Assembly (NCBI RefSeq): GCF_000010785.1
Contig: NC_013799.1
Span: 434,001-498,000 of the forward strand
Origin: Hydrogenobacter thermophilus TK-6
GTDB taxonomy: Bacteria > Aquificota > Aquificia > Aquificales > Aquificaceae
Reading direction: 5' to 3'
Length of the DNA: 64,000 nt
The notes beneath the pieces were generated by a model, which saw only the letters and a program-made list of their open reading frames with translations, did not search any database and was not told where the DNA came from. The translations under genes were made by a program, and so were the position numbers. Positions 1 through 64,000 of the stretch are shown one piece after another (the first letter of the stretch is position 1; each line of letters starts with the position of its first letter).

Positions 1-504
1 GTACCCATAAACGCTCTTTTGTATCTTGAAAAAGTCATCAATACCGCCAGGGCGGATGCAAAAACCAGGGACTTTCTGAGGGCTTGTGAGCTGGCAATAA
101 TCAAGACCCTTGTGGTAAAAGACATAATTCCAGTAGGAGAGCTTTTCAAAAGAACTGACCTACACCTCACCAAGGAAGATGCTCCTCAGGAAGTTTCTCT
201 AAAAGACAAAGTTATCAATGAAGTGGAGAAAGCCTTTGGAGTTCTTGAAGCACAGAGGCTGAAAAACCTTGAGGCTAAGGAAGAGAAAGGTAGGATAACA
301 TTTTTGGTTCCGGAGAGTGAGGCAAAAACTATAGATATAAACAGGATAAAAACCAGATTCCCAGAAATAGACTTTGAGATCCTGTCTTCTTCTAAAGAGA
401 ATAAAGAGGAGCTTCCCGAGTTTTCAAAGAAGGTAAAAGACCTTTTTGGAGCTAAGGTTATAAAGCATGGAAAGGGCGATAAAGGCAAGGATACTTCTGG
501 TTAA
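1..504 (+). CDS. hypothetical protein, 5' end outside window
   Basis: The frame is open from base 1 and ends at a TAA at 502-504, giving 167 visible residues. A TTG at 19 could serve as a start, but the upstream codons (VPINALLYLEKV) read like ordinary protein, so the gene probably begins before the window. The visible part is highly charged: a helical N-terminal half, a short beta-like stretch (GRITFLVPES) near residue 100, and a Lys/Gly-rich tail. I do not recognise a family. It overlaps the next gene by 38 nt in a different frame, which suggests one operon. Confidence 0.6.
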   Translation, partial: VPINALLYLEKVINTARADAKTRDFLRACELAIIKTLVVKDIIPVGELFKRTDLHLTKEDAPQEVSLKDKVINEVEKAFGVLEAQRLKNLEAKEEKGRITFLVPESEAKTIDINRIKTRFPEIDFEILSSSKENKEELPEFSKKVKDLFGAKVIKHGKGDKGKDTSG

Positions 505-724
505 GGTACCACCTGAGCTTATAGGTATCTTTACATCCTTAATAGACGGCTCTGGAAGGAGGGCTATAGTGAGGACAAAAGAGTCCAAAGGGGACTTAGT
601 TTATCTTATAGCAACGCCGGACACTTACGAGGAGCTCATCTTTACTGTGGAGCAGATAAAGAAACACCTGCCTCAGGTGGAGATGCTCGGAGAGACAGAA
701 CCATCCGAGCTGGAAATTAACTAA
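467..724 (+). CDS. small DUF4911-like protein
   Basis: An 85-residue protein beginning at an ATG inside the 3' end of the preceding gene. The pattern KVPPELIGIFTSLIDG..RRAIVRT resembles DUF4911 proteins, small alpha/beta proteins of unknown function; this assignment is from memory of the family pattern only. A predicted ferredoxin-like order of strands and helices (LLVKV, helix, AIVRT, LVYLIA, helix) fits. The 38-nt overlap suggests translational coupling with the upstream gene. No Shine-Dalgarno is obvious, and other start codons in this frame are poor, so the N-terminus is uncertain. Confidence 0.6.
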   Translation: MERAIKARILLVKVPPELIGIFTSLIDGSGRRAIVRTKESKGDLVYLIATPDTYEELIFTVEQIKKHLPQVEMLGETEPSELEIN

Positions 725-780
725 AAAATCTTTAAAAAGCCTTTAGTAATTGAGAAAATTTCAAAGGATCTAAGGAAATA

Positions 781-807
781 ACCTCCTTATATTACCTTTC
801 AGGAGGT
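781..807 (+). promoter_or_regulatory. hairpin that can hide the Shine-Dalgarno of the transglutaminase gene
   Basis: ACCTCCT at 781-787 is the exact reverse complement of AGGAGGT at 801-807, the ribosome-binding site 6 nt before the ATG at 814. The loop is 13 nt. If transcribed together the two can pair and mask the site. There is no direct evidence that this controls translation. Confidence 0.4.
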
Positions 808-813
808 GCAGAC

Positions 814-1860
814 ATGGACAGGAGAGAGTTTTTGAGCTATACCTTCTGGGGGGCTTGTGGTCTTATCTCCTTACCCAGCATAATTTACGGAAGGAATACC
901 TACAGAACAAAGTTTTCTTATGCGGTAAATCTGCCCTATGAAGATGCTGTGAGGCTCTGGGTTCCTGTTCCCGAAAATACAAGCTATCAAAAACTTCTTC
1001 ATATGGAAGTGAAAACCAACGCCTCCTACTATGAGCTTACAGCAGACAGAGTTTATAACGCGCCCATCCTCTATGCTGAGTTCAAAGGGGGTAATGAAAA
1101 CAAAAGTCTTGAAGTTATATTTGATGTGGAATACACGGACAGAAGCGTAGATATGAGCAAACTTCCCAAGAATAATGGAAATATACCCGATGAAGTTGCT
1201 TTCTATTTGAAACCCACAGATCACGTACCAACTGATGGTATAGTGAAAGAGTATGCCGACAGGATTACTTCAGGAAAGAAGAGTCAGCTTGAGAAAGTGA
1301 AAGCTATATACGATTGGGTGGTGGAAAACACCTTCAGAGATCCCCAAGTGCAAGGTTGTGGTACAGGTGATGTTAAAAGTATGCTTGAAACCGGATACTT
1401 TGGTGGCAAGTGTACGGACATAAATTCTTTGTTTGTTGCATTATGCAGAGCGAGTGGTATACCCGCAAGGGAGGTATTTGGCATAAGGGTAAGGGCATCA
1501 TCTCTCTCTAAGGGTATATCTTCAGTAACAAAGGATGCTACAAAGGCACAGCACTGCAGAGCGGAATTCTATCTTGGTCAATGGGTACCTGCAGACCCAG
1601 CCGATGTCAGAAAGCTCATCCTTGAGGAGCGGCTATCTATTGACCATCCAAAAGTCAGACAGGTAAGGGAGTTTCTTTTTGGCAACTGGGATGCACACTG
1701 GGTAGCTTTCAACTCCGCGAGGGATTTTTCCTTAGAACCACCCCTTACGAGTGGTGAGAAGGTAAACGAGTTTATGTATCCCTTAGCTGAAGTAAAGGGG
1801 AAGCTCATAGATAAGTACAAGCTCACCTTTGAGTTATCCAAGTACACAATCCTTGCTTAG
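814..1860 (+). CDS. transglutaminase-like domain protein with Tat signal
   Basis: A 348-residue exported protein. The N-terminus MDRREFLSYTFWGACGLISLP has a twin-arginine motif (RREFL) followed by a hydrophobic stretch, so Tat export is likely; tatAABC genes lie at 58.3-59.7 kb. The C-terminal half carries the transglutaminase-like core: the nucleophile in GGKCTDINSLFVALCRASG, a His in QHCRAEFY and an Asp in PADPADV. This Cys-His-Asp order is the papain-like triad of the family. Such proteins act as peptidases or amidases; the substrate here is unknown. The start at 814 is fixed by AGGAGGT 6 nt upstream. It converges with purQ with a 4-nt overlap. Confidence 0.85.
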   Translation: MDRREFLSYTFWGACGLISLPSIIYGRNTYRTKFSYAVNLPYEDAVRLWVPVPENTSYQKLLHMEVKTNASYYELTADRVYNAPILYAEFKGGNENKSLEVIFDVEYTDRSVDMSKLPKNNGNIPDEVAFYLKPTDHVPTDGIVKEYADRITSGKKSQLEKVKAIYDWVVENTFRDPQVQGCGTGDVKSMLETGYFGGKCTDINSLFVALCRASGIPAREVFGIRVRASSLSKGISSVTKDATKAQHCRAEFYLGQWVPADPADVRKLILEERLSIDHPKVRQVREFLFGNWDAHWVAFNSARDFSLEPPLTSGEKVNEFMYPLAEVKGKLIDKYKLTFELSKYTILA

Positions 1861-2537
1861 CTTATTAAGGAGTACCAAAAGAGCAAACCGTCGTGAGACC
1901 CCAGGAGGTCTTCGCTGGCTCTTTCTGGGTGGGGCATAAGCCCAAAGACATTACCTTCCTTGTTGCATACACCTGCAATATTTCCCACAGAGCCGTTGGG
2001 ATTTGAAGAAGGTATTACATTGCCTTCTTTATCACAGTATCTTAACACTATCTGTTGGTTTCTTTCCATCTGTTGCAAAATGTCTTCTGGAACATAGTAT
2101 CTTCCTTCACCGTGAGCTATGGGAATGTTTAAAACCTCACCCTCTTCTATCTTTCTCGTGAAAGCAATGCGATTGTTTTCAACACGCAGGTACACATCTT
2201 TGCATACAAATCTGAGATTTTCGTTCTTTAGCAAAGCACCGGGAAGCAGATGAAGTTCTGTCAGGATCTGAAAGCCATTACATATACCTAACACTAAACC
2301 ACCCTTTTGAGCAAAATCCTGCACAGCTTTAGCTATGGGCGTTTTGCTGGCAAGAGCGCCAGCTCTTAGGTAATCACCAAAAGAAAAGCCACCCGGCAGT
2401 ATCACGCAGTCAAAACCCTCCAGCTTTTTCTGAGTGTATTCTACAAACTGTGCTTCCTGTCCTAAAATATCCTTTATTACATAGTAAACATCGTAATCGC
2501 AGTTGGAGCCAGGAAATACGCATATGGCAAACTTCAT
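1857..2537 (-). CDS. purQ: phosphoribosylformylglycinamidine synthase, glutaminase subunit PurQ
   Basis: A 226-residue class I glutamine amidotransferase that releases ammonia from glutamine for the FGAR to FGAM step of purine synthesis, acting with PurL and PurS in the cytoplasm. The nucleophile Cys86 lies in GICNGFQ, the N-terminal FPGSNCD loop is present, and the His-Glu pair of the triad is in MPHPERA near the C-terminus. The length is normal for the stand-alone subunit. It overlaps purS by 4 nt, so the two are translationally coupled; purL is not in the window. Confidence 0.96.
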   Translation of the reverse strand: MKFAICVFPGSNCDYDVYYVIKDILGQEAQFVEYTQKKLEGFDCVILPGGFSFGDYLRAGALASKTPIAKAVQDFAQKGGLVLGICNGFQILTELHLLPGALLKNENLRFVCKDVYLRVENNRIAFTRKIEEGEVLNIPIAHGEGRYYVPEDILQQMERNQQIVLRYCDKEGNVIPSSNPNGSVGNIAGVCNKEGNVFGLMPHPERASEDLLGSHDGLLFWYSLIS

Positions 2538-2746
2538 TCTATGGTATACTCCTCAATGAGGGTATTTACCAAAAAGCTCTCCACCAGCATCTTGATATCT
2601 GTGCCTTCTTCCACATCAAGGTCCACTACTTTACCCACCTTCACATCATTGACTTGGTATCCGTTTTCCAAAAGCATCTCTTTAATAGCTCTTCCTTCGG
2701 GGTCCAGCAGCCCCTTTTTGGGAAGTATCAGAACTCTCACCTTCAT
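2534..2746 (-). CDS. purS: phosphoribosylformylglycinamidine synthase subunit PurS
   Basis: A 70-residue protein with the PurS pattern: MKVRVLILPKKGLLDPEG, then GYQVNDVKVGKVVDL and a final amphipathic helix. PurS bridges PurQ and PurL in the three-part FGAM synthase. The first gene of a two-gene operon with purQ. The leader contains AAGAG a few bases before the ATG, a weak ribosome-binding site. Confidence 0.93.
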   Translation of the reverse strand: MKVRVLILPKKGLLDPEGRAIKEMLLENGYQVNDVKVGKVVDLDVEEGTDIKMLVESFLVNTLIEEYTIE

Positions 2747-3008
2747 GCTCTTATCATTATCTTACAGTATAAGACATAATGCAAGTATTAAAAGCAGGTA
2801 AGGAAGGTAAGAGAGCGAAGACTATCATTCCCTTACCTTCCTTAACAATCAGGAAAGAGCTTAAATACCGTCAAAACAGACAAAGCAAGAACAGAGATTA
2901 AAGGAAAGTTTTCAACTTCTTCAGACTGGCACACAGAAAAAACAGCTACTACATACCGCTTGCGGACACACTCAAGGTATATCAAAACGGTTCCTGTGGG
3001 GGGATGGT
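2747..3008. other. non-coding gap with a 13-bp perfect inverted repeat
   Basis: The longest gap in the window without a recognised gene. At 2799-2811 and 2832-2844 lie the two arms of an exact 13-bp inverted repeat (TAAGGAAGGTAAG and its complement) around a 20-nt loop. Read on the minus strand the second arm is followed by CCTGCTTTTAAT, so it could be a weak terminator for the minus-strand genes above. A minus-strand open frame across the gap does not look coding. No RNA gene was recognised. Confidence 0.5.
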
Positions 3009-3272
3009 TCAAGCATGTGCCTTGATGAGCATAAAGATCAATAAACCTACTGCTATAACTCCTGACAATATCCAAAAGTAAAGAGCAAGGTCGGGTTTTC
3101 TTACTTGTCTCTCTTTCTCAGTTTTTACACCTTCTTGTTTTGGCTTTTCTATTCTTTCCTCCCTATGTTGCAGTTTTTCAAATAGCTCACTGAGGCTGTC
3201 AAGTATACGATTTTCCTCTCTTTTTTCTCTTTTCCTGTCCTTCCTCATATAGTCTCTATCATAAAGACCCAT
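3009..3272 (-). CDS. small membrane-anchored coiled-coil protein, unknown function
   Basis: An 87-residue protein. Residues 8-55 are very rich in Lys, Arg and Glu and likely form a coiled coil; residues about 64-83 (YFWILSGVIAVGLLIFMLI) form one membrane segment at the C-terminus, so it is probably a tail-anchored protein facing the cytoplasm. No family was recognised. A TATAAT at 3279-3284 on the minus strand lies 6 nt before the ATG with no ribosome-binding site between, which suggests a leaderless message. Confidence 0.65.
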   Translation of the reverse strand: MGLYDRDYMRKDRKREKREENRILDSLSELFEKLQHREERIEKPKQEGVKTEKERQVRKPDLALYFWILSGVIAVGLLIFMLIKAHA

Positions 3273-3284
3273 AGGAATATTATA
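3273..3284 (-). promoter_or_regulatory. -10 hexamer 6 nt before an ATG (leaderless start)
   Basis: TATAAT (minus strand, 3284-3279), then ATTCCT, then the ATG at 3272. Transcription starting about 7 nt after a -10 box would begin at or next to the start codon. No convincing -35 element is visible. Confidence 0.55.
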
Positions 3285-3322
3285 TTGGCTTTAGGAAGTA
3301 TACCACTGAAAAAGATTATAGT

Positions 3323-3652
3323 TTATAGCTCAATACCTCTTATGTGTTCAATGTCTTTGCCCCTTATTATCAGAGCGTCCAGCCGTAGGCTTTCCGTGTG
3401 GCAAAGCGAAAGGTATTCCTCTATGCACCTTAAAAGTCTCTCCATCTTTATCCTGTCTATGCGCTCTGCGGGGTCTCCAAAACTTTTGGCTTTGGTTCCT
3501 TTTACCTCAACAAACACAAGGGTATCTCCATCCTTAGCTATTATGTCTATCTCCCCGCCTTTGCAGTAAAAGTTTCTGGCAAGTATCTGATAGCCAAGAG
3601 ACTCTAAATACTTGCACGCTATATCCTCAAACTCTTTCCCCTTCCTCGACAT
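3323..3652 (-). CDS. yraN: YraN/UPF0102 family endonuclease-like protein
   Basis: A 109-residue protein with the UPF0102 pattern: [20 protein letters not shown], the nuclease-like core GEIDIIAKDGDTLVFVEVK and a basic helix. The E-ID-x-EVK arrangement is that of the PD-(D/E)XK fold; enzymatic activity in the family is little studied. The start at 3652 is chosen because AGGAAG lies about 9 nt upstream and the protein then begins at the conserved region; an upstream ATG at 3670 would only add six residues. It overlaps the end of the kinase gene upstream by 26 nt. Confidence 0.88.
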   Translation of the reverse strand: MSRKGKEFEDIACKYLESLGYQILARNFYCKGGEIDIIAKDGDTLVFVEVKGTKAKSFGDPAERIDRIKMERLLRCIEEYLSLCHTESLRLDALIIRGKDIEHIRGIEL

Positions 3653-4577
3653 ATTCAATAACTTCCTCAATGCTTGGACTGGCAGTGCCGAGCTTACCTA
3701 CCACTATACCGGCACACACATTGGCAAGTTCGCAGGATATGTCCCAGTCAAAGCCTGCAACTCTGCACGCGGTAAGCACGGCTATAACTGTATCGCCTGC
3801 ACCGGTAACATCGTAAACTTGTCTGGCTCTTGCAGGGTAAAGACTTAGCCTGTTTTCAAACAGCGCTATACCTTTTGGACCAAGGGTGATGGCAAGCGCC
3901 TGCAGGCTTAGCTCCCTCTTTAGACCCCAACCAAGGTCTTCAAGAGTTTGAGCTTTGAACATCTGTCTGGCTTCTTTCTCATTGGGAGTCATCAGGTGCG
4001 CACCTTGATAAAGATGCACATTTTGGGGTCTTGGATCCACCGAGTAAAATTTACCTGTGGACTTTACTTTTTCTATCACTTCCTTGCACACAACTCCCTT
4101 TGCGTAGTCAGAGATAATAATACCATCCACATAAACCTCAAGCCTATCTAAGATTTTCCTGAGGTTCTCTCCTTGCACAGTCCTTGTGTTTTCTCTGTCT
4201 ATCCTTATGAGCTGTTGGGACATAGATATGACCCTGACCTTCTCCGTCGTAGGTCTGCTACTGTCTCTTACCGTCAGGTCCTGTATATCCCTCTCCCTCA
4301 AAAGTCCTTTTATCATGTGCATCCCGTAATCTTCCCCGGTGATACCTACCAAATAAGTTTTTACCCCCAGAGCGGAGAGGTTGCTCGCCACATTGCCCGC
4401 CCCTCCCAGTCTGAACTCCTCCCTCTCTACTTCCACAACAGGCACAGGCGCCTCCGGAGATATACGCTCTACCTTGCCAAACACATACCTGTCAAGTATC
4501 ACATCCCCCACCACAAGTATTTTTAGGCTTCTGAGCCTCTCAAATACTCTCAGGACTGTATCCTTGTCAAGTTTCAT
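3627..4577 (-). CDS. rfaE1: D-glycero-D-manno-heptose-7-phosphate kinase (HldE N-domain type)
   Basis: A 316-residue PfkB-family sugar kinase. The motif [14 protein letters not shown] followed by [17 protein letters not shown] is typical of the HldE/RfaE kinase domain, and DVTGAGDTV (256-264, with catalytic Asp262) is the PfkB signature. It phosphorylates heptose 7-phosphate at C1 on the way to ADP-heptose for the lipopolysaccharide core. The adenylyltransferase domain of the two-domain HldE is absent, so that step must be encoded elsewhere. It overlaps lysC upstream by 11 nt. Confidence 0.9.
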
Positions 4578-5802
4578 TTATTACCTTTACCTCTTCTCCC
4601 TCCTCAATAAAAGCCGAGTGCAACTCTCTTACAGCTAGCTCCCCGTACTTGCTCTCTATAAGACATGATATCTTTATCTCAGAGGTGGATATTGCCATTA
4701 TGTTTATGTTGTTTCTGTATAGCACTTCAAACATCTTGGCAGCGGTGCCATAAGAGCTTTTCATACCTATACCTACCACGGAAATCTTTGCCACATGGTC
4801 ATCTCTTACCACTTCCTGAGCGCCTATATCGCCGGCTACCTTTCTAACTATACTTTCAGCCAGGTCGGCGTCCGTCTTATTCACCGTAAAGGACATGTCA
4901 GTATAACCCTGATGTGAAACATTCTGCACTATCATATCCACCACTATGTGGGCATCTCCAAGAGCTTTGAATATGCTGTAAGCTATGCCCGGCCTGTCAG
5001 GCACTCTAACCACCGTGATCCTTGACTCCTTCGTATCTAAGGTTATTGCCCTTACCGCCACTTTTTCCATAACTTCCTCCTCCGGCAGTATCCATGTCCC
5101 CTCTACATCAGAGAAGGAACTCCTAACATGTATTCTTACATTGTACTTCATGGCAAACTCTATACTTCTTGCCTGCATCACCTTTGCACCCAAAGAAGCC
5201 ATTTCCAGCATCTCTTCGTAAGATATGCGTGGTATTTTTCTGGCTTGGGGTACTATCCGGGGGTCCGCGGTGAAGACTCCTTCCACATCCGTGTATATCT
5301 CGCAGTCCGCACCCAGCGCATGAGCAAGAACAACCGCAGAAAGGTCAGAGCCACCCCTTCCCAGCGTGGTTATTTCCCAATCTTCCGTAACCCCCTGAAA
5401 ACCGGCAACCACAGGTATGTATCCCTCCTTTAAAAGGTTCTTTATCCTTTGAATGCCTACCTTTCTGACTCTTGCCTTTGTGTGTACATGGTCAGTTATG
5501 ATGGGTACCTGCCAACCGCACAAGCTCACCGCAGGATAACCAAGCTTATTCAGAGTTATGGCAAATAGGGCTATTGCTTGTTGTTCACCCGTAGATATGA
5601 GCATGTCAACTTCCCTTTCGGGCGGGAAATTATCCAGCTGTCTGGCAAGGTTTATAAGCCTGTCAGTCTCGCCAGCCATGGCGGAAGACACCACCACCAC
5701 CTTATAACCTTCTTTTACCTTTTCTATTACCTTTCTGGCTGCGTTTTCAATTCTTTCAAGACTTCCTACAGATGTACCACCGAACTTTATGACAAGGTGC
5801 AT
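4567..5802 (-). CDS. lysC: aspartate kinase
   Basis: A 411-residue aspartokinase catalysing the first step from aspartate to lysine, threonine and methionine. The N-terminal KFGGTSVGS motif (6-14), the [10 protein letters not shown] substrate loop and the [14 protein letters not shown] segment are all present. The last 150 residues form paired ACT domains ([20 protein letters not shown] and [15 protein letters not shown]), which normally bind lysine or threonine for feedback inhibition. A TAAAAT lies 7 nt before the ATG on the minus strand with no Shine-Dalgarno, so the mRNA is probably leaderless. Confidence 0.95.
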
Positions 5803-5826
5803 CTTAAGTATTTTACACTAATCTGT
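5803..5826. promoter_or_regulatory. divergent leaderless promoter pair (lysC / dehydrogenase)
   Basis: Only 24 nt separate two divergent ATGs. On the minus strand TAAAAT ends 7 nt before lysC; on the plus strand TACACT at 5814-5819 ends 7 nt before the ATG at 5827. Neither gene has a Shine-Dalgarno sequence, and any -35 elements must lie inside the opposite gene. Confidence 0.6.
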
Positions 5827-6609
5827 ATGCGTATACTGCTGGTAGGAGTTGGTAATATGGGAAGGAAGTACCTGACAAAGATTACAGAGCTGGGACACAC
5901 GCCCATACTCTGCGATACGGACCCTGGCAAAAGGGTAAACGGTTTTTCCTTTTACTGTCATGTGGAGGAAGTAAAAGAGCAGGTGGATGCGGCTATAGTA
6001 GCCATAGAGCCATCCCAGCATGTTAAAGTTTCCAAACCCCTTTTAGAAATGGGTCTGCCTGTGCTCCTTGAAAAACCCCCAGCACTGAGCTACAGAGAGT
6101 TTCAGGAAATTGAGCCATACACACATCTTTACATATCAGAAATAGAAACCTTCTCCTCGTGTCTTAAATACTTTCCCGAGAAAGTGCAGAGCCTGAGTAT
6201 AGAGAGACTTGGAAGATCAAAGGGTTATGTATCACCCCTTTGGGACCTGGCGTGGCACGACCTGTACCTGCTCCAGCTGTTTTTTGAAAACATACGGATA
6301 ACGCAGGTAAAAACAGGCGAAGTTTGGGAGATTAATGGAGAGGTAGACCGTATCCCCTTTTCTCTTAAAGTTGCATGGGAGCATCCTGCACCTTCAAGAA
6401 AGTGGATAATAAACGAAGGTGAGCTAATCCTTGATTTGGCAAAAGAGGAGGTATGGGTAAAGGGAGAGCTTCTGCACAGTGAGCCAAGAGACAAGCTAAA
6501 GCTTATGATTCAAGCCTTTTTGAAGGATGAATTTAATCAAAGAAGCAGAGAAAGAGCTAAAAGAAATCTCTCACTCTTGGAGGAAGCTGAGAGCCTTCTC
6601 AGGACTTGA
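5827..6609 (+). CDS. Gfo/Idh/MocA-like NAD(P)-dependent dehydrogenase
   Basis: A 260-residue protein starting MRILLVGVGNMGRKYL, a Rossmann nucleotide-binding loop (GxGxxG). The LLEKPPAL segment matches the EKP motif of the Gfo/Idh/MocA family, and WHDLYLL carries a possible catalytic His. It is shorter than typical family members (330-400), with a reduced C-terminal domain. Substrate unknown. An upstream in-frame extension exists but lies over lysC and looks non-coding, and a -10 box sits 7 nt before this ATG. It converges with the sigma-54 activator, overlapping its 3' end by 39 nt. Confidence 0.75.
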   Translation: MRILLVGVGNMGRKYLTKITELGHTPILCDTDPGKRVNGFSFYCHVEEVKEQVDAAIVAIEPSQHVKVSKPLLEMGLPVLLEKPPALSYREFQEIEPYTHLYISEIETFSSCLKYFPEKVQSLSIERLGRSKGYVSPLWDLAWHDLYLLQLFFENIRITQVKTGEVWEINGEVDRIPFSLKVAWEHPAPSRKWIINEGELILDLAKEEVWVKGELLHSEPRDKLKLMIQAFLKDEFNQRSRERAKRNLSLLEEAESLLRT

Positions 6610-7932
6610 TGTTTTTTGGAGTATCCTCTTGAGGGTTATTCTGTTTATACCAAGCACTTTTGCTGTTCTTGAGTAATTCCTTCCAAGAAAGCTAAAAGCT
6701 TCACCCACAATAATCTTGGAGACCCTGTCCATAAGTCTGTAGTACAGGTTTCCCTCACCCTCCGTTAGAAGCCTTTTTACCTCCTCCTTTAGTGCATCTT
6801 CAAGATTTTCCTGTGAGTAATCTTGATGTTCTACTTCCAAATCTTCAGCTCTTAACACCTCCCCCTTGCACAAGGTTATGGCTCTCCTGAGGGCATTTTC
6901 AAGCTCCCTTACATTGCCAGGCCAGCTGTAAGTGAGGGCTTTTTTCAAAAAGCCTTCCGTATAACCCCTTATTCTCTTGCCTATTTCCTTGGAGAGGTTC
7001 CTCAGCATACAGTTTATCAGCAAAGGAATATCTTCCCTCCTGCTCCTAAGCGGTGGTATATGTATTTCCACAGCGCTTATCCGGTAGTAAAGGTCTTCTC
7101 TAAATAGCCCTTCTTTTACGAGCTTCTTTATATCCCTGTTGGTGGCGCAAACAAGTCTAAAATCGCAGTGAACTTCCTTCGTACTCCCAAGCCTTCTTAA
7201 CTTCTTCTCCTGAAGGACTCTCAAAAGCTTAGGCTGTATATGAAGAGGGAGGTCCCCTATTTCGTCAAGAAACAGCACACCACCTTTTGCTGATTCAATA
7301 AGCCCCTCCTTTGAGGAAAACGCTCCGGTGAAAGCTCCCTTCTCGTATCCAAAAAGCTCCGCCTCCAGCAGTTCTGGTGGTATAGCCGCGCAGTTAACTG
7401 CCACAAAGGGACCGTTCCACCTTTTGGAAGTCTTCCACAGAGCTTTGGCAAAAACCTCCTTACCTACGCCCGTCTCACCAAGAAGTAATACTGGCACATC
7501 AAGAGGTGCAGCCTTTCCTATCTTTAAAAGCACATCTCTCATCTTACCCTCAGGGTCTCCCACTATGGAGCAAAGCTCTTTACACAGCTCACCAGATAAA
7601 TTTTCCTCCTCAGGAAGTAAGATAACATCCCTTTCCCTTTCTAAACTCTCCAAACTTCTCAATAGCTCTTTCAGTTTATTGCTGCTGACTGGCTTAAAAA
7701 GCACATGGTAAAAGCCAAGACTCACAAGCTTTATGGTGTAGCCAGGTATCCTCTTACCTGTAACAGCTACAGCTATGTTTTCACCTTCAAGTAAGTCCGG
7801 AAGACAAGAGAGTCCTACGCTGTCTATGTCTACAATCACGAGGGATTTGGATATGTCCTCTGGCAGTTCTTCAACCCTTTCAAAGCCCTCAAGTCTAAAG
7901 TGTTGGTCTTTGGTGTACAGAAGCCTTTCCAT
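6571..7932 (-). CDS. sigma-54-dependent transcriptional activator, NtrC family
   Basis: A 453-residue enhancer-binding protein. Residues 1-90 resemble a receiver domain: a candidate phospho-acceptor Asp35 in VIVDID, Thr58 and Lys80 (KPV), but without the acidic pair of strand 1. The AAA+ domain has Walker A GETGVGK (152-158), the sigma-54 contact loop GAFTGA (199-204) and Walker B VLFLDEIGD. The C-terminus ends in a Fis-type helix-turn-helix (AKVLGINRITLKRIL). It is divergent from the sulfate-assimilation operon, whose start has a strong sigma-54 promoter, so it most likely activates that operon. Imperfect repeats in the shared gap may be its binding sites and could also control its own gene. 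Confidence 0.92.
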   Translation of the reverse strand: MERLLYTKDQHFRLEGFERVEELPEDISKSLVIVDIDSVGLSCLPDLLEGENIAVAVTGKRIPGYTIKLVSLGFYHVLFKPVSSNKLKELLRSLESLERERDVILLPEEENLSGELCKELCSIVGDPEGKMRDVLLKIGKAAPLDVPVLLLGETGVGKEVFAKALWKTSKRWNGPFVAVNCAAIPPELLEAELFGYEKGAFTGAFSSKEGLIESAKGGVLFLDEIGDLPLHIQPKLLRVLQEKKLRRLGSTKEVHCDFRLVCATNRDIKKLVKEGLFREDLYYRISAVEIHIPPLRSRREDIPLLINCMLRNLSKEIGKRIRGYTEGFLKKALTYSWPGNVRELENALRRAITLCKGEVLRAEDLEVEHQDYSQENLEDALKEEVKRLLTEGEGNLYYRLMDRVSKIIVGEAFSFLGRNYSRTAKVLGINRITLKRILQKTSSPEKALSFLQE

Positions 7933-7949
7933 GGTTTAAGAAATATACA

Positions 7950-7991
7950 GGTTGATTACCAAATATACATGATATAAATCAAGGTATAACC
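7950..7991. promoter_or_regulatory. candidate binding sites for the sigma-54 activator
   Basis: GGTTGATTACC (7950-7960) and GGTATAACC (7983-7991, whose reverse complement is GGTTATACC) are inverted relative to each other, with TTGATT (7952-7957) and AATCAA (7977-7982) forming a second inverted pair. They lie 33-74 nt upstream of the -24 element and directly before the activator's own start codon. This spacing is closer than usual for enhancer sites. Confidence 0.45.
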
Positions 7992-8022
7992 AATTTGCAG
8001 GCCTTTTATCTGCTCTTTTTCT

Positions 8023-8038
8023 TGGCACTTAGTTTGCA
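8023..8038 (+). promoter_or_regulatory. sigma-54 (-24/-12) promoter of the sulfate-assimilation operon
   Basis: TGGCAC-TTAGT-TTGCA matches the sigma-54 consensus TGGCAC-N5-TTGC at every defined position. The GG (8024-8025) and GC (8036-8037) doublets are 12 nt apart as required. The expected start of transcription, about 12 nt past the GC, lies near 8049, just before the ribosome-binding site GGAGG at 8051-8055. Confidence 0.88.
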
Positions 8039-8062
8039 TTGTATTGGACAGGAGGTAGCGCA

Positions 8063-10717
8063 ATGAGAGAGGAAGTGATTGAAAAGAATCCAAGGGAAAG
8101 GCTAAAGGCGGAAAAGCATCCCTTAGACATTCTGGAGGAACTGCCAACGATAATAGATAGAGGTTATGAAGATACACCCGAAGAAGATATGGTGAGACTT
8201 CAATGGTACGGGCTTTATCACGACAAGCCAAGGGTGGGCTACTTCCTGCTGAGGGTTAAGGTGCCTGGAGGCATACTCAATCCAGAACAGTTAAGAGTCG
8301 TGGGAGAGCTTTCCAGTAGGTTCGGAGATTACGCGGAAATAACCTTAAGACAGGATATACAGCTCCACTACATAAGGCTTGAACACTTGCCTGATGTCTT
8401 TGAGTCTTTAAAGAGTGTAAACCTTTTCCCGGTCGGTGCCTGCGGAGACACCGTCAGAAACATAACTACATGTCCTCTGTGTGGACTTGAAAAGGATGAG
8501 CTTTTTGATGTGAGGGAGTGCGTGCAGAAGCTTGAAGGTTTCTTCCACCATCCGGAAAATAGGGACTACTTCAATCTACCGAGAAAGTTCAAGATAACTG
8601 TTTCCGCATGCCCGTATCACTGCAACATGCCTGAGATGCACGACCTGGCTTTTGTAGGCACTGTCTTTGAGGGTAAAGAAGGCTTTGCGGTATGGATAGG
8701 TGGTGGATTGTCCTCCACACCGAGGATAGCAAGGAAGCTGGGCATCTTCGTAGAAAAGGAAAGGGTGCTCTCTCTGGCAAAAGCTGTCGTAGACCTCTGG
8801 AGCGAAGACCCAGAAAACAGAAAGTCCTTCGTAAAGGCGAGGTTCAAGTACATGGTGGACAGGTTAGGTGTGGAGAAAATAAAGAGCATGATTTTGGAGA
8901 GATTGGATTTTACACCGCAACCCCTTGATGAGGAGCCTTTGCCTGTAAAGAGGTACTTTCACACGGGGGTAGGAAGACAAAAACAGGAAGGCTTTTACTA
9001 CCTGGGTATTCCGCTACCAGCTGGGAGAGTGAGAGGAAGTCAGCTGTTGGCACTTGCGGAGCTTGCTCAGGAGTTTAACCTCTCCATCAGGCTATCGCAG
9101 AGGCAGAACATAATTCTGGTAAACATATCACAGGAAGACCTTAGGGAAGTGAGGGATAGAGTAAAAGAGCTTGGCTTTCACCTTGATGTTGGGGAAACAA
9201 GAGCCATATCCGTTGCTTGCACCAGCGACCCCTTCTGCAACTACTCGGTAGGTTCTGCAAAGGAGGCACTCCTTGAACTCTTGGACTATCTTGAAGAAAA
9301 GCTCGGGAAGCTTGAAGGAGTGAGTATAGGTGTTGATGGATGTCCCCACGCTTGCGCTCATCACTGGCTTAACGACATAGGACTTCAGGCAACACACCTG
9401 AGGCATCCCGATGGCTCTGTAGAAACAACTTACAATCTCGTACTGAGAGGGGGCTACGGAAGGAGAGCAAGCATAGGGAAGATAGTGGCTAAGAAGGTAC
9501 CTCTTGAGAGGGTGAAGGTTTATGTGGAAAGGCTTATCTTAGCCTTTAGGAGTTCTAAACTTGAAGAATTTTATGAGTTCGTAAACTCCAAGAGTGATGA
9601 AGAGCTTCTGAGCATTATGGAAGGCAAAGCTACTCAAGCAAAAGAGGAGGTAAAAAGGAGTGTAAAGATCCGCATATTTGGACCTCTTACGCGCTTTTCC
9701 GGTGGTCTTTCCGAGCTTGAAGTAAGTGCCAACACGGTGCGCACAGCGCTTGAGCACCTTGAAAAAGAGTTTGAGGGTTTTAAGGGGAGACTCTTTGACG
9801 AAAGGGGTGAGCTAAAGCCCTTCGTAAAAGTCTTTTTAAACGAAGAGGATGTCTCCTTCTTGAAGGGTCTTGAGACACCGCTGAAAGATGGAGATGAGCT
9901 TATGCTCTATCCCGCTCTTGCAGGAGGTTCCCACACTTTTGATGAGCTTGAACTCCATGAGCTTGCTCTGGAGTTTGAAGAAAAACCCGCACAGGAACTT
10001 TTAGTCTGGGCTATAGAGAACTTTCACCCAAGACTCTACATAGCCTGGAGTGGGCAGGTGGAGGACATGGTACTCCTTGACATGGCGTGGAGGATAAACC
10101 CAGATGTAAGAGTCTTTGCTGTGGATACGGGCAGGCTACACGAAGAGACCTACAGACTCATGCAGGAGGTGGAGGATAGGTACGGGGTTAGGGTAGAAGT
10201 CTACTTTCCTGACGCAAAGGATGTGGAAGAGCTGACGAGGAAATACGGAATTAACTGCTTTTACAAGTCCGTTGAGCTAAGACACCTCTGCTGTCATGTG
10301 AGGAAGGTAAAACCTCTTTTGAAAGCGCTATCACAGGTAGATGCTTGGATAACAGGGCTTAGGCGTGAGCAGTGGGCTAGCAGGCACAACATAATGAAGA
10401 TTGAGGTAGACCATGACCACGGACAGATAGTTAAGATAAACCCTCTTGCGGACTGGAGCGAGAGAGAGGTGTGGGAGTATATAAAGAAGAATGCCGTCCC
10501 TTATAACAAGCTTTACGAGGCGGGATACAGGAGCATAGGCTGTGAGCCTTGTACAAGACCTGTAGCACCTTTTGAGGACCCAAGAGCGGGCAGATGGTGG
10601 TGGGAGAAGGATGCACCCAAGGAGTGCGGTATGCACTGCAGTATAGAAACTGGAGGCTTTGAGAAAATAGCGGACAAAGTGATAAAGGAGGAAAAGGATG
10701 GCTCTGAGGATACTTGA
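8063..10717 (+). CDS. fusion: siroheme sulfite reductase - MoaD-like sulfur carrier - APS reductase
   Basis: An 884-residue protein with three domains. Residues 1-525 form a ferredoxin-type sulfite/nitrite reductase; the siroheme-[4Fe-4S] ligands are Cys386-x5-Cys392 and Cys427-x3-Cys431 (GCPHAC). Residues about 532-622 form a MoaD/ThiS-like beta-grasp domain ending in YPALAGG, with the diglycine at 621-622 inside the chain. Residues about 640-880 form an adenylylsulfate reductase of the CysH family with Cys743-Cys744, Cys827-x2-Cys830 (a [4Fe-4S] set, favouring APS over PAPS) and the redox Cys in ECGMHC. Together they would convert APS to sulfite and sulfite to sulfide. The ATG at 8063 has AGGAGG 7 nt upstream. 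The frame is unbroken. The role of the embedded carrier is unknown. Confidence 0.93.
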   Translation: MREEVIEKNPRERLKAEKHPLDILEELPTIIDRGYEDTPEEDMVRLQWYGLYHDKPRVGYFLLRVKVPGGILNPEQLRVVGELSSRFGDYAEITLRQDIQLHYIRLEHLPDVFESLKSVNLFPVGACGDTVRNITTCPLCGLEKDELFDVRECVQKLEGFFHHPENRDYFNLPRKFKITVSACPYHCNMPEMHDLAFVGTVFEGKEGFAVWIGGGLSSTPRIARKLGIFVEKERVLSLAKAVVDLWSEDPENRKSFVKARFKYMVDRLGVEKIKSMILERLDFTPQPLDEEPLPVKRYFHTGVGRQKQEGFYYLGIPLPAGRVRGSQLLALAELAQEFNLSIRLSQRQNIILVNISQEDLREVRDRVKELGFHLDVGETRAISVACTSDPFCNYSVGSAKEALLELLDYLEEKLGKLEGVSIGVDGCPHACAHHWLNDIGLQATHLRHPDGSVETTYNLVLRGGYGRRASIGKIVAKKVPLERVKVYVERLILAFRSSKLEEFYEFVNSKSDEELLSIMEGKATQAKEEVKRSVKIRIFGPLTRFSGGLSELEVSANTVRTALEHLEKEFEGFKGRLFDERGELKPFVKVFLNEEDVSFLKGLETPLKDGDELMLYPALAGGSHTFDELELHELALEFEEKPAQELLVWAIENFHPRLYIAWSGQVEDMVLLDMAWRINPDVRVFAVDTGRLHEETYRLMQEVEDRYGVRVEVYFPDAKDVEELTRKYGINCFYKSVELRHLCCHVRKVKPLLKALSQVDAWITGLRREQWASRHNIMKIEVDHDHGQIVKINPLADWSEREVWEYIKKNAVPYNKLYEAGYRSIGCEPCTRPVAPFEDPRAGRWWWEKDAPKECGMHCSIETGGFEKIADKVIKEEKDGSEDT

Positions 10718-10985
10718 AAGGGTAAACATAGAGAAGCTTAAGGAGGAGCTTTTTAAAAGAGGTTGGAATGAAGGCAAGTTTAATTCAAGGCAGGCTATGC
10801 TCAAAGAGTTTAATGACTACCTTTGGGTGGCAGTGCTGGAAAAAGAGCCTTACTTCCTCTCCCTACCCAAAGAAGAAAGCTCAAGAGTACATTCGGAAGG
10901 TATGAAGGCTCTAAGGGAGGAGGTGGAGAGCTTAGCCCTGACCCTTGGTTTCTCCCTACCCACCAAAGGAGGAAGCTATGCTTGA
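10698..10985 (+). CDS. small protein of the sulfate-assimilation operon, unknown function
   Basis: A 95-residue charged, largely helical protein without cysteines, signal or membrane segment. It starts at an ATG preceded by AAAGGAGGAAAAGG and overlaps the end of the fusion gene by 20 nt and the start of the permease gene by 8 nt, so it is coupled to both. I do not recognise a family. Its position between the reductase fusion and the permease suggests a role in sulfur assimilation, perhaps as a partner of the reductase; that is inference from position only. Confidence 0.75.
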   Translation: MALRILERVNIEKLKEELFKRGWNEGKFNSRQAMLKEFNDYLWVAVLEKEPYFLSLPKEESSRVHSEGMKALREEVESLALTLGFSLPTKGGSYA

Positions 10986-11727
10986 GTATTTACTTCTTGG
11001 GTTTTTTATAGCCTTTGCCATAGGACTTACAGGTGTAGGTGCTGGCACGCTTACTGCGCCAGTGCTAATACTTTTGGGACTTAACCCAGCACAAGCTGTG
11101 GGTTCAGCCCTGAGCTTCTCAACACTGGTAAAGTTTCCAGGTTTTCTATTTCACGCTCTCTATAAGAATGTTGAATACAGGTTGCTGATGTTTATGTGTT
11201 TCGGGGGCGTGCCCGGTGTTCTTCTTGGCTCTTCCCTTTTAAGCAGGCTCTCTCAGGCGGATAAACTCAAAAACCTTATTATGTTTATAATCGGTATAAC
11301 CGTTATCCTTTTAGTAATTCTCAACCTTCTTGGTACCCTCATGAAAAGGAGGATTGACTTAACAAGGTACTTTTACCTCATTCCCCTAGTATGCTTTTTC
11401 ATAGGTCTTGAGGTGGGCTTTACCTCGGCAGGTGCGGGCGCATTGGGAATGGTTTTACTGCTGTACTTTACCAGGCTTCCTCCGTCAAAAGCAGTGGGAG
11501 TAGACATAGGCTTTGGTCTTGCATGCTCTCTGACAGGGAGCTTAGCACATCTTTTGCAGGGACACACACAGCCTCATGTTTTTCTTCCCATGTCTTTGGG
11601 TGGACTCTTAGGCATATGGCTGGGCACACACCTTACGCGCCGTATAAACCCCAAACCCCTGAGAGTGGGCATATCTATGCTTCTTATCTTGGTGGCTTTT
11701 AACCTCATAAAGAGGGGGCTTTCGTGA
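10978..11727 (+). CDS. TSUP (TauE/SafE) family sulfite/sulfate permease-like membrane protein
   Basis: A 249-residue integral membrane protein with the two-fold repeat of the TSUP family: GLTGVGAGTLTAPVLILLGLNPAQAVGSAL near the N-terminus and GFTSAGAGALGMVLLLYFTRLPPSKAVGVD in the second half, with about eight hydrophobic segments. Family members move sulfite, sulfoacetate or related anions. In this operon a role in sulfate uptake or in sulfite export is likely. The ATG at 10978 is preceded by AAAGGAGG, and the end overlaps the cobA start in a TGATG. Confidence 0.88.
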   Translation: MLEYLLLGFFIAFAIGLTGVGAGTLTAPVLILLGLNPAQAVGSALSFSTLVKFPGFLFHALYKNVEYRLLMFMCFGGVPGVLLGSSLLSRLSQADKLKNLIMFIIGITVILLVILNLLGTLMKRRIDLTRYFYLIPLVCFFIGLEVGFTSAGAGALGMVLLLYFTRLPPSKAVGVDIGFGLACSLTGSLAHLLQGHTQPHVFLPMSLGGLLGIWLGTHLTRRINPKPLRVGISMLLILVAFNLIKRGLS

Positions 11728-12494
11728 TGGGTAAGGTGTACATAGTAGGTGCGGGACCTGGAGATCCGGAGCTTTTAACCCTAAAAGCTTACAGACTCAT
11801 AAAGTCTGCAGATGTAGTGCTTTACGACAGACTGGTAAATCCAGAGATCCTTCTACTGGCTAAACCAGAATGCCAACTCATCTATGTGGGAAAAGAGGAG
11901 GGAAAGCACACCCTAGAGCAGGAGAAGATTAACGAGCTTTTGCTCCACTATGCTCACACAAAAGAGGTTGTGGTAAGGCTAAAGGGTGGAGACCCCTTTG
12001 TCTTTGGAAGGGGTGGTGAGGAGGCTCTCTTTTTGGCAGAGCACGGGGTGGAGGTTGAGGTTGTGCCAGGTATAAGCTCAGCCACAGGGGTGCCTGCGTA
12101 TGCGGGCATACCCATAACCTTTAGAGGATTATCTTCTTCCTTTGCAGTCATCACAGGGCACGAAGACCCAAAGAAGGAAAGAACGAGCGTAGACTGGGAG
12201 AGCCTGAAAGGTATAAATACCTTAGTCTTTCTGATGGCGGTTTCCAACAGGAAGGAGATAGCCAGGAGGCTCATAGAGGTGGGTAGGGACCCAAAGGAGC
12301 CTGTGGCGTTTATAGAGAGAGGCACCACCAGAGAGCAGAGGGTGGTGATAACAGACCTTTATGAGCTTGCCAACTACCCACCTGAGGTAAACCCTCCTGC
12401 TCTTATGGTGGTAGGTCAGGTGATAAAACTTAGAAAGCTTATATCCTTTAAGGAGGTGGTAGCATGCTTTTACCCCACGGTGGAGAACTTGTAA
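11727..12494 (+). CDS. cobA: uroporphyrinogen-III C-methyltransferase
   Basis: A 255-residue SAM-dependent tetrapyrrole methylase that makes precorrin-2, the precursor of siroheme. Motifs: VYIVGAGPGDPELLTLKA, YDRLVNPEIL, RLKGGDPFVFGRGGEE and VPGISSATGVPAYAGIP. It lacks the dehydrogenase/ferrochelatase domain of CysG, so a separate enzyme must finish siroheme. Its place between the permease and sat fits a role in supplying siroheme for the sulfite reductase domain. The ATG at 11727 follows AGAGGGGG and overlaps the upstream stop codon. Confidence 0.95.
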   Translation: MGKVYIVGAGPGDPELLTLKAYRLIKSADVVLYDRLVNPEILLLAKPECQLIYVGKEEGKHTLEQEKINELLLHYAHTKEVVVRLKGGDPFVFGRGGEEALFLAEHGVEVEVVPGISSATGVPAYAGIPITFRGLSSSFAVITGHEDPKKERTSVDWESLKGINTLVFLMAVSNRKEIARRLIEVGRDPKEPVAFIERGTTREQRVVITDLYELANYPPEVNPPALMVVGQVIKLRKLISFKEVVACFYPTVENL

Positions 12495-13615
12495 ACAGGG
12501 TAGTCCCGGAAAGGGAAAGAGCAAAAGTTTTGGAAGAGGCAAAGAGCTATCCAAGCCTTGTGGTAGATACAGATGCTCTCCTGGACATTGAGAATATAGC
12601 TGTAGGCGTCTTTTCACCCTTAAAAGGTTTTATGACTCACGAAGAACTCCTTTCCGTAGCTTATCATATGAGCCTACCGGGCGGTGTTGTGTGGAGCTTG
12701 CCTGTTTTACTCCAGCTTAGGGAAAAGCCTGAGGTGGATGGAAGGGTTGCTCTGAAGGATACAAGCGGGCGGATAAAAGCCATTGTGGATGTAAAGGAAG
12801 TATACAGGATTGACCTTCCCCTCATAGCCAAGCTTGTGTGGGGAACGGAAAGTGAGGAGCATCCGGGTGTTAAGCTCTTCTATTCAAAGGGTGAGTGGGC
12901 TGTAGGAGGAGATGTTTGGCTTTTAGAGAAGGTGGAATTTCCCTTCAGGGACTGGATACTTACACCTGAAGAAACCAGAAAGATATTTGAGTACAGAGGA
13001 TGGAAGACCGTAGTAGGCTTTCAGACAAGGAACGCACCCCACAGGGCGCACGAGTACCTGCAGAGGATAGGCTTGGAAGTTGCGGATGGACTTTTTGTAA
13101 ACCCAGTATTGGGCTGGAGAAAGTCCGACGACTTTGACCCACTTACCGTCTTAGAAGCTTACGAATATCTGATAAACAGCTATTACCCCAAAAATAGAGT
13201 CTTGCTTTCTGGACTTGCCACCGCCATGAGGTACGCAGGACCAAGGGAAGCTGTGTTTCACGCCATAGTTAGAAAGAACTTTGGATGCACACACTTCATA
13301 GTGGGCAGGGACCACGCAGGAGTGGGAGACTTTTACGACCCCTACGAAGCCCACAGAATATTTGACAGACTGCCTGAAGACATAGGTATAGAGATCATAA
13401 AGGTTTCCGCAGTCTTTTACTGCAGGTCCTGTGATTGTATTGCCTCGGAAAAAAGCTGTGGACACGAGGAAAATCAAAGGGTTTATGTTAGCATGACAAA
13501 AATAAGAAACATGCTCAGAGAAGGTAAGTTCCCGCCTGAGGAGATGATAAGGAGAGATGTGGCTGAGCTTCTAATAAAAAGGAGAACAAAAAGCTTGACG
13601 AATGTTCATTCATAA
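12464..13615 (+). CDS. sat: sulfate adenylyltransferase (ATP sulfurylase)
   Basis: A 383-residue Sat-type ATP sulfurylase that activates sulfate with ATP to APS, the substrate of the APS reductase domain encoded three genes upstream. The active-site motifs QTRN (187-190) and HRAH (193-196) and the GRDHAGVGDFYDPY loop are present. A C-terminal four-Cys cluster (CRSCDCIASEKSCGH) is like the zinc-binding site of thermophilic Sat. The start ATG at 12464 follows AAGGAGGTGG and overlaps cobA by 31 nt. No APS kinase domain is attached, agreeing with direct APS reduction. Confidence 0.96.
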   Translation: MLLPHGGELVNRVVPERERAKVLEEAKSYPSLVVDTDALLDIENIAVGVFSPLKGFMTHEELLSVAYHMSLPGGVVWSLPVLLQLREKPEVDGRVALKDTSGRIKAIVDVKEVYRIDLPLIAKLVWGTESEEHPGVKLFYSKGEWAVGGDVWLLEKVEFPFRDWILTPEETRKIFEYRGWKTVVGFQTRNAPHRAHEYLQRIGLEVADGLFVNPVLGWRKSDDFDPLTVLEAYEYLINSYYPKNRVLLSGLATAMRYAGPREAVFHAIVRKNFGCTHFIVGRDHAGVGDFYDPYEAHRIFDRLPEDIGIEIIKVSAVFYCRSCDCIASEKSCGHEENQRVYVSMTKIRNMLREGKFPPEEMIRRDVAELLIKRRTKSLTNVHS

Positions 13616-13629
13616 TTTAGAATTATCAT
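13595..13629 (+). promoter_or_regulatory. sigma-70 promoter with palindromic operator; leaderless start
   Basis: TTGACG (13595-13600), a 17-nt spacer, then TAGAAT (13618-13623), then only six bases to the ATG at 13630. Transcription would start at the A of the ATG. A palindrome, CGAATGTTCATTCAT (13599-13613), overlaps the -35 and spacer. The same type of palindrome occurs in the promoters at 21.9, 22.0 and 23.0 kb. The position is ideal for a repressor of the TetR kind to block RNA polymerase. Confidence 0.75.
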
Positions 13630-14826
13630 ATGGAACACTTTGATGTAGTTATCGTAGGTAGCGGTCCGGGAGGTTATATGAGCGCCAAACTCCTCCTTGA
13701 AAGGGGAAAAAGTGTGGCTCTCGTGGAAAAGTCAGTCTTTGGTGGAGTTTGTCTGAACGCAGGCTGTATTCCCAAGGAGGGACTCTACAAGTTAGCTCTT
13801 GAAAAAAGTAAACCCAGATGGAAGGTAGCAGTTCAAATGGTGCAAGGAAAGGTGATTGAGATAAGAGATACCTCATTGAAGGCTCTGCTCTCAAAGGGAC
13901 TGACTTATGTGGAGGGTGATGGAGAGCTCATAGACGAAAGGGTTATAAAGGTAGGGAACAGGAGGCTTACCGCTTCGCACATAATCCTTGCCTGCGGTTC
14001 TAAGCAGAGGGAGCCGGGTATATCTCCTGAGGATGTTTTGAGAGGATGGGCTATTCCCAAGAACAATGTGTGCATAGTGGGTGGTGGAGCCGCAGGTTGT
14101 GAGCTTGCCTTCATACTTAGTTCCTTTGGTTTTAAGGTATACCTTGTGAGAGAGGATACGGTTCTGAAAGGCTACAGAAACATACCGGAAGAGTTTGCTC
14201 TCAAGCTGGAAGATGCATTAGAGAGGTGTGGTGTCAAGCTGGTAGAAAATACAAAAAATGTGGATGCGGACCTTGTAATAAGAGCTACAGGTAGAATACC
14301 TAACTTCTGCCAGGAGAGGTTTCCTTTCGTGGCTGTAGATGAAAGGGGTTTTGTAAGGACAGACAGTTTTCTGGAGACGGACACAAAAGGAATATTTGCG
14401 GTAGGTGATATAGTACCACCAATGGGTGCTGGCTACGCCTTTGAGAAGGCAAGGGTGGCAGTACGCAGCATACTTTACGATAAAGAAAGGGTTTTTGACC
14501 CAAGGAAAGTACCTGTGATCATCTCCTCCGCCTATCAGATAGGTTTTGTGGGTGATGTCAAGGATGCCAAAATCTTCGTTACTAAACCATTGGGCACAAA
14601 TCCCAAAGCTTATGTTACCGAAAACGATGGCATTATCAGTGTAGGTTTTGATGATTCGGGTAGGCTCGTTTACTGCTGTTTGATAGGCAGGGAGGTAGGC
14701 GAAATACTTAACCTGTGTGCCACCCTTTTGGGGAAAAACTTGGAGGAACATTTAAGCTTTGCTCATCCATCCTATGGTGAGATAATAAATGAGATACTAT
14801 CTATAAAGCAGGAGGTGTGCAGATGA
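13630..14826 (+). CDS. dihydrolipoamide dehydrogenase-like flavoprotein disulfide reductase
   Basis: A 398-residue class I pyridine nucleotide-disulfide oxidoreductase. It has the FAD loop VVIVGSGPGGYMSA, the redox disulfide motif GGVCLNAGCIPKEGLY (Cys-x4-Cys), a second NAD(P)-binding loop IVGGGAAGCELAF, the FAD motif GIFAVGDI, and a C-terminal dimerisation domain with the His-Glu pair in AHPSYGEIINE. All catalytic parts are present, although it is about 60 residues shorter than a typical Lpd. No lipoylated partner is in the window. It shares an operator-like palindrome with the hydrogenase and nickel operons, suggesting a redox role linked to hydrogen use. Confidence 0.85.
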   Translation: MEHFDVVIVGSGPGGYMSAKLLLERGKSVALVEKSVFGGVCLNAGCIPKEGLYKLALEKSKPRWKVAVQMVQGKVIEIRDTSLKALLSKGLTYVEGDGELIDERVIKVGNRRLTASHIILACGSKQREPGISPEDVLRGWAIPKNNVCIVGGGAAGCELAFILSSFGFKVYLVREDTVLKGYRNIPEEFALKLEDALERCGVKLVENTKNVDADLVIRATGRIPNFCQERFPFVAVDERGFVRTDSFLETDTKGIFAVGDIVPPMGAGYAFEKARVAVRSILYDKERVFDPRKVPVIISSAYQIGFVGDVKDAKIFVTKPLGTNPKAYVTENDGIISVGFDDSGRLVYCCLIGREVGEILNLCATLLGKNLEEHLSFAHPSYGEIINEILSIKQEVCR

Positions 14827-15311
14827 AGGACCAGGAAGTGCTCTCCAGAGTGCGCATATTTCTAAGGGAAGAAGGTGTTATAGTCCCAAAGGGACCAATA
14901 AAGGAGTTTTACTCCCAGCTTATGAAGCTCTCTGGTTTTGGTATAGGCGGACTGCTCGTTTTCTCAGGAAAAAAGGCAGGTAAGATGGCTGGCACATACA
15001 TAAAGAGCATAGTTGGTGATGAGAACCCATCAGTGGAAAAAGTTGCGGATTATGTGAGTGCCTTTCTTGAGGAGACGGGCATATGTAAGGTTGAGAACTA
15101 CGAACTGTCCGATTCACAGATAATCTTTAAGGTTAAAGATTCCATATTTGCACAGGATGTGGATAACAAAAAACCCGTATGCATGCCACTCAGCGGTGCT
15201 TTAGCTGGTGTTTTTGAAGAAGTTACAAAGAAAGAGTGGGATTGTAGAGAAATTGAGTGCCAGGCTCAGGGAAAGGAGAGGTGTATCTTTGAGATAAAAC
15301 TCAAACACTGA
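14823..15311 (+). CDS. V4R (4-vinyl reductase) domain protein
   Basis: A 162-residue protein. The C-terminal signature CREIECQAQGKERCIFEIK is typical of V4R domains, a small-molecule-binding fold with conserved cysteines, found in regulators such as XylR and in bacteriochlorophyll enzymes. There is no DNA-binding or enzymatic domain attached, so it may be a ligand or metal sensor. The ATG at 14823 overlaps the flavoprotein stop codon (ATGA) and has AGGAGG upstream, so the two are one operon. It converges with the NHL gene with an 11-nt overlap. Confidence 0.85.
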   Translation: MKDQEVLSRVRIFLREEGVIVPKGPIKEFYSQLMKLSGFGIGGLLVFSGKKAGKMAGTYIKSIVGDENPSVEKVADYVSAFLEETGICKVENYELSDSQIIFKVKDSIFAQDVDNKKPVCMPLSGALAGVFEEVTKKEWDCREIECQAQGKERCIFEIKLKH

Positions 15312-16284
15312 ATCTGTAGATAATTACCCTGTTGTTTCCTGTATCCGCAACGAGAAGGATATTTTCCGTAGAAAAAACCGCATAGGGCCAGCACAGGGAT
15401 TGCTCATCAACCTTTTCCCATCTGTTTTCTCCACATTCAAAAAAATTTCTCTGTCCTACAACCGCCACAGGCTTTACAGAATCTCCCCTAAAGACCAACA
15501 CCCTGTTGTTGGAGGTGTCTCCAATAAAAAGAAAATCACCGTTTGCACTCACACCGTAAGGTAAGTTCAGGCTCATCTCGTCGCATCCTTCCCGCTGTCC
15601 TATGTAGGAATTGCAGTTGTAAGCATCACTTAAGGAGTTCTCAAATACATATACCTTACTTACACCTGTCCCTGCATCCGCTACAAAAAAGCGATCTTCG
15701 TTTTTACAAAGGGTGTGTGGCCAGCTAAAGCCTTCATAAACATCGTCGGGCTTTTGCATACTGTCGGGAACTCCCTTCCATCGCAGAATGCGCCTGTTTC
15801 CGGTATCGCACACATAAAGGTACCCATCGTAATATACACCGAAACACCAGAAGAGCATGTTTCTGTCCACGCTTTTCAAACTTGGCTGACCTATAACATG
15901 GTCAGGTTTTGAAAAGTTCTCTTCGGGCAACTTTTCCCACATGAGTACTCTGTGGTTCCATGCATCCGCCAAGAAGAGTTTTCCATCATCCGACAGGAAA
16001 ACACCCGTTGGCATAAAGAGACCCCTTTCTGTATCACCACCGGCATTGGGGCTATCTGAATAGAAATCCCTCTGCCCAAGCACCACAAGAGCAGGCTCTC
16101 CGTGGAGTGGGATAGCTTTCCATACGAGGACTCTGTGATTGCCTGTATCCGCAACTATGAACACATCGCCCTTCAAAAATACTCCTCTTGGTCCGTAGAG
16201 GGTGTAAGGTGAAGCTTTGGCATCCGGCACCTGCAGACTAAAGTTGGACGGCGCACCTACTATACCTAAAACCTCAATTTTCAT
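15301..16284 (-). CDS. NHL-repeat beta-propeller protein of the hydrogenase operon
   Basis: A 327-residue protein made of at least five NHL-like repeats: VADTGNHRVLVW, LADAWNHRVLMW, VCDTGNRRILRW, IGDTSNNRVLVF and VADTGNNRVIIY. They predict a propeller that binds protein partners. No signal peptide is visible, so it is cytoplasmic. It is the last gene of the hydrogenase operon and overlaps the NifU-Rieske gene by 4 nt. From general knowledge, NHL proteins accompany Rieske/NifU and TPR proteins in operons of soluble uptake hydrogenases of the actinobacterial/group 2 kind; the exact function is not known. Confidence 0.88.
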   Translation of the reverse strand: MKIEVLGIVGAPSNFSLQVPDAKASPYTLYGPRGVFLKGDVFIVADTGNHRVLVWKAIPLHGEPALVVLGQRDFYSDSPNAGGDTERGLFMPTGVFLSDDGKLFLADAWNHRVLMWEKLPEENFSKPDHVIGQPSLKSVDRNMLFWCFGVYYDGYLYVCDTGNRRILRWKGVPDSMQKPDDVYEGFSWPHTLCKNEDRFFVADAGTGVSKVYVFENSLSDAYNCNSYIGQREGCDEMSLNLPYGVSANGDFLFIGDTSNNRVLVFRGDSVKPVAVVGQRNFFECGENRWEKVDEQSLCWPYAVFSTENILLVADTGNNRVIIYRFSV

Positions 16285-17108
16285 CTGACCTTAAGCAACA
16301 CCCACCCGTTCTGTATCTTAGTAGGCACAGACACCAACTGTACATAGGGGACGGTTAGGCATTCACCCGATGTTATGCTGTATTCAAAGCGGTGCCACGG
16401 GCACACCAGCACACCTTTTTCTGTAAGCTCTCCCTCGTGAAGGGGATGACCCTGATGCGCACAAGAGTTTCTGTAAGCATAGACTCTTCCCTTCCACAGC
16501 ATCAGTATTACATCGACACCTTCGTGCAAAAACCTGTACACATGCCCCTCCTTCAGCTCACTAATATCAAAAGCCTTGATGTAGCCTTCTTCTTTGCCAG
16601 AAAGCTCAAGAAAAGCCTCCACAGGTGTATCCTTTGCAAGCTCTACCTTTTCAATGTGAGGGATATAGGCCTGTACAGCCTCAAGTATGGTCTGCTGAAG
16701 CGTAAAAGAAACCTGAGAACAGCCGGTGCATGTACCCCTTAACCTCACATAAAGCGTTTTCTCCTTAAGGTCAACGAACTCCACATCCCCGCCGTGGGAC
16801 CTTATGTAGGGTCTTATAAGCTCAAGAGCTTTGATAGCTTTAGTCCTGTCATCCTCCCTGATTATTCCGTGCTTTAGGAAAAGGCTGTAAATTTCTGGCT
16901 CCCTTACAGCCTTTAAGAGTATATCTTTTCCTGCACTATCCTCCTTCATGAGTTTGACAAGCTTAACGAGAGCCATTCTGGTAAACTCCTCAATGCTCTT
17001 TATGAGCTCCCCCACTGTTTCTCTCTTTTCGTCTTCAAAGTTCTTCACCTTTGCAAGAAGTTCGTCTATTCTCTCCGCCAGCTTTTCAAAGCTAAGCTCC
17101 TCCGTCAT
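16281..17108 (-). CDS. NifU C-domain - Rieske [2Fe-2S] fusion protein
   Basis: A 275-residue protein with three parts: an N-terminal helical region (1-90), a NifU C-terminal-type domain with Cys127-x2-Cys130 (RGTCTGC), and a Rieske domain with Cys216-x-His218 (CAHQGH) and Cys236-x2-His239 (CPWHRFEY). The Rieske domain binds a [2Fe-2S] cluster; the NifU part may carry or deliver an Fe-S cluster. In this operon it could be an electron carrier for, or an assembly factor of, the hydrogenase. It overlaps the TPR gene by 17 nt and the NHL gene by 4 nt. Confidence 0.92.
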   Translation of the reverse strand: MTEELSFEKLAERIDELLAKVKNFEDEKRETVGELIKSIEEFTRMALVKLVKLMKEDSAGKDILLKAVREPEIYSLFLKHGIIREDDRTKAIKALELIRPYIRSHGGDVEFVDLKEKTLYVRLRGTCTGCSQVSFTLQQTILEAVQAYIPHIEKVELAKDTPVEAFLELSGKEEGYIKAFDISELKEGHVYRFLHEGVDVILMLWKGRVYAYRNSCAHQGHPLHEGELTEKGVLVCPWHRFEYSITSGECLTVPYVQLVSVPTKIQNGWVLLKVR

Positions 17109-18267
17109 GGCGAGCCTCCATAAGCATATGTATCTCTTCCAGTACCTCTCTTATACCGTTCATCTCCTCCTCCATACCGTACTTTTTAAATATTTCAAAG
17201 GCTTCTATAAGATGCCTTCTTGCTTCAAAGAGCCTGCCAAGATGTGCCAGAGCATTACCCATGTTAGCCAGGGTGCGCGCATAGCCTAACTCATCCCCAA
17301 CCTCTTTGCGATAATCCAACACCTCCCTGTAGAGCTCTACAGCCTTCAGAAGGTTTTTTGCAGGGTTGGCTGTGGGCAGGTACTGAAGCGCGTTGGCGTA
17401 ATTCATGGTAGTGCTTGCCCACTCCTTTGGATACCTCTCCTTGGTAAACACCTTGAGCGCATTTCTGAGGCTCTGCACCCCATAAGCCAGTCTAACCTGG
17501 TCCTCAAGGTCGCTAACATCCGAGGAGAGATAAGCAAGCCCCATGTTATTGTTTATCAAAGCGTACATGTAGGGGTCTTTGTCCACAGTGAAGAAGTCAA
17601 GTGCCTTCCAGTAGTAGCTTATTGCCTTAGACAGATTACCCAAAGAAGAGTAAGCATTTCCCAGATTAAACTGCACCTCCGCTCTCAAGAAGTCAGCCTC
17701 TGATAGTTTTTCTTCCAGCTCTTCAAGCAAGGCAAGAACCGCATAGTTTACTCCTTTATGTTCCATAAAGAGTTTTGCCTTTTTCAGGAGAAGGTTTGCA
17801 TAAAAGAGAGGAGAAAGGTCCCTGACGAGCCTTAGAGCATTCTCAATCATCGCAATGGCATCTTCTATCTTCCCTTCACCTTCAAGTAGCTGAGCTTTCC
17901 TGTAAAGTACAAGGGCATTCAAGTCATCCCTGCCCATATCTCTGATGTCAAATCTGTCTGAAAACACAATATCAAGCAGGTATGCAAGAGTCTTATCCTT
18001 CACCGTTTGCTTACTTCCTGTGATCAGCGAGAGGTTATAGTTCTTCACATCTTCCTCGCTTATACTGAGTATGTTCTGGAGAGCTTGCTTCCAATCTTTC
18101 TCCTTTAAAGATAAGATAAACTTCCACTCGGATGGCAGACCTTCAAGTTTTAAAAGAAGGACAGTTGGTATATGCTCCTGCCAGAGGTTTGAGTGGGGAA
18201 GTATGAGAAAGTCAAAGGGGAAGGGAAGTATACCTACAGGTTGAGGGAAAACCTCCCTCCAGCTCAT
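17092..18267 (-). CDS. tetratricopeptide-repeat protein of the hydrogenase operon
   Basis: About 391 residues, mostly helical, with TPR-like repeats in the second half: LNALVLYRKAQLLEGEGKIEDAIAMIENAL, AEVQFNLGNAYSSLGNLSKAISYYWKALDFF and GYARTLANMGNALAHLGRLFEARRHLIEAFEIF. It is likely a scaffold for hydrogenase assembly. The ATG at 18267 overlaps the stop codon of the small gene upstream (TGATGA) with GGGAGG 9 nt before it; an ATG at 18276 is an alternative, while a start at 18321 would overlap the previous gene by 55 nt. No signal peptide. Confidence 0.82.
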   Translation of the reverse strand: MSWREVFPQPVGILPFPFDFLILPHSNLWQEHIPTVLLLKLEGLPSEWKFILSLKEKDWKQALQNILSISEEDVKNYNLSLITGSKQTVKDKTLAYLLDIVFSDRFDIRDMGRDDLNALVLYRKAQLLEGEGKIEDAIAMIENALRLVRDLSPLFYANLLLKKAKLFMEHKGVNYAVLALLEELEEKLSEADFLRAEVQFNLGNAYSSLGNLSKAISYYWKALDFFTVDKDPYMYALINNNMGLAYLSSDVSDLEDQVRLAYGVQSLRNALKVFTKERYPKEWASTTMNYANALQYLPTANPAKNLLKAVELYREVLDYRKEVGDELGYARTLANMGNALAHLGRLFEARRHLIEAFEIFKKYGMEEEMNGIREVLEEIHMLMEARHDGGA

Positions 18268-18485
18268 CAGCAACATCCTCCCAAGCCATCGTTGGGATGA
18301 GGGATGTCTCTGTTGGCACACCTCTTTATATAACCTGCCGCCAGCTCCGCCTTCTTTTTTGTAAAGTACCTTCCCACCTCGTACCTGACAGTCTCATCCT
18401 TAAAAAGCACTTCTATAAATACGCTCCACTGTCCATCCTTCTCCTCTACGAAGGTCTCCGCGATGAGAGCTCTGTCCTTGAACAT
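18267..18485 (-). CDS. small protein of the hydrogenase operon, unknown function
   Basis: A 72-residue protein with a strand-rich core (WSVFIEVLFKDETVRYEVGRYF) and a helix (TKKKAELAAGYIKRCANRD), ending in GGCC. AAAGGAGG lies upstream of the ATG. I do not recognise a family. It sits between the maturation protease and the TPR gene in the same operon, so a role in hydrogenase assembly is likely. The C-terminal Cys-Cys could bind a metal or form a disulfide; this is inference. Confidence 0.7.
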   Translation of the reverse strand: MFKDRALIAETFVEEKDGQWSVFIEVLFKDETVRYEVGRYFTKKKAELAAGYIKRCANRDIPHPNDGLGGCC

Positions 18486-18500
18486 AACACAACCTCCTTT

Positions 18501-19259
18501 TCAAATTAGGGAAACTACAAGTCCTCCCTCTTCATCACTCCACACAGCCTTCTTCTTTCCAAACGGTGTACCCGGTGGTAAAAGTTCCCACAGCAGAACC
18601 GCTCTATCACCCTCTTTATTTATCCTCTTTAAGAGTAAACCACCCTGCGCGCTCGTGGGTAGTGGAAGCAGTGTAAAATGCATACCTCTTGGAATCACCA
18701 ACACGCTCATACAACCACCCAAATACCTTTCCGCCACATCAGCCGGTATTATCAGATACCCATCCTCCTTTAACTCAAGCTCCACCACTTTACCCCCCTC
18801 AATGCTGTACTCTTTAATTATGCGTTCCGCAAGCCTCTTCATAGCACTTTCCACCTCCTCCGATAATACCTCTCCTATGCCAAAGCTTTTGCCCTCAATC
18901 AGATAAACCTTAATACTTTTGGGATAGTTTCCGTTTAAGAGGTGCCTGGCTATAGCTACAGCGTGATACCATTTTATTGAGTGAAGGTTGGCTTCCTCAG
19001 AAGATGGTAGCTCTTCAACCTCCTCATGTGGCACACAAAACACTGTACCCGGCTTCTCTCCAGTACAGCAGGCATCTACAAAGACCACCTCGTCAGCACC
19101 CTCCATGTGAAACACCACATCTATACCGGATGTGCCACCGTCAACGAGTTTTATATGTGGGGGGAGCCCGCGCTCCCACAGGTATCTTATAAGGCGTGGA
19201 CCCACCCCGTCATCACCGCGTATAGGATTTCCGCATCCTACTATAACTACCTTCCTCAT
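18501..19259 (-). CDS. hydrogenase maturation protease with extra C-terminal domain
   Basis: A 252-residue protein. Residues 1-160 are a HycI/HupD-type endopeptidase that clips the C-terminus of the large subunit after nickel insertion: VVIVGCGNPIRGDDGVGPRL holds the first metal-binding acid, FVDACCTGEKPG the second, and HSIKWYHA the His. Typical proteases end here. An extra ~85-residue beta-rich segment follows (from about ELELKEDGYLIIP to the end, with PPGTPFGKKKAVW) that I do not recognise. The gene overlaps the large-subunit gene by 4 nt, so the protease is made with its substrate. Confidence 0.9.
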   Translation of the reverse strand: MRKVVIVGCGNPIRGDDGVGPRLIRYLWERGLPPHIKLVDGGTSGIDVVFHMEGADEVVFVDACCTGEKPGTVFCVPHEEVEELPSSEEANLHSIKWYHAVAIARHLLNGNYPKSIKVYLIEGKSFGIGEVLSEEVESAMKRLAERIIKEYSIEGGKVVELELKEDGYLIIPADVAERYLGGCMSVLVIPRGMHFTLLPLPTSAQGGLLLKRINKEGDRAVLLWELLPPGTPFGKKKAVWSDEEGGLVVSLI

Positions 19260-20890
19260 TTGAAGGTTCCCAACTTGTATCTGGCTAACTCTTTTCCGCG
19301 TTTTCTGTCATACACATGAACGGTGCACACCAGACACGAGTCAAAGCTTCTGGCTACATGGGCTACCTCTATGGGGTCTTCCGGATTTTTTATGGGGGCA
19401 CCTACTATGGCTTTCTCTATGGGTCCCATCTGTCCTTTGGAGTCTCTGGGCCCTATGTTCCAGGCGGTAGGAGTTACTATCTGATAGTTCTTTATTTTTC
19501 CGTTCTCTATAACTATCCAGTCCTGGAGCGCACCCCTTGCCGCCTCAGTACCTCCATACCCTTTACCCTCAGGAAGCTCCTTGGGTTTTTTGTAGAACCT
19601 GTCATCGTCAAAGTTTACCTTGGCAAGCCATGTCTTCACCCACTTGTAGTACTTTACCGCTTCGTGCATCCTTGCCAGAACCCTCACCATTACGCTCGGT
19701 CCTATCTTGCTGACTATGTTTTTAAAGAGGGGGTCTATGGCATGCTCTATGCATCCTGAGGCACTGCAGGCAGACTTTGCCTCCTCATAGCCTGCAACTA
19801 CCTGTCTTGCTAAAGGTCCCGCTTCCAGAGGAACGGGTTTACCATCTATTAAGTATCTTGGTGATTTTGCCCAGGAATACTTACCCTGCTTCTTGGCTAC
19901 TTCCGGGTCAAGGGGTACGGTTTCACCTTCCCACGGGTGAAGCATAGAAGAGCCTTCAAAGTAAGAGTGGGTAATGTCTTCCCTTACATTCATCTGGTCA
20001 AAGATATAGTACTTGCCGTTGTAAACTACGCCGGAAGGTGATTGAAGAGCCTGATTCCTGCCTTCTATGGTGGAAACCGGATAAAACTCAGGGTCTATGT
20101 AAGTACCGCAGGCTAAGAAGGCATTTACACCAGCTCCGTACTTGTCAAGTCCGTTCTCAAGGCAGAACCTGATGAAGAGTCCGCAATCTGAATTCCTGTG
20201 GCTCTCGTTTTCGTCAAGCCACTTGAGGACATCGTCCCATGTCTTGTTCTCAAGCCATCTGTCCACAGAGCATCCAAGCCAGACCTTCTCCAGCCACTCT
20301 GTTCTGTACCTTTCAAGGAGTGCATAAGCCCGAGTTATGTGGTCAAGCTGGGGAGCGCACATGACACCACCGGGCACCATGAAGCTGGAGTGTGGCCACT
20401 GACCACCGAACATAGCATATACCTTCACAGGAAGCGCGGAGACCTCCAGTCCTATCTTGTAAGATGTTCCCACGAAGGGTGCCCACCTTCTAACTACCTC
20501 ATCGTAAAGCTTGCTTTTGGCATAGTTCTTATTTACAAAGTCTATGGCAAATATGGCATAGTACCATCTTGGAACCGATTGAAGTGTCTCGCAGGCCTGT
20601 GCTATGTTCCTTATGTGCCACGCGTTTGGAGGGACTTCTGTCCTCCACGCTGTGTCTAAGGCTTGACAGGCTTTGTAAAGGTGGCTACCACCGCATATAC
20701 CGCAAACTCTGGGTGTGACGATAAGTCCGGCAAGGGGATCCTTTCCCCGCAGGATTATCTCAAAGCCTCTGAACATAACAGCTTCCACCTGGACATCGGC
20801 AACATGCCCATCCTCTACAAACACATCAGCCCTAACATCACCCTCCAGCCTTGCAAGAGGGTCTATAACTAAGTGTTGCTTTGTAGCCAT
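19256..20890 (-). CDS. [NiFe]-hydrogenase large subunit, group 2-type
   Basis: A 544-residue catalytic subunit holding the Ni-Fe site. The ligands are Cys63 and Cys66 (RVCGICGGSH) and Cys519 and Cys522 in DSCLVCTVH, where Ser replaces the usual Pro of the DPC motif. After His525 a 19-residue tail remains to be removed by the maturation protease. The lack of any Tat partner or membrane anchor and the accessory genes point to a soluble group 2-type uptake enzyme, as described for Aquificales hydrogenase III (family knowledge). The true start is the ATG at 20890, which shares an identical 22-nt leader with the small-subunit gene. Confidence 0.93.
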   Translation of the reverse strand: MATKQHLVIDPLARLEGDVRADVFVEDGHVADVQVEAVMFRGFEIILRGKDPLAGLIVTPRVCGICGGSHLYKACQALDTAWRTEVPPNAWHIRNIAQACETLQSVPRWYYAIFAIDFVNKNYAKSKLYDEVVRRWAPFVGTSYKIGLEVSALPVKVYAMFGGQWPHSSFMVPGGVMCAPQLDHITRAYALLERYRTEWLEKVWLGCSVDRWLENKTWDDVLKWLDENESHRNSDCGLFIRFCLENGLDKYGAGVNAFLACGTYIDPEFYPVSTIEGRNQALQSPSGVVYNGKYYIFDQMNVREDITHSYFEGSSMLHPWEGETVPLDPEVAKKQGKYSWAKSPRYLIDGKPVPLEAGPLARQVVAGYEEAKSACSASGCIEHAIDPLFKNIVSKIGPSVMVRVLARMHEAVKYYKWVKTWLAKVNFDDDRFYKKPKELPEGKGYGGTEAARGALQDWIVIENGKIKNYQIVTPTAWNIGPRDSKGQMGPIEKAIVGAPIKNPEDPIEVAHVARSFDSCLVCTVHVYDRKRGKELARYKLGTFK

Positions 20891-20903
20891 GATACGCACC
20901 TCC
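20882..20903 (-). repeat. 22-nt start region identical to that of the small-subunit gene
   Basis: The bases from GGAGGTGCG through the ATG to the third codon are identical at 20882-20903 and 21879-21900. The shared segment contains the ribosome-binding site GGAGGTG and the codons for Met-Ala-Thr. Confidence 0.85.
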
Positions 20904-20915
20904 TAAAGATTTTTT

Positions 20916-21887
20916 TCAAACCACAAAAATGTCTTCGGTTGCCCACTTGGGTGCTGCTATTCTTGCAGTTACCGCGTGAAGCATGTAAGTGAACTTGTCC
21001 GCCTCGTAAACAGATTCCTTGGGTATGACACCCGCCACCTTCTGAGTCTTGAAAATGGTTCCAGGTGCAAGGTCAAACCATGGGAAAGCAAACTCGGTAC
21101 AACCTATGCAAGGATGTCCTGACCTCTGTTTGGAACTTACACCGTTCCAGAGTATCCTGTTGCAAGGTGCATGCGTTAACGGCCCCCTGCATCCAAGCTC
21201 GTAAAACAGGCATCCTTTTCTTGTACCTTGTCCAAACTCTTCCGCGGATATTTTCCACTCGTGGAACTGGACTCTGGTGCATCCCGTTTGGGAAAAGGTC
21301 TTAAAGAAGGTTAGAGGTCTGTTGTATTCATCAAGCTGTATGTCTGAGGCTCTGCCCACTGCAAGAGCCACGAGTATCTGAGTTATCCAGTCGTAGTGAG
21401 CAGGACAGCCGGGTATGTTTATAACTGGAAGTCCACCCCTTGACACAAAGTGTTCGCCCAGAAAGCCACCCTTCTTTGTCTTGTGAAACTGAAGGCCGGT
21501 TGATTCGGTAGGATTTGGGGGAACAGCGGGAATGTTTCCCTGACACGCACAGTTGCCAACAGCTACCACGAACTTTGCCACATGAGCAAGCTCATAAACC
21601 CAGTCCTTCATAGGTCTACCCGCAAACATGTTGTACCTGCCAGTCCCGTTAGGTCCCAGAACTACCGTACCCTCAAAGACGAAGATGTCAAGAGGTATCT
21701 TTTCCGCGAGTATGTCCCTCAAAAGAGCCTGAACCTGATTTCCCATCTCAAGCCCCGCGGACGGATGCCAGAGTATCTCTATGCCAAAGTCAGTAACGAG
21801 GTCGCAGACGGAAGGGTACTCAGCATTTAAGAAAGACATGGTGTTGCCATTGCAAGCACCACCGTGTAGCCATAGAACTGTAGCCAT
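20916..21887 (-). CDS. [NiFe]-hydrogenase small subunit, group 2-type, no signal peptide
   Basis: A 323-residue Fe-S subunit that carries electrons from the Ni-Fe site. It begins MATVLWLHGGAC with no Tat signal, so the enzyme is cytoplasmic. The proximal-cluster motif is Cys12-Asn-Gly-Asn15 in place of the usual C-x-x-C; further ligand cysteines are in VGNCACQG and IPGCPA, and the medial/distal set is in the region from GTRKGCLFYELGCRG to HPCIGCTEF. The missing fourth Cys suggests an altered proximal cluster, as known for the oxygen-tolerant Huc enzyme. The ATG at 21887 has GGAGGTG upstream. First gene of a seven-gene operon. Confidence 0.93.
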   Translation of the reverse strand: MATVLWLHGGACNGNTMSFLNAEYPSVCDLVTDFGIEILWHPSAGLEMGNQVQALLRDILAEKIPLDIFVFEGTVVLGPNGTGRYNMFAGRPMKDWVYELAHVAKFVVAVGNCACQGNIPAVPPNPTESTGLQFHKTKKGGFLGEHFVSRGGLPVINIPGCPAHYDWITQILVALAVGRASDIQLDEYNRPLTFFKTFSQTGCTRVQFHEWKISAEEFGQGTRKGCLFYELGCRGPLTHAPCNRILWNGVSSKQRSGHPCIGCTEFAFPWFDLAPGTIFKTQKVAGVIPKESVYEADKFTYMLHAVTARIAAPKWATEDIFVV

Positions 21888-21900
21888 GATACGCACCTCC
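21879..21900 (-). repeat. 22-nt start region identical to that of the large-subunit gene
   Basis: Matches 20882-20903 base for base, including the ribosome-binding site and the first three codons. Flanking bases differ, so this is a local identity of the initiation region. Confidence 0.85.
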
Positions 21901-21928
21901 AAACTGTATTTGGTTTTTAGGATAGCCT

Positions 21929-21951
21929 GCTATAAATGAATGTCCATTCAA
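21929..21951 (-). promoter_or_regulatory. hydrogenase operon promoter region with palindromic operator
   Basis: The palindrome TGAATGTCCATTCAA (21937-21951) has exact 6-bp arms. On the minus strand a -10-like TATAGC lies right after it, placing the operator in the same position in the spacer as at 22.0 and 23.0 kb, but no good -35 element is visible. The start codon is about 40 nt further down at 21887. Confidence 0.6.
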
Positions 21952-21981
21952 ATTTCTTATAGTCTCCATAAGGAAAACTTA

Positions 21982-22010
21982 TAGACAACGAACGATTGTT
22001 CATCTATATT
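21982..22010 (+). promoter_or_regulatory. sigma-70 promoter of the DUF1641 pair with operator in the spacer
   Basis: TAGACA (21982-21987), a 17-nt spacer, then TATATT (22005-22010). The spacer holds CGAACGATTGTTCAT (21989-22003), an imperfect palindrome of the same family as those at 13.6, 21.94 and 22.98 kb. The ATG lies 27 nt downstream with GGAGG before it. Confidence 0.72.
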
Positions 22011-22037
22011 TAAAGCAAAACTCTGTGGAGGTAAGCC

Positions 22038-22469
22038 ATGAGCTATCATGAGCAGACGCTTTTAGAAGGTCTGACTGTAGGTGAGGCAAAGGAACAGCTA
22101 AGTCAGCTCATAGATAAGCTGGAAACCATTAACTTCCTGCTCTCTTCCCTTGAGGAGCTTATGCAGAGGACACCCTTCATACTTGAGTCCATAAGCTCGG
22201 AGGTGATACGCTTCAGAGAAAAGTTCAGAGAATCGGAGGACGGCATAAAGAACATCCTTGAGCTTGCGTACAACGCTGTGGACTTTCTGGGGAAGGAAAA
22301 CTTAGCCTCACTCTTGAACGGTTTGCTTGAAGCATACACGGAAGTTAAACAGCACGATTACAGGACGAGCATAACAGGTATAGTTAGAGCCATGACGGAC
22401 CCGGATGTACAGAGAGCTTTAGCCTTTGTACTTCTGACTCTTAAGAAAATGGGCATGTCCATGAGGTGA
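22038..22469 (+). CDS. DUF1641 family protein, hydrogenase-linked
   Basis: A 143-residue helical cytoplasmic protein ending in the DUF1641 signature TDPDVQRALAFVLLTLKKMG. DUF1641 proteins are often found near formate dehydrogenases and hydrogenases; their role is not established. It is the first of two DUF1641 genes, divergent from the hydrogenase operon across a 150-nt gap with two operator-like palindromes, so the three transcription units are probably controlled together. GTGGAGG is upstream of the ATG. Confidence 0.82.
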   Translation: MSYHEQTLLEGLTVGEAKEQLSQLIDKLETINFLLSSLEELMQRTPFILESISSEVIRFREKFRESEDGIKNILELAYNAVDFLGKENLASLLNGLLEAYTEVKQHDYRTSITGIVRAMTDPDVQRALAFVLLTLKKMGMSMR

Positions 22470-22470
22470 G

Positions 22471-22923
22471 ATGATGGAGAACCACTACATATTCCTGAGA
22501 AGACCTGAGGATGAGCTTGTTGAAGCTTACTTTAAAAAGGATGAAAACATACGCCATCTTACCACCTTTCTCAACAGCCTGGACGCCTTAGCCTATTTTG
22601 CGGAGATACTGCACGAGTATGTAGAAAGCAGAGAAGACCTGAGCAGGTATGTTCACGAGAGAGAAGACAGAAGGGAAGCGGTAAAAGCTGGAGCGGAAAA
22701 GCTTGACTTTCTAATAAGGGAGCTTGTGGGTACCCTTGAGCTGGGGAATCTGGCACACTTTGCCAGAGCCAACTACGAAGCTTACGAAGATACCAAGAAA
22801 AACCCGAGAAGGGTTGGACTTCTGGGCATTTATAGAGAACTGAGAGACCCAGATGTGCAGCTCGCCTTAGGTTTTGTGTTTACCCTCCTAAAACGCATAG
22901 CTTATCTCTTCAAAGAAAAATAA
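22471..22923 (+). CDS. second DUF1641 family protein
   Basis: A 150-residue helical protein with the same ending (LRDPDVQLALGFVFTLLKRI) as its neighbour, so the two are probably distant duplicates that could form a heteromer. The N-terminus differs (MMENHYIFLRRPEDELVEAY). It begins one base after the upstream stop codon; an ATG three bases later is also possible. Probably partners or links the soluble hydrogenase, by position only. Confidence 0.8.
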   Translation: MMENHYIFLRRPEDELVEAYFKKDENIRHLTTFLNSLDALAYFAEILHEYVESREDLSRYVHEREDRREAVKAGAEKLDFLIRELVGTLELGNLAHFARANYEAYEDTKKNPRRVGLLGIYRELRDPDVQLALGFVFTLLKRIAYLFKEK

Positions 22924-22974
22924 AACATCACCCCTTCTTCCTTTTCCCCTCCTATTTTCATGATTTTTATCATA

Positions 22975-23003
22975 TTGACTATGAACGATTGCTCGTTAAT
23001 ATT
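22975..23003 (+). promoter_or_regulatory. sigma-70 promoter of the nickel operon with operator in the spacer
   Basis: TTGACT (22975-22980), a 17-nt spacer, then AATATT (22998-23003); TAATAT one base earlier is an alternative -10. The spacer contains TGAACGATTGCTCGT (22982-22996), sharing nine contiguous bases (GAACGATTG) with the operator at 21989. The nikK ATG is at 23039 after GGAGGTTGG. Confidence 0.72.
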
Positions 23004-23038
23004 ACTTTTTGAAAAGTAGTAATACGGAGGTTGGCGCT

Positions 23039-23722
23039 ATGAAAAGGTTTTTTCTTCCCCTCATACTTTCCTCCCTTTCAATGTCTCACGACCTTTGGGT
23101 AGAAAGGGAGGGTAGCCAGTACGCTCTTTACTACGGACATCTGCATCCTGTGCAGGGTGAGGAGAAGTTCATAAAGTACAAACCTGAAGATGTGCTGAAG
23201 TTTGAGTGCGTTAGCTCAGGCGGTAAGCCTCTGCAGTACAAGTTTGAGAAGTCCTATCCTGCCAGGCTCAAAGGCTCTTGCGGTGCGGTGCTGGCTGTGT
23301 TCTCCTCAGGATACTGGACTAAAAGCGTAGAAGGTCTGAAAAACCTTCCCAAGGACAGGGTTCAGGGAGCTATAGAAGGTTGGCTTTCCTACGAAAGCGT
23401 AAAGAGGATAGACAGCTGGTCTCAGGAGCTAAAAAAACCTTTAACCGATGACCTTGAGATAGTACCTTTAGAAAATCCCCTCGAAGCTAAGGTAGGAGAC
23501 AAGCTTACCTTTGCGGTTTACTACAGAGGAAAACCTCTGAAGGATGCGGTTGTAGCTTATGATGAAAAGCCGGTTGGTAGCACAGACGATGATGGAAGGA
23601 TAAACATAAGAATAAAGAGGAAGGGCCTTCAGCTCATAAGCACCTCCGTTAAGGAAAAAGCTGACGGTGTTAAGGCGGACTATGTGGTAAAAACAGCAAA
23701 CCTTTCTTTTGAGGTAAAGTGA
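23039..23722 (+). CDS. nikK: NikK-like periplasmic nickel-uptake component (DUF4198)
   Basis: A 227-residue exported protein. The signal peptide is MKRFFLPLILSSLSMS, cut to leave a mature N-terminus of His-Asp-Leu-Trp. The DUF4198-like body ends in an Ig-like domain (PLKDAVVAYDEKPVGSTDDDG). Family knowledge: DUF4198 proteins named NikK accompany NikMQO nickel transporters. The ATG at 23039 is preceded by GGAGG; a start 30 nt earlier would break the signal peptide. It is the first gene of a six-gene nickel operon and overlaps nikL in TGATG. Confidence 0.82.
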   Translation: MKRFFLPLILSSLSMSHDLWVEREGSQYALYYGHLHPVQGEEKFIKYKPEDVLKFECVSSGGKPLQYKFEKSYPARLKGSCGAVLAVFSSGYWTKSVEGLKNLPKDRVQGAIEGWLSYESVKRIDSWSQELKKPLTDDLEIVPLENPLEAKVGDKLTFAVYYRGKPLKDAVVAYDEKPVGSTDDDGRINIRIKRKGLQLISTSVKEKADGVKADYVVKTANLSFEVK

Positions 23723-24144
23723 TGTGGCTCCTGCTTTTGCTCCTATCCCTCTCCTTTGCTCATGACCTTCAGCATAGCCTATTGAGGGAGGGAAACTGCA
23801 TAGTGCTGAGCTTTTACTTTCCGGACAACACCAAGTTTTCCTATGAAAAGTATGAAGTATACAAAGAAGATGAGAAGTTGCCATTTCAGGTGGGAAGGAC
23901 GGACGCTCTGGGTAGAGTGGTTTTTTGTCCGGACAAAAGGGGAGAGTGGACGGTGAGGACAACCTCGGAGGATGGACACGGTGCGATAGTTAAGGTAAGG
24001 GTGGATAAAGCATCGGTAAAAACGGAAAGCTCACTCTTTGAGAGGTATCAGAAGGTCTTTGTAGGCATGGGTATAGTGCTTGGTATCTTTGGTGCTCTGG
24101 AACTTTACATAAGGAGGGTATCGTGGGTAAGAAAGTTCTTATGA
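23722..24144 (+). CDS. nikL: NikL-like nickel-uptake component
   Basis: A 140-residue membrane protein: signal peptide MWLLLLLLSLSFA, a mature start of His-Asp, a periplasmic beta-rich domain ending about residue 105, one membrane segment (VFVGMGIVLGIFGALELYI) and a basic C-terminus. This layout is that of NikL, the extra component of NikMKLQO nickel ECF transporters. The ATG at 23722 overlaps the nikK stop. It overlaps the barrel gene by 22 nt. Confidence 0.8.
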   Translation: MWLLLLLLSLSFAHDLQHSLLREGNCIVLSFYFPDNTKFSYEKYEVYKEDEKLPFQVGRTDALGRVVFCPDKRGEWTVRTTSEDGHGAIVKVRVDKASVKTESSLFERYQKVFVGMGIVLGIFGALELYIRRVSWVRKFL

Positions 24145-25172
24145 CCGCTCTTCTTTGCTGTGGTTTATCCTTTGCTCATCACGGTGTTGCCGCGCTGGGT
24201 GCTGCCAGTCTTGAAGGGCCGGGCGCTCCTCTGGAAACCTCAAGCTCCGCAACCTTGCCGGAGGGTAGCTGGCTCTTTTACCTGAAGCTGGACCATGTAA
24301 AGTGGAAAAAGTACAGCTTTCAGGACTTTCCAGACCAGAAGAGCACCTACGACTTCTGGATGTATGGTCTGGGCTACGGTGTAAAGCCGTGGCTTTCCCT
24401 TTACCTCTTTGTACCTTACTATGTGAAGAAGGAGCTCAAATCCATAAACGGCGACCCTACGCAAGGGCAATACTCTTACACCAACTCGGACTTTGCAGAC
24501 ATATCCCTCATGGCAGTTTTGGGTTTTAAGTACGACAGGGGCTTTAGGCTCGTTCCCAAAAAGGAGAGCCTTGATGACCTCATGGACTGGCACTTTACCC
24601 TTTACGGCGGTTTGTCTCTGCCTACGGGCAATCCTAACAAGTACGACAGGGCAAGGGACCCAAAAGGCGAGTTTGAGCCTGATATGTCCACAGGTTTTGG
24701 AAAGCCTGCCATAACTCTGGGATTTACCGCTACAAAACAGCTGGTTAGCTTACCCAGACTTACCTTCGTATTTGACACCAACTACATAAAGTTTTTTGAA
24801 AACACTTACAACTTCAGGGAGAGTCCGGATGCTCCGAGGAAGAAGTACAAGTTCGGTGATGAGTTTAGACTCAATACAGCACTGGCTTACAGGCTTTATA
24901 CTAACGCGGAGAGAAAGTTCAGAGCGGATGCATTGCTTGAGGCAAACTTTCAGTACAATCAGAGAGACAAAGAAGATGGTGTAAAACTTGAAGGCTCGGG
25001 GGGTAAAATACTCTACGGCGTTCTTGGAACTAGGCTTTACTATAAAAACATCTCAGCAGGACTTGGTGTAAAGGTGCCAGTCTGGAAAAAGCTCAACGAA
25101 GAGAGCCAGCAGCAGGGTGCTGAAGGAAAAGAGAAGTACAGACTCATACTCACCTTATCCGCTCTATTTTAG
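24123..25172 (+). CDS. outer-membrane beta-barrel protein in the nickel operon
   Basis: A 349-residue protein with signal peptide MGKKVLMTALLCCGLSFA followed by His-His-Gly. The mature part has alternating aromatic strands (WLFYLKLDHVKW, YDFWMYGLGYG, LSLYLFVPYYV, FTLYGGLSLPTGNP) and ends in an aromatic residue (ALF), the rule for outer-membrane barrels. It resembles the MetA-pathway phenol-degradation/transporter barrel family. As it lies between nikL and nikM, it may let nickel cross the outer membrane. The start is GTG at 24123 after AGGAGGGTATC. Confidence 0.78.
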   Translation: MGKKVLMTALLCCGLSFAHHGVAALGAASLEGPGAPLETSSSATLPEGSWLFYLKLDHVKWKKYSFQDFPDQKSTYDFWMYGLGYGVKPWLSLYLFVPYYVKKELKSINGDPTQGQYSYTNSDFADISLMAVLGFKYDRGFRLVPKKESLDDLMDWHFTLYGGLSLPTGNPNKYDRARDPKGEFEPDMSTGFGKPAITLGFTATKQLVSLPRLTFVFDTNYIKFFENTYNFRESPDAPRKKYKFGDEFRLNTALAYRLYTNAERKFRADALLEANFQYNQRDKEDGVKLEGSGGKILYGVLGTRLYYKNISAGLGVKVPVWKKLNEESQQQGAEGKEKYRLILTLSALF

Positions 25173-25183
25173 GAGGTGGTGTT

Positions 25184-25831
25184 ATGCACATACCGGACGG
25201 CTTTGTAGCACCGCAGGTTTATGTACCTGCATACTTAATTGACGGGCTTTTTCTCGTTTACTCCTTTGGAAAGTTCAGAAAGGCGCTGAAAGAAAAAACC
25301 ATCCCGTACATAGCCTCTTTATCCCTTCTGTCCTTCGTGCTTATGTCTGTGGCTGTGCCTCTGCCCGGTGGCACATCCGTCCACAGTCTTGGCGTTGCGA
25401 GTCTTTCCCTGCTCTTTGGACCGTGGGTAGCTTTCCTGTGCGTGTCTCTCCTTCTTTTCTTGCAGGCTGTTGTCTTTGGAGAAGGAGGAATTACCACATT
25501 CCCTATAAATTCCATAGGTATGGGTCTTCTGGGTAGCTTCTGTGCCTTTTACACCTACAGAGTTATGAGAGCCTTCTTTAGCGATAAGATTTCTCTATTC
25601 CTTGCCGGTTTTTTATCCACCCTGTTTTCCGCTCTCCTCATAGCGGTAATTCTCGGACTTCATCCTCATTTGTTTAAGGATGCTTCCGGTAAGCCCCTCT
25701 ACTTTCCCTTCGGTTTTTCTGTGGTCATACCTGCGTTGCTCCTACCCCATATAATAGTAGGTGTAGGGGAAGGCATACTCACCTATCTGGTGGTTGAGTT
25801 TTTGAAAGGGAGGGTAGGTTATGAAGGATAA
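25184..25831 (+). CDS. nikM: nickel ECF transporter substrate-binding membrane protein NikM
   Basis: A 215-residue CbiM/NikM family S-component. It begins MHIPDGF, the conserved N-terminus whose His2 binds the metal ion in the family, and has about six membrane segments with the motifs LPGGTSVHSLG and EGGITTFPINSIGMG. Nickel rather than cobalt is inferred from the NikK/NikL neighbours and the shared operator with the hydrogenase operon. AGGAGGTGG precedes the ATG. Confidence 0.92.
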   Translation: MHIPDGFVAPQVYVPAYLIDGLFLVYSFGKFRKALKEKTIPYIASLSLLSFVLMSVAVPLPGGTSVHSLGVASLSLLFGPWVAFLCVSLLLFLQAVVFGEGGITTFPINSIGMGLLGSFCAFYTYRVMRAFFSDKISLFLAGFLSTLFSALLIAVILGLHPHLFKDASGKPLYFPFGFSVVIPALLLPHIIVGVGEGILTYLVVEFLKGRVGYEG

Positions 25832-26393
25832 GGCTCTGTTTTTGCTTTATATTACCTTCCTGATATGGGCATCTTCCATGCATTCTGTTGAGTCCCTTCT
25901 TGCTATACTTCTCCTCCTCTTGGTTTTACTCGCCCTTTTGCCTGTGAAGGCTCGGGAAAAGTTAAGGGTCTTAAAGAGGACCTTCTTATCTGTATTCCTC
26001 TTTAGCCTTTTTGTACCACTGCCTTACTTTGTAGTGGGTTTGTTCACGGGTGAAAACAGGCTTGATTACCTTCTCATGATAAATGCTCGCACCTTTGCCA
26101 TGACTATGTCTACCTTTATGTTCTTAGAGACTGCAAACCTTTTTAAAGCTCTTGACTTTTCAAAGAATCTGAGCCTGCTTTTGGTCCTCGTTTCAAGCCA
26201 TGCCTTATCCTATGCCAGGATTCTGAAAGAATTTACAGACGCCTTCAGAAGCAGAAGCCCAAGCAGGAGGATGAAAAAGGAGGATACGAAACATTACCTT
26301 ATCAGGGTGCTTAGCTACTTTTTTGACAAATCCAAAGAAACCTCGGAGGACATATACACAGCCATGAAGTCAAGGGGGTTTTATTATGATTGA
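25821..26393 (+). CDS. nikQ: nickel ECF transporter transmembrane protein NikQ
   Basis: A 190-residue CbiQ-type T-component with four to five membrane segments and the conserved cytoplasmic coupling region near the C-terminus (ARILKEFTDAFRSRSP, ending in AMKSRGF). It transmits ATP hydrolysis by NikO to NikM. It is shorter than typical CbiQ (about 220-260). It overlaps nikM by 11 nt and nikO by 8 nt. Confidence 0.88.
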   Translation: MKDKALFLLYITFLIWASSMHSVESLLAILLLLLVLLALLPVKAREKLRVLKRTFLSVFLFSLFVPLPYFVVGLFTGENRLDYLLMINARTFAMTMSTFMFLETANLFKALDFSKNLSLLLVLVSSHALSYARILKEFTDAFRSRSPSRRMKKEDTKHYLIRVLSYFFDKSKETSEDIYTAMKSRGFYYD

Positions 26394-27159
26394 GCTGAGA
26401 GGAGTCTATCACTCTTACGACGGTGAAGAGGTCCTGAGGGATATAAATCTTACGGTAAAGGAAGGTGAAAGAGTGGTACTGCTTGGAATAAACGGCTCTG
26501 GAAAGACTACACTTCTTAAGATTCTCAACGCTCTGATACTACCGCAAAGAGGTGCTTATACTTACTGTGGTGTAAGGGTGGATAAAAGCAAATTAAAAGA
26601 CAGGGATTTTGTCAGAAGCTTCAGAAAAGAGATGGTGATGCTCTTTCAGAACCCTGATGTGATGCTGTTTAATCCTACCGTTTACGATGAGCTGGCTTTC
26701 TCCCTGCGACAGCTTGGCTTTGAAGAGAAGCAAGTAGAGGAAAGAGTACTTCACTGGGCTGACAGGTTTGACCTCATAGAGCACCTTGATAAACCACCCT
26801 TCAAGCTCAGCGGTGGGCAGAAACAAAAGCTCTGCCTTGCGTGTCTTCTTGTGCTAGAACCCAAAATACTGCTTCTGGATGAGCCTACTGCAAACCTTGA
26901 CCCCAGAACAACAGGATGGCTCATAGACCTGCTTTATGACCTTAATATAACTACCATAGTCTCAACCCACAATCTGAGCCTTGTGCCAGAGCTTGGCGAT
27001 AGGCTGGTAGTTCTCGGTGAGGAGCACAGCATTGTGTACGACGGTAAGATAGAGACATTTCTACGGGATGAGGAAAAGATGCTCAAGGCAGGACTTTTAC
27101 ACAAACACAGGCACAAACACGGCGATAGGGAACATGCTCACTATCACTTTCACCTATAA
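26386..27159 (+). CDS. nikO: nickel ECF transporter ATPase NikO with His-rich tail
   Basis: A 257-residue ABC ATPase. Walker A is GINGSGKTT, the signature is LSGGQKQKLCLACLL, Walker B is ILLLDEPTANLD, and the H-loop is STHNLSLV. The last 19 residues (HKHRHKHGDREHAHYHFHL) contain eight His, a likely nickel-binding tail. Other CbiO/NikO proteins usually lack this. It is the last gene of the operon and converges with def with a 10-nt overlap. Confidence 0.92.
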   Translation: MIELRGVYHSYDGEEVLRDINLTVKEGERVVLLGINGSGKTTLLKILNALILPQRGAYTYCGVRVDKSKLKDRDFVRSFRKEMVMLFQNPDVMLFNPTVYDELAFSLRQLGFEEKQVEERVLHWADRFDLIEHLDKPPFKLSGGQKQKLCLACLLVLEPKILLLDEPTANLDPRTTGWLIDLLYDLNITTIVSTHNLSLVPELGDRLVVLGEEHSIVYDGKIETFLRDEEKMLKAGLLHKHRHKHGDREHAHYHFHL

Positions 27160-27656
27160 ACCTTCCTTTTGAAAAGCTCCTTAGGAGATACAAGTCTTTC
27201 TAAAAACACCTTACCATCCAGATGGTCTATCTCGTGCTGGATCACCACAGCTTCAAAGCCTTCCGTTTCAAATTCTACAGGATTTCCCTTGACATCAAGA
27301 GCGGATACCTTTATCCAGTAATGCCTCTTTACATTGCCCGTATAATCTGGCACACTCAGACACCCTTCCCTTATTACTATCTCTCCCTCCCTCTGCAGTA
27401 TGATCGGATTTACCAGAACCAAAAGTCCATGAGAGAGCTTGTTTTCTTTGTGCTTAGATATGGATGTGTCTACTACTATAACTCTCTTATGGACATTCAC
27501 CTGAGGCGCCGCTATTCCCACACAGCCTGGAGAGCTTCTCATGGTAAAAACCAAGCTTTCCAAAAACTCCGAGAAAAACTTCCCAAAATCAGATACCTCT
27601 TTGGAAGGTATTTTCAGGCGTTCATCGGGATATTTAAGGATCTCAAGCCTCCTCAT
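27150..27656 (-). CDS. def: peptide deformylase
   Basis: A 168-residue metalloenzyme that removes the formyl group from new proteins. The three motifs are present: CVGIAAPQ (the first position is Cys rather than the common Gly), EGCLSVP with the metal-binding Cys, and QHEIDHLDG with the HExxH zinc/iron site. It overlaps the upstream ACT-domain gene by 4 nt. Confidence 0.95.
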   Translation of the reverse strand: MRRLEILKYPDERLKIPSKEVSDFGKFFSEFLESLVFTMRSSPGCVGIAAPQVNVHKRVIVVDTSISKHKENKLSHGLLVLVNPIILQREGEIVIREGCLSVPDYTGNVKRHYWIKVSALDVKGNPVEFETEGFEAVVIQHEIDHLDGKVFLERLVSPKELFKRKVYR

Positions 27657-28177
27657 AAAAGCTCTTCCTCCTCCCTCTCAAGACTTATGTCAACCCTGAG
27701 GCTTTCTCTTATGTCATCAAGTTTTTTGCTCAACTCTTCAAAAACATCTTCCTGCGATTCGGCTTGTATGATCATAACATAGAGGTCTCCTCTCTTTTCC
27801 GTTTTTAAATCGTATATGTTAATACCCATCTGTGCCAGAAGCTTTGAGACGCTGTAAACTATGCCTGGCTTATCTGAACCAAAAACTACTAACCTGTATA
27901 ATTCCGTGGGCTTATGCTCCTTTTGGTCTAACTTTTGGACTTCTTTGCAGAGAGTAAAAAGATGGAACTTCTCCTTCACATCTTTCAAACTTTCCAGTAT
28001 GTTTTCGGAAGTTATGTTCCTTTCCGAACTTACTATAAGCATTATGGTAAACTCACCGTTTAGTCTTGTCATAGAAGAGTCCTCTATATTAAGACCCAAA
28101 CGGTAAAGCGCCTCACTGACGCCTGCCACTATACCCGGTCTGTCCTTTCCAAATATGGAAAGTATAAAGAACTTCAT
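27653..28177 (-). CDS. double ACT-domain regulatory protein (GcvR-like)
   Basis: A 174-residue protein made of two ACT domains: FILSIFGKDRPGIVAGVSEAL at the start and YRLVVFGSDKPGIVYSVSKLL from about residue 93. ACT domains bind amino acids; the tandem form resembles the glycine-cleavage repressor GcvR, which acts through protein contacts. No DNA-binding domain. A TAAAAT lies 6 nt before the ATG on the minus strand, with no Shine-Dalgarno. Confidence 0.85.
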   Translation of the reverse strand: MKFFILSIFGKDRPGIVAGVSEALYRLGLNIEDSSMTRLNGEFTIMLIVSSERNITSENILESLKDVKEKFHLFTLCKEVQKLDQKEHKPTELYRLVVFGSDKPGIVYSVSKLLAQMGINIYDLKTEKRGDLYVMIIQAESQEDVFEELSKKLDDIRESLRVDISLEREEEELL

Positions 28178-28191
28178 GTTAAGATTTTAAT
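28178..28191. promoter_or_regulatory. 14-nt divergent gap with two overlapping -10 elements
   Basis: GTTAAGATTTTAAT contains TAAGAT (28180-28185) 6 nt before the plus-strand ATG at 28192, and TAAAAT (28189-28184) 6 nt before the minus-strand ATG at 28177. The gap is too short for leaders or ribosome-binding sites, so both messages must be leaderless if transcribed from here. Confidence 0.55.
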
Positions 28192-28512
28192 ATGGAAGAA
28201 AAAGACCAGCTCAAGTTTTACATTTCAGAGATAGCCAAGCTTATGGGTCTTGCACAGCCCGTTGGCTTCATGTTATCTTATGAGGTAGGTGATATATGGA
28301 TAGATGTGTATGTAGAAAGAGGAGAAGATGAGTGGCAAAACAGAACTTACACCATAAGCGTTCCAAAAAACAAAGGAGATAAGCTCAGGAACTTTGTGGA
28401 GGCAGTTGGTGGAAACACATCTGACATGATGGCAGATGCAGAGAGGGTTTACGCAAGCTTAACTCAAGAGGATTGGGAGCAGGTTAGCACATCCATAATG
28501 AACCTTTTGTGA
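28192..28512 (+). CDS. hypothetical protein, 106 residues
   Basis: A small cytoplasmic alpha/beta protein (helix EKDQLKFYISEIAKLMGL, strands GFMLSYEVGDIWIDVYVERG and TYTISVPK, then two helices). No family recognised. The ATG lies 14 nt from the divergent ACT-domain gene and has a -10 box instead of a ribosome-binding site. It is followed after 8 nt by the dehydrogenase gene. Confidence 0.7.
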   Translation: MEEKDQLKFYISEIAKLMGLAQPVGFMLSYEVGDIWIDVYVERGEDEWQNRTYTISVPKNKGDKLRNFVEAVGGNTSDMMADAERVYASLTQEDWEQVSTSIMNLL

Positions 28513-28520
28513 GGTGGGTT

Positions 28521-29375
28521 ATGAGGATAGGTTTTGCAGGATTGGGGCATTTGGGAAAGGAGATAGCCAGGAGGCTTATTTCTGAGGGAATTGAGCTTGT
28601 AGTTTGGAACAGGACAAAAGAAAAAGCTTTGGACTTGGGAGTAGCTATTGCAGATACGCCCGCAGACCTGATAAAGCAGGTAGATAGGGTGTTTCTTATA
28701 GTCTTTGATAGTCAGGCTTCTGAGGAGGTAATCTTTGGCAAAGGCGGGTTTGTGGAGGGTGATGTTAAAGGCAAAACCATCATAGATATGACCACCAATC
28801 ACTATGCTTATGCGGAAAGGGCATATCAAGAGCTTAAAAAGTACGGAGCTTACTATCTTGATGCGCCTGTTTTGGGAAGTGTCGTGCCAGCTCAGAAGGG
28901 GCAGCTGGTGATGCTTGTAGGAGGTGATAAAGAGAAGTACGAAGAAAACTTACCTTTATTTGAGAAATTTTGCAGAAAGATTTACTATGTAGGTAAAGCG
29001 GGAAACGGCACAAAGCTTAAGCTCATAAACAACATAGTGCTGGGTGGGTTCATGGAGCTGCTGGCTGAAGCTATAGCAATTGGTGAGCTTGCCGGCTTTG
29101 ACAGAGAACTATTGATAAGCATACTCTCTGAGGGTGCTGGCAAATCTTACATACTTGATGTCAAAAAGCAAAAACTGCTTGATGAGGACTTTTCAACACA
29201 TTTCTCTGTTGACCTCATATACAAAGACCTTCACTATGCACAGGACCTTTTGAGAGATGTAAAAGCCTTCTCCTTTGCACTTCAGAATGTAAAAGAGGCA
29301 TATGGCAAAGCAAGGTCAATGGGTCTTGGAGAGCTTGATTTTTCCGCTGTTTATAAAATATTTAAAAAGACTTAA
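28521..29375 (+). CDS. NAD(P)-dependent beta-hydroxyacid dehydrogenase (3-hydroxyisobutyrate dehydrogenase family)
   Basis: A 284-residue protein with the Rossmann loop MRIGFAGLGHLGKEIARRL, the substrate-binding motif DAPVLGSVVPAQKGQL (DxPVxGxxxxA) and the catalytic Lys region GNGTKLKLINNIVLGG. The family includes tartronate semialdehyde and succinic semialdehyde reductases; the substrate here is not deducible. The start at 28521 is chosen because GAGGTGGG precedes it; an upstream GTG overlaps the previous gene. Confidence 0.88.
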   Translation: MRIGFAGLGHLGKEIARRLISEGIELVVWNRTKEKALDLGVAIADTPADLIKQVDRVFLIVFDSQASEEVIFGKGGFVEGDVKGKTIIDMTTNHYAYAERAYQELKKYGAYYLDAPVLGSVVPAQKGQLVMLVGGDKEKYEENLPLFEKFCRKIYYVGKAGNGTKLKLINNIVLGGFMELLAEAIAIGELAGFDRELLISILSEGAGKSYILDVKKQKLLDEDFSTHFSVDLIYKDLHYAQDLLRDVKAFSFALQNVKEAYGKARSMGLGELDFSAVYKIFKKT

Positions 29376-29422
29376 CGAATTCTTAACAGCGGTTGGTTAA
29401 TATATAAGTAAGGAGGTTAAGT

Positions 29423-30091
29423 ATGAAACTTTTTGAGGAGCTCGAGGAAACAAAACAGCTGGTGCTTAAAATGGCAGGTCTTATAAAGAATGCAGTGGAG
29501 AAAGCCATAGAGTCTCTTAATAAGCAGGATATTGAGCTGGCGGAGAGCATAATAAAAGGTGATGACGAGATAGATCAGCTGGAGGTGGAGATAGAGAGGC
29601 GTTGCATAAGGATGATAGCTCTCTATCAGCCAGAGGCTATAGACCTGAGGCTCATAATGGGCATTTACAAAGTTGTATCTGACCTTGAGAGGATAGGAGA
29701 CGAGGCAGAAAATATAGCTGAAAGAGCCATTTTACTGGCTCAGGAGCCACCGCTCAAACCTTATGTGAACTTAACTCTTATGGCAGGTCATGTTAAAGAC
29801 ATGATAGAGGATGCTGTGATGAGCTTTTTCCAAAGGGATACGGAGCTTGCCAAGAAGGTCATAGCCAGAGATGATACAGTGGATGAGCTTTACCACCAGC
29901 TGGAGCGAGAGCTTATAACCTATGTGATGGAAGACCCCAGAAACATAAAGAAGGTTATAAATCTGTCTTTTGTTGGAAGGCACTTTGAGAGAATGGCAGA
30001 CCACGCAGAAAACATAGCAGAGATGGCTGTTTACTGGTCAGAAGGTGAGGTGATAAAACATCAGCACATAAAGGAGAAAGGCATGGTGTGA
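29423..30091 (+). CDS. phoU: phosphate-signalling protein PhoU
   Basis: A 222-residue two-domain helical protein with the duplicated PhoU metal-binding motif: IMGIYKVVSDLERIGDEAENIAE in the first half and LSFVGRHFERMADHAENIAEMA in the second. PhoU couples phosphate uptake to a sensor kinase; here the next gene is a membrane histidine kinase, overlapping in GTGA. AAGGAGG precedes the ATG. No pst genes are in the window. Confidence 0.94.
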   Translation: MKLFEELEETKQLVLKMAGLIKNAVEKAIESLNKQDIELAESIIKGDDEIDQLEVEIERRCIRMIALYQPEAIDLRLIMGIYKVVSDLERIGDEAENIAERAILLAQEPPLKPYVNLTLMAGHVKDMIEDAVMSFFQRDTELAKKVIARDDTVDELYHQLERELITYVMEDPRNIKKVINLSFVGRHFERMADHAENIAEMAVYWSEGEVIKHQHIKEKGMV

Positions 30092-31848
30092 GATTATACT
30101 TAACCTTTTTGCTTATCTTTCTTATCTTTTTGGGCATAAACATAGCGCTACTTGACAATTTAAGGAAGGTTTGGCAGATAGGCTTTCCCATAATTCTGTT
30201 GGTAATAAACATAGACCTTTTGGTTCTGGTGATCGTTTTTGCCATTTTTTTCAGAAAGTTTATAAAGGTATATCTTGAAGGTTCAAAAAAGAGACTCAGA
30301 AAGAAGCTTTCACAGGCTTTGCTTCTTTATATATTCGTTCCCATACTTTTTCTCAATTTTGCCACATCTTTTATACTCATACAATCTACAAAAACCCTTG
30401 TAAGTTCCCAACTTAAAGATGTAGCTCAAAAGGCGCAAATACTTTACGAAAGTCTCAAAAAGAGGGAGCAGGAAAGGATAAAGCTCTACAGAGAATTCTT
30501 TGCGTTTCTCGTAAGCAGAGGTGAGGACCCAAGAGCTTATCTGAGAGGGCTAAAGGAGGTGGAAAGCATAGAGCCTGCAAAAAACTGCTTGGAAAACTTA
30601 ATGGAAGATAAAGCTGTCATGTGCATAGGTGGATACAGGATAGTTCTCAAAAGAGATAAGGAGACACTTGGAAATATAAACTCTCTTTACTATGTTTCAA
30701 GGCAGATCAGGAACCTTGTTAAATCAAGGGATGTAATATCAAGTGTATATGTGTATTTTTTGGTGCTTATAACTCTGATCACGCTCCTTGCTACAGTGTG
30801 GTTTGGGAATTTGGTGGCAAGATACATAAGTCTCCCCTTGGAGAGGCTCTCCTCAAAAGTTAAAGAGATTGCTAAGGGGAACTTTTCCATAAAAGTGGGT
30901 GTGCCTTATACCGGTGATGAAATACAGGAGCTTTCAGAAGCTTTTGAGAGGATGAGGTCAGAGCTTCAGAGAACATACACAAAGCTCGAAAATGACAAGA
31001 GGATGCTTGAGGGACTCATTAACGCACTACCCGTTGGAGTAGTTTACATACACAAAGACGGCAGTTTGATGGTAAACGAGAGCTTTAAAAAGATGTTTGG
31101 TGAGAAGGTCAAGGCTGAGGAGGATCTTGCAAAAATACAAAATAAGGCATACATAAGACAGGTGGCGGTAGAAAGCGAAGAGGGTAAAGTTTTCATATAC
31201 GAGGACCTTCAACCGGTTATACTCTCAGAAAGGTTCAAAACTTGGCAGTATGCTGTCAAAAGGATAGCTCACGAAATAAAAAATCCCTTAACTCCCATAA
31301 GCCTAAATTTGGAGAGAGTGCTTCGTCTTTTGGAAAAAGAACCACTAAGTAAGGAAAAGATCACAGAATCTATAAGAGTTGTCCTTGAAGAGATAGCAAG
31401 GATAAGGGATACCATAAACAAGTTCAGAGACCTATCTGTAGAGAGGGAACCAAAACTTGAAGAGCTAAGCCTTAAAGATATCATAAGAGATATTTCCAAA
31501 CTTTACACAGGGATAAGCGTTGAGGTGCAGGGAGACAAAAAGGTCTATGCGGACAGGGAGATGCTAAGGGATATGTTTTTGAACTTGTTTAACAACAGCT
31601 TAGAGTGGCATGCCAAAAAGGTGAGCATAAACATAAGAGAAGATGCGCTGGAATATGTAGATGATGGCAGAGGTATAGAAAAGGGAAAGGAAGAGCTTAT
31701 TTTCATACCATATCATTCAGAAAGCCCACAGGGGATGGGTCTTGGTCTGGCTGTGGTAAAACACATCGCACAGGTGCACGGGTGGAGTGTAAAAGCTCTT
31801 CATAATCCGGCGGGTTTTCACTTAGTGGTCTCTTTCAGACCCATGTAA
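30088..31848 (+). CDS. membrane sensor histidine kinase, NtrY/PhoR-like
   Basis: A 586-residue kinase with GTG start. Two N-terminal membrane segments (about 5-22 and 32-54), a third near 90-105, an extracytoplasmic region, a further segment near 215-235, a HAMP region (RYISLPLERLSSKVKEIAKG), a degenerate PAS-like segment with YIHKDGSLMVNESFKKMFG, the phospho-accepting His395 in AHEIKNPLTPISLNLER, and the ATP-binding domain (DNGS-like LFNNSLEWHA, DDGRGI, GMGLGLAVVKHI). Multiple N-terminal segments resemble NtrY. Co-transcribed with phoU, so it may sense phosphate. No response regulator adjoins it. Confidence 0.88.
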   Translation: MRLYLTFLLIFLIFLGINIALLDNLRKVWQIGFPIILLVINIDLLVLVIVFAIFFRKFIKVYLEGSKKRLRKKLSQALLLYIFVPILFLNFATSFILIQSTKTLVSSQLKDVAQKAQILYESLKKREQERIKLYREFFAFLVSRGEDPRAYLRGLKEVESIEPAKNCLENLMEDKAVMCIGGYRIVLKRDKETLGNINSLYYVSRQIRNLVKSRDVISSVYVYFLVLITLITLLATVWFGNLVARYISLPLERLSSKVKEIAKGNFSIKVGVPYTGDEIQELSEAFERMRSELQRTYTKLENDKRMLEGLINALPVGVVYIHKDGSLMVNESFKKMFGEKVKAEEDLAKIQNKAYIRQVAVESEEGKVFIYEDLQPVILSERFKTWQYAVKRIAHEIKNPLTPISLNLERVLRLLEKEPLSKEKITESIRVVLEEIARIRDTINKFRDLSVEREPKLEELSLKDIIRDISKLYTGISVEVQGDKKVYADREMLRDMFLNLFNNSLEWHAKKVSINIREDALEYVDDGRGIEKGKEELIFIPYHSESPQGMGLGLAVVKHIAQVHGWSVKALHNPAGFHLVVSFRPM

Positions 31849-32267
31849 GGGAGTACCTGAAGTATGCGTATGATGTGGTTTTCCCATATGGTATCCAGCA
31901 CATCCGAGACAGCGCTCTCTTGCTCTTCTTGAGTCAGAGCTTTAAAACTTTCTGACTTTACGCCCTTTTCATGAAGCAAAAGAGGCACAAAGAGCTTACC
32001 AAGGCAGTAAAAGAGGAAAGAAAGCTCCTCATCAGAGAGCTGTGGAAAGCCGTTAAAAGTTCTGTAGGTCTTCTCACCTGCCCAGTCTGTCCATTTTTTT
32101 ATCTCTTCATCCTGAGTTCTGTGCTCCAATCCTCCCACATACATGGCAGCTATTGCTTCTGATAGTCTGGAAGATTTAGGATTTATCTCTTTTATCCTAT
32201 CCCTGTCTTTTAAGAATCTCTCTTTCCACTCTGAGTATCTTGTGAACTCTTGAAAGGGGTTTTTCAT
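31818..32267 (-). CDS. hypothetical protein, 149 residues
   Basis: A helical cytoplasmic protein (MKNPFQEFTRYSEWKERFLK at the start). No family recognised. It overlaps the zinc-ribbon gene upstream by 4 nt and converges with the kinase gene with a 31-nt overlap. Confidence 0.65.
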   Translation of the reverse strand: MKNPFQEFTRYSEWKERFLKDRDRIKEINPKSSRLSEAIAAMYVGGLEHRTQDEEIKKWTDWAGEKTYRTFNGFPQLSDEELSFLFYCLGKLFVPLLLHEKGVKSESFKALTQEEQESAVSDVLDTIWENHIIRILQVLPYMGLKETTK

Positions 32268-32833
32268 CCTGTTTCTTCTGACCTTTCGTACTCAGGACAC
32301 TCAAGAGTGGTAAGGTCAACATCTGGAATTATCTCTTCCACCTTGCTGTAGTATCCACACACAAAACACTCTATGGCTACCGCATAACCCACATGTATAT
32401 GCCCTACATCCCATCCGCACAGAGGACATTCACCTTCTCCTGCTTTGAGCACTTCCAGAAGCCTGTTACCGTTTTTTAAAGCGTTTTGTACTCTCTTGAC
32501 TCTGTTTATAGCTCTCTGAATTTCTTCACTGTTCCACTCCGCACCGCAGTCCAGGCATCTGTACTCGGCATAGGCACCTTCCTGAAGGAGCTTGAGCACC
32601 TTATCCGACCCACATCTGTCATCTATACACACCTCACCTATGAGCTTTCTTCCCAGCTTATCAAGTATAGATTTAAAATCCTCCCTTGTTAGTTTCATAG
32701 GCACATCGTGCGCCTTGTAGCCACAGCACTGGCATTCTGCGGTCACTCTTGGATAAGGTTCATCATACTCGCACACCTGCAAGGCTACCCTCTTACAGTA
32801 AGGACACAGCTCCAAATGCGTAAGACATATCAT
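32264..32833 (-). CDS. multi-zinc-ribbon protein, unknown function
   Basis: A 189-residue protein with at least three pairs of zinc-ribbon Cys knuckles: CPYC and CQCCGYKA near the N-terminus, CLDCGAEW in the middle, and CPLCGWDVG with CFVCGYYS near the C-terminus. Such proteins bind nucleic acids or act as metal-binding scaffolds; the function is not deducible. It starts downstream of the first IS element; before that insertion it was probably in the same transcript as fabD. Confidence 0.7.
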   Translation of the reverse strand: MICLTHLELCPYCKRVALQVCEYDEPYPRVTAECQCCGYKAHDVPMKLTREDFKSILDKLGRKLIGEVCIDDRCGSDKVLKLLQEGAYAEYRCLDCGAEWNSEEIQRAINRVKRVQNALKNGNRLLEVLKAGEGECPLCGWDVGHIHVGYAVAIECFVCGYYSKVEEIIPDVDLTTLECPEYERSEETG

Positions 32834-32857
32834 GGTCCAACCCTTAAGAAATAATAT

Positions 32858-32960
32858 AGTTCCTCCTTCTACAGATTCAAACTTACAGAAGGAGGTTTTG
32901 CAGGGTAGGGGACTATAGGCTCCCTACCAAACCGCCAAAGAATGTTCACCGCCCCAACTA
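32858..32960 (-). ncRNA. predicted omega (reRNA) guide RNA of TnpB, copy 1
   Basis: In TnpB systems the guide RNA is cut from the 3' end of the tnpB transcript and its guide is the sequence just outside the right end. Here that would be the minus-strand bases below 32858. The hairpin at 32862-32895 fits the 3' part of the scaffold. The 5' limit is arbitrary. Predicted from family knowledge. Confidence 0.35.
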
Positions 32961-33960
32961 CATCAGCATCATTTTCATATCCACAGTTGAGACAGTGAAA
33001 CCATTCTCCATCACGGTTTGCCCTGTCCTCATATCCACATTGAGGACAAGTCCTGCTGGTATAACTCGCAGGAACTATGTGCCACTGGACGCCAGCTACC
33101 TCACATAGCTCCTTTATTCTCCTCAAAACATATCCATACATCCAGTAGTTAAATCTCCTGTTAATGTCTCTTCTCCACTTGCCTCTCTTCCCTCTCTTTA
33201 AATTCTTCAGCTTCTCTAATACTGGAGAAAATGAACCATCTATTACCTGCTTCAAAACCCTGTTTACCTCTGTCTTAAGATAGTCAAGAACTCTCTTAAA
33301 CCTTTTGCTTCCTTGCTTCTTTGGTAAAATTTTCTTCTCAATTATCTCCTTTATCTCTCTTCCAAACACCTGACCATCTGATAAAGTTATAAGCTTTCTA
33401 TATCCTATATCTATCCCTTTTGGTCCTCTCTCCTCAAGCACCACCTCCTTCTTAAAAGTCAATTTCAAAAACCACTTGCCATCTCTCTTTAAAAGCTCCA
33501 TACCGGAACTTAACTTCCACTCGTCAAAATACTTCTGTGCATATCTGTAATTCTTGACTGGAAAATGAACCCAGTTTTTGTCTTTTGGATTTCTTAATAA
33601 GAACCAGAAATTAAACGAATTATTTCCTCTCTCAAGCCTGTAAAATCTCTTATCCAGTTTAAGACTTACCTTTTTGACCTCAGGCTTGTTAACTTTCTTC
33701 TTCCTTTGAAAAACACTTTTTAAGATATCTACTGCCTGAAGGAGAGCGCAGCCTAAATATCTCTTTGACAACCATGTCTTATGAGAATAAGTCTTTACAT
33801 GCTCGTAAGATGGAAGGCTCCTCTCATCAAAACCTTTATCCACAAAATACTGCAGAGCGTTTTTGTATTCTTCCCACAATTGGTCTAAGAACTTTTTCTT
33901 TCCAGCATTTGCAAATTCCAGACTGAATAACAAACTTCGCTTTATCTCTTTTGCCTGCAT
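32869..33960 (-). CDS. tnpB: RNA-guided nuclease TnpB (IS605 family), copy 1
   Basis: A 363-residue TnpB. The RuvC residues are Asp184 (GIDIGYRKL), Glu249 (VLEKLKN) and Asp333 in DADVVGAVNIL, where the usual DxNAAxNI is changed to DVVGAVNI but the acid is kept. The zinc finger is Cys305-x2-Cys308 and Cys323-x2-Cys326. All active-site residues are present, so it is probably active. It is identical in sequence to the copy at 51011-52102. TnpB cuts the empty donor site with an omega RNA and so keeps the element in the genome. Confidence 0.92.
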   Translation of the reverse strand: MQAKEIKRSLLFSLEFANAGKKKFLDQLWEEYKNALQYFVDKGFDERSLPSYEHVKTYSHKTWLSKRYLGCALLQAVDILKSVFQRKKKVNKPEVKKVSLKLDKRFYRLERGNNSFNFWFLLRNPKDKNWVHFPVKNYRYAQKYFDEWKLSSGMELLKRDGKWFLKLTFKKEVVLEERGPKGIDIGYRKLITLSDGQVFGREIKEIIEKKILPKKQGSKRFKRVLDYLKTEVNRVLKQVIDGSFSPVLEKLKNLKRGKRGKWRRDINRRFNYWMYGYVLRRIKELCEVAGVQWHIVPASYTSRTCPQCGYEDRANRDGEWFHCLNCGYENDADVVGAVNILWRFGREPIVPYPAKPPSVSLNL

Positions 33961-34020
33961 CTTTCCGATTATTTTAATTTATTCTTCGTTGGTCTATAAA
34001 ATCAGTTATTAGTTCCTACA

Positions 34021-34953
34021 CTACCTCAGAGCTTTTATGACTTTTTCCACATCCTCTACCTTCTCCACGTTCATAACCCTTGCGTGAGGTAGTGTCTGCA
34101 CTACAAGTTTAGAAAGCACGTTTTTTGGACCTATTTCTACGAATGTGTCCACTCCCTGCTCTGCCATGTACTGCAGGCTCTGGTACCATCTGACAGATGA
34201 GAATATCTGCCTGTAGAGGTTTTCCCTTATCTCGTGAGCCATTGTATGTGCCTTAGCTGTATAGTTCTGTACAAGGGGTAAGTCTATGTTCTTTATGGGA
34301 GTCTGGGCAAGCTTTAGCCTGAAGGCATCCGCAGCAGGCTTCATCAGAGAGCAGTGAGAGGGAACTGATACTTTAAGGGATATGACCTTTCCTCCCATCT
34401 CTTTTACTATCTGGCTTGCCTTTTCCACCGCCTGCCTCTCCCCTGATATGACTACCTGCTCGGGAGAGTTGTAGTTGGCCGGCTCTACCACACCCACATC
34501 ACTGGCAAGCCTGCAGGCTTCTTCTACTTTCTCGGGAGAGAGCTTTAAAACCGCCACCATGGCTCCCACGCCTTCGGGTACCGCCTCCTGCATGTACTTA
34601 CCCCTCAGGTAAGCGAGCCTTACCGCTTCAAAAAGCTCCACACCTCCCACCACAGCCAAAGCAGTGTACTCACCAAGCGAATGTCCCGCCACGAAGTCTG
34701 CCTTGGGAAGACCGTTAGCCTTTAGCACGGCGTATATGGCAAGGCTAACTGTTAGCAGAGCAGGCTGGGTGTTTATAGTCTTGTTTAGCTCATCTTCCGG
34801 TCCTTTGAATATAATGTCTGTGAGGTTGTATCTGAGAGCTACCTCAGCGCTGTGGAATACATCCGACGCCTCAGAAAATTCCCTGTAGAAGTCATAACCC
34901 ATTCCCACATATTGGGAACCTTGTCCCGGAAAGATATAAGCTATCTTACCCAT
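34021..34953 (-). CDS. fabD: malonyl-CoA:ACP transacylase
   Basis: A 310-residue enzyme loading malonate onto acyl carrier protein for fatty-acid synthesis. The start FPGQGSQYVGMG, the catalytic Ser in GHSLGEYTAL and the His in VPSHCSLM are present. The stop codon TAG lies exactly at the edge of IS copy 1 and is partly formed by the shared end sequence, so the protein is intact. It follows a 61-residue gene after 3 nt and is probably translated by coupling. Confidence 0.95.
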   Translation of the reverse strand: MGKIAYIFPGQGSQYVGMGYDFYREFSEASDVFHSAEVALRYNLTDIIFKGPEDELNKTINTQPALLTVSLAIYAVLKANGLPKADFVAGHSLGEYTALAVVGGVELFEAVRLAYLRGKYMQEAVPEGVGAMVAVLKLSPEKVEEACRLASDVGVVEPANYNSPEQVVISGERQAVEKASQIVKEMGGKVISLKVSVPSHCSLMKPAADAFRLKLAQTPIKNIDLPLVQNYTAKAHTMAHEIRENLYRQIFSSVRWYQSLQYMAEQGVDTFVEIGPKNVLSKLVVQTLPHARVMNVEKVEDVEKVIKALR

Positions 34954-34956
34954 ATT

Positions 34957-35142
34957 TCACCGTTCCATTTTTCCTAATTCGTATTTATCCGCGTGTGAAT
35001 ACTTGATGAGACTTTTGGGCTTCAGGTAAGAGGTCTCAAGCAGTTTCTGATGAATGGACACCAGGGGGAACGGAACTCTCCCTGGAGTATCCTTACCCAT
35101 ATAGGGCTTGGATTTTGTTCCATTCACCAATGTACCTTCCAT
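34957..35142 (-). CDS. small protein upstream of fabD, unknown function
   Basis: A 61-residue basic protein (MEGTLVNGTKSKPYMGKDTP at the start, ending in ADKYELGKMER). No family recognised. Support for it being real: a TATATT -10 box lies exactly 7 nt before its ATG, the pattern seen at many genes here, and it ends 3 nt before fabD, whose own ribosome-binding site is poor. Confidence 0.55.
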   Translation of the reverse strand: MEGTLVNGTKSKPYMGKDTPGRVPFPLVSIHQKLLETSYLKPKSLIKYSHADKYELGKMER

Positions 35143-35155
35143 GTGGATAAATATA
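35143..35155 (-). promoter_or_regulatory. -10 hexamer 7 nt before an ATG (leaderless start)
   Basis: TATATT on the minus strand (35155-35150), then TATCCAC, then the ATG at 35142. No ribosome-binding site lies between. Likely promoter of the small gene and fabD. Confidence 0.5.
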
Positions 35156-35189
35156 ACACAGAATAGCTAAAAAATAAATTAACTGTTAA

Positions 35190-37523
35190 TCATCCCTTTT
35201 CCTTAGGTTTTGCCACCTTTTTATAAAACTCGTAGAGTTTTTTAGAAACAAGCTTGTGAAACTTCTCCGCCTTCATGTCAAACATAAGCTCTATAACATC
35301 ATCTACGCTCTCCGCAGTGTATATGTGAAATCTTCCTGCTTTTACATGGTCTATGAGCTCATCGTCAAGGATGAGGTTGTCATAGTTCCTTGAAGGTACC
35401 ACAACACCTTGCTGACCTGTAAGTCCCAGCACTTTACACACTTTGTAAAAGCCCTCTACTTTTTCCTTTATCCCTCCCACAGGTTGTATATTACCATGCT
35501 GGTCCACAGAGCCCGTTATGGCTATGTCCTGTCTTACGGGAATGCCCGATATGGCCGAAAGGATAGCTATGAGTTCTGCTACTGATGCGCTATCCCCTTC
35601 TACTTCCTCGTAAGACTGCTCAAAGGTTATGTTGCAAGACAGATGTATGGGAAAGTCTTTACCATACTTATTTCCTATGTATCCCGTTAATATAAGCACT
35701 CCCTTTGAGTGAATTGGACCGCTCAGCTCTACCTCTCTCTCTATGTTTATAACGCCCTTTTCCCCTATGTACACTGATGCGCTTATCCTGCTGGGTTTAC
35801 CAAAGCTTATATCCCCAAGCTCATAGACGCTCAAGCCATTTACCTGACCAGTGTGCCTGCCATCCACCTTTACTATTATCTTCCCCTCTTCTATAGCTTT
35901 CCTTATCTTTTCCTCAATGAGGTTTGACCTGTATATCTTCTCCTCTATGGCTCTCTTTATGTGTTTAGCATCTATGCTTTGAGAATCTCCTGATAGGGTG
36001 TTAGCTTCCCTAATTACATCCACTATGTAGCCCATAAGAAGACTCACCTTCTTTCTGCTACCCGATAGAGTCACTGCGTATCTTAAAAGCTCAGAAAGAG
36101 CTTCCGCAGTAAGGTCTTTTATGCCTTCATCCACTATTATTTTCTTTATTATCTTGGGAAAACTTTCCACAAAATCCTCGTTGAGGTCTATGATGGGGTT
36201 GAATTCAGCCTTTACCTTAAAGAGCCTGTTAAACTCCGGGTCGTAAAGAGAAAGTAGCTGATAGAGCAACGGGTCGCCTATGAGAAACACCTTTATGTCC
36301 GCGGGAACAGGCTCTGGCGATATGCCCACATAGGGCAGAAGGCTGTCTTCCAATACCCCTCCAGCCATGTGTATCTTCTTGTGCATAAGAACCTTTTTAA
36401 AAGCGTTCCAAAGGTATGGGTTCTTGAGCAGGTCTATGGCTCTCAGTACCAGGTATCCTCCCCTCGCTCTGTGAAGACTCCCTGCGCTTATGCTCATATG
36501 ATCAGCTTGCAAAACTCCCATCTCCACAGTGTAGGATACTCTTCCGAAGAGATTCTGGAGCGTTGGCACCTCCTCATGGACAACAGGAAGACCCTTAAGG
36601 TCCGAGTTATCCACTATGACATTTACCCTAAAGGCATTAAAAGCCCTCTCTAAGGAGCGCATAGCCGCAAGGTTTCCTTTAGAGGTGTGCCATAGCATAA
36701 ATAGGTCAGCGCTTTTTACTATCTCCTCCTTAAGCCTGTTTATGAAGTTGCGCACATGCTCATGGCTTTTGTAGCCATTCTCAAACCTTGAGAAGACCTT
36801 CTCTACCACATAGTAAGCCACCCTTCTCCTAAGGTCCAGTATCTGGTCCGCGACATTGTGGTCAAGCTCCCTGAGTTTTCTCATAAACTCCCTGAATCTT
36901 TCTTCAAAGGCGGAAAGATTCCTCTCATACGCTTCCTGCAGTTTTTCATTGCTTAAAAGCTCCTCCTCGCTGACGAGCCTCCTTCCCATGATGGGTAAGA
37001 GTCTAATACCCGCAGGTGTAAACAAAACTCCCAAATTGTGCCTCTGAGCCTCCTCACCCAGCTCCTGGAGTATTCTCTCCCTTTGCTGGTCTGCCATCTT
37101 GTTGATTTTGGCTATCTCATCTTCGTACTCTTTACTCTCAAAGGCTTTTGGGAGCGCTTCTTTGAGGTCCTCTATAGCTCTGTCTATGTTCTGAGAGAGC
37201 TTTTTTCCCATTCCTGCAGGCAGAAGAAGGTAAAGAGGCCTTAGAGGATTTTCAAAGTTGTTGACATAACACACATCTTCCGGAGGTGGCTTGTTCTGTG
37301 AAGCTTCTTTTAGCCTTTTGAGAGTGTACACAGTCCTGCCTACGCTCTCGGGTCCCGATACAAACACATTATATCCATCGGAGGATGAACTCAATGCAAG
37401 GTCAAAAGCCTTCTCAACCCTATCCTGACCTGGGAAAAGCTCTACTGGACTTACATCCCCAGTGCCTCTATTGTAAGAGAAGCTCAAAAAAAGTTCATCA
37501 GCGGAGAGCTTCTTAAGCGCCAT
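35190..37523 (-). CDS. Lon-like AAA+ protease (LonH/YcbZ-type)
   Basis: A 777-residue protein with an unusual N-terminal ATPase-like region (FPGQDRVEKAFDLAL, NVFVSGPESVGRT as a degenerate Walker A), a long helical insertion (100-280), and a C-terminal Lon protease domain. The catalytic dyad is Ser645 (EGDSASVAEL) and Lys688 (GGIKEKVEG). The family is distinct from classical Lon and is related to E. coli YcbZ. The ATPase loop has Gly-Arg-Thr in place of Gly-Lys-Thr, so ATP binding may be weak; protease activity is likely retained. It is preceded by the MTH1187-type gene. Confidence 0.88.
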   Translation of the reverse strand: MALKKLSADELFLSFSYNRGTGDVSPVELFPGQDRVEKAFDLALSSSSDGYNVFVSGPESVGRTVYTLKRLKEASQNKPPPEDVCYVNNFENPLRPLYLLLPAGMGKKLSQNIDRAIEDLKEALPKAFESKEYEDEIAKINKMADQQRERILQELGEEAQRHNLGVLFTPAGIRLLPIMGRRLVSEEELLSNEKLQEAYERNLSAFEERFREFMRKLRELDHNVADQILDLRRRVAYYVVEKVFSRFENGYKSHEHVRNFINRLKEEIVKSADLFMLWHTSKGNLAAMRSLERAFNAFRVNVIVDNSDLKGLPVVHEEVPTLQNLFGRVSYTVEMGVLQADHMSISAGSLHRARGGYLVLRAIDLLKNPYLWNAFKKVLMHKKIHMAGGVLEDSLLPYVGISPEPVPADIKVFLIGDPLLYQLLSLYDPEFNRLFKVKAEFNPIIDLNEDFVESFPKIIKKIIVDEGIKDLTAEALSELLRYAVTLSGSRKKVSLLMGYIVDVIREANTLSGDSQSIDAKHIKRAIEEKIYRSNLIEEKIRKAIEEGKIIVKVDGRHTGQVNGLSVYELGDISFGKPSRISASVYIGEKGVINIEREVELSGPIHSKGVLILTGYIGNKYGKDFPIHLSCNITFEQSYEEVEGDSASVAELIAILSAISGIPVRQDIAITGSVDQHGNIQPVGGIKEKVEGFYKVCKVLGLTGQQGVVVPSRNYDNLILDDELIDHVKAGRFHIYTAESVDDVIELMFDMKAEKFHKLVSKKLYEFYKKVAKPKEKG

Positions 37524-37524
37524 A

Positions 37525-37845
37525 TCACATAGCCTTCTTTATATCTCTTCCCACTTTCTCTTCCACCGCTCTTACTTTACTCACAAGACCCTTTGTCCTT
37601 CCTTTCCTGTAATCTATCTTCATAACTATGCTTATCCTGTTGCAGTCCGTTTTCAGAGCCTCAAACCCCTTTTTTAGCACCTCCATAACCTGGTCCCAGT
37701 CCTCACCTTCTACAATGGTTCCCATAGGAGTTAGCACATAGTCAAGCCCGGATTTATCAACTATATCCACAACGCGTGCCACATACTTGCTTACGCTCTC
37801 CTCTTTCCCCAAAGGTGTCATGCTTACAAATACTATAAAACTCAT
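37525..37845 (-). CDS. MTH1187/YqgV family thiamine-binding-like protein
   Basis: A 106-residue ferredoxin-like-fold protein with the family's FVSMTPLGKEESVSKYVA start and the YVLTPMGTIVEGEDWDQVME core. Family members bind thiamine or similar small molecules; the role is uncertain. A TATAAT lies 7 nt before the ATG on the minus strand and there is no ribosome-binding site, so it may have its own leaderless promoter at the end of mltG. Confidence 0.85.
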   Translation of the reverse strand: MSFIVFVSMTPLGKEESVSKYVARVVDIVDKSGLDYVLTPMGTIVEGEDWDQVMEVLKKGFEALKTDCNRISIVMKIDYRKGRTKGLVSKVRAVEEKVGRDIKKAM

Positions 37846-37858
37846 GCTAAAAATTATA
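37846..37858 (-). promoter_or_regulatory. -10 hexamer 7 nt before an ATG (leaderless start)
   Basis: TATAAT (37858-37853 on the minus strand), then TTTTAGC, then the ATG at 37845. It lies in the 16-nt gap after mltG. Confidence 0.55.
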
Positions 37859-37861
37859 ATC

Positions 37862-38833
37862 TTACTTTTTCAATTCTATGTATGCCTTCACATTGGCAAG
37901 ATGCTCCGAGTAGGTGGAGCTAAACCTGTGTCCACCGTTGCCGTTGGCAACAAAGTAAAGGTAATTTACTTTTGCAGGACGCAGTGCAGATTCAAGGGAA
38001 TCAAGTCCAGGATTGCATATAGGTGATGGCGGAAGACCAAAGTAAGCATAGGTGTTGTAAGGATCATCTATATCAAGGTCCTTTGAGGAGAGCTTTCCAT
38101 TCCAGATGCCTTTTCTCTTCATAGCGTATATGACGGTGGGGTCTATCTGAAGCTTCATTCCCTTTTTTAATCTGTTGTGGATAACGGCAGACACAAGAGG
38201 TCTTTCCTCCTTTAGGGCGGTTTCCTTTTCTATCAAAGATGCTATGGTTACCCACTCTTCAAGGCTCATGCCAGACTTTTCAAGCTCCCTTCTTAAAGGT
38301 TCCGTCTTTTTCAGAAAGTTCCTATACATGACGGATATAACAGTAAGCGGATGCGTGTTTTTGGAAAATAAGTAGGTATCTGGAAACAGAAAGCCTTCCA
38401 TACTAAAGGTGTTTAATCCATAATTTTGAGCAGTTTTTGGAGATAGGGCATACTTTAAAAAATCCTCCGCTTTGCATATTTTGTAACTATCCAGCACGCT
38501 GGCTATGTCATAAACATCTGATCCTTCTGGAATGGTGATTTTGTATGTTTTTCTAAAACCGTAGTGTATCTTTCTGTAGACATCCCAAGGAAAGACAAGT
38601 CCATCAAACTCGTACTCTCCAGCCTCAAGTCTGCCTTTTTTTATAGTGTGAATAAACAAAAAGGACACAGGGCTTCTTATCACCCCCTCTCTGTAAAGAT
38701 ACCAGGCTATGTCTGTGGAAGGCATGCCGTAAGGGATCTCTACCGTCTTTTTTTCTAAGGAGACGGGGAGAAAGGAGTAAAAAATATAAGCCACTATCAA
38801 ACTTAAAGGAGCTAAGAACTTCAGAAGTTTCAT
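37862..38833 (-). CDS. mltG: endolytic murein transglycosylase MltG
   Basis: A 323-residue inner-membrane enzyme (N-terminal anchor FLAPLSLIVAYIFYSFLPV) that cuts new glycan strands and ends their growth. The YceG signature is clear: VTIASLIEKETALKEERPLVSAVIHNRL with the catalytic Glu, QIDPTVIYA, and YNTYAYFGLPPSPICNPG followed by YLYFVANGNGGHRFS. It overlaps ruvX by 4 nt. Confidence 0.95.
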   Translation of the reverse strand: MKLLKFLAPLSLIVAYIFYSFLPVSLEKKTVEIPYGMPSTDIAWYLYREGVIRSPVSFLFIHTIKKGRLEAGEYEFDGLVFPWDVYRKIHYGFRKTYKITIPEGSDVYDIASVLDSYKICKAEDFLKYALSPKTAQNYGLNTFSMEGFLFPDTYLFSKNTHPLTVISVMYRNFLKKTEPLRRELEKSGMSLEEWVTIASLIEKETALKEERPLVSAVIHNRLKKGMKLQIDPTVIYAMKRKGIWNGKLSSKDLDIDDPYNTYAYFGLPPSPICNPGLDSLESALRPAKVNYLYFVANGNGGHRFSSTYSEHLANVKAYIELKK

Positions 38834-39231
38834 AAGCTTTCCAGGTACTCTTTAAGTATTATATACGCAGATAAACTATCCTTTAACTTTTTTCTTTTGG
38901 TGGGTGGGAGGTCTTGCAAAAGCCAGTAAGCTTCTTTTGTAGTGTATCTTTCATCCCACATTAAAAGCTCTATCTCCTCAGGCAAACTCTCTCTTAATTT
39001 TTTTACAAACTCCTCCACCTCTTTTGCTCTCTGTCCTTTTTGCCCTCGTGGTGTAAGTGGTAGCCCTACTATTAGCAGGGAAACTCTGTATTCGCTAATT
39101 AAATTCCTTATCTTCTCAACCACCCCTTCCCTATTTTCAAAGACACCAAGAGGGGAGGCTATGTTCAGCGATGTGTCCCCTAAGGCAAGTCCTATGCGTT
39201 TGCTTCCATAATCAAGAGCCAGTACTTTCAA
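38830..39231 (-). CDS. ruvX: RuvX/YqgF family RNase H-fold nuclease
   Basis: A 133-residue protein with the YqgF core: LALDYGSKRIGLALGD at the start (catalytic Asp), IVGLPLTPRGQKGQRAKEVEEF, and LLMWDERYTTKEA. Described as a pre-16S rRNA processing nuclease or Holliday-junction resolvase-like protein. It overlaps mltG and the DUF2892 gene by 4 nt each. Confidence 0.94.
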   Translation of the reverse strand: MKVLALDYGSKRIGLALGDTSLNIASPLGVFENREGVVEKIRNLISEYRVSLLIVGLPLTPRGQKGQRAKEVEEFVKKLRESLPEEIELLMWDERYTTKEAYWLLQDLPPTKRKKLKDSLSAYIILKEYLESL

Positions 39232-39413
39232 CCTGTCTTAAAGCCAAGTACCTTGTAAAGAGGACAAAAGCCAACTGCAGAAGTTCCTATAAACACTATC
39301 CCTATTATACCCAGTATCCACCATGCTCCTCCTTTGGTGAAGGCAAGGTAGAGAAATATGATGCCCAGCAGAACCCTGACCGCCCTGTCCCAAGTTGCCA
39401 TGTTTTTTTCCAT
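39228..39413 (-). CDS. DUF2892 small membrane protein
   Basis: A 61-residue protein with the DUF2892 pattern: MATWDRAVRVLLGIIFLYLAF, a second membrane segment WWILGIIGIVFIGTSAVGFCPLY and KVLGF at the end. Often found as the membrane part of YgaP rhodanese proteins. Function unknown. AAGGAGG-like AGGAGGT precedes the ATG. Confidence 0.85.
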   Translation of the reverse strand: MEKNMATWDRAVRVLLGIIFLYLAFTKGGAWWILGIIGIVFIGTSAVGFCPLYKVLGFKTG

Positions 39414-39445
39414 GATAAAAACCTCCTAAAAGGTATTATACCACA

Positions 39446-39898
39446 TCACTTTTCTCCCTGTAGTTTTTGTCCGCCCTCCATCCACCCTTCGGGATAGTAC
39501 CAGTTCCTAAGGTATTTATAGCCACACTTTATGAGCTTCTGTCCAAGCCTTGTATTTTCTGCAGGCACGCCTTTTTCAAGCTGGAAAGATGTTTCTCTAT
39601 CTTCATAATACTCAACGAATATCCTTCCAAAGTGCCGTGATATGAGCTGGTAAAGTTCATCTTCAAAGGGGCTTGAGAAAAACTCCGGCTCAATGTTAAA
39701 AAGCTCTATCCACTCTCTCCAGTAGGGTTTCCTACCGTAAAAGACCTTTGCAAAAAGAAGACTTCTTTCGTCCAAGCTAAGTGTGAGATTCTCCTCCTCC
39801 GCAAATCTTCCCTTATCCCTCTTTGATAAGTATAATCTTTTCCCTTTGCACACTATACCTTCTTTTAGAGTTTCTATAAACTCTTCAAAGGCGTTCAT
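39446..39898 (-). CDS. hypothetical protein, DUF1122-like
   Basis: A 150-residue cytoplasmic protein. The C-terminal part (ENTRLGQKLIKCGYKYLRNWYYPEGWMEGGQ) resembles DUF1122, an acetyltransferase-like family of unknown function found in archaea and Aquificales; this is from memory of the pattern. The ATG at 39898 is preferred to a TTG at 39904; it overlaps the end of hisS by 14 nt. Confidence 0.65.
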   Translation of the reverse strand: MNAFEEFIETLKEGIVCKGKRLYLSKRDKGRFAEEENLTLSLDERSLLFAKVFYGRKPYWREWIELFNIEPEFFSSPFEDELYQLISRHFGRIFVEYYEDRETSFQLEKGVPAENTRLGQKLIKCGYKYLRNWYYPEGWMEGGQKLQGEK

Positions 39899-41111
39899 GG
39901 GCAAGCTCTAAAAAGCTAATGCTTTCTTGCATACCTGTGTGCATGTTCTTGATGGTTATAGTGTTCTGTCTTTTTTCGTCCTCTCCTATAAGGACTACAT
40001 AGTCTGCCTTCAGCTTGTTGGCAAGCTCCAGCTGTTTCTTGAGATTAGCCTTTTTATAGGATGTCTCTACCCTCTTTCCCATATCTCTCAGCTTCTTTAT
40101 TACCTCAAAAGCGTAATCCAGCGTATCACCAAAGGGAATTACCATATAAAGTGGCTCTTCCTGAGGAAGGTCCTTTACCAGCATGGAGATCCTTTCAATA
40201 CCCACTGCAAAGCCTATAGCTGGGGTAGGGGGTCCTCCCATTTCCTCTACCAGATAATCGTACCTTCCCCCCGCTATTATAGTTATACCCAGCTCATCAG
40301 AGACAGCTTCAAAAACTGTCTTGGTGTAGTAGTCTAAACCTCTCACCAGATGGTGGTTCTCTCTGTATGGTATAGATAGCATGTCTAAGTAAGACTTTAG
40401 AGTTTCGTAGTGAGTTGCACACTCTTGGCAGAGGTAATCAACCATCTTGGGAGCTTGCTTTACTGCCTCCTTGCAGGTTTCTACTTTGCAGTCTAGGACC
40501 CGCAGAGGATTTTTATCTTTTCTGTCAAGACACACATCACACAAGTGTCCTACAACATCCTCCAGATAATCAGATAGGGCTTTTTTATAGGAAGGTCTGC
40601 ACACTCTGCACCCAATGGAGTTTATCTCTATGGTAGCACTTATGCCCAGCTTTGTCAGTATTGTATGCACCATCTCTATCATCTGTGCATCCACCTGAGG
40701 GTCCAGCGTACCAAAAACTTCAGCACCTATCTGATGGAACTGTCTGTATCTTCCCGCCTGAGGCCTCTCGTACCTGAACATGGGACCTTCATAAAAGAGC
40801 TTCACATAAGGCTTTAGTGCATAAAGTCTGTTTTGTATGTAAGCTCTTACCGCTCCTGCAGTGCCCTCGGGTCTTAGAGCCAGCCACCTTCCTTTCCTAT
40901 CCTGAAACACAAACATCTCCTTCTGGACTATATCGGTGACCTCCCCTATGCTCCTCTGGAACACCTCAAGATACTCAACTACAGGAAGAATTATCTCCTC
41001 AAAATTGTATAGCTTAAGCAGGCTTCTTACAGTGTCCGAAACATATCGGAATTTTTTAAGCTCCTGCCCAAAAATGTCGTGAAATCCTCTTACGCTTTGA
41101 AATTCCGCCAT
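39885..41111 (-). CDS. hisS: histidyl-tRNA synthetase
   Basis: A 408-residue class II aminoacyl-tRNA synthetase. Motif 2 is FYEGPMFRYERPQAGRYRQFHQ, the histidine-binding sites are RPEGTAGAVRA and LVRGLDYYTKTVFEA, and the C-terminal anticodon-binding domain runs from about residue 320. On the minus strand a TATAAT lies 9 nt before the ATG, and there is no Shine-Dalgarno. Confidence 0.96.
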   Translation of the reverse strand: MAEFQSVRGFHDIFGQELKKFRYVSDTVRSLLKLYNFEEIILPVVEYLEVFQRSIGEVTDIVQKEMFVFQDRKGRWLALRPEGTAGAVRAYIQNRLYALKPYVKLFYEGPMFRYERPQAGRYRQFHQIGAEVFGTLDPQVDAQMIEMVHTILTKLGISATIEINSIGCRVCRPSYKKALSDYLEDVVGHLCDVCLDRKDKNPLRVLDCKVETCKEAVKQAPKMVDYLCQECATHYETLKSYLDMLSIPYRENHHLVRGLDYYTKTVFEAVSDELGITIIAGGRYDYLVEEMGGPPTPAIGFAVGIERISMLVKDLPQEEPLYMVIPFGDTLDYAFEVIKKLRDMGKRVETSYKKANLKKQLELANKLKADYVVLIGEDEKRQNTITIKNMHTGMQESISFLELAHERL

Positions 41112-41160
41112 AAGGAATAAATTATAGCCTACCAGCTAGAAACTCTATAATTTTAATACT
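41112..41160. promoter_or_regulatory. divergent near-leaderless promoter pair (hisS / hemB)
   Basis: TATAAT at 41146-41151 lies 9 nt before the hemB ATG; on the minus strand another TATAAT lies 9 nt before the hisS ATG at 41111. The arrangement is nearly symmetric, and no ribosome-binding sites are present. Confidence 0.6.
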
Positions 41161-42147
41161 ATGGAGTTTCCAAAGCTAAGACCTCGCAGGCTGAGGAGTA
41201 ATGAGAGCATAAGGCGTTTGGTTAGAGAGACCAAGCTGAGTCTTGACGACCTTATATGCCCTGTTTTTGTGCGCTACGGAGAGGGTATTGAAGAAGAAGT
41301 GCCTTCTATGCCGGGAGTTTTCAGATACAGTCCCGACAAAGTGATTGATGAAGTTAAAAAGATAAGGGATTTGGGCATTCCTGCCATAATACTCTTTGGT
41401 ATTCCAGAGCACAAGGACGAGGTTGGATCAGATACATGGAGCAAAGAAGGTATAATCCAGAGGACTGTAAGGCTTATAAAAAAAGAGGTACCAGACATTT
41501 ATGTAATTACGGATGTGTGCTTCTGTGAGTACACCACCCATGGACACTGCGGAGTGCTCAAAAACCACCACGTTGACAACGATGCTACGCTTGAAAATCT
41601 CAAAAAACAAGCTGTATCTCATGCAGAAAGCGGGGCTGATATGCTGGCACCTTCTGGTATGATGGACGGTATGGTAAAAGCTATAAGGAGTGCTTTAGAT
41701 GAGGCTAACTTTTATGAGATTCCCATAATGGCATACTCTGCCAAGTTTGCCTCTGCCTTTTACGGACCCTTCAGAGATGCTGCGCAGTCAGCACCAGCCT
41801 TTGGCGATAGAAGAACTTACCAGATGGACCCGTCCAACGCAAGAGAAGCCTTAAAGGAAGTGCTTTTGGACCTTCAAGAAGGTGCAGACATAGTTATGGT
41901 AAAGCCAGCCCTATCTTACTTGGATATTATTTACCGCGTAAAGGAGGCTACACTGCTTCCAGTATGCGCTTACAATGTGAGCGGTGAGTATTCTATGATA
42001 AAGGCAGCCGGAAAGCTTGGATGGATAGACGAAAGGAAAGTTATGTGGGAGGTGCTAACTTCTATAAAGCGTGCTGGTGCGGATATGATCATCACTTACT
42101 TTGCTAAAGATGTGGCTATTTTAATAAACAGAGGTGAGTTGGCATGA
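41161..42147 (+). CDS. hemB: delta-aminolevulinic acid dehydratase (porphobilinogen synthase)
   Basis: A 328-residue enzyme joining two ALA molecules to porphobilinogen in heme and siroheme synthesis. The zinc-binding Cys set is in [14 protein letters not shown], and the Schiff-base lysines are in [14 protein letters not shown] and [13 protein letters not shown]. It supplies tetrapyrroles for the cobA product made by the sulfate operon. It overlaps miaB by 4 nt. Confidence 0.96.
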
Positions 42148-43445
42148 AGTATTACATAAAGACTTTTGGCTGTCAGATGAACTTCAACGACAGCGAAAGG
42201 ATAAAGGGGATGCTCCAGACTTTGGGCTATCAAGAAGCAAAAGACTGGCAGGAGGCTGACATAATTCTTATAAACACCTGTACCATCAGAGAAAAGCCAG
42301 ATCAGAAGGTGTTTTCTCATTTAGGTGAGTATAAAAAGCTCAAAGAACAAAATCCAAAGGCTCTCATCGGTGTGTGTGGATGTTTGGCTCAGAGGATGGG
42401 TTTTGAGCTTATTCAAAAGTCGCCAGTGGTGGACATTATGTTTTCAAGCTTTAACATGCATCAGCTTCCAGAGCTCATACAGCAAGCACAGGCTGGATAC
42501 AAAGCGGTTGCCATACTGGAAAACCCACCGGATGATGAGGACAAGCTCTGGGATTATCCTACAGTAAGGGACAATCCTTACTGCGCATATGTGACGGTGA
42601 TGAAAGGATGCGATAAAAACTGCACTTACTGTGTAGTTCCCAAAACGAGGGGAAGGCAGAGGTCAAGAAGTTTGGAGAGCATACTCAAAGAGGTAAGGGA
42701 CCTTGTATCCGATGGTGTAAAAGAAGTGCACCTTCTTGGTCAGAATGTTACCGCTTGGGGCAAAGACATAGGAAAGCACTTTTCGGAACTTTTATACAGA
42801 GTAGCAGAGATAGACGGCGTTGAAAGAATAAGATTCACCACAGGGCATCCTAAGGACCTTGACGAAGGGATAGCTAAGGCAATGGGTGAGATAAAAAAGG
42901 TCTGTGAGCACATACACCTTCCCTTTCAGGCAGGCTCAGACAGGATACTAAAGCTTATGGACAGAGGCTACACTAAGGAGGAGTATCTTGAAAAGATAAG
43001 CATGCTCAAAGAGTATGTGAAAGGCATAACCTTTTCCACTGATGTAATAGTAGGCTTTCCCACAGAGACGGAAGAAGACTTTGAGGAAACTCTTGATATG
43101 CTTAAAAAGGTGAGGTTTGAGCAGGTGTTTTCCTTCAAGTTTTCTCCAAGGCCAGACACACCAGCGTATAGTATGGAAGGACAGGTGCCTGACCAGGTAA
43201 AGACCCAAAGAATGAGCAGACTTTTACAGCTACAAAAGGAGATAATGGGGGAGGTGGCCAAGTCTTACGAAGGCACTATTCAGGAGGTGCTTATTGAAAG
43301 CATAGAACACGGAAATAAATTAATAGGTAGGACCAGAACCAACAGGTGGGTAAGTATGGAAGGTGGTGTGGAAATGCTTGGAAAGGTGGTAAAGGTGAAA
43401 GTAATAAGGTCCTATCCTTTCAACATGGAGTGTGAATTAGTGTAG
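42144..43445 (+). CDS. miaB: tRNA-2-methylthio-N6-dimethylallyladenosine synthase
   Basis: A 433-residue radical SAM methylthiotransferase acting on A37 of tRNAs. It has the N-terminal UPF0004 domain with GCQMN, CTIREK and GCLAQ cysteines, the radical SAM motif Cys-x3-Cys-x2-Cys in [15 protein letters not shown], and a C-terminal TRAM domain. The [11 protein letters not shown] start is typical of MiaB rather than MtaB or RimO. Confidence 0.95.
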
Positions 43446-43458
43446 GAGGTAAAAAAAT

Positions 43459-43941
43459 ATGATAGAAATGGTGGTTCATGGAGTTACTTTAGACCCAGTA
43501 TCTCAGATGCCCATAGTGGTGCTAAGAGCCAAAGACAATGAAGAAGTTTTGCTTCCTATATGGATAGGCATATTTGAGGCTGACAGCATAGTAAGGGAGC
43601 TTCAAAAAATTGAACCCCCAAGACCTATGACTTACGAGCTTCTAAAGAGTATTGTTCAACAGATGGGCGGTGTAGTGGAAAAGATAGTGATAACCGACCT
43701 TCGCGACAGCACCTACTACGCAGAGGTGCATATACTACACGGAAGCAATACCCTTATAGTGGACTCAAGACCCAGCGATGCAATAAATCTCGCTTTGAGG
43801 TTTGAAGCACCTATATATGTGGAGCCAGAGGTACTTGAGAAGTCAAAGGTCCCAAAACCGGAAGAGGACGAAGAAAAGCAGCATCTCAGAGAATGGCTTG
43901 AGAATATAAAACCGGAAGATTTTGAAAAAGGATTAAGTTGA
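43459..43941 (+). CDS. bifunctional nuclease (BFN/DUF151) domain protein
   Basis: A 160-residue protein of the BFN family: VLRAKDNEEVLLPIWIGIFEADSI near the start, MTYELLKSIVQQMGGVVEKIVI in the middle, and DSRPSDAINLALRFEAPIYV as the family signature. Nuclease activity has been reported for a few members only. AGGAGGT precedes the ATG. It converges with the next gene with a 9-nt overlap. Confidence 0.9.
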   Translation: MIEMVVHGVTLDPVSQMPIVVLRAKDNEEVLLPIWIGIFEADSIVRELQKIEPPRPMTYELLKSIVQQMGGVVEKIVITDLRDSTYYAEVHILHGSNTLIVDSRPSDAINLALRFEAPIYVEPEVLEKSKVPKPEEDEEKQHLREWLENIKPEDFEKGLS

Positions 43942-44364
43942 AAGTGCCTTCTTTAAACATGCGTACATCACATCAGCCGATGGTGTCCCCACATCTATAA
44001 CTGGCTCTACCATCTTAATTTCTCCGCTCTCTGCCAAATGGTCAAGAAGTATCTTAAAAACTCTTGAAAGCCCTTCCTCAAAACCAATACCTTCTTTAAA
44101 CACATACAGGTCCATATCCTTCCTATAGCCAGCAAGCTGGTAAGGGGAGATGTCTTTGATGGCAATATCAGTCCCGACAGCATACGCACGAGCAGAACTC
44201 AGCGCCGTCTGCTGAGGTAGGTACTCTTTGGCATAGCATTCCATGTCCACATCTTTTAGCTTTTCCTCGTCTGGGATTGCTACCACATAAAGCGCACCTT
44301 CTTCCCTGAAAGTACCATCCTGGTAGTAAGCTCTGAGCTGTATGTAATAAACCCATGACCTCAT
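43933..44364 (-). CDS. hypothetical protein, 143 residues
   Basis: A cytoplasmic alpha/beta protein (MRSWVYYIQLRAYYQDGTFR at the start; VEPVIDVGTPSADVMYACLKKAL at the end). No family recognised. It starts 1 nt after the peptidase gene ends, so the two are probably co-transcribed. Confidence 0.65.
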   Translation of the reverse strand: MRSWVYYIQLRAYYQDGTFREEGALYVVAIPDEEKLKDVDMECYAKEYLPQQTALSSARAYAVGTDIAIKDISPYQLAGYRKDMDLYVFKEGIGFEEGLSRVFKILLDHLAESGEIKMVEPVIDVGTPSADVMYACLKKALST

Positions 44365-44365
44365 G

Positions 44366-45007
44366 CTACGAACCTAAAAATAAGTTATAAAGGAATAATA
44401 TGGGAGGGTATATTATTCTGCCCAGCACACCCGTAAATAGAAGCAGTGTTATGATGAGAAAGCCGTACATCTCAAACCTGTAGAAAAGCTCCCAGTATTT
44501 GATGGAGAAAAAGCTCATGAGCGCTCTTGACCCATCAAGAGGTGGTATAGGTATGGCATTGAAGACAGCCAGCACCACATTTATAAGCACCGATTTGGCA
44601 CAGAATATGGCTAAGGGTAAAACCACCGCGCTTCCCAGAAAGTCAAGGTATCCCGCATCTATAAGTCTGTAAAAAAATCCAGAAAGAAGAGCCAGCAAGA
44701 GATTCATGCCTATACCGGCTGTTGATACGAAAAAAGTGCCCAGCTTGAGGTCTCTGAACCTCAACGGATTTATAGGGACTGGCTTTGCCCAGCCAAAGAG
44801 TATGGGAGACCCAACAAGTATAAACATGGCAGGAAGGATTATTGTACCAAAGAGGTCTATGTGGGGAATGGGGTTTATGGTGAGCCTTCCCGCTTCCTTA
44901 GCGGTGGCATCACCCATCTTATATGCCATCCAACCATGAGCATACTCGTGAAGTATAACAGCCATCATAATAGCAGGTATGGTGATAACAGCCTCTCTTA
45001 AGTCCAT
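44366..45007 (-). CDS. site-2 protease family (M50) membrane metallopeptidase
   Basis: A 213-residue integral membrane zinc protease. The metal motif is HEYAH (20-24) in the first membrane segment, with the third ligand in NAIPIPPLDGSRAL. The short form without PDZ domain is common in bacteria; it cleaves within membranes but the substrate is unknown. On the minus strand TATAAT lies 7 nt before the ATG, without ribosome-binding site. Confidence 0.92.
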   Translation of the reverse strand: MDLREAVITIPAIMMAVILHEYAHGWMAYKMGDATAKEAGRLTINPIPHIDLFGTIILPAMFILVGSPILFGWAKPVPINPLRFRDLKLGTFFVSTAGIGMNLLLALLSGFFYRLIDAGYLDFLGSAVVLPLAIFCAKSVLINVVLAVFNAIPIPPLDGSRALMSFFSIKYWELFYRFEMYGFLIITLLLFTGVLGRIIYPPILFLYNLFLGS

Positions 45008-45047
45008 CTAAGAGATTATAGCAAAATTGCATGTTATAATCTTACTC
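45008..45047. promoter_or_regulatory. divergent leaderless promoter pair (M50 peptidase / fabG)
   Basis: TATAAT (45020-45015, minus) ends 7 nt before the peptidase ATG, and TATAAT (45035-45040, plus) ends 7 nt before the fabG ATG at 45048. The two are mirror images across a 40-nt gap. Confidence 0.65.
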
Positions 45048-45797
45048 ATGTTTTGCATAGATCTCTCGGGGAAAAGAGCGCTTATTACTGGCTCTACGAG
45101 AGGCATAGGTAAATCTATAGCGGAGCATCTTGCTAAAGCAGGGGCAAGCGTGATAATCACAGGCAGAGATAAAGCTAAGGCGGAGGAAGTTGCCAAAGAA
45201 TTAAACCAGAAGTATTCAACGCAAGCTTTTGGTATTGAATTAAGACTTGACGACCCTCAGTCAATAAAGTCCGGATACGAGCAGGTAGAAAAGCTCATAG
45301 AAGGTGTAGACATACTGGTAAACAACGCAGGCATAACAAAGGATAAACTATTTTTGAGAATGTCCTTAGAGGACTGGGAGGAAGTTATAAAGGTAAATCT
45401 CACAGGTACATTTTTTATAACTTCTCTGGCTATAAAGAGTATGCTAAAAAACAGGTGGGGCAGAGTCATTAACATATCCTCTGTAGTAGGTTTTATGGGG
45501 AATGTTGGACAGGTCAATTACTCCTCCACAAAGGCAGGTCTTGTGGGCTTTACCAAAAGCTTAGCCAAAGAGCTTGCCAGCAGAAATATAACGGTTAATG
45601 CAGTGGCACCCGGTTTTATAGAAACGGACATGACGGCTGTTTTATCTGAAGATATAAAGCAGAATTACCTAAAAAACATTCCTCTTGGAAGATTTGGAAA
45701 GCCAGAGGATGTGGCGGGTGCTGTGCTATTTCTGTGCTCATCTCTGGCAGACTACATTACAGGAGAAGTTTTGCACGTAAATGGCGGCATGTACTGA
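45048..45797 (+). CDS. fabG: 3-oxoacyl-ACP reductase
   Basis: A 249-residue short-chain dehydrogenase reducing 3-oxoacyl-ACP with NADPH in fatty-acid synthesis. The cofactor loop is GSTRGIG, NNAGITKD follows, and the catalytic Ser-Tyr-Lys set is in NISSVVG and VNYSSTKAG. The ending GEVLHVNGGMY is typical for FabG. The start at 45048 is chosen because a TATAAT lies 7 nt upstream; an ATG at 45027 would place this box within the gene. Confidence 0.93.
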   Translation: MFCIDLSGKRALITGSTRGIGKSIAEHLAKAGASVIITGRDKAKAEEVAKELNQKYSTQAFGIELRLDDPQSIKSGYEQVEKLIEGVDILVNNAGITKDKLFLRMSLEDWEEVIKVNLTGTFFITSLAIKSMLKNRWGRVINISSVVGFMGNVGQVNYSSTKAGLVGFTKSLAKELASRNITVNAVAPGFIETDMTAVLSEDIKQNYLKNIPLGRFGKPEDVAGAVLFLCSSLADYITGEVLHVNGGMY

Positions 45798-45800
45798 GCT

Positions 45801-47399
45801 ATGAACCTCTTTATAGTAGAATCTCCTACAAAAGCTAAATCCATTGCCAAGTACTTGGGAAATGGTTGGGTGGTTAGGGCTACGCTGGGACACATAAAGG
45901 ACCTACCAGAAAGGGAGCTGGGGGTGGATATAAAAACTCTTGAGCCTAAGTATGTGTGGCTCAAGGGGAAAAAGAAAATAGTGGACGGCATAAAAAAAGC
46001 AGCCAAAAAGGCAAAAAAGATTTATCTGGGAACAGACCCTGACAGGGAGGGAGAAGCCATAGCTTACTTTCTAAAGGAGGAGCTTTTAAAAGTAAACACA
46101 TCCATCTATAGGGCTACCTTTTATGAAATCACCAAGAAAGCCATTACGGAAGCTATTGGAGGGGCAAGCGATATAAACTTAAATCTTGTGAGTGCGCAGT
46201 TTTCAAGAAGGGTGCTTGATAGACTCATAGGTTATAAGCTCTCACCCTTCCTCTGGAGAGACCTTAAAGAAAGGGGGCTTTCTGTGGGAAGGGTGCAATC
46301 CCCCACTCTCAGGCTAATTGTGGAAAGGGAGAGGCAGATACAGAACTTCAAAAGGAAAAAGTATTACTACATAAAAGCGGAATTTGTGGTGGATGGTGTG
46401 GAGTTTTCTGCGGTTTTTAAACAGAGGTTTGAAAAGCCATCCAACGCAGAACCTTTTATGAAGAAGTTAAAAGATGTGATGTTTGTTGTAAAGTCGGTGA
46501 GTAAAGAGATGCAAAAAGAACCACCACCAAAGCCTTTCAATACGGTGAGCCTTCAAGCGGAGGCAAGCAAAATTTTAGGTATAAGTGTTGATAAAGTGCA
46601 GAAGATGGCTCAAAAACTCTACGAGGAGGGCTTGATCACTTACCCAAGGACTGACAGCTACAGAATGAATAAGGAGAAAGCTCAGGAGTTTATGAAGTAC
46701 ATAGAGAGGACTTATGGGAAAGATTATGTGGGAAGGCTCAGAAAATACAAAGAGAAGGCACTAGCTTGGGGAGCCCACGAGTGTATAAGACCCACAAGCT
46801 TAGACAAAAAGCCAGAGAGTGTTCTGGAGCTAAAGCTCTGGAGCTTGATAAGCTCAAGGGCTCTTGCCAGTCTTTCTTCCGATGCCATAAGGGAAAAGTT
46901 TTTTGTAGTTCTCCTTGCTTTATCTGACCATACGCTTGAGTTTACCGCTGAGGGTTCAAAACTCGTCTTTGATGGATGGACAAGGATATATCCAAAAGAG
47001 GTAAAAGACAGAGCGCTTCCCCATCTTGAGGAGGGGCAGGTCATAAAGCCCAAAAGGATATATATTGAAGAGGTGGAGGTGCCTCCGCCTCCCAGATACA
47101 CAGAAGGCAGTCTTGTGAGAACCTTGGAAAATCTCGGTATAGGAAGACCATCTACTTATGCAACAATAATAAAGACTTTAAAAGACAGAGGCTATGTAGT
47201 TCTGGAGAAGGGCTATCTAAAGCCTACCGAGATGGCCTTTAAGGTGGTGGACTACCTTATGGAAAAATTCCCTAATCTTATGGATTATGGTTTTACCAAA
47301 TACATGGAAGATAACCTGGATGCTGTTGAGGAGGGCAAAAAGGACTGGAAGGAAGTAGTGAGGGAGTCTTACAGGAGGGTGCTCAATGCTAAGGAGTAA
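45801..47399 (+). CDS. topA: DNA topoisomerase I
   Basis: A 532-residue type IA topoisomerase. The Toprim motifs are IVESPTKAKSIAKYL and GTDPDREGEAIA, and the active-site Tyr is in GLITYPRTDS. The C-terminal zinc ribbons of the E. coli enzyme are absent, giving a short form. It relaxes negatively supercoiled DNA. It follows fabG after 3 nt and overlaps the next gene by 14 nt. Confidence 0.95.
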   Translation: MNLFIVESPTKAKSIAKYLGNGWVVRATLGHIKDLPERELGVDIKTLEPKYVWLKGKKKIVDGIKKAAKKAKKIYLGTDPDREGEAIAYFLKEELLKVNTSIYRATFYEITKKAITEAIGGASDINLNLVSAQFSRRVLDRLIGYKLSPFLWRDLKERGLSVGRVQSPTLRLIVERERQIQNFKRKKYYYIKAEFVVDGVEFSAVFKQRFEKPSNAEPFMKKLKDVMFVVKSVSKEMQKEPPPKPFNTVSLQAEASKILGISVDKVQKMAQKLYEEGLITYPRTDSYRMNKEKAQEFMKYIERTYGKDYVGRLRKYKEKALAWGAHECIRPTSLDKKPESVLELKLWSLISSRALASLSSDAIREKFFVVLLALSDHTLEFTAEGSKLVFDGWTRIYPKEVKDRALPHLEEGQVIKPKRIYIEEVEVPPPPRYTEGSLVRTLENLGIGRPSTYATIIKTLKDRGYVVLEKGYLKPTEMAFKVVDYLMEKFPNLMDYGFTKYMEDNLDAVEEGKKDWKEVVRESYRRVLNAKE

Positions 47400-48381
47400 G
47401 TTCCGAGGGACACTGCTGGGGGCTGCATTAGGTGATGCCATAGGCAAATGTGTAGAGGATATCACAAAAGAAGAAGTTTATGACTTTTACGGCTCAAGGG
47501 TAGAAGGCTTTGTGGAACCTCATCCCCTCAGTCCATCCTATGGCTCTCATCCAGAGGAAATATCTGACGAGACTAAGATAACTTTGATCCTTCTTGAGAG
47601 CGTTGTGGACAAAAAAGCCATAGATCCGCAGGATTTTTACAAAAGGCTCATCCTCTGGAGGGAAGATGAAAAGAGCCACAGGTATCCAGACCCTGCACTG
47701 CTTACCGCTCTTGACCTTCTCTCCTCTGGTATATCTCTTGAGGAAGCTGGTTTTTCCTCAGCTTCCGTTGAGGGCATCCTCAGGTGTATAGTGGTAGGCC
47801 TCTTTCACTTTTACAACCCTCTTTTGGCTTCCGAAGGGGCAAGGCTGGTTTCTATTATGACCCACAGAAGTCCGGAGGTGTACGATGCGTCAGCAGTGCT
47901 TGCTGTTATGATATCTAATCTTATAAGAGATGCTTACCATCTTGATAACTTGGACGAAAGAGTCAAACTTTTGGAAGAACTTAAGCTTTTTGTAAAACAC
48001 GACAGACACAAAACTTACCTGGACAGGGTAGCTGAGCTTCTCCAAGAGGGCGCGGATTTGGAGAGAGCAATAAATACGCTGGGCAATTCCACATATGTCT
48101 TTGAGTCCTTGCCTCTTTCTCTCTTTATATTCCTCTCTAACATAGATGAGCCTATGAAGGCTCTTTGGGATGCGGTAAATTCATACGGAGATTTTGGAGG
48201 GGATACGGATGCCATAGGATACTTGGTAGGTGCTTACTTGGGTGCCTACCTGGGACAGGAGATATTTCCCCTTGACCTTGTTGAAAACTTGGAGAATTCT
48301 GGTTATTATATTTCTTTAGCCGATAAGCTTTATCATGTGGTAGAAGAACACATAGAAAGGAGGTTGCAAGATGCCCTATAA
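47386..48381 (+). CDS. ADP-ribosylglycohydrolase family protein
   Basis: A 331-residue helical protein with the family's FRGTLLGAALGDAIG start, a first metal site around SDETKITLILLE and a second at YGDFGGDTDAIGYLVGAYLGA. These bind two magnesium ions in DraG-type enzymes that remove ADP-ribose from proteins or small molecules. The first site has DETK in place of the common TDDT, so activity is less sure. It overlaps hfq by 11 nt. Confidence 0.86.
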   Translation: MLRSKFRGTLLGAALGDAIGKCVEDITKEEVYDFYGSRVEGFVEPHPLSPSYGSHPEEISDETKITLILLESVVDKKAIDPQDFYKRLILWREDEKSHRYPDPALLTALDLLSSGISLEEAGFSSASVEGILRCIVVGLFHFYNPLLASEGARLVSIMTHRSPEVYDASAVLAVMISNLIRDAYHLDNLDERVKLLEELKLFVKHDRHKTYLDRVAELLQEGADLERAINTLGNSTYVFESLPLSLFIFLSNIDEPMKALWDAVNSYGDFGGDTDAIGYLVGAYLGAYLGQEIFPLDLVENLENSGYYISLADKLYHVVEEHIERRLQDAL

Positions 48382-48613
48382 GCTACAGGAGAGCTTTCTA
48401 AACACAGCAAGGAAGAGAAGGGTCAAGGTGACCATATATTTGGTGAATGGCGTCAGGCTTCAGGGAAGGGTAAGATCCTTTGACCTTTACACCATACTTA
48501 TAGAGGACGGTCGGCAGCAGACGCTGGTTTATAAGCACGCCATAACTACCATAATACCTGCTGAAAAGCTTGAGATTGAATTTGAGGAGGAAGGAGTGCC
48601 GGGGGCTGTGTAA
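48371..48613 (+). CDS. hfq: RNA chaperone Hfq
   Basis: An 80-residue Sm-like protein that forms a hexamer and pairs small RNAs with messages. Sm1 is VTIYLVNGVRLQGRVRSFDLYTILI and Sm2 is LVYKHAITTIIP (the family YKHA motif). QESFLN at the start contributes to the uridine-binding site. AGGAGGTTGC lies before the ATG. It ends in an acidic tail. Confidence 0.96.
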   Translation: MPYKLQESFLNTARKRRVKVTIYLVNGVRLQGRVRSFDLYTILIEDGRQQTLVYKHAITTIIPAEKLEIEFEEEGVPGAV

Positions 48614-48619
48614 AGCCCC
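48602..48619 (+). terminator. weak terminator-like hairpin at the end of hfq
   Basis: GGGGCT (48602-48607) and AGCCCC (48614-48619) enclose a 6-nt loop that contains the hfq stop codon. Only CCCTTTC follows, so the U tract is poor. Confidence 0.35.
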
Positions 48620-48625
48620 TCCCTT

Positions 48626-48958
48626 TCAAAACATACCGGGAGGCTTACCCTTTGAAACTACTAGCCTCTCTACAGGTTGGTCATTTTTTAGATGGTTGTT
48701 TACTATCTCTTCCACATCCTCAGGTCTTACATTTCCATACCACACACCGTCGGGATACACCACCATAGTGGGTCCCATACCGCACGGACCTAAACAGCCA
48801 GTTGGTGTTATCACCACGCTCATGAAAAGCTCAGGGTCCATCTGTAGCTTCTCCATAAACTTCTGATATATGTCTCTGCTTCCCTTCTCGGCGCACGACC
48901 CCATGGGATGACCGGGAGGTCTCTGGTTTACGCATATAAAGAGATGCTTGAAGTTCAT
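48626..48958 (-). CDS. thioredoxin-like [2Fe-2S] ferredoxin
   Basis: A 110-residue protein with the thioredoxin-like fold of Aquifex ferredoxin and the NuoE-related family. The cluster ligands are Cys9 (HLFICVNQRP), Cys22 (GSCAEKG), and the pair in PTGCLGPCGMGP. It carries one [2Fe-2S] cluster; its partner is unknown. An AAGGAGGT ribosome-binding site precedes the ATG. Confidence 0.94.
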   Translation of the reverse strand: MNFKHLFICVNQRPPGHPMGSCAEKGSRDIYQKFMEKLQMDPELFMSVVITPTGCLGPCGMGPTMVVYPDGVWYGNVRPEDVEEIVNNHLKNDQPVERLVVSKGKPPGMF

Positions 48959-49025
48959 TGCTTACCTCCTTGAGAGTTTTGGAAGTATTTTAGCAGAAGG
49001 CAGGGAAAAGATATTATGAGACATA

Positions 49026-50999
49026 TCATCCAATTGGCTCCAGAAAATCAGTGTGTATGGTCTTTACTTTATCACCAAAATCCACCGTAGCTCTTTCCTC
49101 TTCCAAAGCTATAACTTTACCTTTACCAAACACCCTGTGTATTACCATGTCCCCTACCTTTAGGTTATTGCGCTTTAGCTCTAATGAATAAGTGGTTTTC
49201 TTTACCTTGAAAGAAGAAAGGTCCAGATGCTCCTTTGGTATGTCCGAAAGAAACCTGCTGGGTTTGCTGTTTTTGTCTCTGGTGTAAGTCATGTAAAGCA
49301 TATCCTTAGCTCTTGTTATGGCAACATAGAAAAGTCTTCTCTCCTCTTCCAGCTCCTGAATATCCTCTTTACTTTTTTCGTGGGGAAGTATGCCTTCTTC
49401 AAGTCTTGGTAAAAACACAACAGGAAACTCAAGCCCTTTACTGGCGTGTATAGTCATAATGTTTACAGCTTGGGCTGTCTCTTCTTCTTGACTTATAAGC
49501 ATCACCTCCTCAAGCACCTCCAAAACCGAAGCACCTTCCTTTTTCTTCTCCTCCAAAAATCTGAAAAGCTCTTTGATATTCTCCTCCCTTTCCTTGTAAT
49601 CCTTTTGGTACTTTACCTGCATGTAATTTAAGTAGCCTACATGCTCCAAAATTTCCCAAAGAGCGGTGGGGTATTCGTCTATACTTTGCTTTAGCTTTAT
49701 AAGGTTTCTGATAAGATGGTACAATCTTTTGGATTTCTCCTCTGACATATGCTTTATGGCAAGTATGGAAGATGCTATCCAATCTCCCTGATGGAATCTC
49801 TTTATTATGGCAAATGTCCTCTCTCCTATCTGCACGTTTTCCAAGCATCTTTTGAAAGATAGCTCGTCTGAGGGGTTTACCATCAGCTTTAAAAAGGCAA
49901 GCACATCCTTTATCTCAGCTCTTTCAAAGAATTTTACAGATCCCACAATTTTGTAGGGTATCCTGGCGTTGAAAAATGTTCTCTCAAAAATGTCTGTAAG
50001 GTAAAGAGCTCTTACAAGAATTGCTATATCCTGGGGCTTATAGCGGCTGAGAAGCCTCTTTATCTCACGTGCTATCCACAAAGACTCTTCAAGGGGATCT
50101 GAGAAGCGCCTCACAACAGGTTTTTCTTCACCGTCTCTGACTGGCTTAAGCACTGGAGTTAGGCTCTTCCACTGGGCTTTTGAGGCAGAAAGGACTGCAT
50201 TGGCAACTGCAATAATGTGCGCTTTAGAACGGTAGTTATACTCAAGCTTTATAATGTCAGGTTTAAAATCCTCCACAAATTTTAGCATGTTGTCTGGTCT
50301 TGCATACCTCCACTCGTATATGCATTGATTTGGGTCTCCTACCACACAGATGTTTTCTTTTGCCAGAAGTTTTACCATTTCGTACTGTATTATGTTGGTG
50401 TCCTGAAACTCATCTACCATAACAAATTCAAAAAAATCTCTCCATCCATCACTATAATTTTTAAGAAGCTGGTAAGTTTTAAAGAGAAGTTCAGAAAAGT
50501 CAAGGAAGTTTCTTGACTTTAGGACAGAGGAGTACTGTCTGTATACCTCCTCTAAGGTGCTATCTTCTGGCTCTCTGAGGCTTTCGCGCCTTGATGTTAT
50601 ATAGTTGTTTGCCACTTCAAGCATATCTTTACTTAAGTTCATCCGCCTTAGGACCTCTTTGAGTATCTTCTTCCTGTCATCTTCGTCAATTATGCTAAAA
50701 GATGGGTCTATCCCCATCTTATATCCTTCCTGTCTTAGGATCTTCAAGGCTATAGAGTGAAATGTACCTGCCCAAGGTACCTCCTTGTTGGTAAGTTTAA
50801 CTATCCTCTCCCTTATCTCCCTTGCCGCTTTGTTGGTAAAAGTAAGGATGAGTATCCTGTCCTGCCTTAGTCCTCTTTTGACAACTAAGTGTTCCAGCTT
50901 GTAGGTGAGAGTTTTTGTCTTGCCAGAACCTGCACCTGCCACTATCAAAAGTGGCTTGCCAAAATGTTTAACTGCTCTCTCTTGTGATGGATTTAGCAT
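49026..50999 (-). CDS. pcrA: UvrD/PcrA/Rep-type DNA helicase
   Basis: A 657-residue superfamily 1A 3'-5' helicase. Motifs: NPSQERAVKHFGKPLLIVAGAGSGKT (Q motif and Walker A), TFTNKAAREI, DEFQDTN (Walker B), GDPNQCIYEWRYA, TIHASKGLEF and VAITRAKDMLYM. The C-terminal GDMVIHRVFGKGKVIALE is the Tudor-like region seen in PcrA. The start codon ATG lies exactly at the edge of IS copy 2, and its only Shine-Dalgarno, AAGGAGG, is inside the IS end, in a hairpin. Confidence 0.94.
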   Translation of the reverse strand: MLNPSQERAVKHFGKPLLIVAGAGSGKTKTLTYKLEHLVVKRGLRQDRILILTFTNKAAREIRERIVKLTNKEVPWAGTFHSIALKILRQEGYKMGIDPSFSIIDEDDRKKILKEVLRRMNLSKDMLEVANNYITSRRESLREPEDSTLEEVYRQYSSVLKSRNFLDFSELLFKTYQLLKNYSDGWRDFFEFVMVDEFQDTNIIQYEMVKLLAKENICVVGDPNQCIYEWRYARPDNMLKFVEDFKPDIIKLEYNYRSKAHIIAVANAVLSASKAQWKSLTPVLKPVRDGEEKPVVRRFSDPLEESLWIAREIKRLLSRYKPQDIAILVRALYLTDIFERTFFNARIPYKIVGSVKFFERAEIKDVLAFLKLMVNPSDELSFKRCLENVQIGERTFAIIKRFHQGDWIASSILAIKHMSEEKSKRLYHLIRNLIKLKQSIDEYPTALWEILEHVGYLNYMQVKYQKDYKEREENIKELFRFLEEKKKEGASVLEVLEEVMLISQEEETAQAVNIMTIHASKGLEFPVVFLPRLEEGILPHEKSKEDIQELEEERRLFYVAITRAKDMLYMTYTRDKNSKPSRFLSDIPKEHLDLSSFKVKKTTYSLELKRNNLKVGDMVIHRVFGKGKVIALEEERATVDFGDKVKTIHTDFLEPIG

Positions 51000-51003
51000 A
51001 GTT

Positions 51004-51037
51004 CCTCCTTCTACAGATTCAAACTTACAGAAGGAGG
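51004..51037 (-). promoter_or_regulatory. IS end hairpin that contains the pcrA Shine-Dalgarno
   Basis: CCTCCTTCT (51004-51012) pairs exactly with AGAAGGAGG (51029-51037) around a 16-nt loop. On the minus strand the 3' arm is AGAAGGAGG, followed by AACT and the pcrA ATG at 50999, so the ribosome-binding site is the 3' arm of the hairpin. The tnpB stop codon (51011-51013) also lies in it. Confidence 0.7.
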
Positions 51038-52102
51038 TTTTGCAGGGTAGGGGACTATAGGCTCCCTACCAAACCGCCAAAGAATGTTCACCGCCCCAAC
51101 TACATCAGCATCATTTTCATATCCACAGTTGAGACAGTGAAACCATTCTCCATCACGGTTTGCCCTGTCCTCATATCCACATTGAGGACAAGTCCTGCTG
51201 GTATAACTCGCAGGAACTATGTGCCACTGGACGCCAGCTACCTCACATAGCTCCTTTATTCTCCTCAAAACATATCCATACATCCAGTAGTTAAATCTCC
51301 TGTTAATGTCTCTTCTCCACTTGCCTCTCTTCCCTCTCTTTAAATTCTTCAGCTTCTCTAATACTGGAGAAAATGAACCATCTATTACCTGCTTCAAAAC
51401 CCTGTTTACCTCTGTCTTAAGATAGTCAAGAACTCTCTTAAACCTTTTGCTTCCTTGCTTCTTTGGTAAAATTTTCTTCTCAATTATCTCCTTTATCTCT
51501 CTTCCAAACACCTGACCATCTGATAAAGTTATAAGCTTTCTATATCCTATATCTATCCCTTTTGGTCCTCTCTCCTCAAGCACCACCTCCTTCTTAAAAG
51601 TCAATTTCAAAAACCACTTGCCATCTCTCTTTAAAAGCTCCATACCGGAACTTAACTTCCACTCGTCAAAATACTTCTGTGCATATCTGTAATTCTTGAC
51701 TGGAAAATGAACCCAGTTTTTGTCTTTTGGATTTCTTAATAAGAACCAGAAATTAAACGAATTATTTCCTCTCTCAAGCCTGTAAAATCTCTTATCCAGT
51801 TTAAGACTTACCTTTTTGACCTCAGGCTTGTTAACTTTCTTCTTCCTTTGAAAAACACTTTTTAAGATATCTACTGCCTGAAGGAGAGCGCAGCCTAAAT
51901 ATCTCTTTGACAACCATGTCTTATGAGAATAAGTCTTTACATGCTCGTAAGATGGAAGGCTCCTCTCATCAAAACCTTTATCCACAAAATACTGCAGAGC
52001 GTTTTTGTATTCTTCCCACAATTGGTCTAAGAACTTTTTCTTTCCAGCATTTGCAAATTCCAGACTGAATAACAAACTTCGCTTTATCTCTTTTGCCTGC
52101 AT
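51011..52102 (-). CDS. tnpB: RNA-guided nuclease TnpB (IS605 family), copy 2
   Basis: The 363-residue protein is identical to the copy at 32869-33960, with the same RuvC residues (Asp184, Glu249, Asp333) and zinc finger. It is transcribed towards pcrA; a transcript running through would carry the pcrA message as well, with the guide of the omega RNA read from the first codons of pcrA. Confidence 0.92.
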   Translation of the reverse strand: MQAKEIKRSLLFSLEFANAGKKKFLDQLWEEYKNALQYFVDKGFDERSLPSYEHVKTYSHKTWLSKRYLGCALLQAVDILKSVFQRKKKVNKPEVKKVSLKLDKRFYRLERGNNSFNFWFLLRNPKDKNWVHFPVKNYRYAQKYFDEWKLSSGMELLKRDGKWFLKLTFKKEVVLEERGPKGIDIGYRKLITLSDGQVFGREIKEIIEKKILPKKQGSKRFKRVLDYLKTEVNRVLKQVIDGSFSPVLEKLKNLKRGKRGKWRRDINRRFNYWMYGYVLRRIKELCEVAGVQWHIVPASYTSRTCPQCGYEDRANRDGEWFHCLNCGYENDADVVGAVNILWRFGREPIVPYPAKPPSVSLNL

Positions 52103-52173
52103 CTTTCCGATTATTTTAATTTATTCTTCGTTGGTCTATAAAATCAGTTATTAGTTCCTACACTGTAGTATAG

Positions 52174-52188
52174 TATAATTTTAATGCC
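52174..52188 (+). promoter_or_regulatory. -10 hexamer 9 nt before an ATG, next to the IS end
   Basis: TATAAT (52174-52179), then TTTAATGCC, then the ATG at 52189. The -35 position (about 52151-52156, TTAGTT) falls inside the IS copy, so the insertion has replaced the original -35 region. Confidence 0.5.
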
Positions 52189-53388
52189 ATGAAAATAGCC
52201 TTTCTTAAAACAGGCAACGAGACAGGACCCAACAGGCACATATTGGCACTTTTGAGGCACTTTCAAAACAAAGGACTGCAAGTAAAAGAGTTTGACCTCA
52301 CCAACGGAGACATACAGCAAACTGTTAATCAGATGCTTGAGTTTTCTCCCACCTTCTCTTTGGATGTTAATGCGACAGGAGTGATAGTTGGTCAGCAAGG
52401 TGAGGAGAGGATACCCATCTGCGATGCTTTTGGATTTGTCCATGTGAGCATTTTTACAGATGACCCACTCCTTTACTTTCCTACTTTGCTGGACATGAGA
52501 ACTGCCAACAATTTCTTACCTGTTTTGTGCGACCTTAAGTATATGGACAGTTTAAGGATGCTTGGTATAAATAAGGGGCTTTTCTACATAACTCCCTTTG
52601 TGGAAAGGGAATTTATGAGAGAACCACAAGGTGAAAAGGACATAGAGGTGGTCTTTGTGGGTCCTGTATCCGACCCAGAAGTGTTGGCAAAGCAGGTGAT
52701 AAATAACCTTCAAGAGCACCTTATACCCTTCTTCTTTGAAGTGGCTGAATTTATGTTTAGAAACCCAGAGGTATCCGTGCATGTTGCTTCCGAGTACATA
52801 CTCTCTATGTTTCACCAGAACCTTCAGGAAGAGATAAACAAGTGGCGAAACGAAAAGCCAGAGGAGTATCTTAGACTTCTCAACGACATTTCCATATATG
52901 CTACTTCAAAGAAGAGATGGTATTTACTCAGTTTTCTTGACGGTATTGACCTCAAGATAGTTGGTGAGTTTCAGGGTGAGCTAAGAGAAGGGCACGAGAT
53001 CCTGCCAACCAGCTCATACGAGGACTTTCTTGAAGTGCTGGGCAGGTCCTACATGGCTATTTTGAGTTTTCCCTTCAGTGTCCCATCTGGTATAGGCTTT
53101 ACACCTCTTGAAGTGGGCTTTATGGGCTGTGCTCCCCTAATAGACTACAGAATGACTCTTCAGGGCTTTTTGACACCGGGTAGCGAGTGTATTACTTACC
53201 TACCCCTTGACAGAGCTGACATTGAGGAGAAGATCCTTTACTACCTTGAACATCCTGACGAGGCTCTTTCAATAGGTCAGTCGGTAAGGCAGAAGGTGTT
53301 GCAGAAATTTACTCCCGAGGATAGAGGAGATTTTCTTATAAGTGTATTTGAACAGATCCTTGAAGGTGTCAAAAAATCCTCTGAGTGA
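52189..53388 (+). CDS. glycosyltransferase-like protein (GT-B, CgeB-type)
   Basis: A 399-residue protein. The N-terminal half (MKIAFLKTGNETGPNRHILA, with FVHVSIFTDDPLLYFP) resembles DUF3880/CgeB-type domains. The C-terminal half (SYEDFLEVLGRSYMAILSFP, then GIGFTPLEVGFMGCAPLIDY) matches the donor-binding region of GT-B glycosyltransferases. It probably adds sugars to surface polymers; the substrate is unknown. No Shine-Dalgarno; a -10 box lies 9 nt before the ATG. Confidence 0.75.
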   Translation: MKIAFLKTGNETGPNRHILALLRHFQNKGLQVKEFDLTNGDIQQTVNQMLEFSPTFSLDVNATGVIVGQQGEERIPICDAFGFVHVSIFTDDPLLYFPTLLDMRTANNFLPVLCDLKYMDSLRMLGINKGLFYITPFVEREFMREPQGEKDIEVVFVGPVSDPEVLAKQVINNLQEHLIPFFFEVAEFMFRNPEVSVHVASEYILSMFHQNLQEEINKWRNEKPEEYLRLLNDISIYATSKKRWYLLSFLDGIDLKIVGEFQGELREGHEILPTSSYEDFLEVLGRSYMAILSFPFSVPSGIGFTPLEVGFMGCAPLIDYRMTLQGFLTPGSECITYLPLDRADIEEKILYYLEHPDEALSIGQSVRQKVLQKFTPEDRGDFLISVFEQILEGVKKSSE

Positions 53389-54044
53389 TGTTTCCGGGCT
53401 TTGGCACTCTGGTAAATGCCTCCCTCATACTTTTAGGCTCTTTCGTAGGCTTAAGAGCTTCCAGATACATACCCACCAGTCTGAAGGATGGTGCCATAAA
53501 TGCCATAGGACTCTTTACCCTTATGCTGGGTGTAAAGCTCCTTTACGAAAACAAGCCAGAAACCCTCAAAGTGTTTTTTACAATCCTCATAGGTTCTGCA
53601 CTGGGGCATCTGGCAAAAATAGAGGAGAGCCTTCACGAGCTTTTAAAAAATAGAGGAGGTGATTCTTTAAGCGGTTTTGTAAGCGCATCCGTGCTTTTTA
53701 CTGTAGGACCTATGACGCTTTTGGGGTGTATACTTGAGGGTACAAAAGGTGACAGCACACTAATACTGTCAAAGGCTTTTATGGACGGTTTTTCTTCCAT
53801 TATCCTCTCCTCCTCCCTGGGCAAGAGCGTTGCCTTTTCCGCCTTCTTTGTTCTCATATTTCAAGGTTCCCTTACTATGCTGGCTTTTTACTTGGGTAGC
53901 TTTTTGCCAAAAGACTCTATGTCCAACGCCCTTTTTGTAGGTGGTGGTCTCATGCTTTTAACTGGTGCAAAAATACTGGGTCTTTTGGAAAGGATAAAGG
54001 TACTTAACTTCTTTCCTTCACTTTTTATAAGCTTGTTGGTGTAA
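53388..54044 (+). CDS. DUF554 family membrane protein
   Basis: A 218-residue integral membrane protein with the DUF554 pattern: GTLVNASLILLGSFVGLRASRYIP, GLFTLMLGVKLL, then [20 protein letters not shown] (the signature) and several more membrane segments. A possible transporter, function unknown. Its ATG overlaps the stop codon of the glycosyltransferase gene (TGATG). Confidence 0.87.
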   Translation: MFPGFGTLVNASLILLGSFVGLRASRYIPTSLKDGAINAIGLFTLMLGVKLLYENKPETLKVFFTILIGSALGHLAKIEESLHELLKNRGGDSLSGFVSASVLFTVGPMTLLGCILEGTKGDSTLILSKAFMDGFSSIILSSSLGKSVAFSAFFVLIFQGSLTMLAFYLGSFLPKDSMSNALFVGGGLMLLTGAKILGLLERIKVLNFFPSLFISLLV

Positions 54045-54139
54045 GACCCACGCCGAAATCTCCTGCGTCTAAGTAGCTGAAGTACCTTTTTTCATTCCAT
54101 TCCCTCCTTTCCACAATTATAACGCCTGCGCTGGTAAAG

Positions 54140-55405
54140 CTAGATTATATTTACCTTTAGAAAGTGAGTGGCACAGGATATGCAAGGGTCAAAGCTCCTT
54201 ATGAGCTTTTCCGCCTCTTCTCTTATTATGCTCTCCTCCTTTTTGAGTTGATTACATCTCTCTTTTAAAGAGTGCTCCATGGCATCTTGATTTTGGGATG
54301 TGGGGGGTACTATATCCGCTTTTAAGATGTTTCCTTGCTGGTCAAATTGATAGCTATGCCAGAGGATACCTCTTGGCGCTTCGCTAACACCAAAGCCTTC
54401 GCCAGCTTTTACCTGATAGCTTACTTTGATAACTTCAGGTTTTTTATAATCTCTGATTATCTGATGGGATCTTTCAAGGCTATGGAGGATCTCCACCATC
54501 CTTATAAGGATGCTTTTGTAAGGGTTAAGCTCAGGAAACTTTATAGGAAGCTTATGTGCGTATTCTGTAGCAAGTGGGCTTAGCTTCTGGTAATTGTTGT
54601 TAAACCTCGCCAAGGGACCCACCACATAGATAGACCCTCCTTTTGTCCTTGCATGCTTAGCTGTTGAGTAATGCACAGCATACTCCACAAAGTATTCTTT
54701 GAACTCCTTTTTGTTTATAACCTCTCCTTCACTCGTGAGTATGTCCCCACTGAGTATGGGATAATCTTCATCTGTTAGTGATACAAAAAGGATGTTTTTC
54801 AGTTCAAAATGGGGAAACTTTAAATGTTTTAGCTTTTCAAGTAGTCTGTAGCATATGTCTATGGCTTCCTCTATGTCCTTGCAACTGACGCTTGGATGCT
54901 CCGGTAGAGAATGAAATCCTCCAACCGTGACGGAGACAGGATGAGATGTCCTACCTCCCAGCATCTGAATTATCTTTGAACCTACTTCTCTTAATCTCAG
55001 TCCGCCTTGTACAAGCTCTCTATCTACCTTTGCAAGCTGAGCTATGGATGAAACACCATAGAAGTCTGGTAAGTGTAAGAAGAATATGTGTATAGCATGG
55101 CTCTGTATCCACTCTCCATAATACATAAGTCTTCTCAGAAGCAGTATGTCCTCGGGCACTTCTATCCCAAAGGCATCTTCTACAGCTTGAACTCCACTCA
55201 TCTGATAAGCTACCGGACATATACCGCATATGCGTGCAGTCACATCGGGTATGAAATGGTAAGGCTTTCCCCTCAAAATCTCCTCAAAGTATCTGGGTGG
55301 CTCGTATATTCTGAGCTTGAGGTCCTTAATCTGGTCCTTGTCCAGCACAATATCCAGCGCACCTTCCCCTTCTACTCTTGTAAGAGCTTTTATCTTCACT
55401 TCCAT
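54140..55405 (-). CDS. [NiFe]-hydrogenase large subunit, group 3b (sulfhydrogenase alpha)-type
   Basis: A 421-residue catalytic subunit. The Ni-Fe ligands are Cys60 and Cys63 (RICGICPVAYQ) and Cys408 and Cys411 in DPCISCATH. The chain ends seven residues after His414 (FLKVNII), so maturation would remove a short peptide. The sequence style (TRVEGEGAL, GFHSLPEHPSVS) is that of group 3 bifunctional hydrogenases. It overlaps the small-subunit gene by 10 nt. The diaphorase subunits (beta and gamma) normally next to it are absent. Confidence 0.9.
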   Translation of the reverse strand: MEVKIKALTRVEGEGALDIVLDKDQIKDLKLRIYEPPRYFEEILRGKPYHFIPDVTARICGICPVAYQMSGVQAVEDAFGIEVPEDILLLRRLMYYGEWIQSHAIHIFFLHLPDFYGVSSIAQLAKVDRELVQGGLRLREVGSKIIQMLGGRTSHPVSVTVGGFHSLPEHPSVSCKDIEEAIDICYRLLEKLKHLKFPHFELKNILFVSLTDEDYPILSGDILTSEGEVINKKEFKEYFVEYAVHYSTAKHARTKGGSIYVVGPLARFNNNYQKLSPLATEYAHKLPIKFPELNPYKSILIRMVEILHSLERSHQIIRDYKKPEVIKVSYQVKAGEGFGVSEAPRGILWHSYQFDQQGNILKADIVPPTSQNQDAMEHSLKERCNQLKKEESIIREEAEKLIRSFDPCISCATHFLKVNII

Positions 55406-56076
55406 AGCTTCTCTCTATATATCTTATTGTAAGCGTTGGCGCTTAGTTTAATGGTCTGATAAGCCTGAGGAAAGTATGCTAAAAAACTCTCCAAGTTAGG
55501 TTTATGCACTGGTCCATAACATCCATAACATCCCCTCTCAAAGGAAGGGCATATGGCACCGCAACCTGCCCTTGTAATAGGTCCAAGACACACCTCACCC
55601 TTTGCAACCGTGATGCAAACAGCTCCTCTTCTCTTACACTCAAGGCATACTGGATACTCTGGCACATATGGACTTTTACCGTGTAGGATGCTTTTGAGGA
55701 AGTTTTCTAAAATCTCCTTATTAATTGGGCATCCAGGGAGTTGGTAATCGACCTTTACAAAAGCATCAATTGGCTCTGACTTTATAATACCTTCAAAATT
55801 TCCAGCGCTTTGCACTCCACCGGATATGGCACAAGCACCTATAGCTACAAGCATACCTGATCGCCTTCTTATGTCCAAAATCCTCTCCTCATCCTCTCTG
55901 TTGGATACAGAACCTTCAACAAAGGAGATATCAAACTCTCCATAATGGTTCTCACTTTGAGCCTCAAGGAAGTATAGCACTTGAAGTTTCTCCAAATACC
56001 TCAGCATATGTTCAAGCTCAAAGAAGACTATCTGACAACCATCGCACGATGAAAACTTAAAAACGCCTATTTTCAA
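55396..56076 (-). CDS. [NiFe]-hydrogenase small subunit, group 3b (sulfhydrogenase delta)-type
   Basis: A 226-residue Fe-S subunit related to the NuoB-like family. The proximal-cluster pair Cys11-x2-Cys14 (SSCDGCQ) is intact, and further clusters are bound by cysteines in VAIGACAISGG, LPGCPINKE, PVCLECKRRGAVC, RAGCGAICP and RGCYGCYGP. No signal peptide, so it is cytoplasmic. It overlaps engB upstream by 4 nt. Confidence 0.9.
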   Translation of the reverse strand: MKIGVFKFSSCDGCQIVFFELEHMLRYLEKLQVLYFLEAQSENHYGEFDISFVEGSVSNREDEERILDIRRRSGMLVAIGACAISGGVQSAGNFEGIIKSEPIDAFVKVDYQLPGCPINKEILENFLKSILHGKSPYVPEYPVCLECKRRGAVCITVAKGEVCLGPITRAGCGAICPSFERGCYGCYGPVHKPNLESFLAYFPQAYQTIKLSANAYNKIYREKLWK

Positions 56077-56633
56077 CCTTCTACAACCTCCAAAATACTC
56101 CTGTAAAGTTCCTTTTTCCCTTTCCCTTCCTTAGCTGAAGTAATTATAACTTCATTTACACCAACTACCTTAAGAAGCTCCAAGCTTTTGGAAAGCTCTT
56201 TTTGTGATGCCTTGTCTGTTTTTGTTAGCACTACCTTGTAAGGTATATTTATATGCCTTAGCCACTCTATCATGAGCTTATCAAGGTCTGTAGGTCCCAC
56301 CTTGCTGTCAATTAATACAAATACGCACCTAATGTTTTGTCTCCTCTCTCTGAAGTAGCTTTCTATGAGCCTTTTCCAGCTTTCCCTCTCTGCTTTTGAA
56401 ACCTTTGCAAAACCATAGCCCGGTACATCAACGAGCTTTATACGTCCTTCCAAAAGGAAGGCGTTTATGGACCTTGTTCTACCCGGTTCTTTACTCACCC
56501 TTGCTACAGGTTCGCCCACCAGCATGTTTATTAAAGAGGACTTACCCACATTAGACCTTCCTACAAACACCACTTCTTTAAAGTGGTCTTTGGGGAGATC
56601 TTCCCTGTATGAGCCTAAAAACTCCACCTTCAT
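56073..56633 (-). CDS. engB: ribosome biogenesis GTP-binding protein YsxC/EngB
   Basis: A 186-residue GTPase needed for large ribosomal subunit assembly. G1 is GRSNVGKSSLIN, G3 is DVPGYG, G4 is TKTD and G5 is SAKEGKGKKE. The FAKVSKAERESWKRLIESY segment is typical of EngB. It overlaps folC and the hydrogenase delta gene by 4 nt each. Confidence 0.95.
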   Translation of the reverse strand: MKVEFLGSYREDLPKDHFKEVVFVGRSNVGKSSLINMLVGEPVARVSKEPGRTRSINAFLLEGRIKLVDVPGYGFAKVSKAERESWKRLIESYFRERRQNIRCVFVLIDSKVGPTDLDKLMIEWLRHINIPYKVVLTKTDKASQKELSKSLELLKVVGVNEVIITSAKEGKGKKELYRSILEVVEG

Positions 56634-57859
56634 GATTTTTTCACCTTTTTTAGAGCCTGCTTTACCTCACCCACAAGATAGAGAGAGCCTATCACAATAA
56701 TATCCTCCTCAAGGCAAAGAACATCTTCGGATGAGGAGAGGAGCATAACTTCCTCAAAGCCTACCTTCTTGGCATAACTCTCAAGCTCCAAAAGGTCTTC
56801 TCCTCTGTGATGTTTGATCTGAACAAGATATATGCGATGCGAAAGCTCTCTCAAAAAGTGCATGCTTTCGCGCCACTCCTTCTCTTTAAGACCTGTAAAT
56901 ACGGGTGTAAGGCTTCCCATGTACCTTTTTACCTCTCTGACCACCTTCTTTATACTGTCGGTGTTGTGAGCACCATCCAGCACAAGAAGTGGCTCTCTTC
57001 TGACTATCTCCATTCTTCCCTCCCAGCGGGTGTTTTGCAAAGCTTGCTTTAACCTTTTCAGGTCAGGTTTTATAAGACATGATGCAGCTGTGATGGCTAA
57101 ACTGGCATTGCCTATCTGCCACTTTCCCCAAAGTCCCAAAGGCACATTTTCCAAGCGTATATCCTTCCACTCGTAGTGCTCTAAGAGCGTCTCATACCTG
57201 CTTACTCTACCGTAAGAGAAAAAGTCTATGCCTCCCACTATAAGGTCCCTATCATCGCAAAGGTCCAGCGCCTTACTGTAAAGGGGGAACTTCATACTTC
57301 CCAGCACAAGAGGAAAGCCCTTTCTGTATATGCCCAGCTTTTCAACAGCTCTGCTCTCTACATCTCTGCCCAGCCACTTAGTGTGGTCCCTTTCCACGTT
57401 GGTAATAACACACACAGAAGGATTGCATACTCTTGTGGCATCCCACCTTCCTCCCATCCCCACCTCAAAGACAGCCACATCCACCTTTTGGTCTTTGAAG
57501 TATTCAAGAGCTATCAGCGTGCAGGCTTCAAAGTATGTTAGCTCAAACTTCTCAAAGATGGGTTTAAGTTCCCTTACATATTCCTCAAGCACCTCGGAAG
57601 GCATCTTCTCACCATTTATCCTCCATCTTTCCTCTTCTTCCACCAAGTGTGGAGATACAAACCAACCTGTTTTATATCCGTGCTGTCTTAGGATCATCTC
57701 CGAGAAGGCGCAGGTGGAACCTTTTCCGTTGGTACCCCCTACCTGAAGGGATGTGTAAGGTAATCTCTCCAAACCCAGAAACTGAGAAGCCTTCTGTATT
57801 CTCTCAAGAGTTGGAACTATATGATAATCTTTCCCTCTGTAAAGATTGTACAGAAGCAT
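56630..57859 (-). CDS. folC: folylpolyglutamate/dihydrofolate synthase
   Basis: A 409-residue Mur-ligase-like enzyme that adds glutamate to folates. The P-loop is VGGTNGKGSTCAFSE, the SPHLVEEEERWRINGE loop and FEVGMGGRWDATRVCNPSV (with the magnesium ligand) follow, and LDGAHNTDSIKK is the C-terminal ligand motif. It starts 13 nt beyond the terminator of the cold-shock gene. Confidence 0.94.
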   Translation of the reverse strand: MLLYNLYRGKDYHIVPTLERIQKASQFLGLERLPYTSLQVGGTNGKGSTCAFSEMILRQHGYKTGWFVSPHLVEEEERWRINGEKMPSEVLEEYVRELKPIFEKFELTYFEACTLIALEYFKDQKVDVAVFEVGMGGRWDATRVCNPSVCVITNVERDHTKWLGRDVESRAVEKLGIYRKGFPLVLGSMKFPLYSKALDLCDDRDLIVGGIDFFSYGRVSRYETLLEHYEWKDIRLENVPLGLWGKWQIGNASLAITAASCLIKPDLKRLKQALQNTRWEGRMEIVRREPLLVLDGAHNTDSIKKVVREVKRYMGSLTPVFTGLKEKEWRESMHFLRELSHRIYLVQIKHHRGEDLLELESYAKKVGFEEVMLLSSSEDVLCLEEDIIVIGSLYLVGEVKQALKKVKKS

Positions 57860-57872
57860 AAAGAAAAATTAT

Positions 57873-57892
57873 AAGCCCCCAGAAGGGGGCTT
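57873..57892 (-). terminator. intrinsic terminator of the cold-shock gene
   Basis: AAGCCCCC and GGGGGCTT form an 8-bp stem with a 4-nt loop. On the minus strand it is followed by ATAATTTTT. It lies 6 nt below the csp stop codon and before folC. Confidence 0.8.
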
Positions 57893-57897
57893 TTGGG

Positions 57898-58107
57898 TTA
57901 GCTGATGGGTCTTACATTCTTGGCTCTGGGTCCCTTAGAGTCCTCCTCTATTTCAAACTCTACTCTCTGCCCCTGCTCCAAGGTCTTAAAACCTCTCTGC
58001 TGAATGGCTGAGAAATGGACGAAAACGTCCCCCTGATTGTCATCACGGGTTATGAAACCATAACCCTTCTCCTTACTAAACCACTTTACAGTACCTTTGA
58101 GTGCCAT
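57898..58107 (-). CDS. csp: cold shock domain protein
   Basis: A 69-residue single-stranded nucleic-acid-binding protein. RNP1 is KGYGFITR and RNP2 is DVFVHFSAI; the start [18 protein letters not shown] is typical of CspA. AAGGAGG precedes the ATG. The leader is about 86 nt from the predicted promoter, as in cold-shock genes in which long leaders act in regulation (family knowledge). Confidence 0.97.
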
Positions 58108-58199
58108 GGAACTAAAAACCTCCTTAAAACTAAGTTATGGAGCTTCAGCACCGAAGGTAAGGCGCCCTCCCTTCTGCGTACTTAAACTCCTGAGTTATA

Positions 58200-58228
58200 A
58201 TAATAAACTGCCTACTTGTTTTTGTCAA
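58200..58228 (-). promoter_or_regulatory. sigma-70 promoter of the cold-shock gene
   Basis: On the minus strand TTGACA (58228-58223), a 17-nt spacer, then TATTAT (58205-58200). The -35 is a perfect consensus. The expected start lies near 58193, giving an 86-nt leader. It overlaps the promoter region of the tat operon on the other strand. Confidence 0.75.
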
Positions 58229-58243
58229 GTATGAGCCTATAAT
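58216..58243 (+). promoter_or_regulatory. promoter of the tat operon
   Basis: TATAAT at 58238-58243 with TTGTTT (58216-58221) 16 nt upstream as a partial -35. The ribosome-binding site AAGGAGGTG and the ATG at 58265 follow. The two promoters are divergent and share bases. Confidence 0.6.
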
Positions 58244-58264
58244 AAAGATAAGGAGGTGAAGCGT

Positions 58265-58441
58265 ATGCACTTTCCACTGCCTTGGCAACTCATACTCATA
58301 CTTTTGGTAGTGTTTGTAATATTTGGAGCAAGTAGACTGCCCGAACTGGGTAAAGGACTTGGCGAGGGTATAAGGAACTTCAAGAAAGCTCTGTCAGGAG
58401 AAGAGGAGCAGAAGAAGGTACCCGAAAAAGAAGGAGGTTAA
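58265..58441 (+). CDS. tatA: Tat translocase subunit TatA/E, copy 1
   Basis: A 58-residue protein: a short N-terminus (MHFPLPW), one membrane segment ([16 protein letters not shown]), the hinge [20 protein letters not shown] and an acidic tail. It forms the pore of the twin-arginine translocase. The ATG at 58265 has AAGGAGGTG at the proper distance; a GTG 9 nt earlier would lie within this ribosome-binding site. Confidence 0.93.
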
Positions 58442-58443
58442 GT

Positions 58444-58653
58444 ATGTTTCATACGCCTACACTGCCAGAACTTATAGTGATCCTCGCCATTATCTTTCTG
58501 CTTTTTGGTGCATCTCGCCTGCCTGAAGCTGGTAAGGCTCTGGGTGAAGGCATAAGGAACTTCAAAAAGGCTCTCTCAGGAGAAACGGAGGAAGAGAAGA
58601 AAGCCAAAGAAGTCAAAGCTCAAGAGCTGGACAAAGAAGAGAAAAAGGCTTGA
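58444..58653 (+). CDS. tatA: Tat translocase subunit TatA/E, copy 2
   Basis: A 69-residue TatA paralog. The hinge region ([26 protein letters not shown]) is almost the same as in copy 1, pointing to a duplication. The tail is longer and rich in Lys and Glu. It begins 2 nt after the first copy ends, with AAGGAGG before the ATG. Confidence 0.92.
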
Positions 58654-58676
58654 CCCTTTTCTGTTAAACTATTACT

Positions 58677-58973
58677 ATGGACTTTCCTGAAATAGCGCTT
58701 ATACTTCTTGTAGCTTTTATATTTCTTGGACCGGAAAAGATGATGGAACTTGCTACAAAGATGGGAGAACTTTTGAGAAAAATAAGGGAGACATGGGACG
58801 AATTAAGATACCAGATGTACGTAGAGAACATAAACAAAAAGGTGTTGGAGGAGCAAGAGGAAATACAAAGCACAGAAGAAGCAACTCATGAGGTGAAGGA
58901 AGATGGAACCACAGGAACTACCCAAGATGCCTCTGACAGAACATCTGAGGGAACTCAGAAGCAGACTGATTAA
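58677..58973 (+). CDS. tatB: Tat translocase subunit TatB-like
   Basis: A 98-residue protein: an N-terminal membrane segment (ALILLVAFIFLGPEK), the Gly-Pro-Glu hinge typical of TatB, a long amphipathic helix (MMELATKMGELLRKIRETWDELRYQM) and a hydrophilic Thr/Glu-rich tail. It docks Tat substrates with TatC. The tail overlaps the tatC start by 71 nt. Confidence 0.85.
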   Translation: MDFPEIALILLVAFIFLGPEKMMELATKMGELLRKIRETWDELRYQMYVENINKKVLEEQEEIQSTEEATHEVKEDGTTGTTQDASDRTSEGTQKQTD

Positions 58974-59661
58974 GTCTATACTGGCTCTCCTTGTAGGTAC
59001 CGGAGCATCCTTTTACTTCGCCAGTTACATCTTTGAGGTCCTTAAAGAACCTATCAAAAGGTCTTATCCTAAGGTGCAACTGATAACGCTTTCCCCCACC
59101 GAACCTCTATTTATCCTTATTAAAATTTCCTTAGTGTTTGGTCTCATACTTGCATCTCCAGTAGTGCTTTACCAGATTTGGAGATTTGTGGAACCTGCCA
59201 TGTATCCTAACGAAAAGAAACTCATACTGCCAATAACATTCTTTTCCATAATACTTTTTCTTCTTGGTGGTAGCTTTGCATACTTTGCAGTACTTCCCAT
59301 AGCTCTCAAGTTTCTCATAGGCATAGGTTTTTCTCAACTTCAGGCAACACCTTTTCTTTCTGTAAATTTGTATGTTTCCTTCCTGCTTAAGATGATAGTC
59401 GGGTTTGGTTTAGCCTTTGAGATGCCTATCGTGCTTTACCTCCTGCAGAGGGCTGGAATAGTCACAGAAGAGCAGTTAAAAAGCTTCAGAAAGTACTTCA
59501 TAGTGATAGCCTTCACAGTGGGCGCTCTGATAGCTCCGGATGTCACCACCCAGGTACTTATGGCTATACCTCTTCTTCTGCTTTACGAGATATCCATACT
59601 GCTTGGAAAACTTACCAAAAAGAAGAGTAAGACAAAGGCGATAGAGGTAGCTCAAGAATGA
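58903..59661 (+). CDS. tatC: Tat translocase subunit TatC
   Basis: A 252-residue six-helix membrane protein, the receptor for twin-arginine signals. The N-terminal MPLTEHLRELRSRLI with the conserved Glu, the SPTEPLFILIKISLVFGLILASPVVLYQIWRFVEPAMYPNEKK loop region (in pieces) and FGLAFEMPIVLYLL are typical. The ATG at 58903 follows GAAGGAAG; an ATG at 58927 is an alternative. It lies in a different frame within the end of tatB. Confidence 0.94.
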   Translation: MEPQELPKMPLTEHLRELRSRLIKSILALLVGTGASFYFASYIFEVLKEPIKRSYPKVQLITLSPTEPLFILIKISLVFGLILASPVVLYQIWRFVEPAMYPNEKKLILPITFFSIILFLLGGSFAYFAVLPIALKFLIGIGFSQLQATPFLSVNLYVSFLLKMIVGFGLAFEMPIVLYLLQRAGIVTEEQLKSFRKYFIVIAFTVGALIAPDVTTQVLMAIPLLLLYEISILLGKLTKKKSKTKAIEVAQE

Positions 59662-60599
59662 AAGTGCTTATCACAGGCAGTACCGGTTTTGTGGGAAGAT
59701 ACATGGTAAAGGCTTTGCTGAATGAAGGCTTTGAAGTTGCATCAATAGTTAGAAACCTTGATAAGCTTCGTCGCCTATACGGTGAAAAAGTCAAAGGCTA
59801 CGAGGGAAACTTTGAAGACAAGGCTTCTATAAGAAAAGCTTTTGAAGACTTCAAACCTGATTATCTTATTCACCTCATAGGGATACTTTATGAGGAGAAA
59901 AGTAAAGGCATTACCTTCCATAAAGTCCACTACATTTATTCAAAAAACCTGTACCAAGTGGCTAAAGAGTTTGATATAAAGAAGGTCCTTCACATGAGCG
60001 CCTTAGGGACCCACAAAAACGCACCATCTTCTTATCACAAAACCAAGTACCAGACGGAGCAGGAGCTTATAAAGACAGGTCTTAACTACACTATATTCAG
60101 GCCTTCCATCATACTTGGACCAGAGCAAAGGCTCTTTTTTGACATGTGGAGTATAACTCGCTACCTGCGGGTAATAGCTCTCCCTTCGGGTGGTCATTAC
60201 CTTTTCCAGCCTGTGGATGTAAGGGATGTAGTGTGCTGTTTCCTAAAAGCCATAAAAAGTGAGGAAACTAACGGGAAAATCTACGAAGTATGTGGAGATA
60301 AAAAAGTAAGCTTTAAAAAGCTACTTGAGGATGTATTCTCATACTGGAACAGAAAGGTCCTTCTTTTGCCCATGCCAAAGGCTCTCATGTACCTGGGTGG
60401 ATTGCTGATAGAGAGGATAATGGAGCCTCCACCCTTTAGCTCTGACCAGATGCTTATGATGTGGAGAGATAACATCTGCGGGCTTGACCCAGAGGTAGAA
60501 AGTCAGGGGGTGCAAAAAGTCTGCCAAAAAGCACCCATACCATACCAAGAGAGCCTTCTATGGAGTCTGAAAGAGTTTAAGAATTTAATGATCACATAA
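59658..60599 (+). CDS. NDUFA9-like NAD(P)-binding protein
   Basis: A 313-residue atypical short-chain reductase: MKVLITGSTGFVGRYMVKALL (Rossmann loop), HLIGILYEEKSKGITFHKVHY, and LHMSALGTHKNAPSSYHKTKYQTEQ with a YHKTK active-site-like motif. It resembles the complex I subunit NDUFA9 family found in bacteria; function there is unknown. It overlaps tatC by 4 nt. Confidence 0.82.
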   Translation: MKVLITGSTGFVGRYMVKALLNEGFEVASIVRNLDKLRRLYGEKVKGYEGNFEDKASIRKAFEDFKPDYLIHLIGILYEEKSKGITFHKVHYIYSKNLYQVAKEFDIKKVLHMSALGTHKNAPSSYHKTKYQTEQELIKTGLNYTIFRPSIILGPEQRLFFDMWSITRYLRVIALPSGGHYLFQPVDVRDVVCCFLKAIKSEETNGKIYEVCGDKKVSFKKLLEDVFSYWNRKVLLLPMPKALMYLGGLLIERIMEPPPFSSDQMLMMWRDNICGLDPEVESQGVQKVCQKAPIPYQESLLWSLKEFKNLMIT

Positions 60600-60636
60600 T
60601 GGTATGGTAGTATAATTTAACTGCAAGGAGGGAAAC

Positions 60637-61272
60637 ATGATAGAAGTAAAGCCTGTGGAGCAGGATCTGGAAGCCTTAGTTTCAAGGGTTTTTTTGAAAG
60701 CCATTGAGCTTCTGGGTGGTTTTTCCAAGCTGGTGGAGTACAGGACTCTTACATGGCTCCCGTCTTTGGTAAGGGCTGCCTATGCAGTGGTGCTGAGAGA
60801 AGAGTACTTCAAAACGGAGCAGGAGATAGCCCAAATCGTCGGACTCACAGGGCAGACAGTCAGAAACATACTAAGAGCTGATCCCACCATAACTATGGAG
60901 AAGATAAGGAGGCTTGAAGAGCTGGTAGAAGAAGAGAAGAAGGAGATGAAAGTGCACACCGCAGGAGGACTTGCCAAATTGGCTTACAAACTCATAAAGG
61001 AAGGGCATGAGGAATCCAGATTGTTTGTAGAGTACTGTGAAAGGATAGCTTATGCTCTTGATATACCTTGGGCATACATGACACTTAGAAGGCTAAAAGG
61101 TGTGGACTTTCCCATAAAGTCTGCAGAGGAGGTAAAAGAGAGACTCTCAGGCGTTTACATAAAGGGAAGACCTGCCCAGGATGTTATCTCTGAGCTGGAG
61201 TATCCTATAAAAGACCCTGCTGAGCTTTTACACAAAATAAAGGAAAATCTTAAGATGCATGGTATTGAGTAA
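60637..61272 (+). CDS. HTH-containing regulatory protein
   Basis: A 211-residue protein. A helix-turn-helix lies near residues 50-75 (FKTEQEIAQIVGLTGQTVRNIL), followed by a charged helix (KIRRLEELVEEEKKEMKVHT) and a helical domain with a repeat of two segments. It resembles a small family of probable regulators in hyperthermophiles. Its target is unknown. AAGGAGGG precedes the ATG, and TATAAT lies about 20 nt upstream. Confidence 0.75.
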   Translation: MIEVKPVEQDLEALVSRVFLKAIELLGGFSKLVEYRTLTWLPSLVRAAYAVVLREEYFKTEQEIAQIVGLTGQTVRNILRADPTITMEKIRRLEELVEEEKKEMKVHTAGGLAKLAYKLIKEGHEESRLFVEYCERIAYALDIPWAYMTLRRLKGVDFPIKSAEEVKERLSGVYIKGRPAQDVISELEYPIKDPAELLHKIKENLKMHGIE

Positions 61273-61274
61273 AT

Positions 61275-64000
61275 TTGAGATATATAGGATACATCCTATT
61301 ATTTCTTCTGTTTCTCTACTTTTCCTTTGTAAAACCCTATATGCTCTTGAGGGGGATTCAGGTAGAGTTAAGGGGATTTTACATTGACGCAAAGGGAAAA
61401 AAGATAGGCGTTGAGAGTTTCCTCCTTTTTGTGCCGAGCTCAAAAGGGAGAACTTTGTTTATAGGTGCTAAATCCGTTAGTCTAGGTCCGGAGGGGATCT
61501 ATGCAGGTAGTGTTAGCGTGATTGAGGTGAGCAAAGAGGTGTCCAAAGAACCCTTTGATTACGACTTTACCCATCTTGTAAAGCTATCTGAAAAAGTAAA
61601 AGCTCGCGCCGGAAAGGTGTATGTGTCTATAAACACACTGCCATTAAAGGAAAGTATCACAGTTTTTGTGGGAGACACCAAACTTGAGAGAGGTAATATA
61701 ACTTCTCATGAGTGGTCCCGCGTCTTTTACATGAAGGGAAACTCAACACACCAGCTTTATGTACTTTTAAAAGAGGCTCACGCTAAAGGAGGGATATTTT
61801 ACGCTGATGATGTTATTGTCACAGCTACCTCATACACCTTTTACGGTCGTGGAGAATGGAGGGGCAAAGAGGGAAATTTTTATGCTAATGGTTTTATAAA
61901 AGGATACGAAAGCGAGAACTTTAAAGTGCCGGTTTTAAAAGTGCAGGGTAAAGGAAAATTGACCTACACATCCTTAAAAGTGGATTTTTCTGTAGAGACA
62001 GACCTCCTTGAAATAAAAGGAAGAAATATGGGCAGTCTAAGTGGGAGAGGGGAGTATACATATACTTTTGGGAAGGAGGAGAGAATAAGGGGAAGTTTCA
62101 CAGCAGGAGAAAGTTTCGTAAGCATAGACTACAGAATTCATCCAGATGACATACTTTATGCAAACTTTAAAAATGTCCCCTTAGATAACCATCTTCTGAG
62201 GATTGATACACCCTTTCGTCTGGCGCTTTGGGGGTCTCTGACCCTTTACCCTACCAGAAAGGAACTCTCTTTGAAGGGCTTTTCTGAAAATCTTTTCTTT
62301 CTTGAGCAAAGCTTCAGGGGAATAAATGTGGAGCTTTCCCTTGATTACTCAAAAAATGCAGGGAAGATTTATCTTTCTGTGAATGATCCTGCCAAGATAA
62401 TCCTATCGGGTTACTTCTCCAAAAAGGATTTTGAAGGGGATCTTTCTGTTTACATGCTTCCTTACACTTACGAAGGCTTTTCTGCTTATATAAACTATTT
62501 GGGAAGCGTAAGCTACAGAGAGGGGGTCTTTCACGCATACGGCAGCGGAAAGCTTATAAAACCCATTTACAGGGATGTATCACCCGGAGACATCACCTTT
62601 AACATAAACCTTGCAGATGATAATTACGGTATCGTTTTTTCTGGCATAGGTTTTGGTGGAGAAGGAAAGGGGTCCATCAAAGAGAGAGTTTTTGCAGGCA
62701 CAGTGCTTTTTAAAGGTTTTTCTATGAACTATACCAACCTTAAGGTGGATAATCTGGTGGGAGGATTTGCGCTAAAAATCTCACCTGCACAGACCCAGAT
62801 AACCGGCGGTGGAGAGGCTTTATTGACAAAAGATGAGGTAAGCGCTCTTGTAAGGGCGGGGGTGGACTTAACTAAAGGAGGAGACTGGCATGGCACTTTT
62901 TCAGCACATCTGCAAGACATAAGAAGAGGAGACTTGCATGTGAATCAAGTAGATATAAAAGGGCGAGTGAGGAAGAGTCTCATCAGTGCTGAATACTCCT
63001 CCAAGTATGCCAAAGGGAGAGTGGAGTATAGCCTTTCAGACAGCAGTTTTTCCTCATCAGGAGAGCTGAGTATTGAGGAGGGAGATTATTCTGCAAAAGC
63101 GCATTACACATTGCACGGAAGGAAGGAGGGCTTTTCTGCACAATTGTCGGGTCAAGGTTCTTACAAGGGCTACAACTTTCCCCTGAGGGCGAGCCTCACA
63201 AGAGAGTCGGGAAAGCTCAGAGGTTTTGTAAAGGGCTTTTCTACAAAGGTGGGGCTACTTAGCGTAAGTCTGGCAGATAGCTTTTTGGAAGGCACCGAAG
63301 ATAAGGGAATACTTAAGCTTGGAGACATTACCCTGAGCATAAATTCGGAAAGACTCCTTACTGTGCAAAGCTCCAGCGGGCAACTTAGTATAAAGGACAG
63401 GAGCTTTTTATTGCCACTTTCACTATCTGGAGGTTTGAGGGGGAAAGCGGAGGTCTCTTATGGGGAGAGTGGTTTGAGTATAAGCTCGCAGGGGGTTTTG
63501 GACCTAGAAAAGCTCTCAAACCTCATAAAGAGCAGAGTTTTTACCTACGCTAAGGGTGAAATCAGTTATACTCTCCAAAAGGAAGGAAAGTTTTTCAGGA
63601 TCAGGGTCTTTTCTGCGCAAGATATAGAGGTCAGGTCGCGCTTTTTAGCTGTGCCTCTCAAGGGTAGAGTTTATGCCCTTTACAATGGGAAAGTATGGGA
63701 AGGCTTTGCTAACCTCAAGGGTGATGATGCGGATTTAAAGGCTCAGGTGGTAGGTGATGATAAACTCCTCAGCGTAAAGCTGGCTACACAGCGTCTTCCT
63801 ATTCTCTTCAGGTCGGAGAGCGTAAGATTTAACGGTTTTGCAAAAGCTAACGGTGAAATTACTACAGATTACAGGAAAGTGCGTATAAAGGCGGATGTTG
63901 ACCTTAGCGGAAATCTCATCATCAAGAATATAGCGAGGAAAATTCAGGAAAAGCCCGAAGGATACAAGCTGATAGACTTGGACATAAAGCTCTCCACAGC
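61275..64000 (+). CDS. TamB/AsmA-like envelope protein, 3' end outside window
   Basis: A continuous frame of 908 codons from a TTG at 61275 to the end of the window. There is one membrane anchor (YIGYILLFLLFLYFSFV) followed by a very long, strand-rich region with alternating polar and aromatic residues and many short Gly turns, the pattern of TamB and AsmA-like lipid-transport bridges. The length and layout suggest a protein of more than 1000 residues. The TTG start is weak, but the previous in-frame codon block contains a stop at 61266-61268 and no better start lies before the anchor. Confidence 0.8.
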   Translation, partial: MRYIGYILLFLLFLYFSFVKPYMLLRGIQVELRGFYIDAKGKKIGVESFLLFVPSSKGRTLFIGAKSVSLGPEGIYAGSVSVIEVSKEVSKEPFDYDFTHLVKLSEKVKARAGKVYVSINTLPLKESITVFVGDTKLERGNITSHEWSRVFYMKGNSTHQLYVLLKEAHAKGGIFYADDVIVTATSYTFYGRGEWRGKEGNFYANGFIKGYESENFKVPVLKVQGKGKLTYTSLKVDFSVETDLLEIKGRNMGSLSGRGEYTYTFGKEERIRGSFTAGESFVSIDYRIHPDDILYANFKNVPLDNHLLRIDTPFRLALWGSLTLYPTRKELSLKGFSENLFFLEQSFRGINVELSLDYSKNAGKIYLSVNDPAKIILSGYFSKKDFEGDLSVYMLPYTYEGFSAYINYLGSVSYREGVFHAYGSGKLIKPIYRDVSPGDITFNINLADDNYGIVFSGIGFGGEGKGSIKERVFAGTVLFKGFSMNYTNLKVDNLVGGFALKISPAQTQITGGGEALLTKDEVSALVRAGVDLTKGGDWHGTFSAHLQDIRRGDLHVNQVDIKGRVRKSLISAEYSSKYAKGRVEYSLSDSSFSSSGELSIEEGDYSAKAHYTLHGRKEGFSAQLSGQGSYKGYNFPLRASLTRESGKLRGFVKGFSTKVGLLSVSLADSFLEGTEDKGILKLGDITLSINSERLLTVQSSSGQLSIKDRSFLLPLSLSGGLRGKAEVSYGESGLSISSQGVLDLEKLSNLIKSRVFTYAKGEISYTLQKEGKFFRIRVFSAQDIEVRSRFLAVPLKGRVYALYNGKVWEGFANLKGDDADLKAQVVGDDKLLSVKLATQRLPILFRSESVRFNGFAKANGEITTDYRKVRIKADVDLSGNLIIKNIARKIQEKPEGYKLIDLDIKLST

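Follow-up and report, generated by a model that had tools for sequence, protein, structure and literature searches.

The Fusion Gene and Its Operon

The window analyzed here is a stretch of 64,000 nucleotides from Hydrogenobacter thermophilus TK-6, whose genome is a single contig of 1,743,135 bp. Positions 8063-10717 of its forward strand form one uninterrupted frame of 884 amino acids, with the ATG at 8063, the stop codon at 10715-10717, and an AGGAGGT ribosome-binding site at 8050-8056. The encoded chain joins a sulfite reductase (SiR), a CysO/MoaD-type carrier, and an assimilatory APS reductase (CysH). The gene and its surroundings comprise the following features:

6571..7932, reverse strand: sigma-54 activator, divergent, probable regulator of the operon (domain match and position)
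8023..8037, forward strand: operon promoter of the sigma-54 type, TGGCAC-N5-TTGC (the sole match in 64 kb, with 0.10 expected)
8063..10717, forward strand: SiR-carrier-CysH fusion gene, 884 aa (open frame, Pfam/NCBIfam; single frames in nine Aquificaceae genomes)
10698..10985, forward strand: 95-aa protein of no known family, overlapping the end of the fusion gene (open frame)
10945..11727, forward strand: TauE/SafE-type permease of the sulfite exporter family (Pfam)
11724..12494, forward strand: uroporphyrinogen-III methyltransferase (CobA), siroheme synthesis (Pfam, NCBIfam)
12464..13615, forward strand: ATP sulfurylase, which makes APS (Pfam, NCBIfam)

The presence of the 95-aa protein, the TauE permease, CobA, and ATP sulfurylase marks the operon as one of sulfate assimilation. 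Its control appears to be shared among relatives. The promoter motif TGGCAY-N5-TTGC was found at each of the 13 Aquificaceae loci inspected, also where SiR-carrier and cysH are split into two genes, and a sigma-54 activator adjoins the fusion or split gene in 12 of the 12 neighbours tested. Aquificaceae keep the 95-aa protein in the operon, as do relatives without a carrier (Bacterium HR37, Solincola), and this conservation makes it a possible subunit or partner of SiR or CysH. Positions 14817-15311, where the operon region ends, encode a V4R-domain protein with a weak match to MsvR.

Within the fusion gene, all on the forward strand, the following parts can be told apart:

8063..9562: siroheme/4Fe-4S sulfite reductase domain of the NirA/SirA type, residues 1-500 (Pfam and fold match)
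9563..9661: linker between SiR and carrier, residues 501-533, variable and predicted to be partly disordered (pLDDT below 50 at 525-531; 1.8 changes per site)
9662..9928: CysO/MoaD-type beta-grasp carrier domain, residues 534-622 (Pfam, closest solved sequences, confident strands and helices)
9908..9928: conserved tail YPALAGG, residues 616-622 (its codons GCAGGAGGT double as the cysH ribosome-binding site in split relatives)
9929..9940: fast-evolving junction SHTF, residues 623-626, with the proposed cut between Gly622 and Ser623 (pLDDT below 50 at 619-626)
9941..10645: assimilatory APS reductase (CysH) domain, residues 627-861, with CC...CxxC and ECGMHC (TIGR02055 above cut-off; fold match)

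That three domains share one frame, as the first-pass annotation had it, is confirmed by Pfam and NCBIfam, with the word intact holding at the level of sequence motifs. Pfam matches are found for NIR_SIR (E 4e-51), NIR_SIR_ferr, and PAPS_reduct (E 4e-51), as well as for ThiS (PF02597) at residues 536-622 (E 5e-11, over cut-off), and the chain scores above the cut-offs of both TIGR02055 (thioredoxin-dependent APS reductase) and NF002537. The SiR domain contains two NIR_SIR and ferredoxin-like half domains with all four 4Fe-4S/siroheme cysteines, and its best fold match is M. tuberculosis NirA (1zj8; TM 0.86 by target). It falls below the cut-offs of the NCBIfam sulfite- and nitrite-reductase models alike; sulfite, rather than nitrite, is the probable substrate given the gene context (APS reductase, TauE, CobA, and ATP sulfurylase). 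The CysH domain matches the fold of 2goy (TM 0.92 by target). Cys386, Cys392, Cys427, and Cys431 of SiR, the ALAGG at 618-622, and Cys743, Cys744, Cys827, Cys830, and ECGMHC of CysH, all listed at first reading, are found in the chain and do not vary across the Aquificaceae fusions aligned. The identification of the middle domain as a CysO/MoaD-type carrier is likewise supported, both by the ThiS match and by its closest solved sequences, the CysO proteins 4n6e_B and 3dwg_C. Residues 534-622 have the predicted beta-grasp fold ending in Gly-Gly that is expected of such carriers; the free C-terminal Gly-Gly also expected of them is absent from the nascent chain, in which the diglycine is internal and followed by SHTF.

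Structure prediction suggests that the diglycine lies in an exposed, disordered hinge. An AlphaFold model built from 60 sequences (mean pLDDT 87) is confident for SiR, carrier, and CysH and drops below 50 at residues 525-531 and 619-624, and a second, weak model built from fused sequences only (mean pLDDT 63) again falls below 50 at 619-626, both resting on shallow alignments. A buried Gly-Gly, which would have spoken for a mere linker domain, is thus not what either model predicts.

Distribution of Fused and Split Forms

Among 136 Aquificota genomes, nine, all Aquificaceae and representing three genera, encode the fusion as a full-length single frame at 70-80% identity. The domain order sought in other Aquificales is thus recovered, and an assembly or sequencing error, or chance, can be dismissed as the source of the fusion. 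The MAGs L064 and L065 hold further full-length single-frame fusions. One genome (G038) carries two divergent fusion copies (one at L060 4790-7438), and another (G048) has a second copy that is partial and cut by the contig end (L061 3820-4869). In four other Aquificaceae genomes among the 136, the same parts are arranged as two genes, SiR-carrier followed by cysH.

A wider scan of 84,980 species genomes for SiR-carrier chains finds SiR-carriers with a separate cysH next to them in Chloroflexota, Actinomycetota, Acidobacteriota (Pyrinomonas), Armatimonadota, and Rhodothermus. Of these chains, nearly all terminate exactly at [AS]GG, and a few carry 2-5 extra residues; two-residue tails past the diglycine outside Aquificaceae include GGAF, GGGA, GGGC, and GGAC. 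About 41 more loci in the scan encode a carrier-free SiR, usually with cysH adjoining. A single Anaerolineae MAG (L069/G139; one of 298 genomes sampled in the class) has a triple fusion of its own, with a linker of about 30 residues after AISGG. In three Anaerolineae relatives an in-frame TGA separates the parts, and this fusion is therefore explained by a lost stop codon; it arose separately from that of Aquificaceae.

Origin of the Junction

Since relatives both within and outside Aquificaceae are split, the comparison of gene sequences suggests that the split state is ancestral. The SiR-carriers of the split Aquificaceae genes end in AGG-VS, AGG-AL, or AGG-VDNEV. Their diglycine codons, GCA/GCG-GGA-GGT, form the Shine-Dalgarno sequence of cysH, the ATG of which overlaps the SiR-carrier stop codon (for example, GCAGGAGGTGTGTCATGAGG...). 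A small frame change joins the two genes in the fusions, and the window gene reads GCAGGAGGT-TCCCACACT-TTTGATGAG. The split relatives therefore show how a ribosome-binding site inside Gly-Gly codons could become a protein fusion. In one clade of fusions (L011, L060, L012) and in the partial copy L061, an ATG (read as SPM or APM) survives in frame six bases downstream of GGAGGT and could serve as an internal start for CysH. The window gene has no such start, because the ATG position reads ACT and no in-frame start follows the motif.

The diglycine itself appears to be kept as protein. On the tree of eight fusions, the tail YPALAGG has undergone 18 silent nucleotide changes and no amino-acid change, whereas the four junction residues that follow have undergone 10 amino-acid changes. 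Over the carrier core the mean is 1.1 changes per site, and each of the 76 seven-residue windows in it contains at least one change. In several fusions, such as L006, L009, and L010, the AGGAGGT is broken (the codons being GGT-GGT, GGA-GGC, or GGT-GGC) and Gly-Gly remains, which rules out retention solely as the cysH ribosome-binding site and indicates that the protein tail, not an RNA signal, is conserved. Loss of the diglycine or of the ubiquitin-like fold from fused orthologs was looked for and not found.

The attachment of a carrier to SiR has its own history. In the SiR tree, Aquificaceae SiR-carriers group next to SiRs without a carrier and are separated from the other SiR-carrier clade, and a single origin is rejected when all carrier-bearing SiRs are constrained together (190 log units worse, p-AU 8e-7). 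On this tree the carrier requires two label changes, as does the CysH fusion, and both gains therefore look convergent; one SiR-carrier gain with many losses may be an alternative to two gains. For the source of the carrier domain, its own tree accepts both candidates, with p-AU 0.63 for the local free carrier and 0.57 for other SiR-carriers.

Carrier Machinery Encoded in the Genome

The first-pass annotation had called for a search for JAMM protease and MoeB/ThiF-like genes, and the genome contains one of each: a JAMM protease with a complete active-site motif (HSHPDHPDRPSAFDEE) and a MoeB-like E1 that lacks a rhodanese domain. CysM is present with an NCBIfam match over cut-off, as is a stand-alone CysO-like carrier, the closest solved relatives of which are again CysO proteins and the own tail of which reads GG-LSDI. 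Thus CysM, a CysO-like carrier, JAMM, and E1, the full set of a CysO-CysM-Mec system, occur together in one genome. In this genome (L056 5821-7250) and in one other (G057), the JAMM gene and the end of the aspartate-semialdehyde dehydrogenase gene overlap, whereas in most relatives JAMM has other neighbours. The CysM gene (L153 835-2388) has a precorrin-2 dehydrogenase-like (siroheme) gene as its neighbour, which ties cysteine synthesis to that of siroheme.

In the 23 stand-alone carriers compared (22 from Aquificaceae and one from Aquificota family f2), PAIAGG is invariant, preceded by IV in 22 of the 23 (IVPAIAGG) and by II in that of f2 (IIPAIAGG). They end with zero to six unrelated residues after Gly-Gly (LSDI, YLM, KLRV, SKIYPF, SLRET, and others; L058 5808-6095 and L192-L211). 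Such arbitrary tails imply that some enzyme must remove whatever follows the diglycine, for which JAMM is the obvious candidate. The occurrence of JAMM is uninformative in this respect, as the protease is about equally common with plain SiR (26 of 27 genomes) and with SiR-carrier (21 of 23). No JAMM or E1 gene was found beside the fusion operon or SiR-carrier loci elsewhere in the neighbourhoods searched.

The machinery also bears on which amino acid the carrier might serve. In Wolinella, the HcyS/HcyD/HcyF system comprises a carrier linked to sulfite reduction, a JAMM protease, and an E1, and an analogous route to homocysteine had been suggested for the present chain. The analogy is not borne out: the genome has no match over cut-off to PF01053 (the MetY/MetB/MetC family; controls positive in 14 of 14), and HcyBio was not found in it. 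Strong PF01053 matches (E < 1e-30) are confined to family f3 of Aquificota, with no true match in f1 and f2. Family f3 is also without a clear JAMM. Since CysM and a CysO-like carrier are present and PF01053 is absent, a route to cysteine is likelier than one to homocysteine.

Proposed Processing of the Chain and Rival Explanations

We propose that the chain is made as a precursor, with a CysO-type carrier joined to the C-terminal end of SiR and with CysH attached beyond the diglycine, much as in a ubiquitin precursor. JAMM would most likely cut after Gly622, giving a CysH-side N-terminus of SHTFDELELHELALEF. The cut would free CysH and leave SiR with a built-in carrier ending in free Gly-Gly, the end of which the MoeB-like E1 would adenylate. 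Sulfide made by the attached SiR, or a persulfide, would then turn this end into a thiocarboxylate, and the sulfur would be handed on, most likely to CysM as the acceptor in cysteine synthesis. The steps that we infer are the cleavage, JAMM as its agent, the thiocarboxylate, SiR as the direct source of sulfur, and CysM as acceptor. Taken as a whole, this precursor reading is judged somewhat better than an even prospect. It is also plausible, but tentatively so, that the polyprotein cut at an internal diglycine allows SiR to load nascent sulfide onto its own tail, APS-derived sulfur thus passing from sulfite to a protein-bound thiocarboxylate without free sulfide, and that this design arose at least twice. 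The fused carrier would not be the sole route in either case, because a stand-alone CysO-like carrier is retained in the genome as well. Several observations count against a precursor: JAMM and E1 lie outside the operon, a folded enzyme lies within a few residues of the candidate cut site, and the E1 has no rhodanese domain.

Whether the chain is cut after Gly-Gly or holds the carrier as a tethered arm between two enzymes was left undecided at first reading, and of the two, cutting fits better with split SiR-carriers that stop at or near the diglycine, with the arbitrary tails of stand-alone carriers, and with MoaD-MoaE fusions cut by JAMM. JAMM-processed fusions have their internal diglycine at an exposed hinge, and the predicted disorder suggests the same position for the present one. 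An uncut chain, in which the carrier tethers or docks SiR and CysH and binds E1 or CysM without forming a thiocarboxylate, its tail being kept for binding, is accordingly given a minor place and seems unlikely. SiR and CysH do act in successive steps, fusion fixes their stoichiometry at 1:1, the junction spans only about four residues, and JAMM is encoded outside the operon. However, binding alone needs no exact Gly-Gly, yet the diglycine is invariant with silent changes only; SiR-carrier relatives expose it at or near the C-terminus; and most other phyla have no covalent link to CysH, so that a tether is not needed. The in-frame ATG kept after GGAGGT in one fused clade and in paralogs (L011, L060, L012, L061) would also agree with a near-neutral frame accident, whereby some CysH and carrier come from general proteolysis or CysH comes from an internal start at the old ribosome-binding site. 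This is improbable given that the window gene has ACT for ATG and no in-frame start after the motif, that AGGAGGT is lost in L006, L009, and L010, and that the fusion has been kept across three genera and has arisen twice.

Two further explanations give the carrier another partner. The SiR-carrier could act as a ubiquitin-like modifier, with Gly-Gly conjugated to lysines or other proteins after release of CysH and JAMM reversing the bond, as in sampylation. The stand-alone carrier scores above the SAMP1 cut-off of NCBIfam, the only NCBIfam match of JAMM is to desampylase (below cut-off), and archaeal SAMP1 with JAMM regulates enzymes (PMC4443979). Nevertheless, a redox enzyme of 620 aa is an unlikely modifier, the operon context is purely that of sulfate assimilation, and the closest solved carriers are CysO sulfur donors, leaving this explanation very little probability. 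A Wolinella-type route, in which the carrier feeds O-acetylhomoserine sulfhydrylase, is just as improbable: Wolinella-type operons do group SiR, carrier, JAMM, and E1 genes (PMC1779556), and the JAMM gene here lies beside that for aspartate-semialdehyde dehydrogenase, but the absence of PF01053 from the genome described above leaves the route without its enzyme.

Relation to Known Systems

The joining of sulfate reduction and sulfide carriage in one polypeptide had been put forward as a new design, which holds in part. A ThiS/MoaD domain on the C-terminus of sulfite reductase has been described in Nocardioides and Acidothermus, and JAB peptidases have been predicted to free fused carriers (Iyer, Burroughs and Aravind, 2006; PMC1779556). 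The two-domain fusion is thus published, and SiR is likewise followed there by a ThiS/MoaD-like domain. However, the carrier ends the chain in Nocardioides and Acidothermus, whereas the Aquificaceae chain continues past the diglycine into APS reductase, and the SiR tree gives the Aquificaceae SiR-carrier an origin separate from the other SiR-carrier clade found here. Relative to the literature searched, the new elements are the additional domain at the end of the chain, the placement of the diglycine inside it, and how widespread the family is, and no report of a three-part SiR-carrier-CysH chain was found in the open-access literature. Added here are the CysH extension and its recurrence, the wide and convergent occurrence of SiR-carriers, the origin of the junction from a ribosome-binding site, and selection on the internal diglycine.

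In the MoaD-MoaE fusions, too, a diglycine inside the chain separates a carrier from the enzyme that follows it. DRJAMM cuts the Deinococcus fusion DR2607 to leave a C-terminal Gly (PMC8832034), and M. tuberculosis MoaX complements moaD and moaE mutants, with cleavage assumed (PMC3227635). The present chain differs in that its partners are SiR and CysH, the carrier is also held N-terminally, and cleavage is deduced from comparison. A CysO-like carrier, E1, JAMM, and CysM are all encoded here as in the CysO-CysM-Mec+-MoeZ pathway of M. tuberculosis (PMC3227635), from which the system departs in having an E1 without rhodanese and one carrier copy inside SiR. The source of the sulfur on the carrier in CysO-type cysteine synthesis was called unknown in 2011 (PMC3227635); a carrier built into SiR, twice independently, would name that source, and a single purified protein suffices to test it. 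The Wolinella HcyS/HcyD/HcyF system is set apart by a MetY-family enzyme, which is absent here.

Ubiquitin precursors carry an extension beyond Gly76. In archaea, CsRpn11 removes nine residues after the Gly-Gly of CsUb (PMC6043591). These precursors likewise consist of a beta-grasp domain with an extension past the diglycine, whereas the extension here is a metabolic enzyme of 262 residues, and if JAMM cuts it, the Aquificaceae chain provides a substrate of this protease that occurs naturally in an autotroph available in culture.
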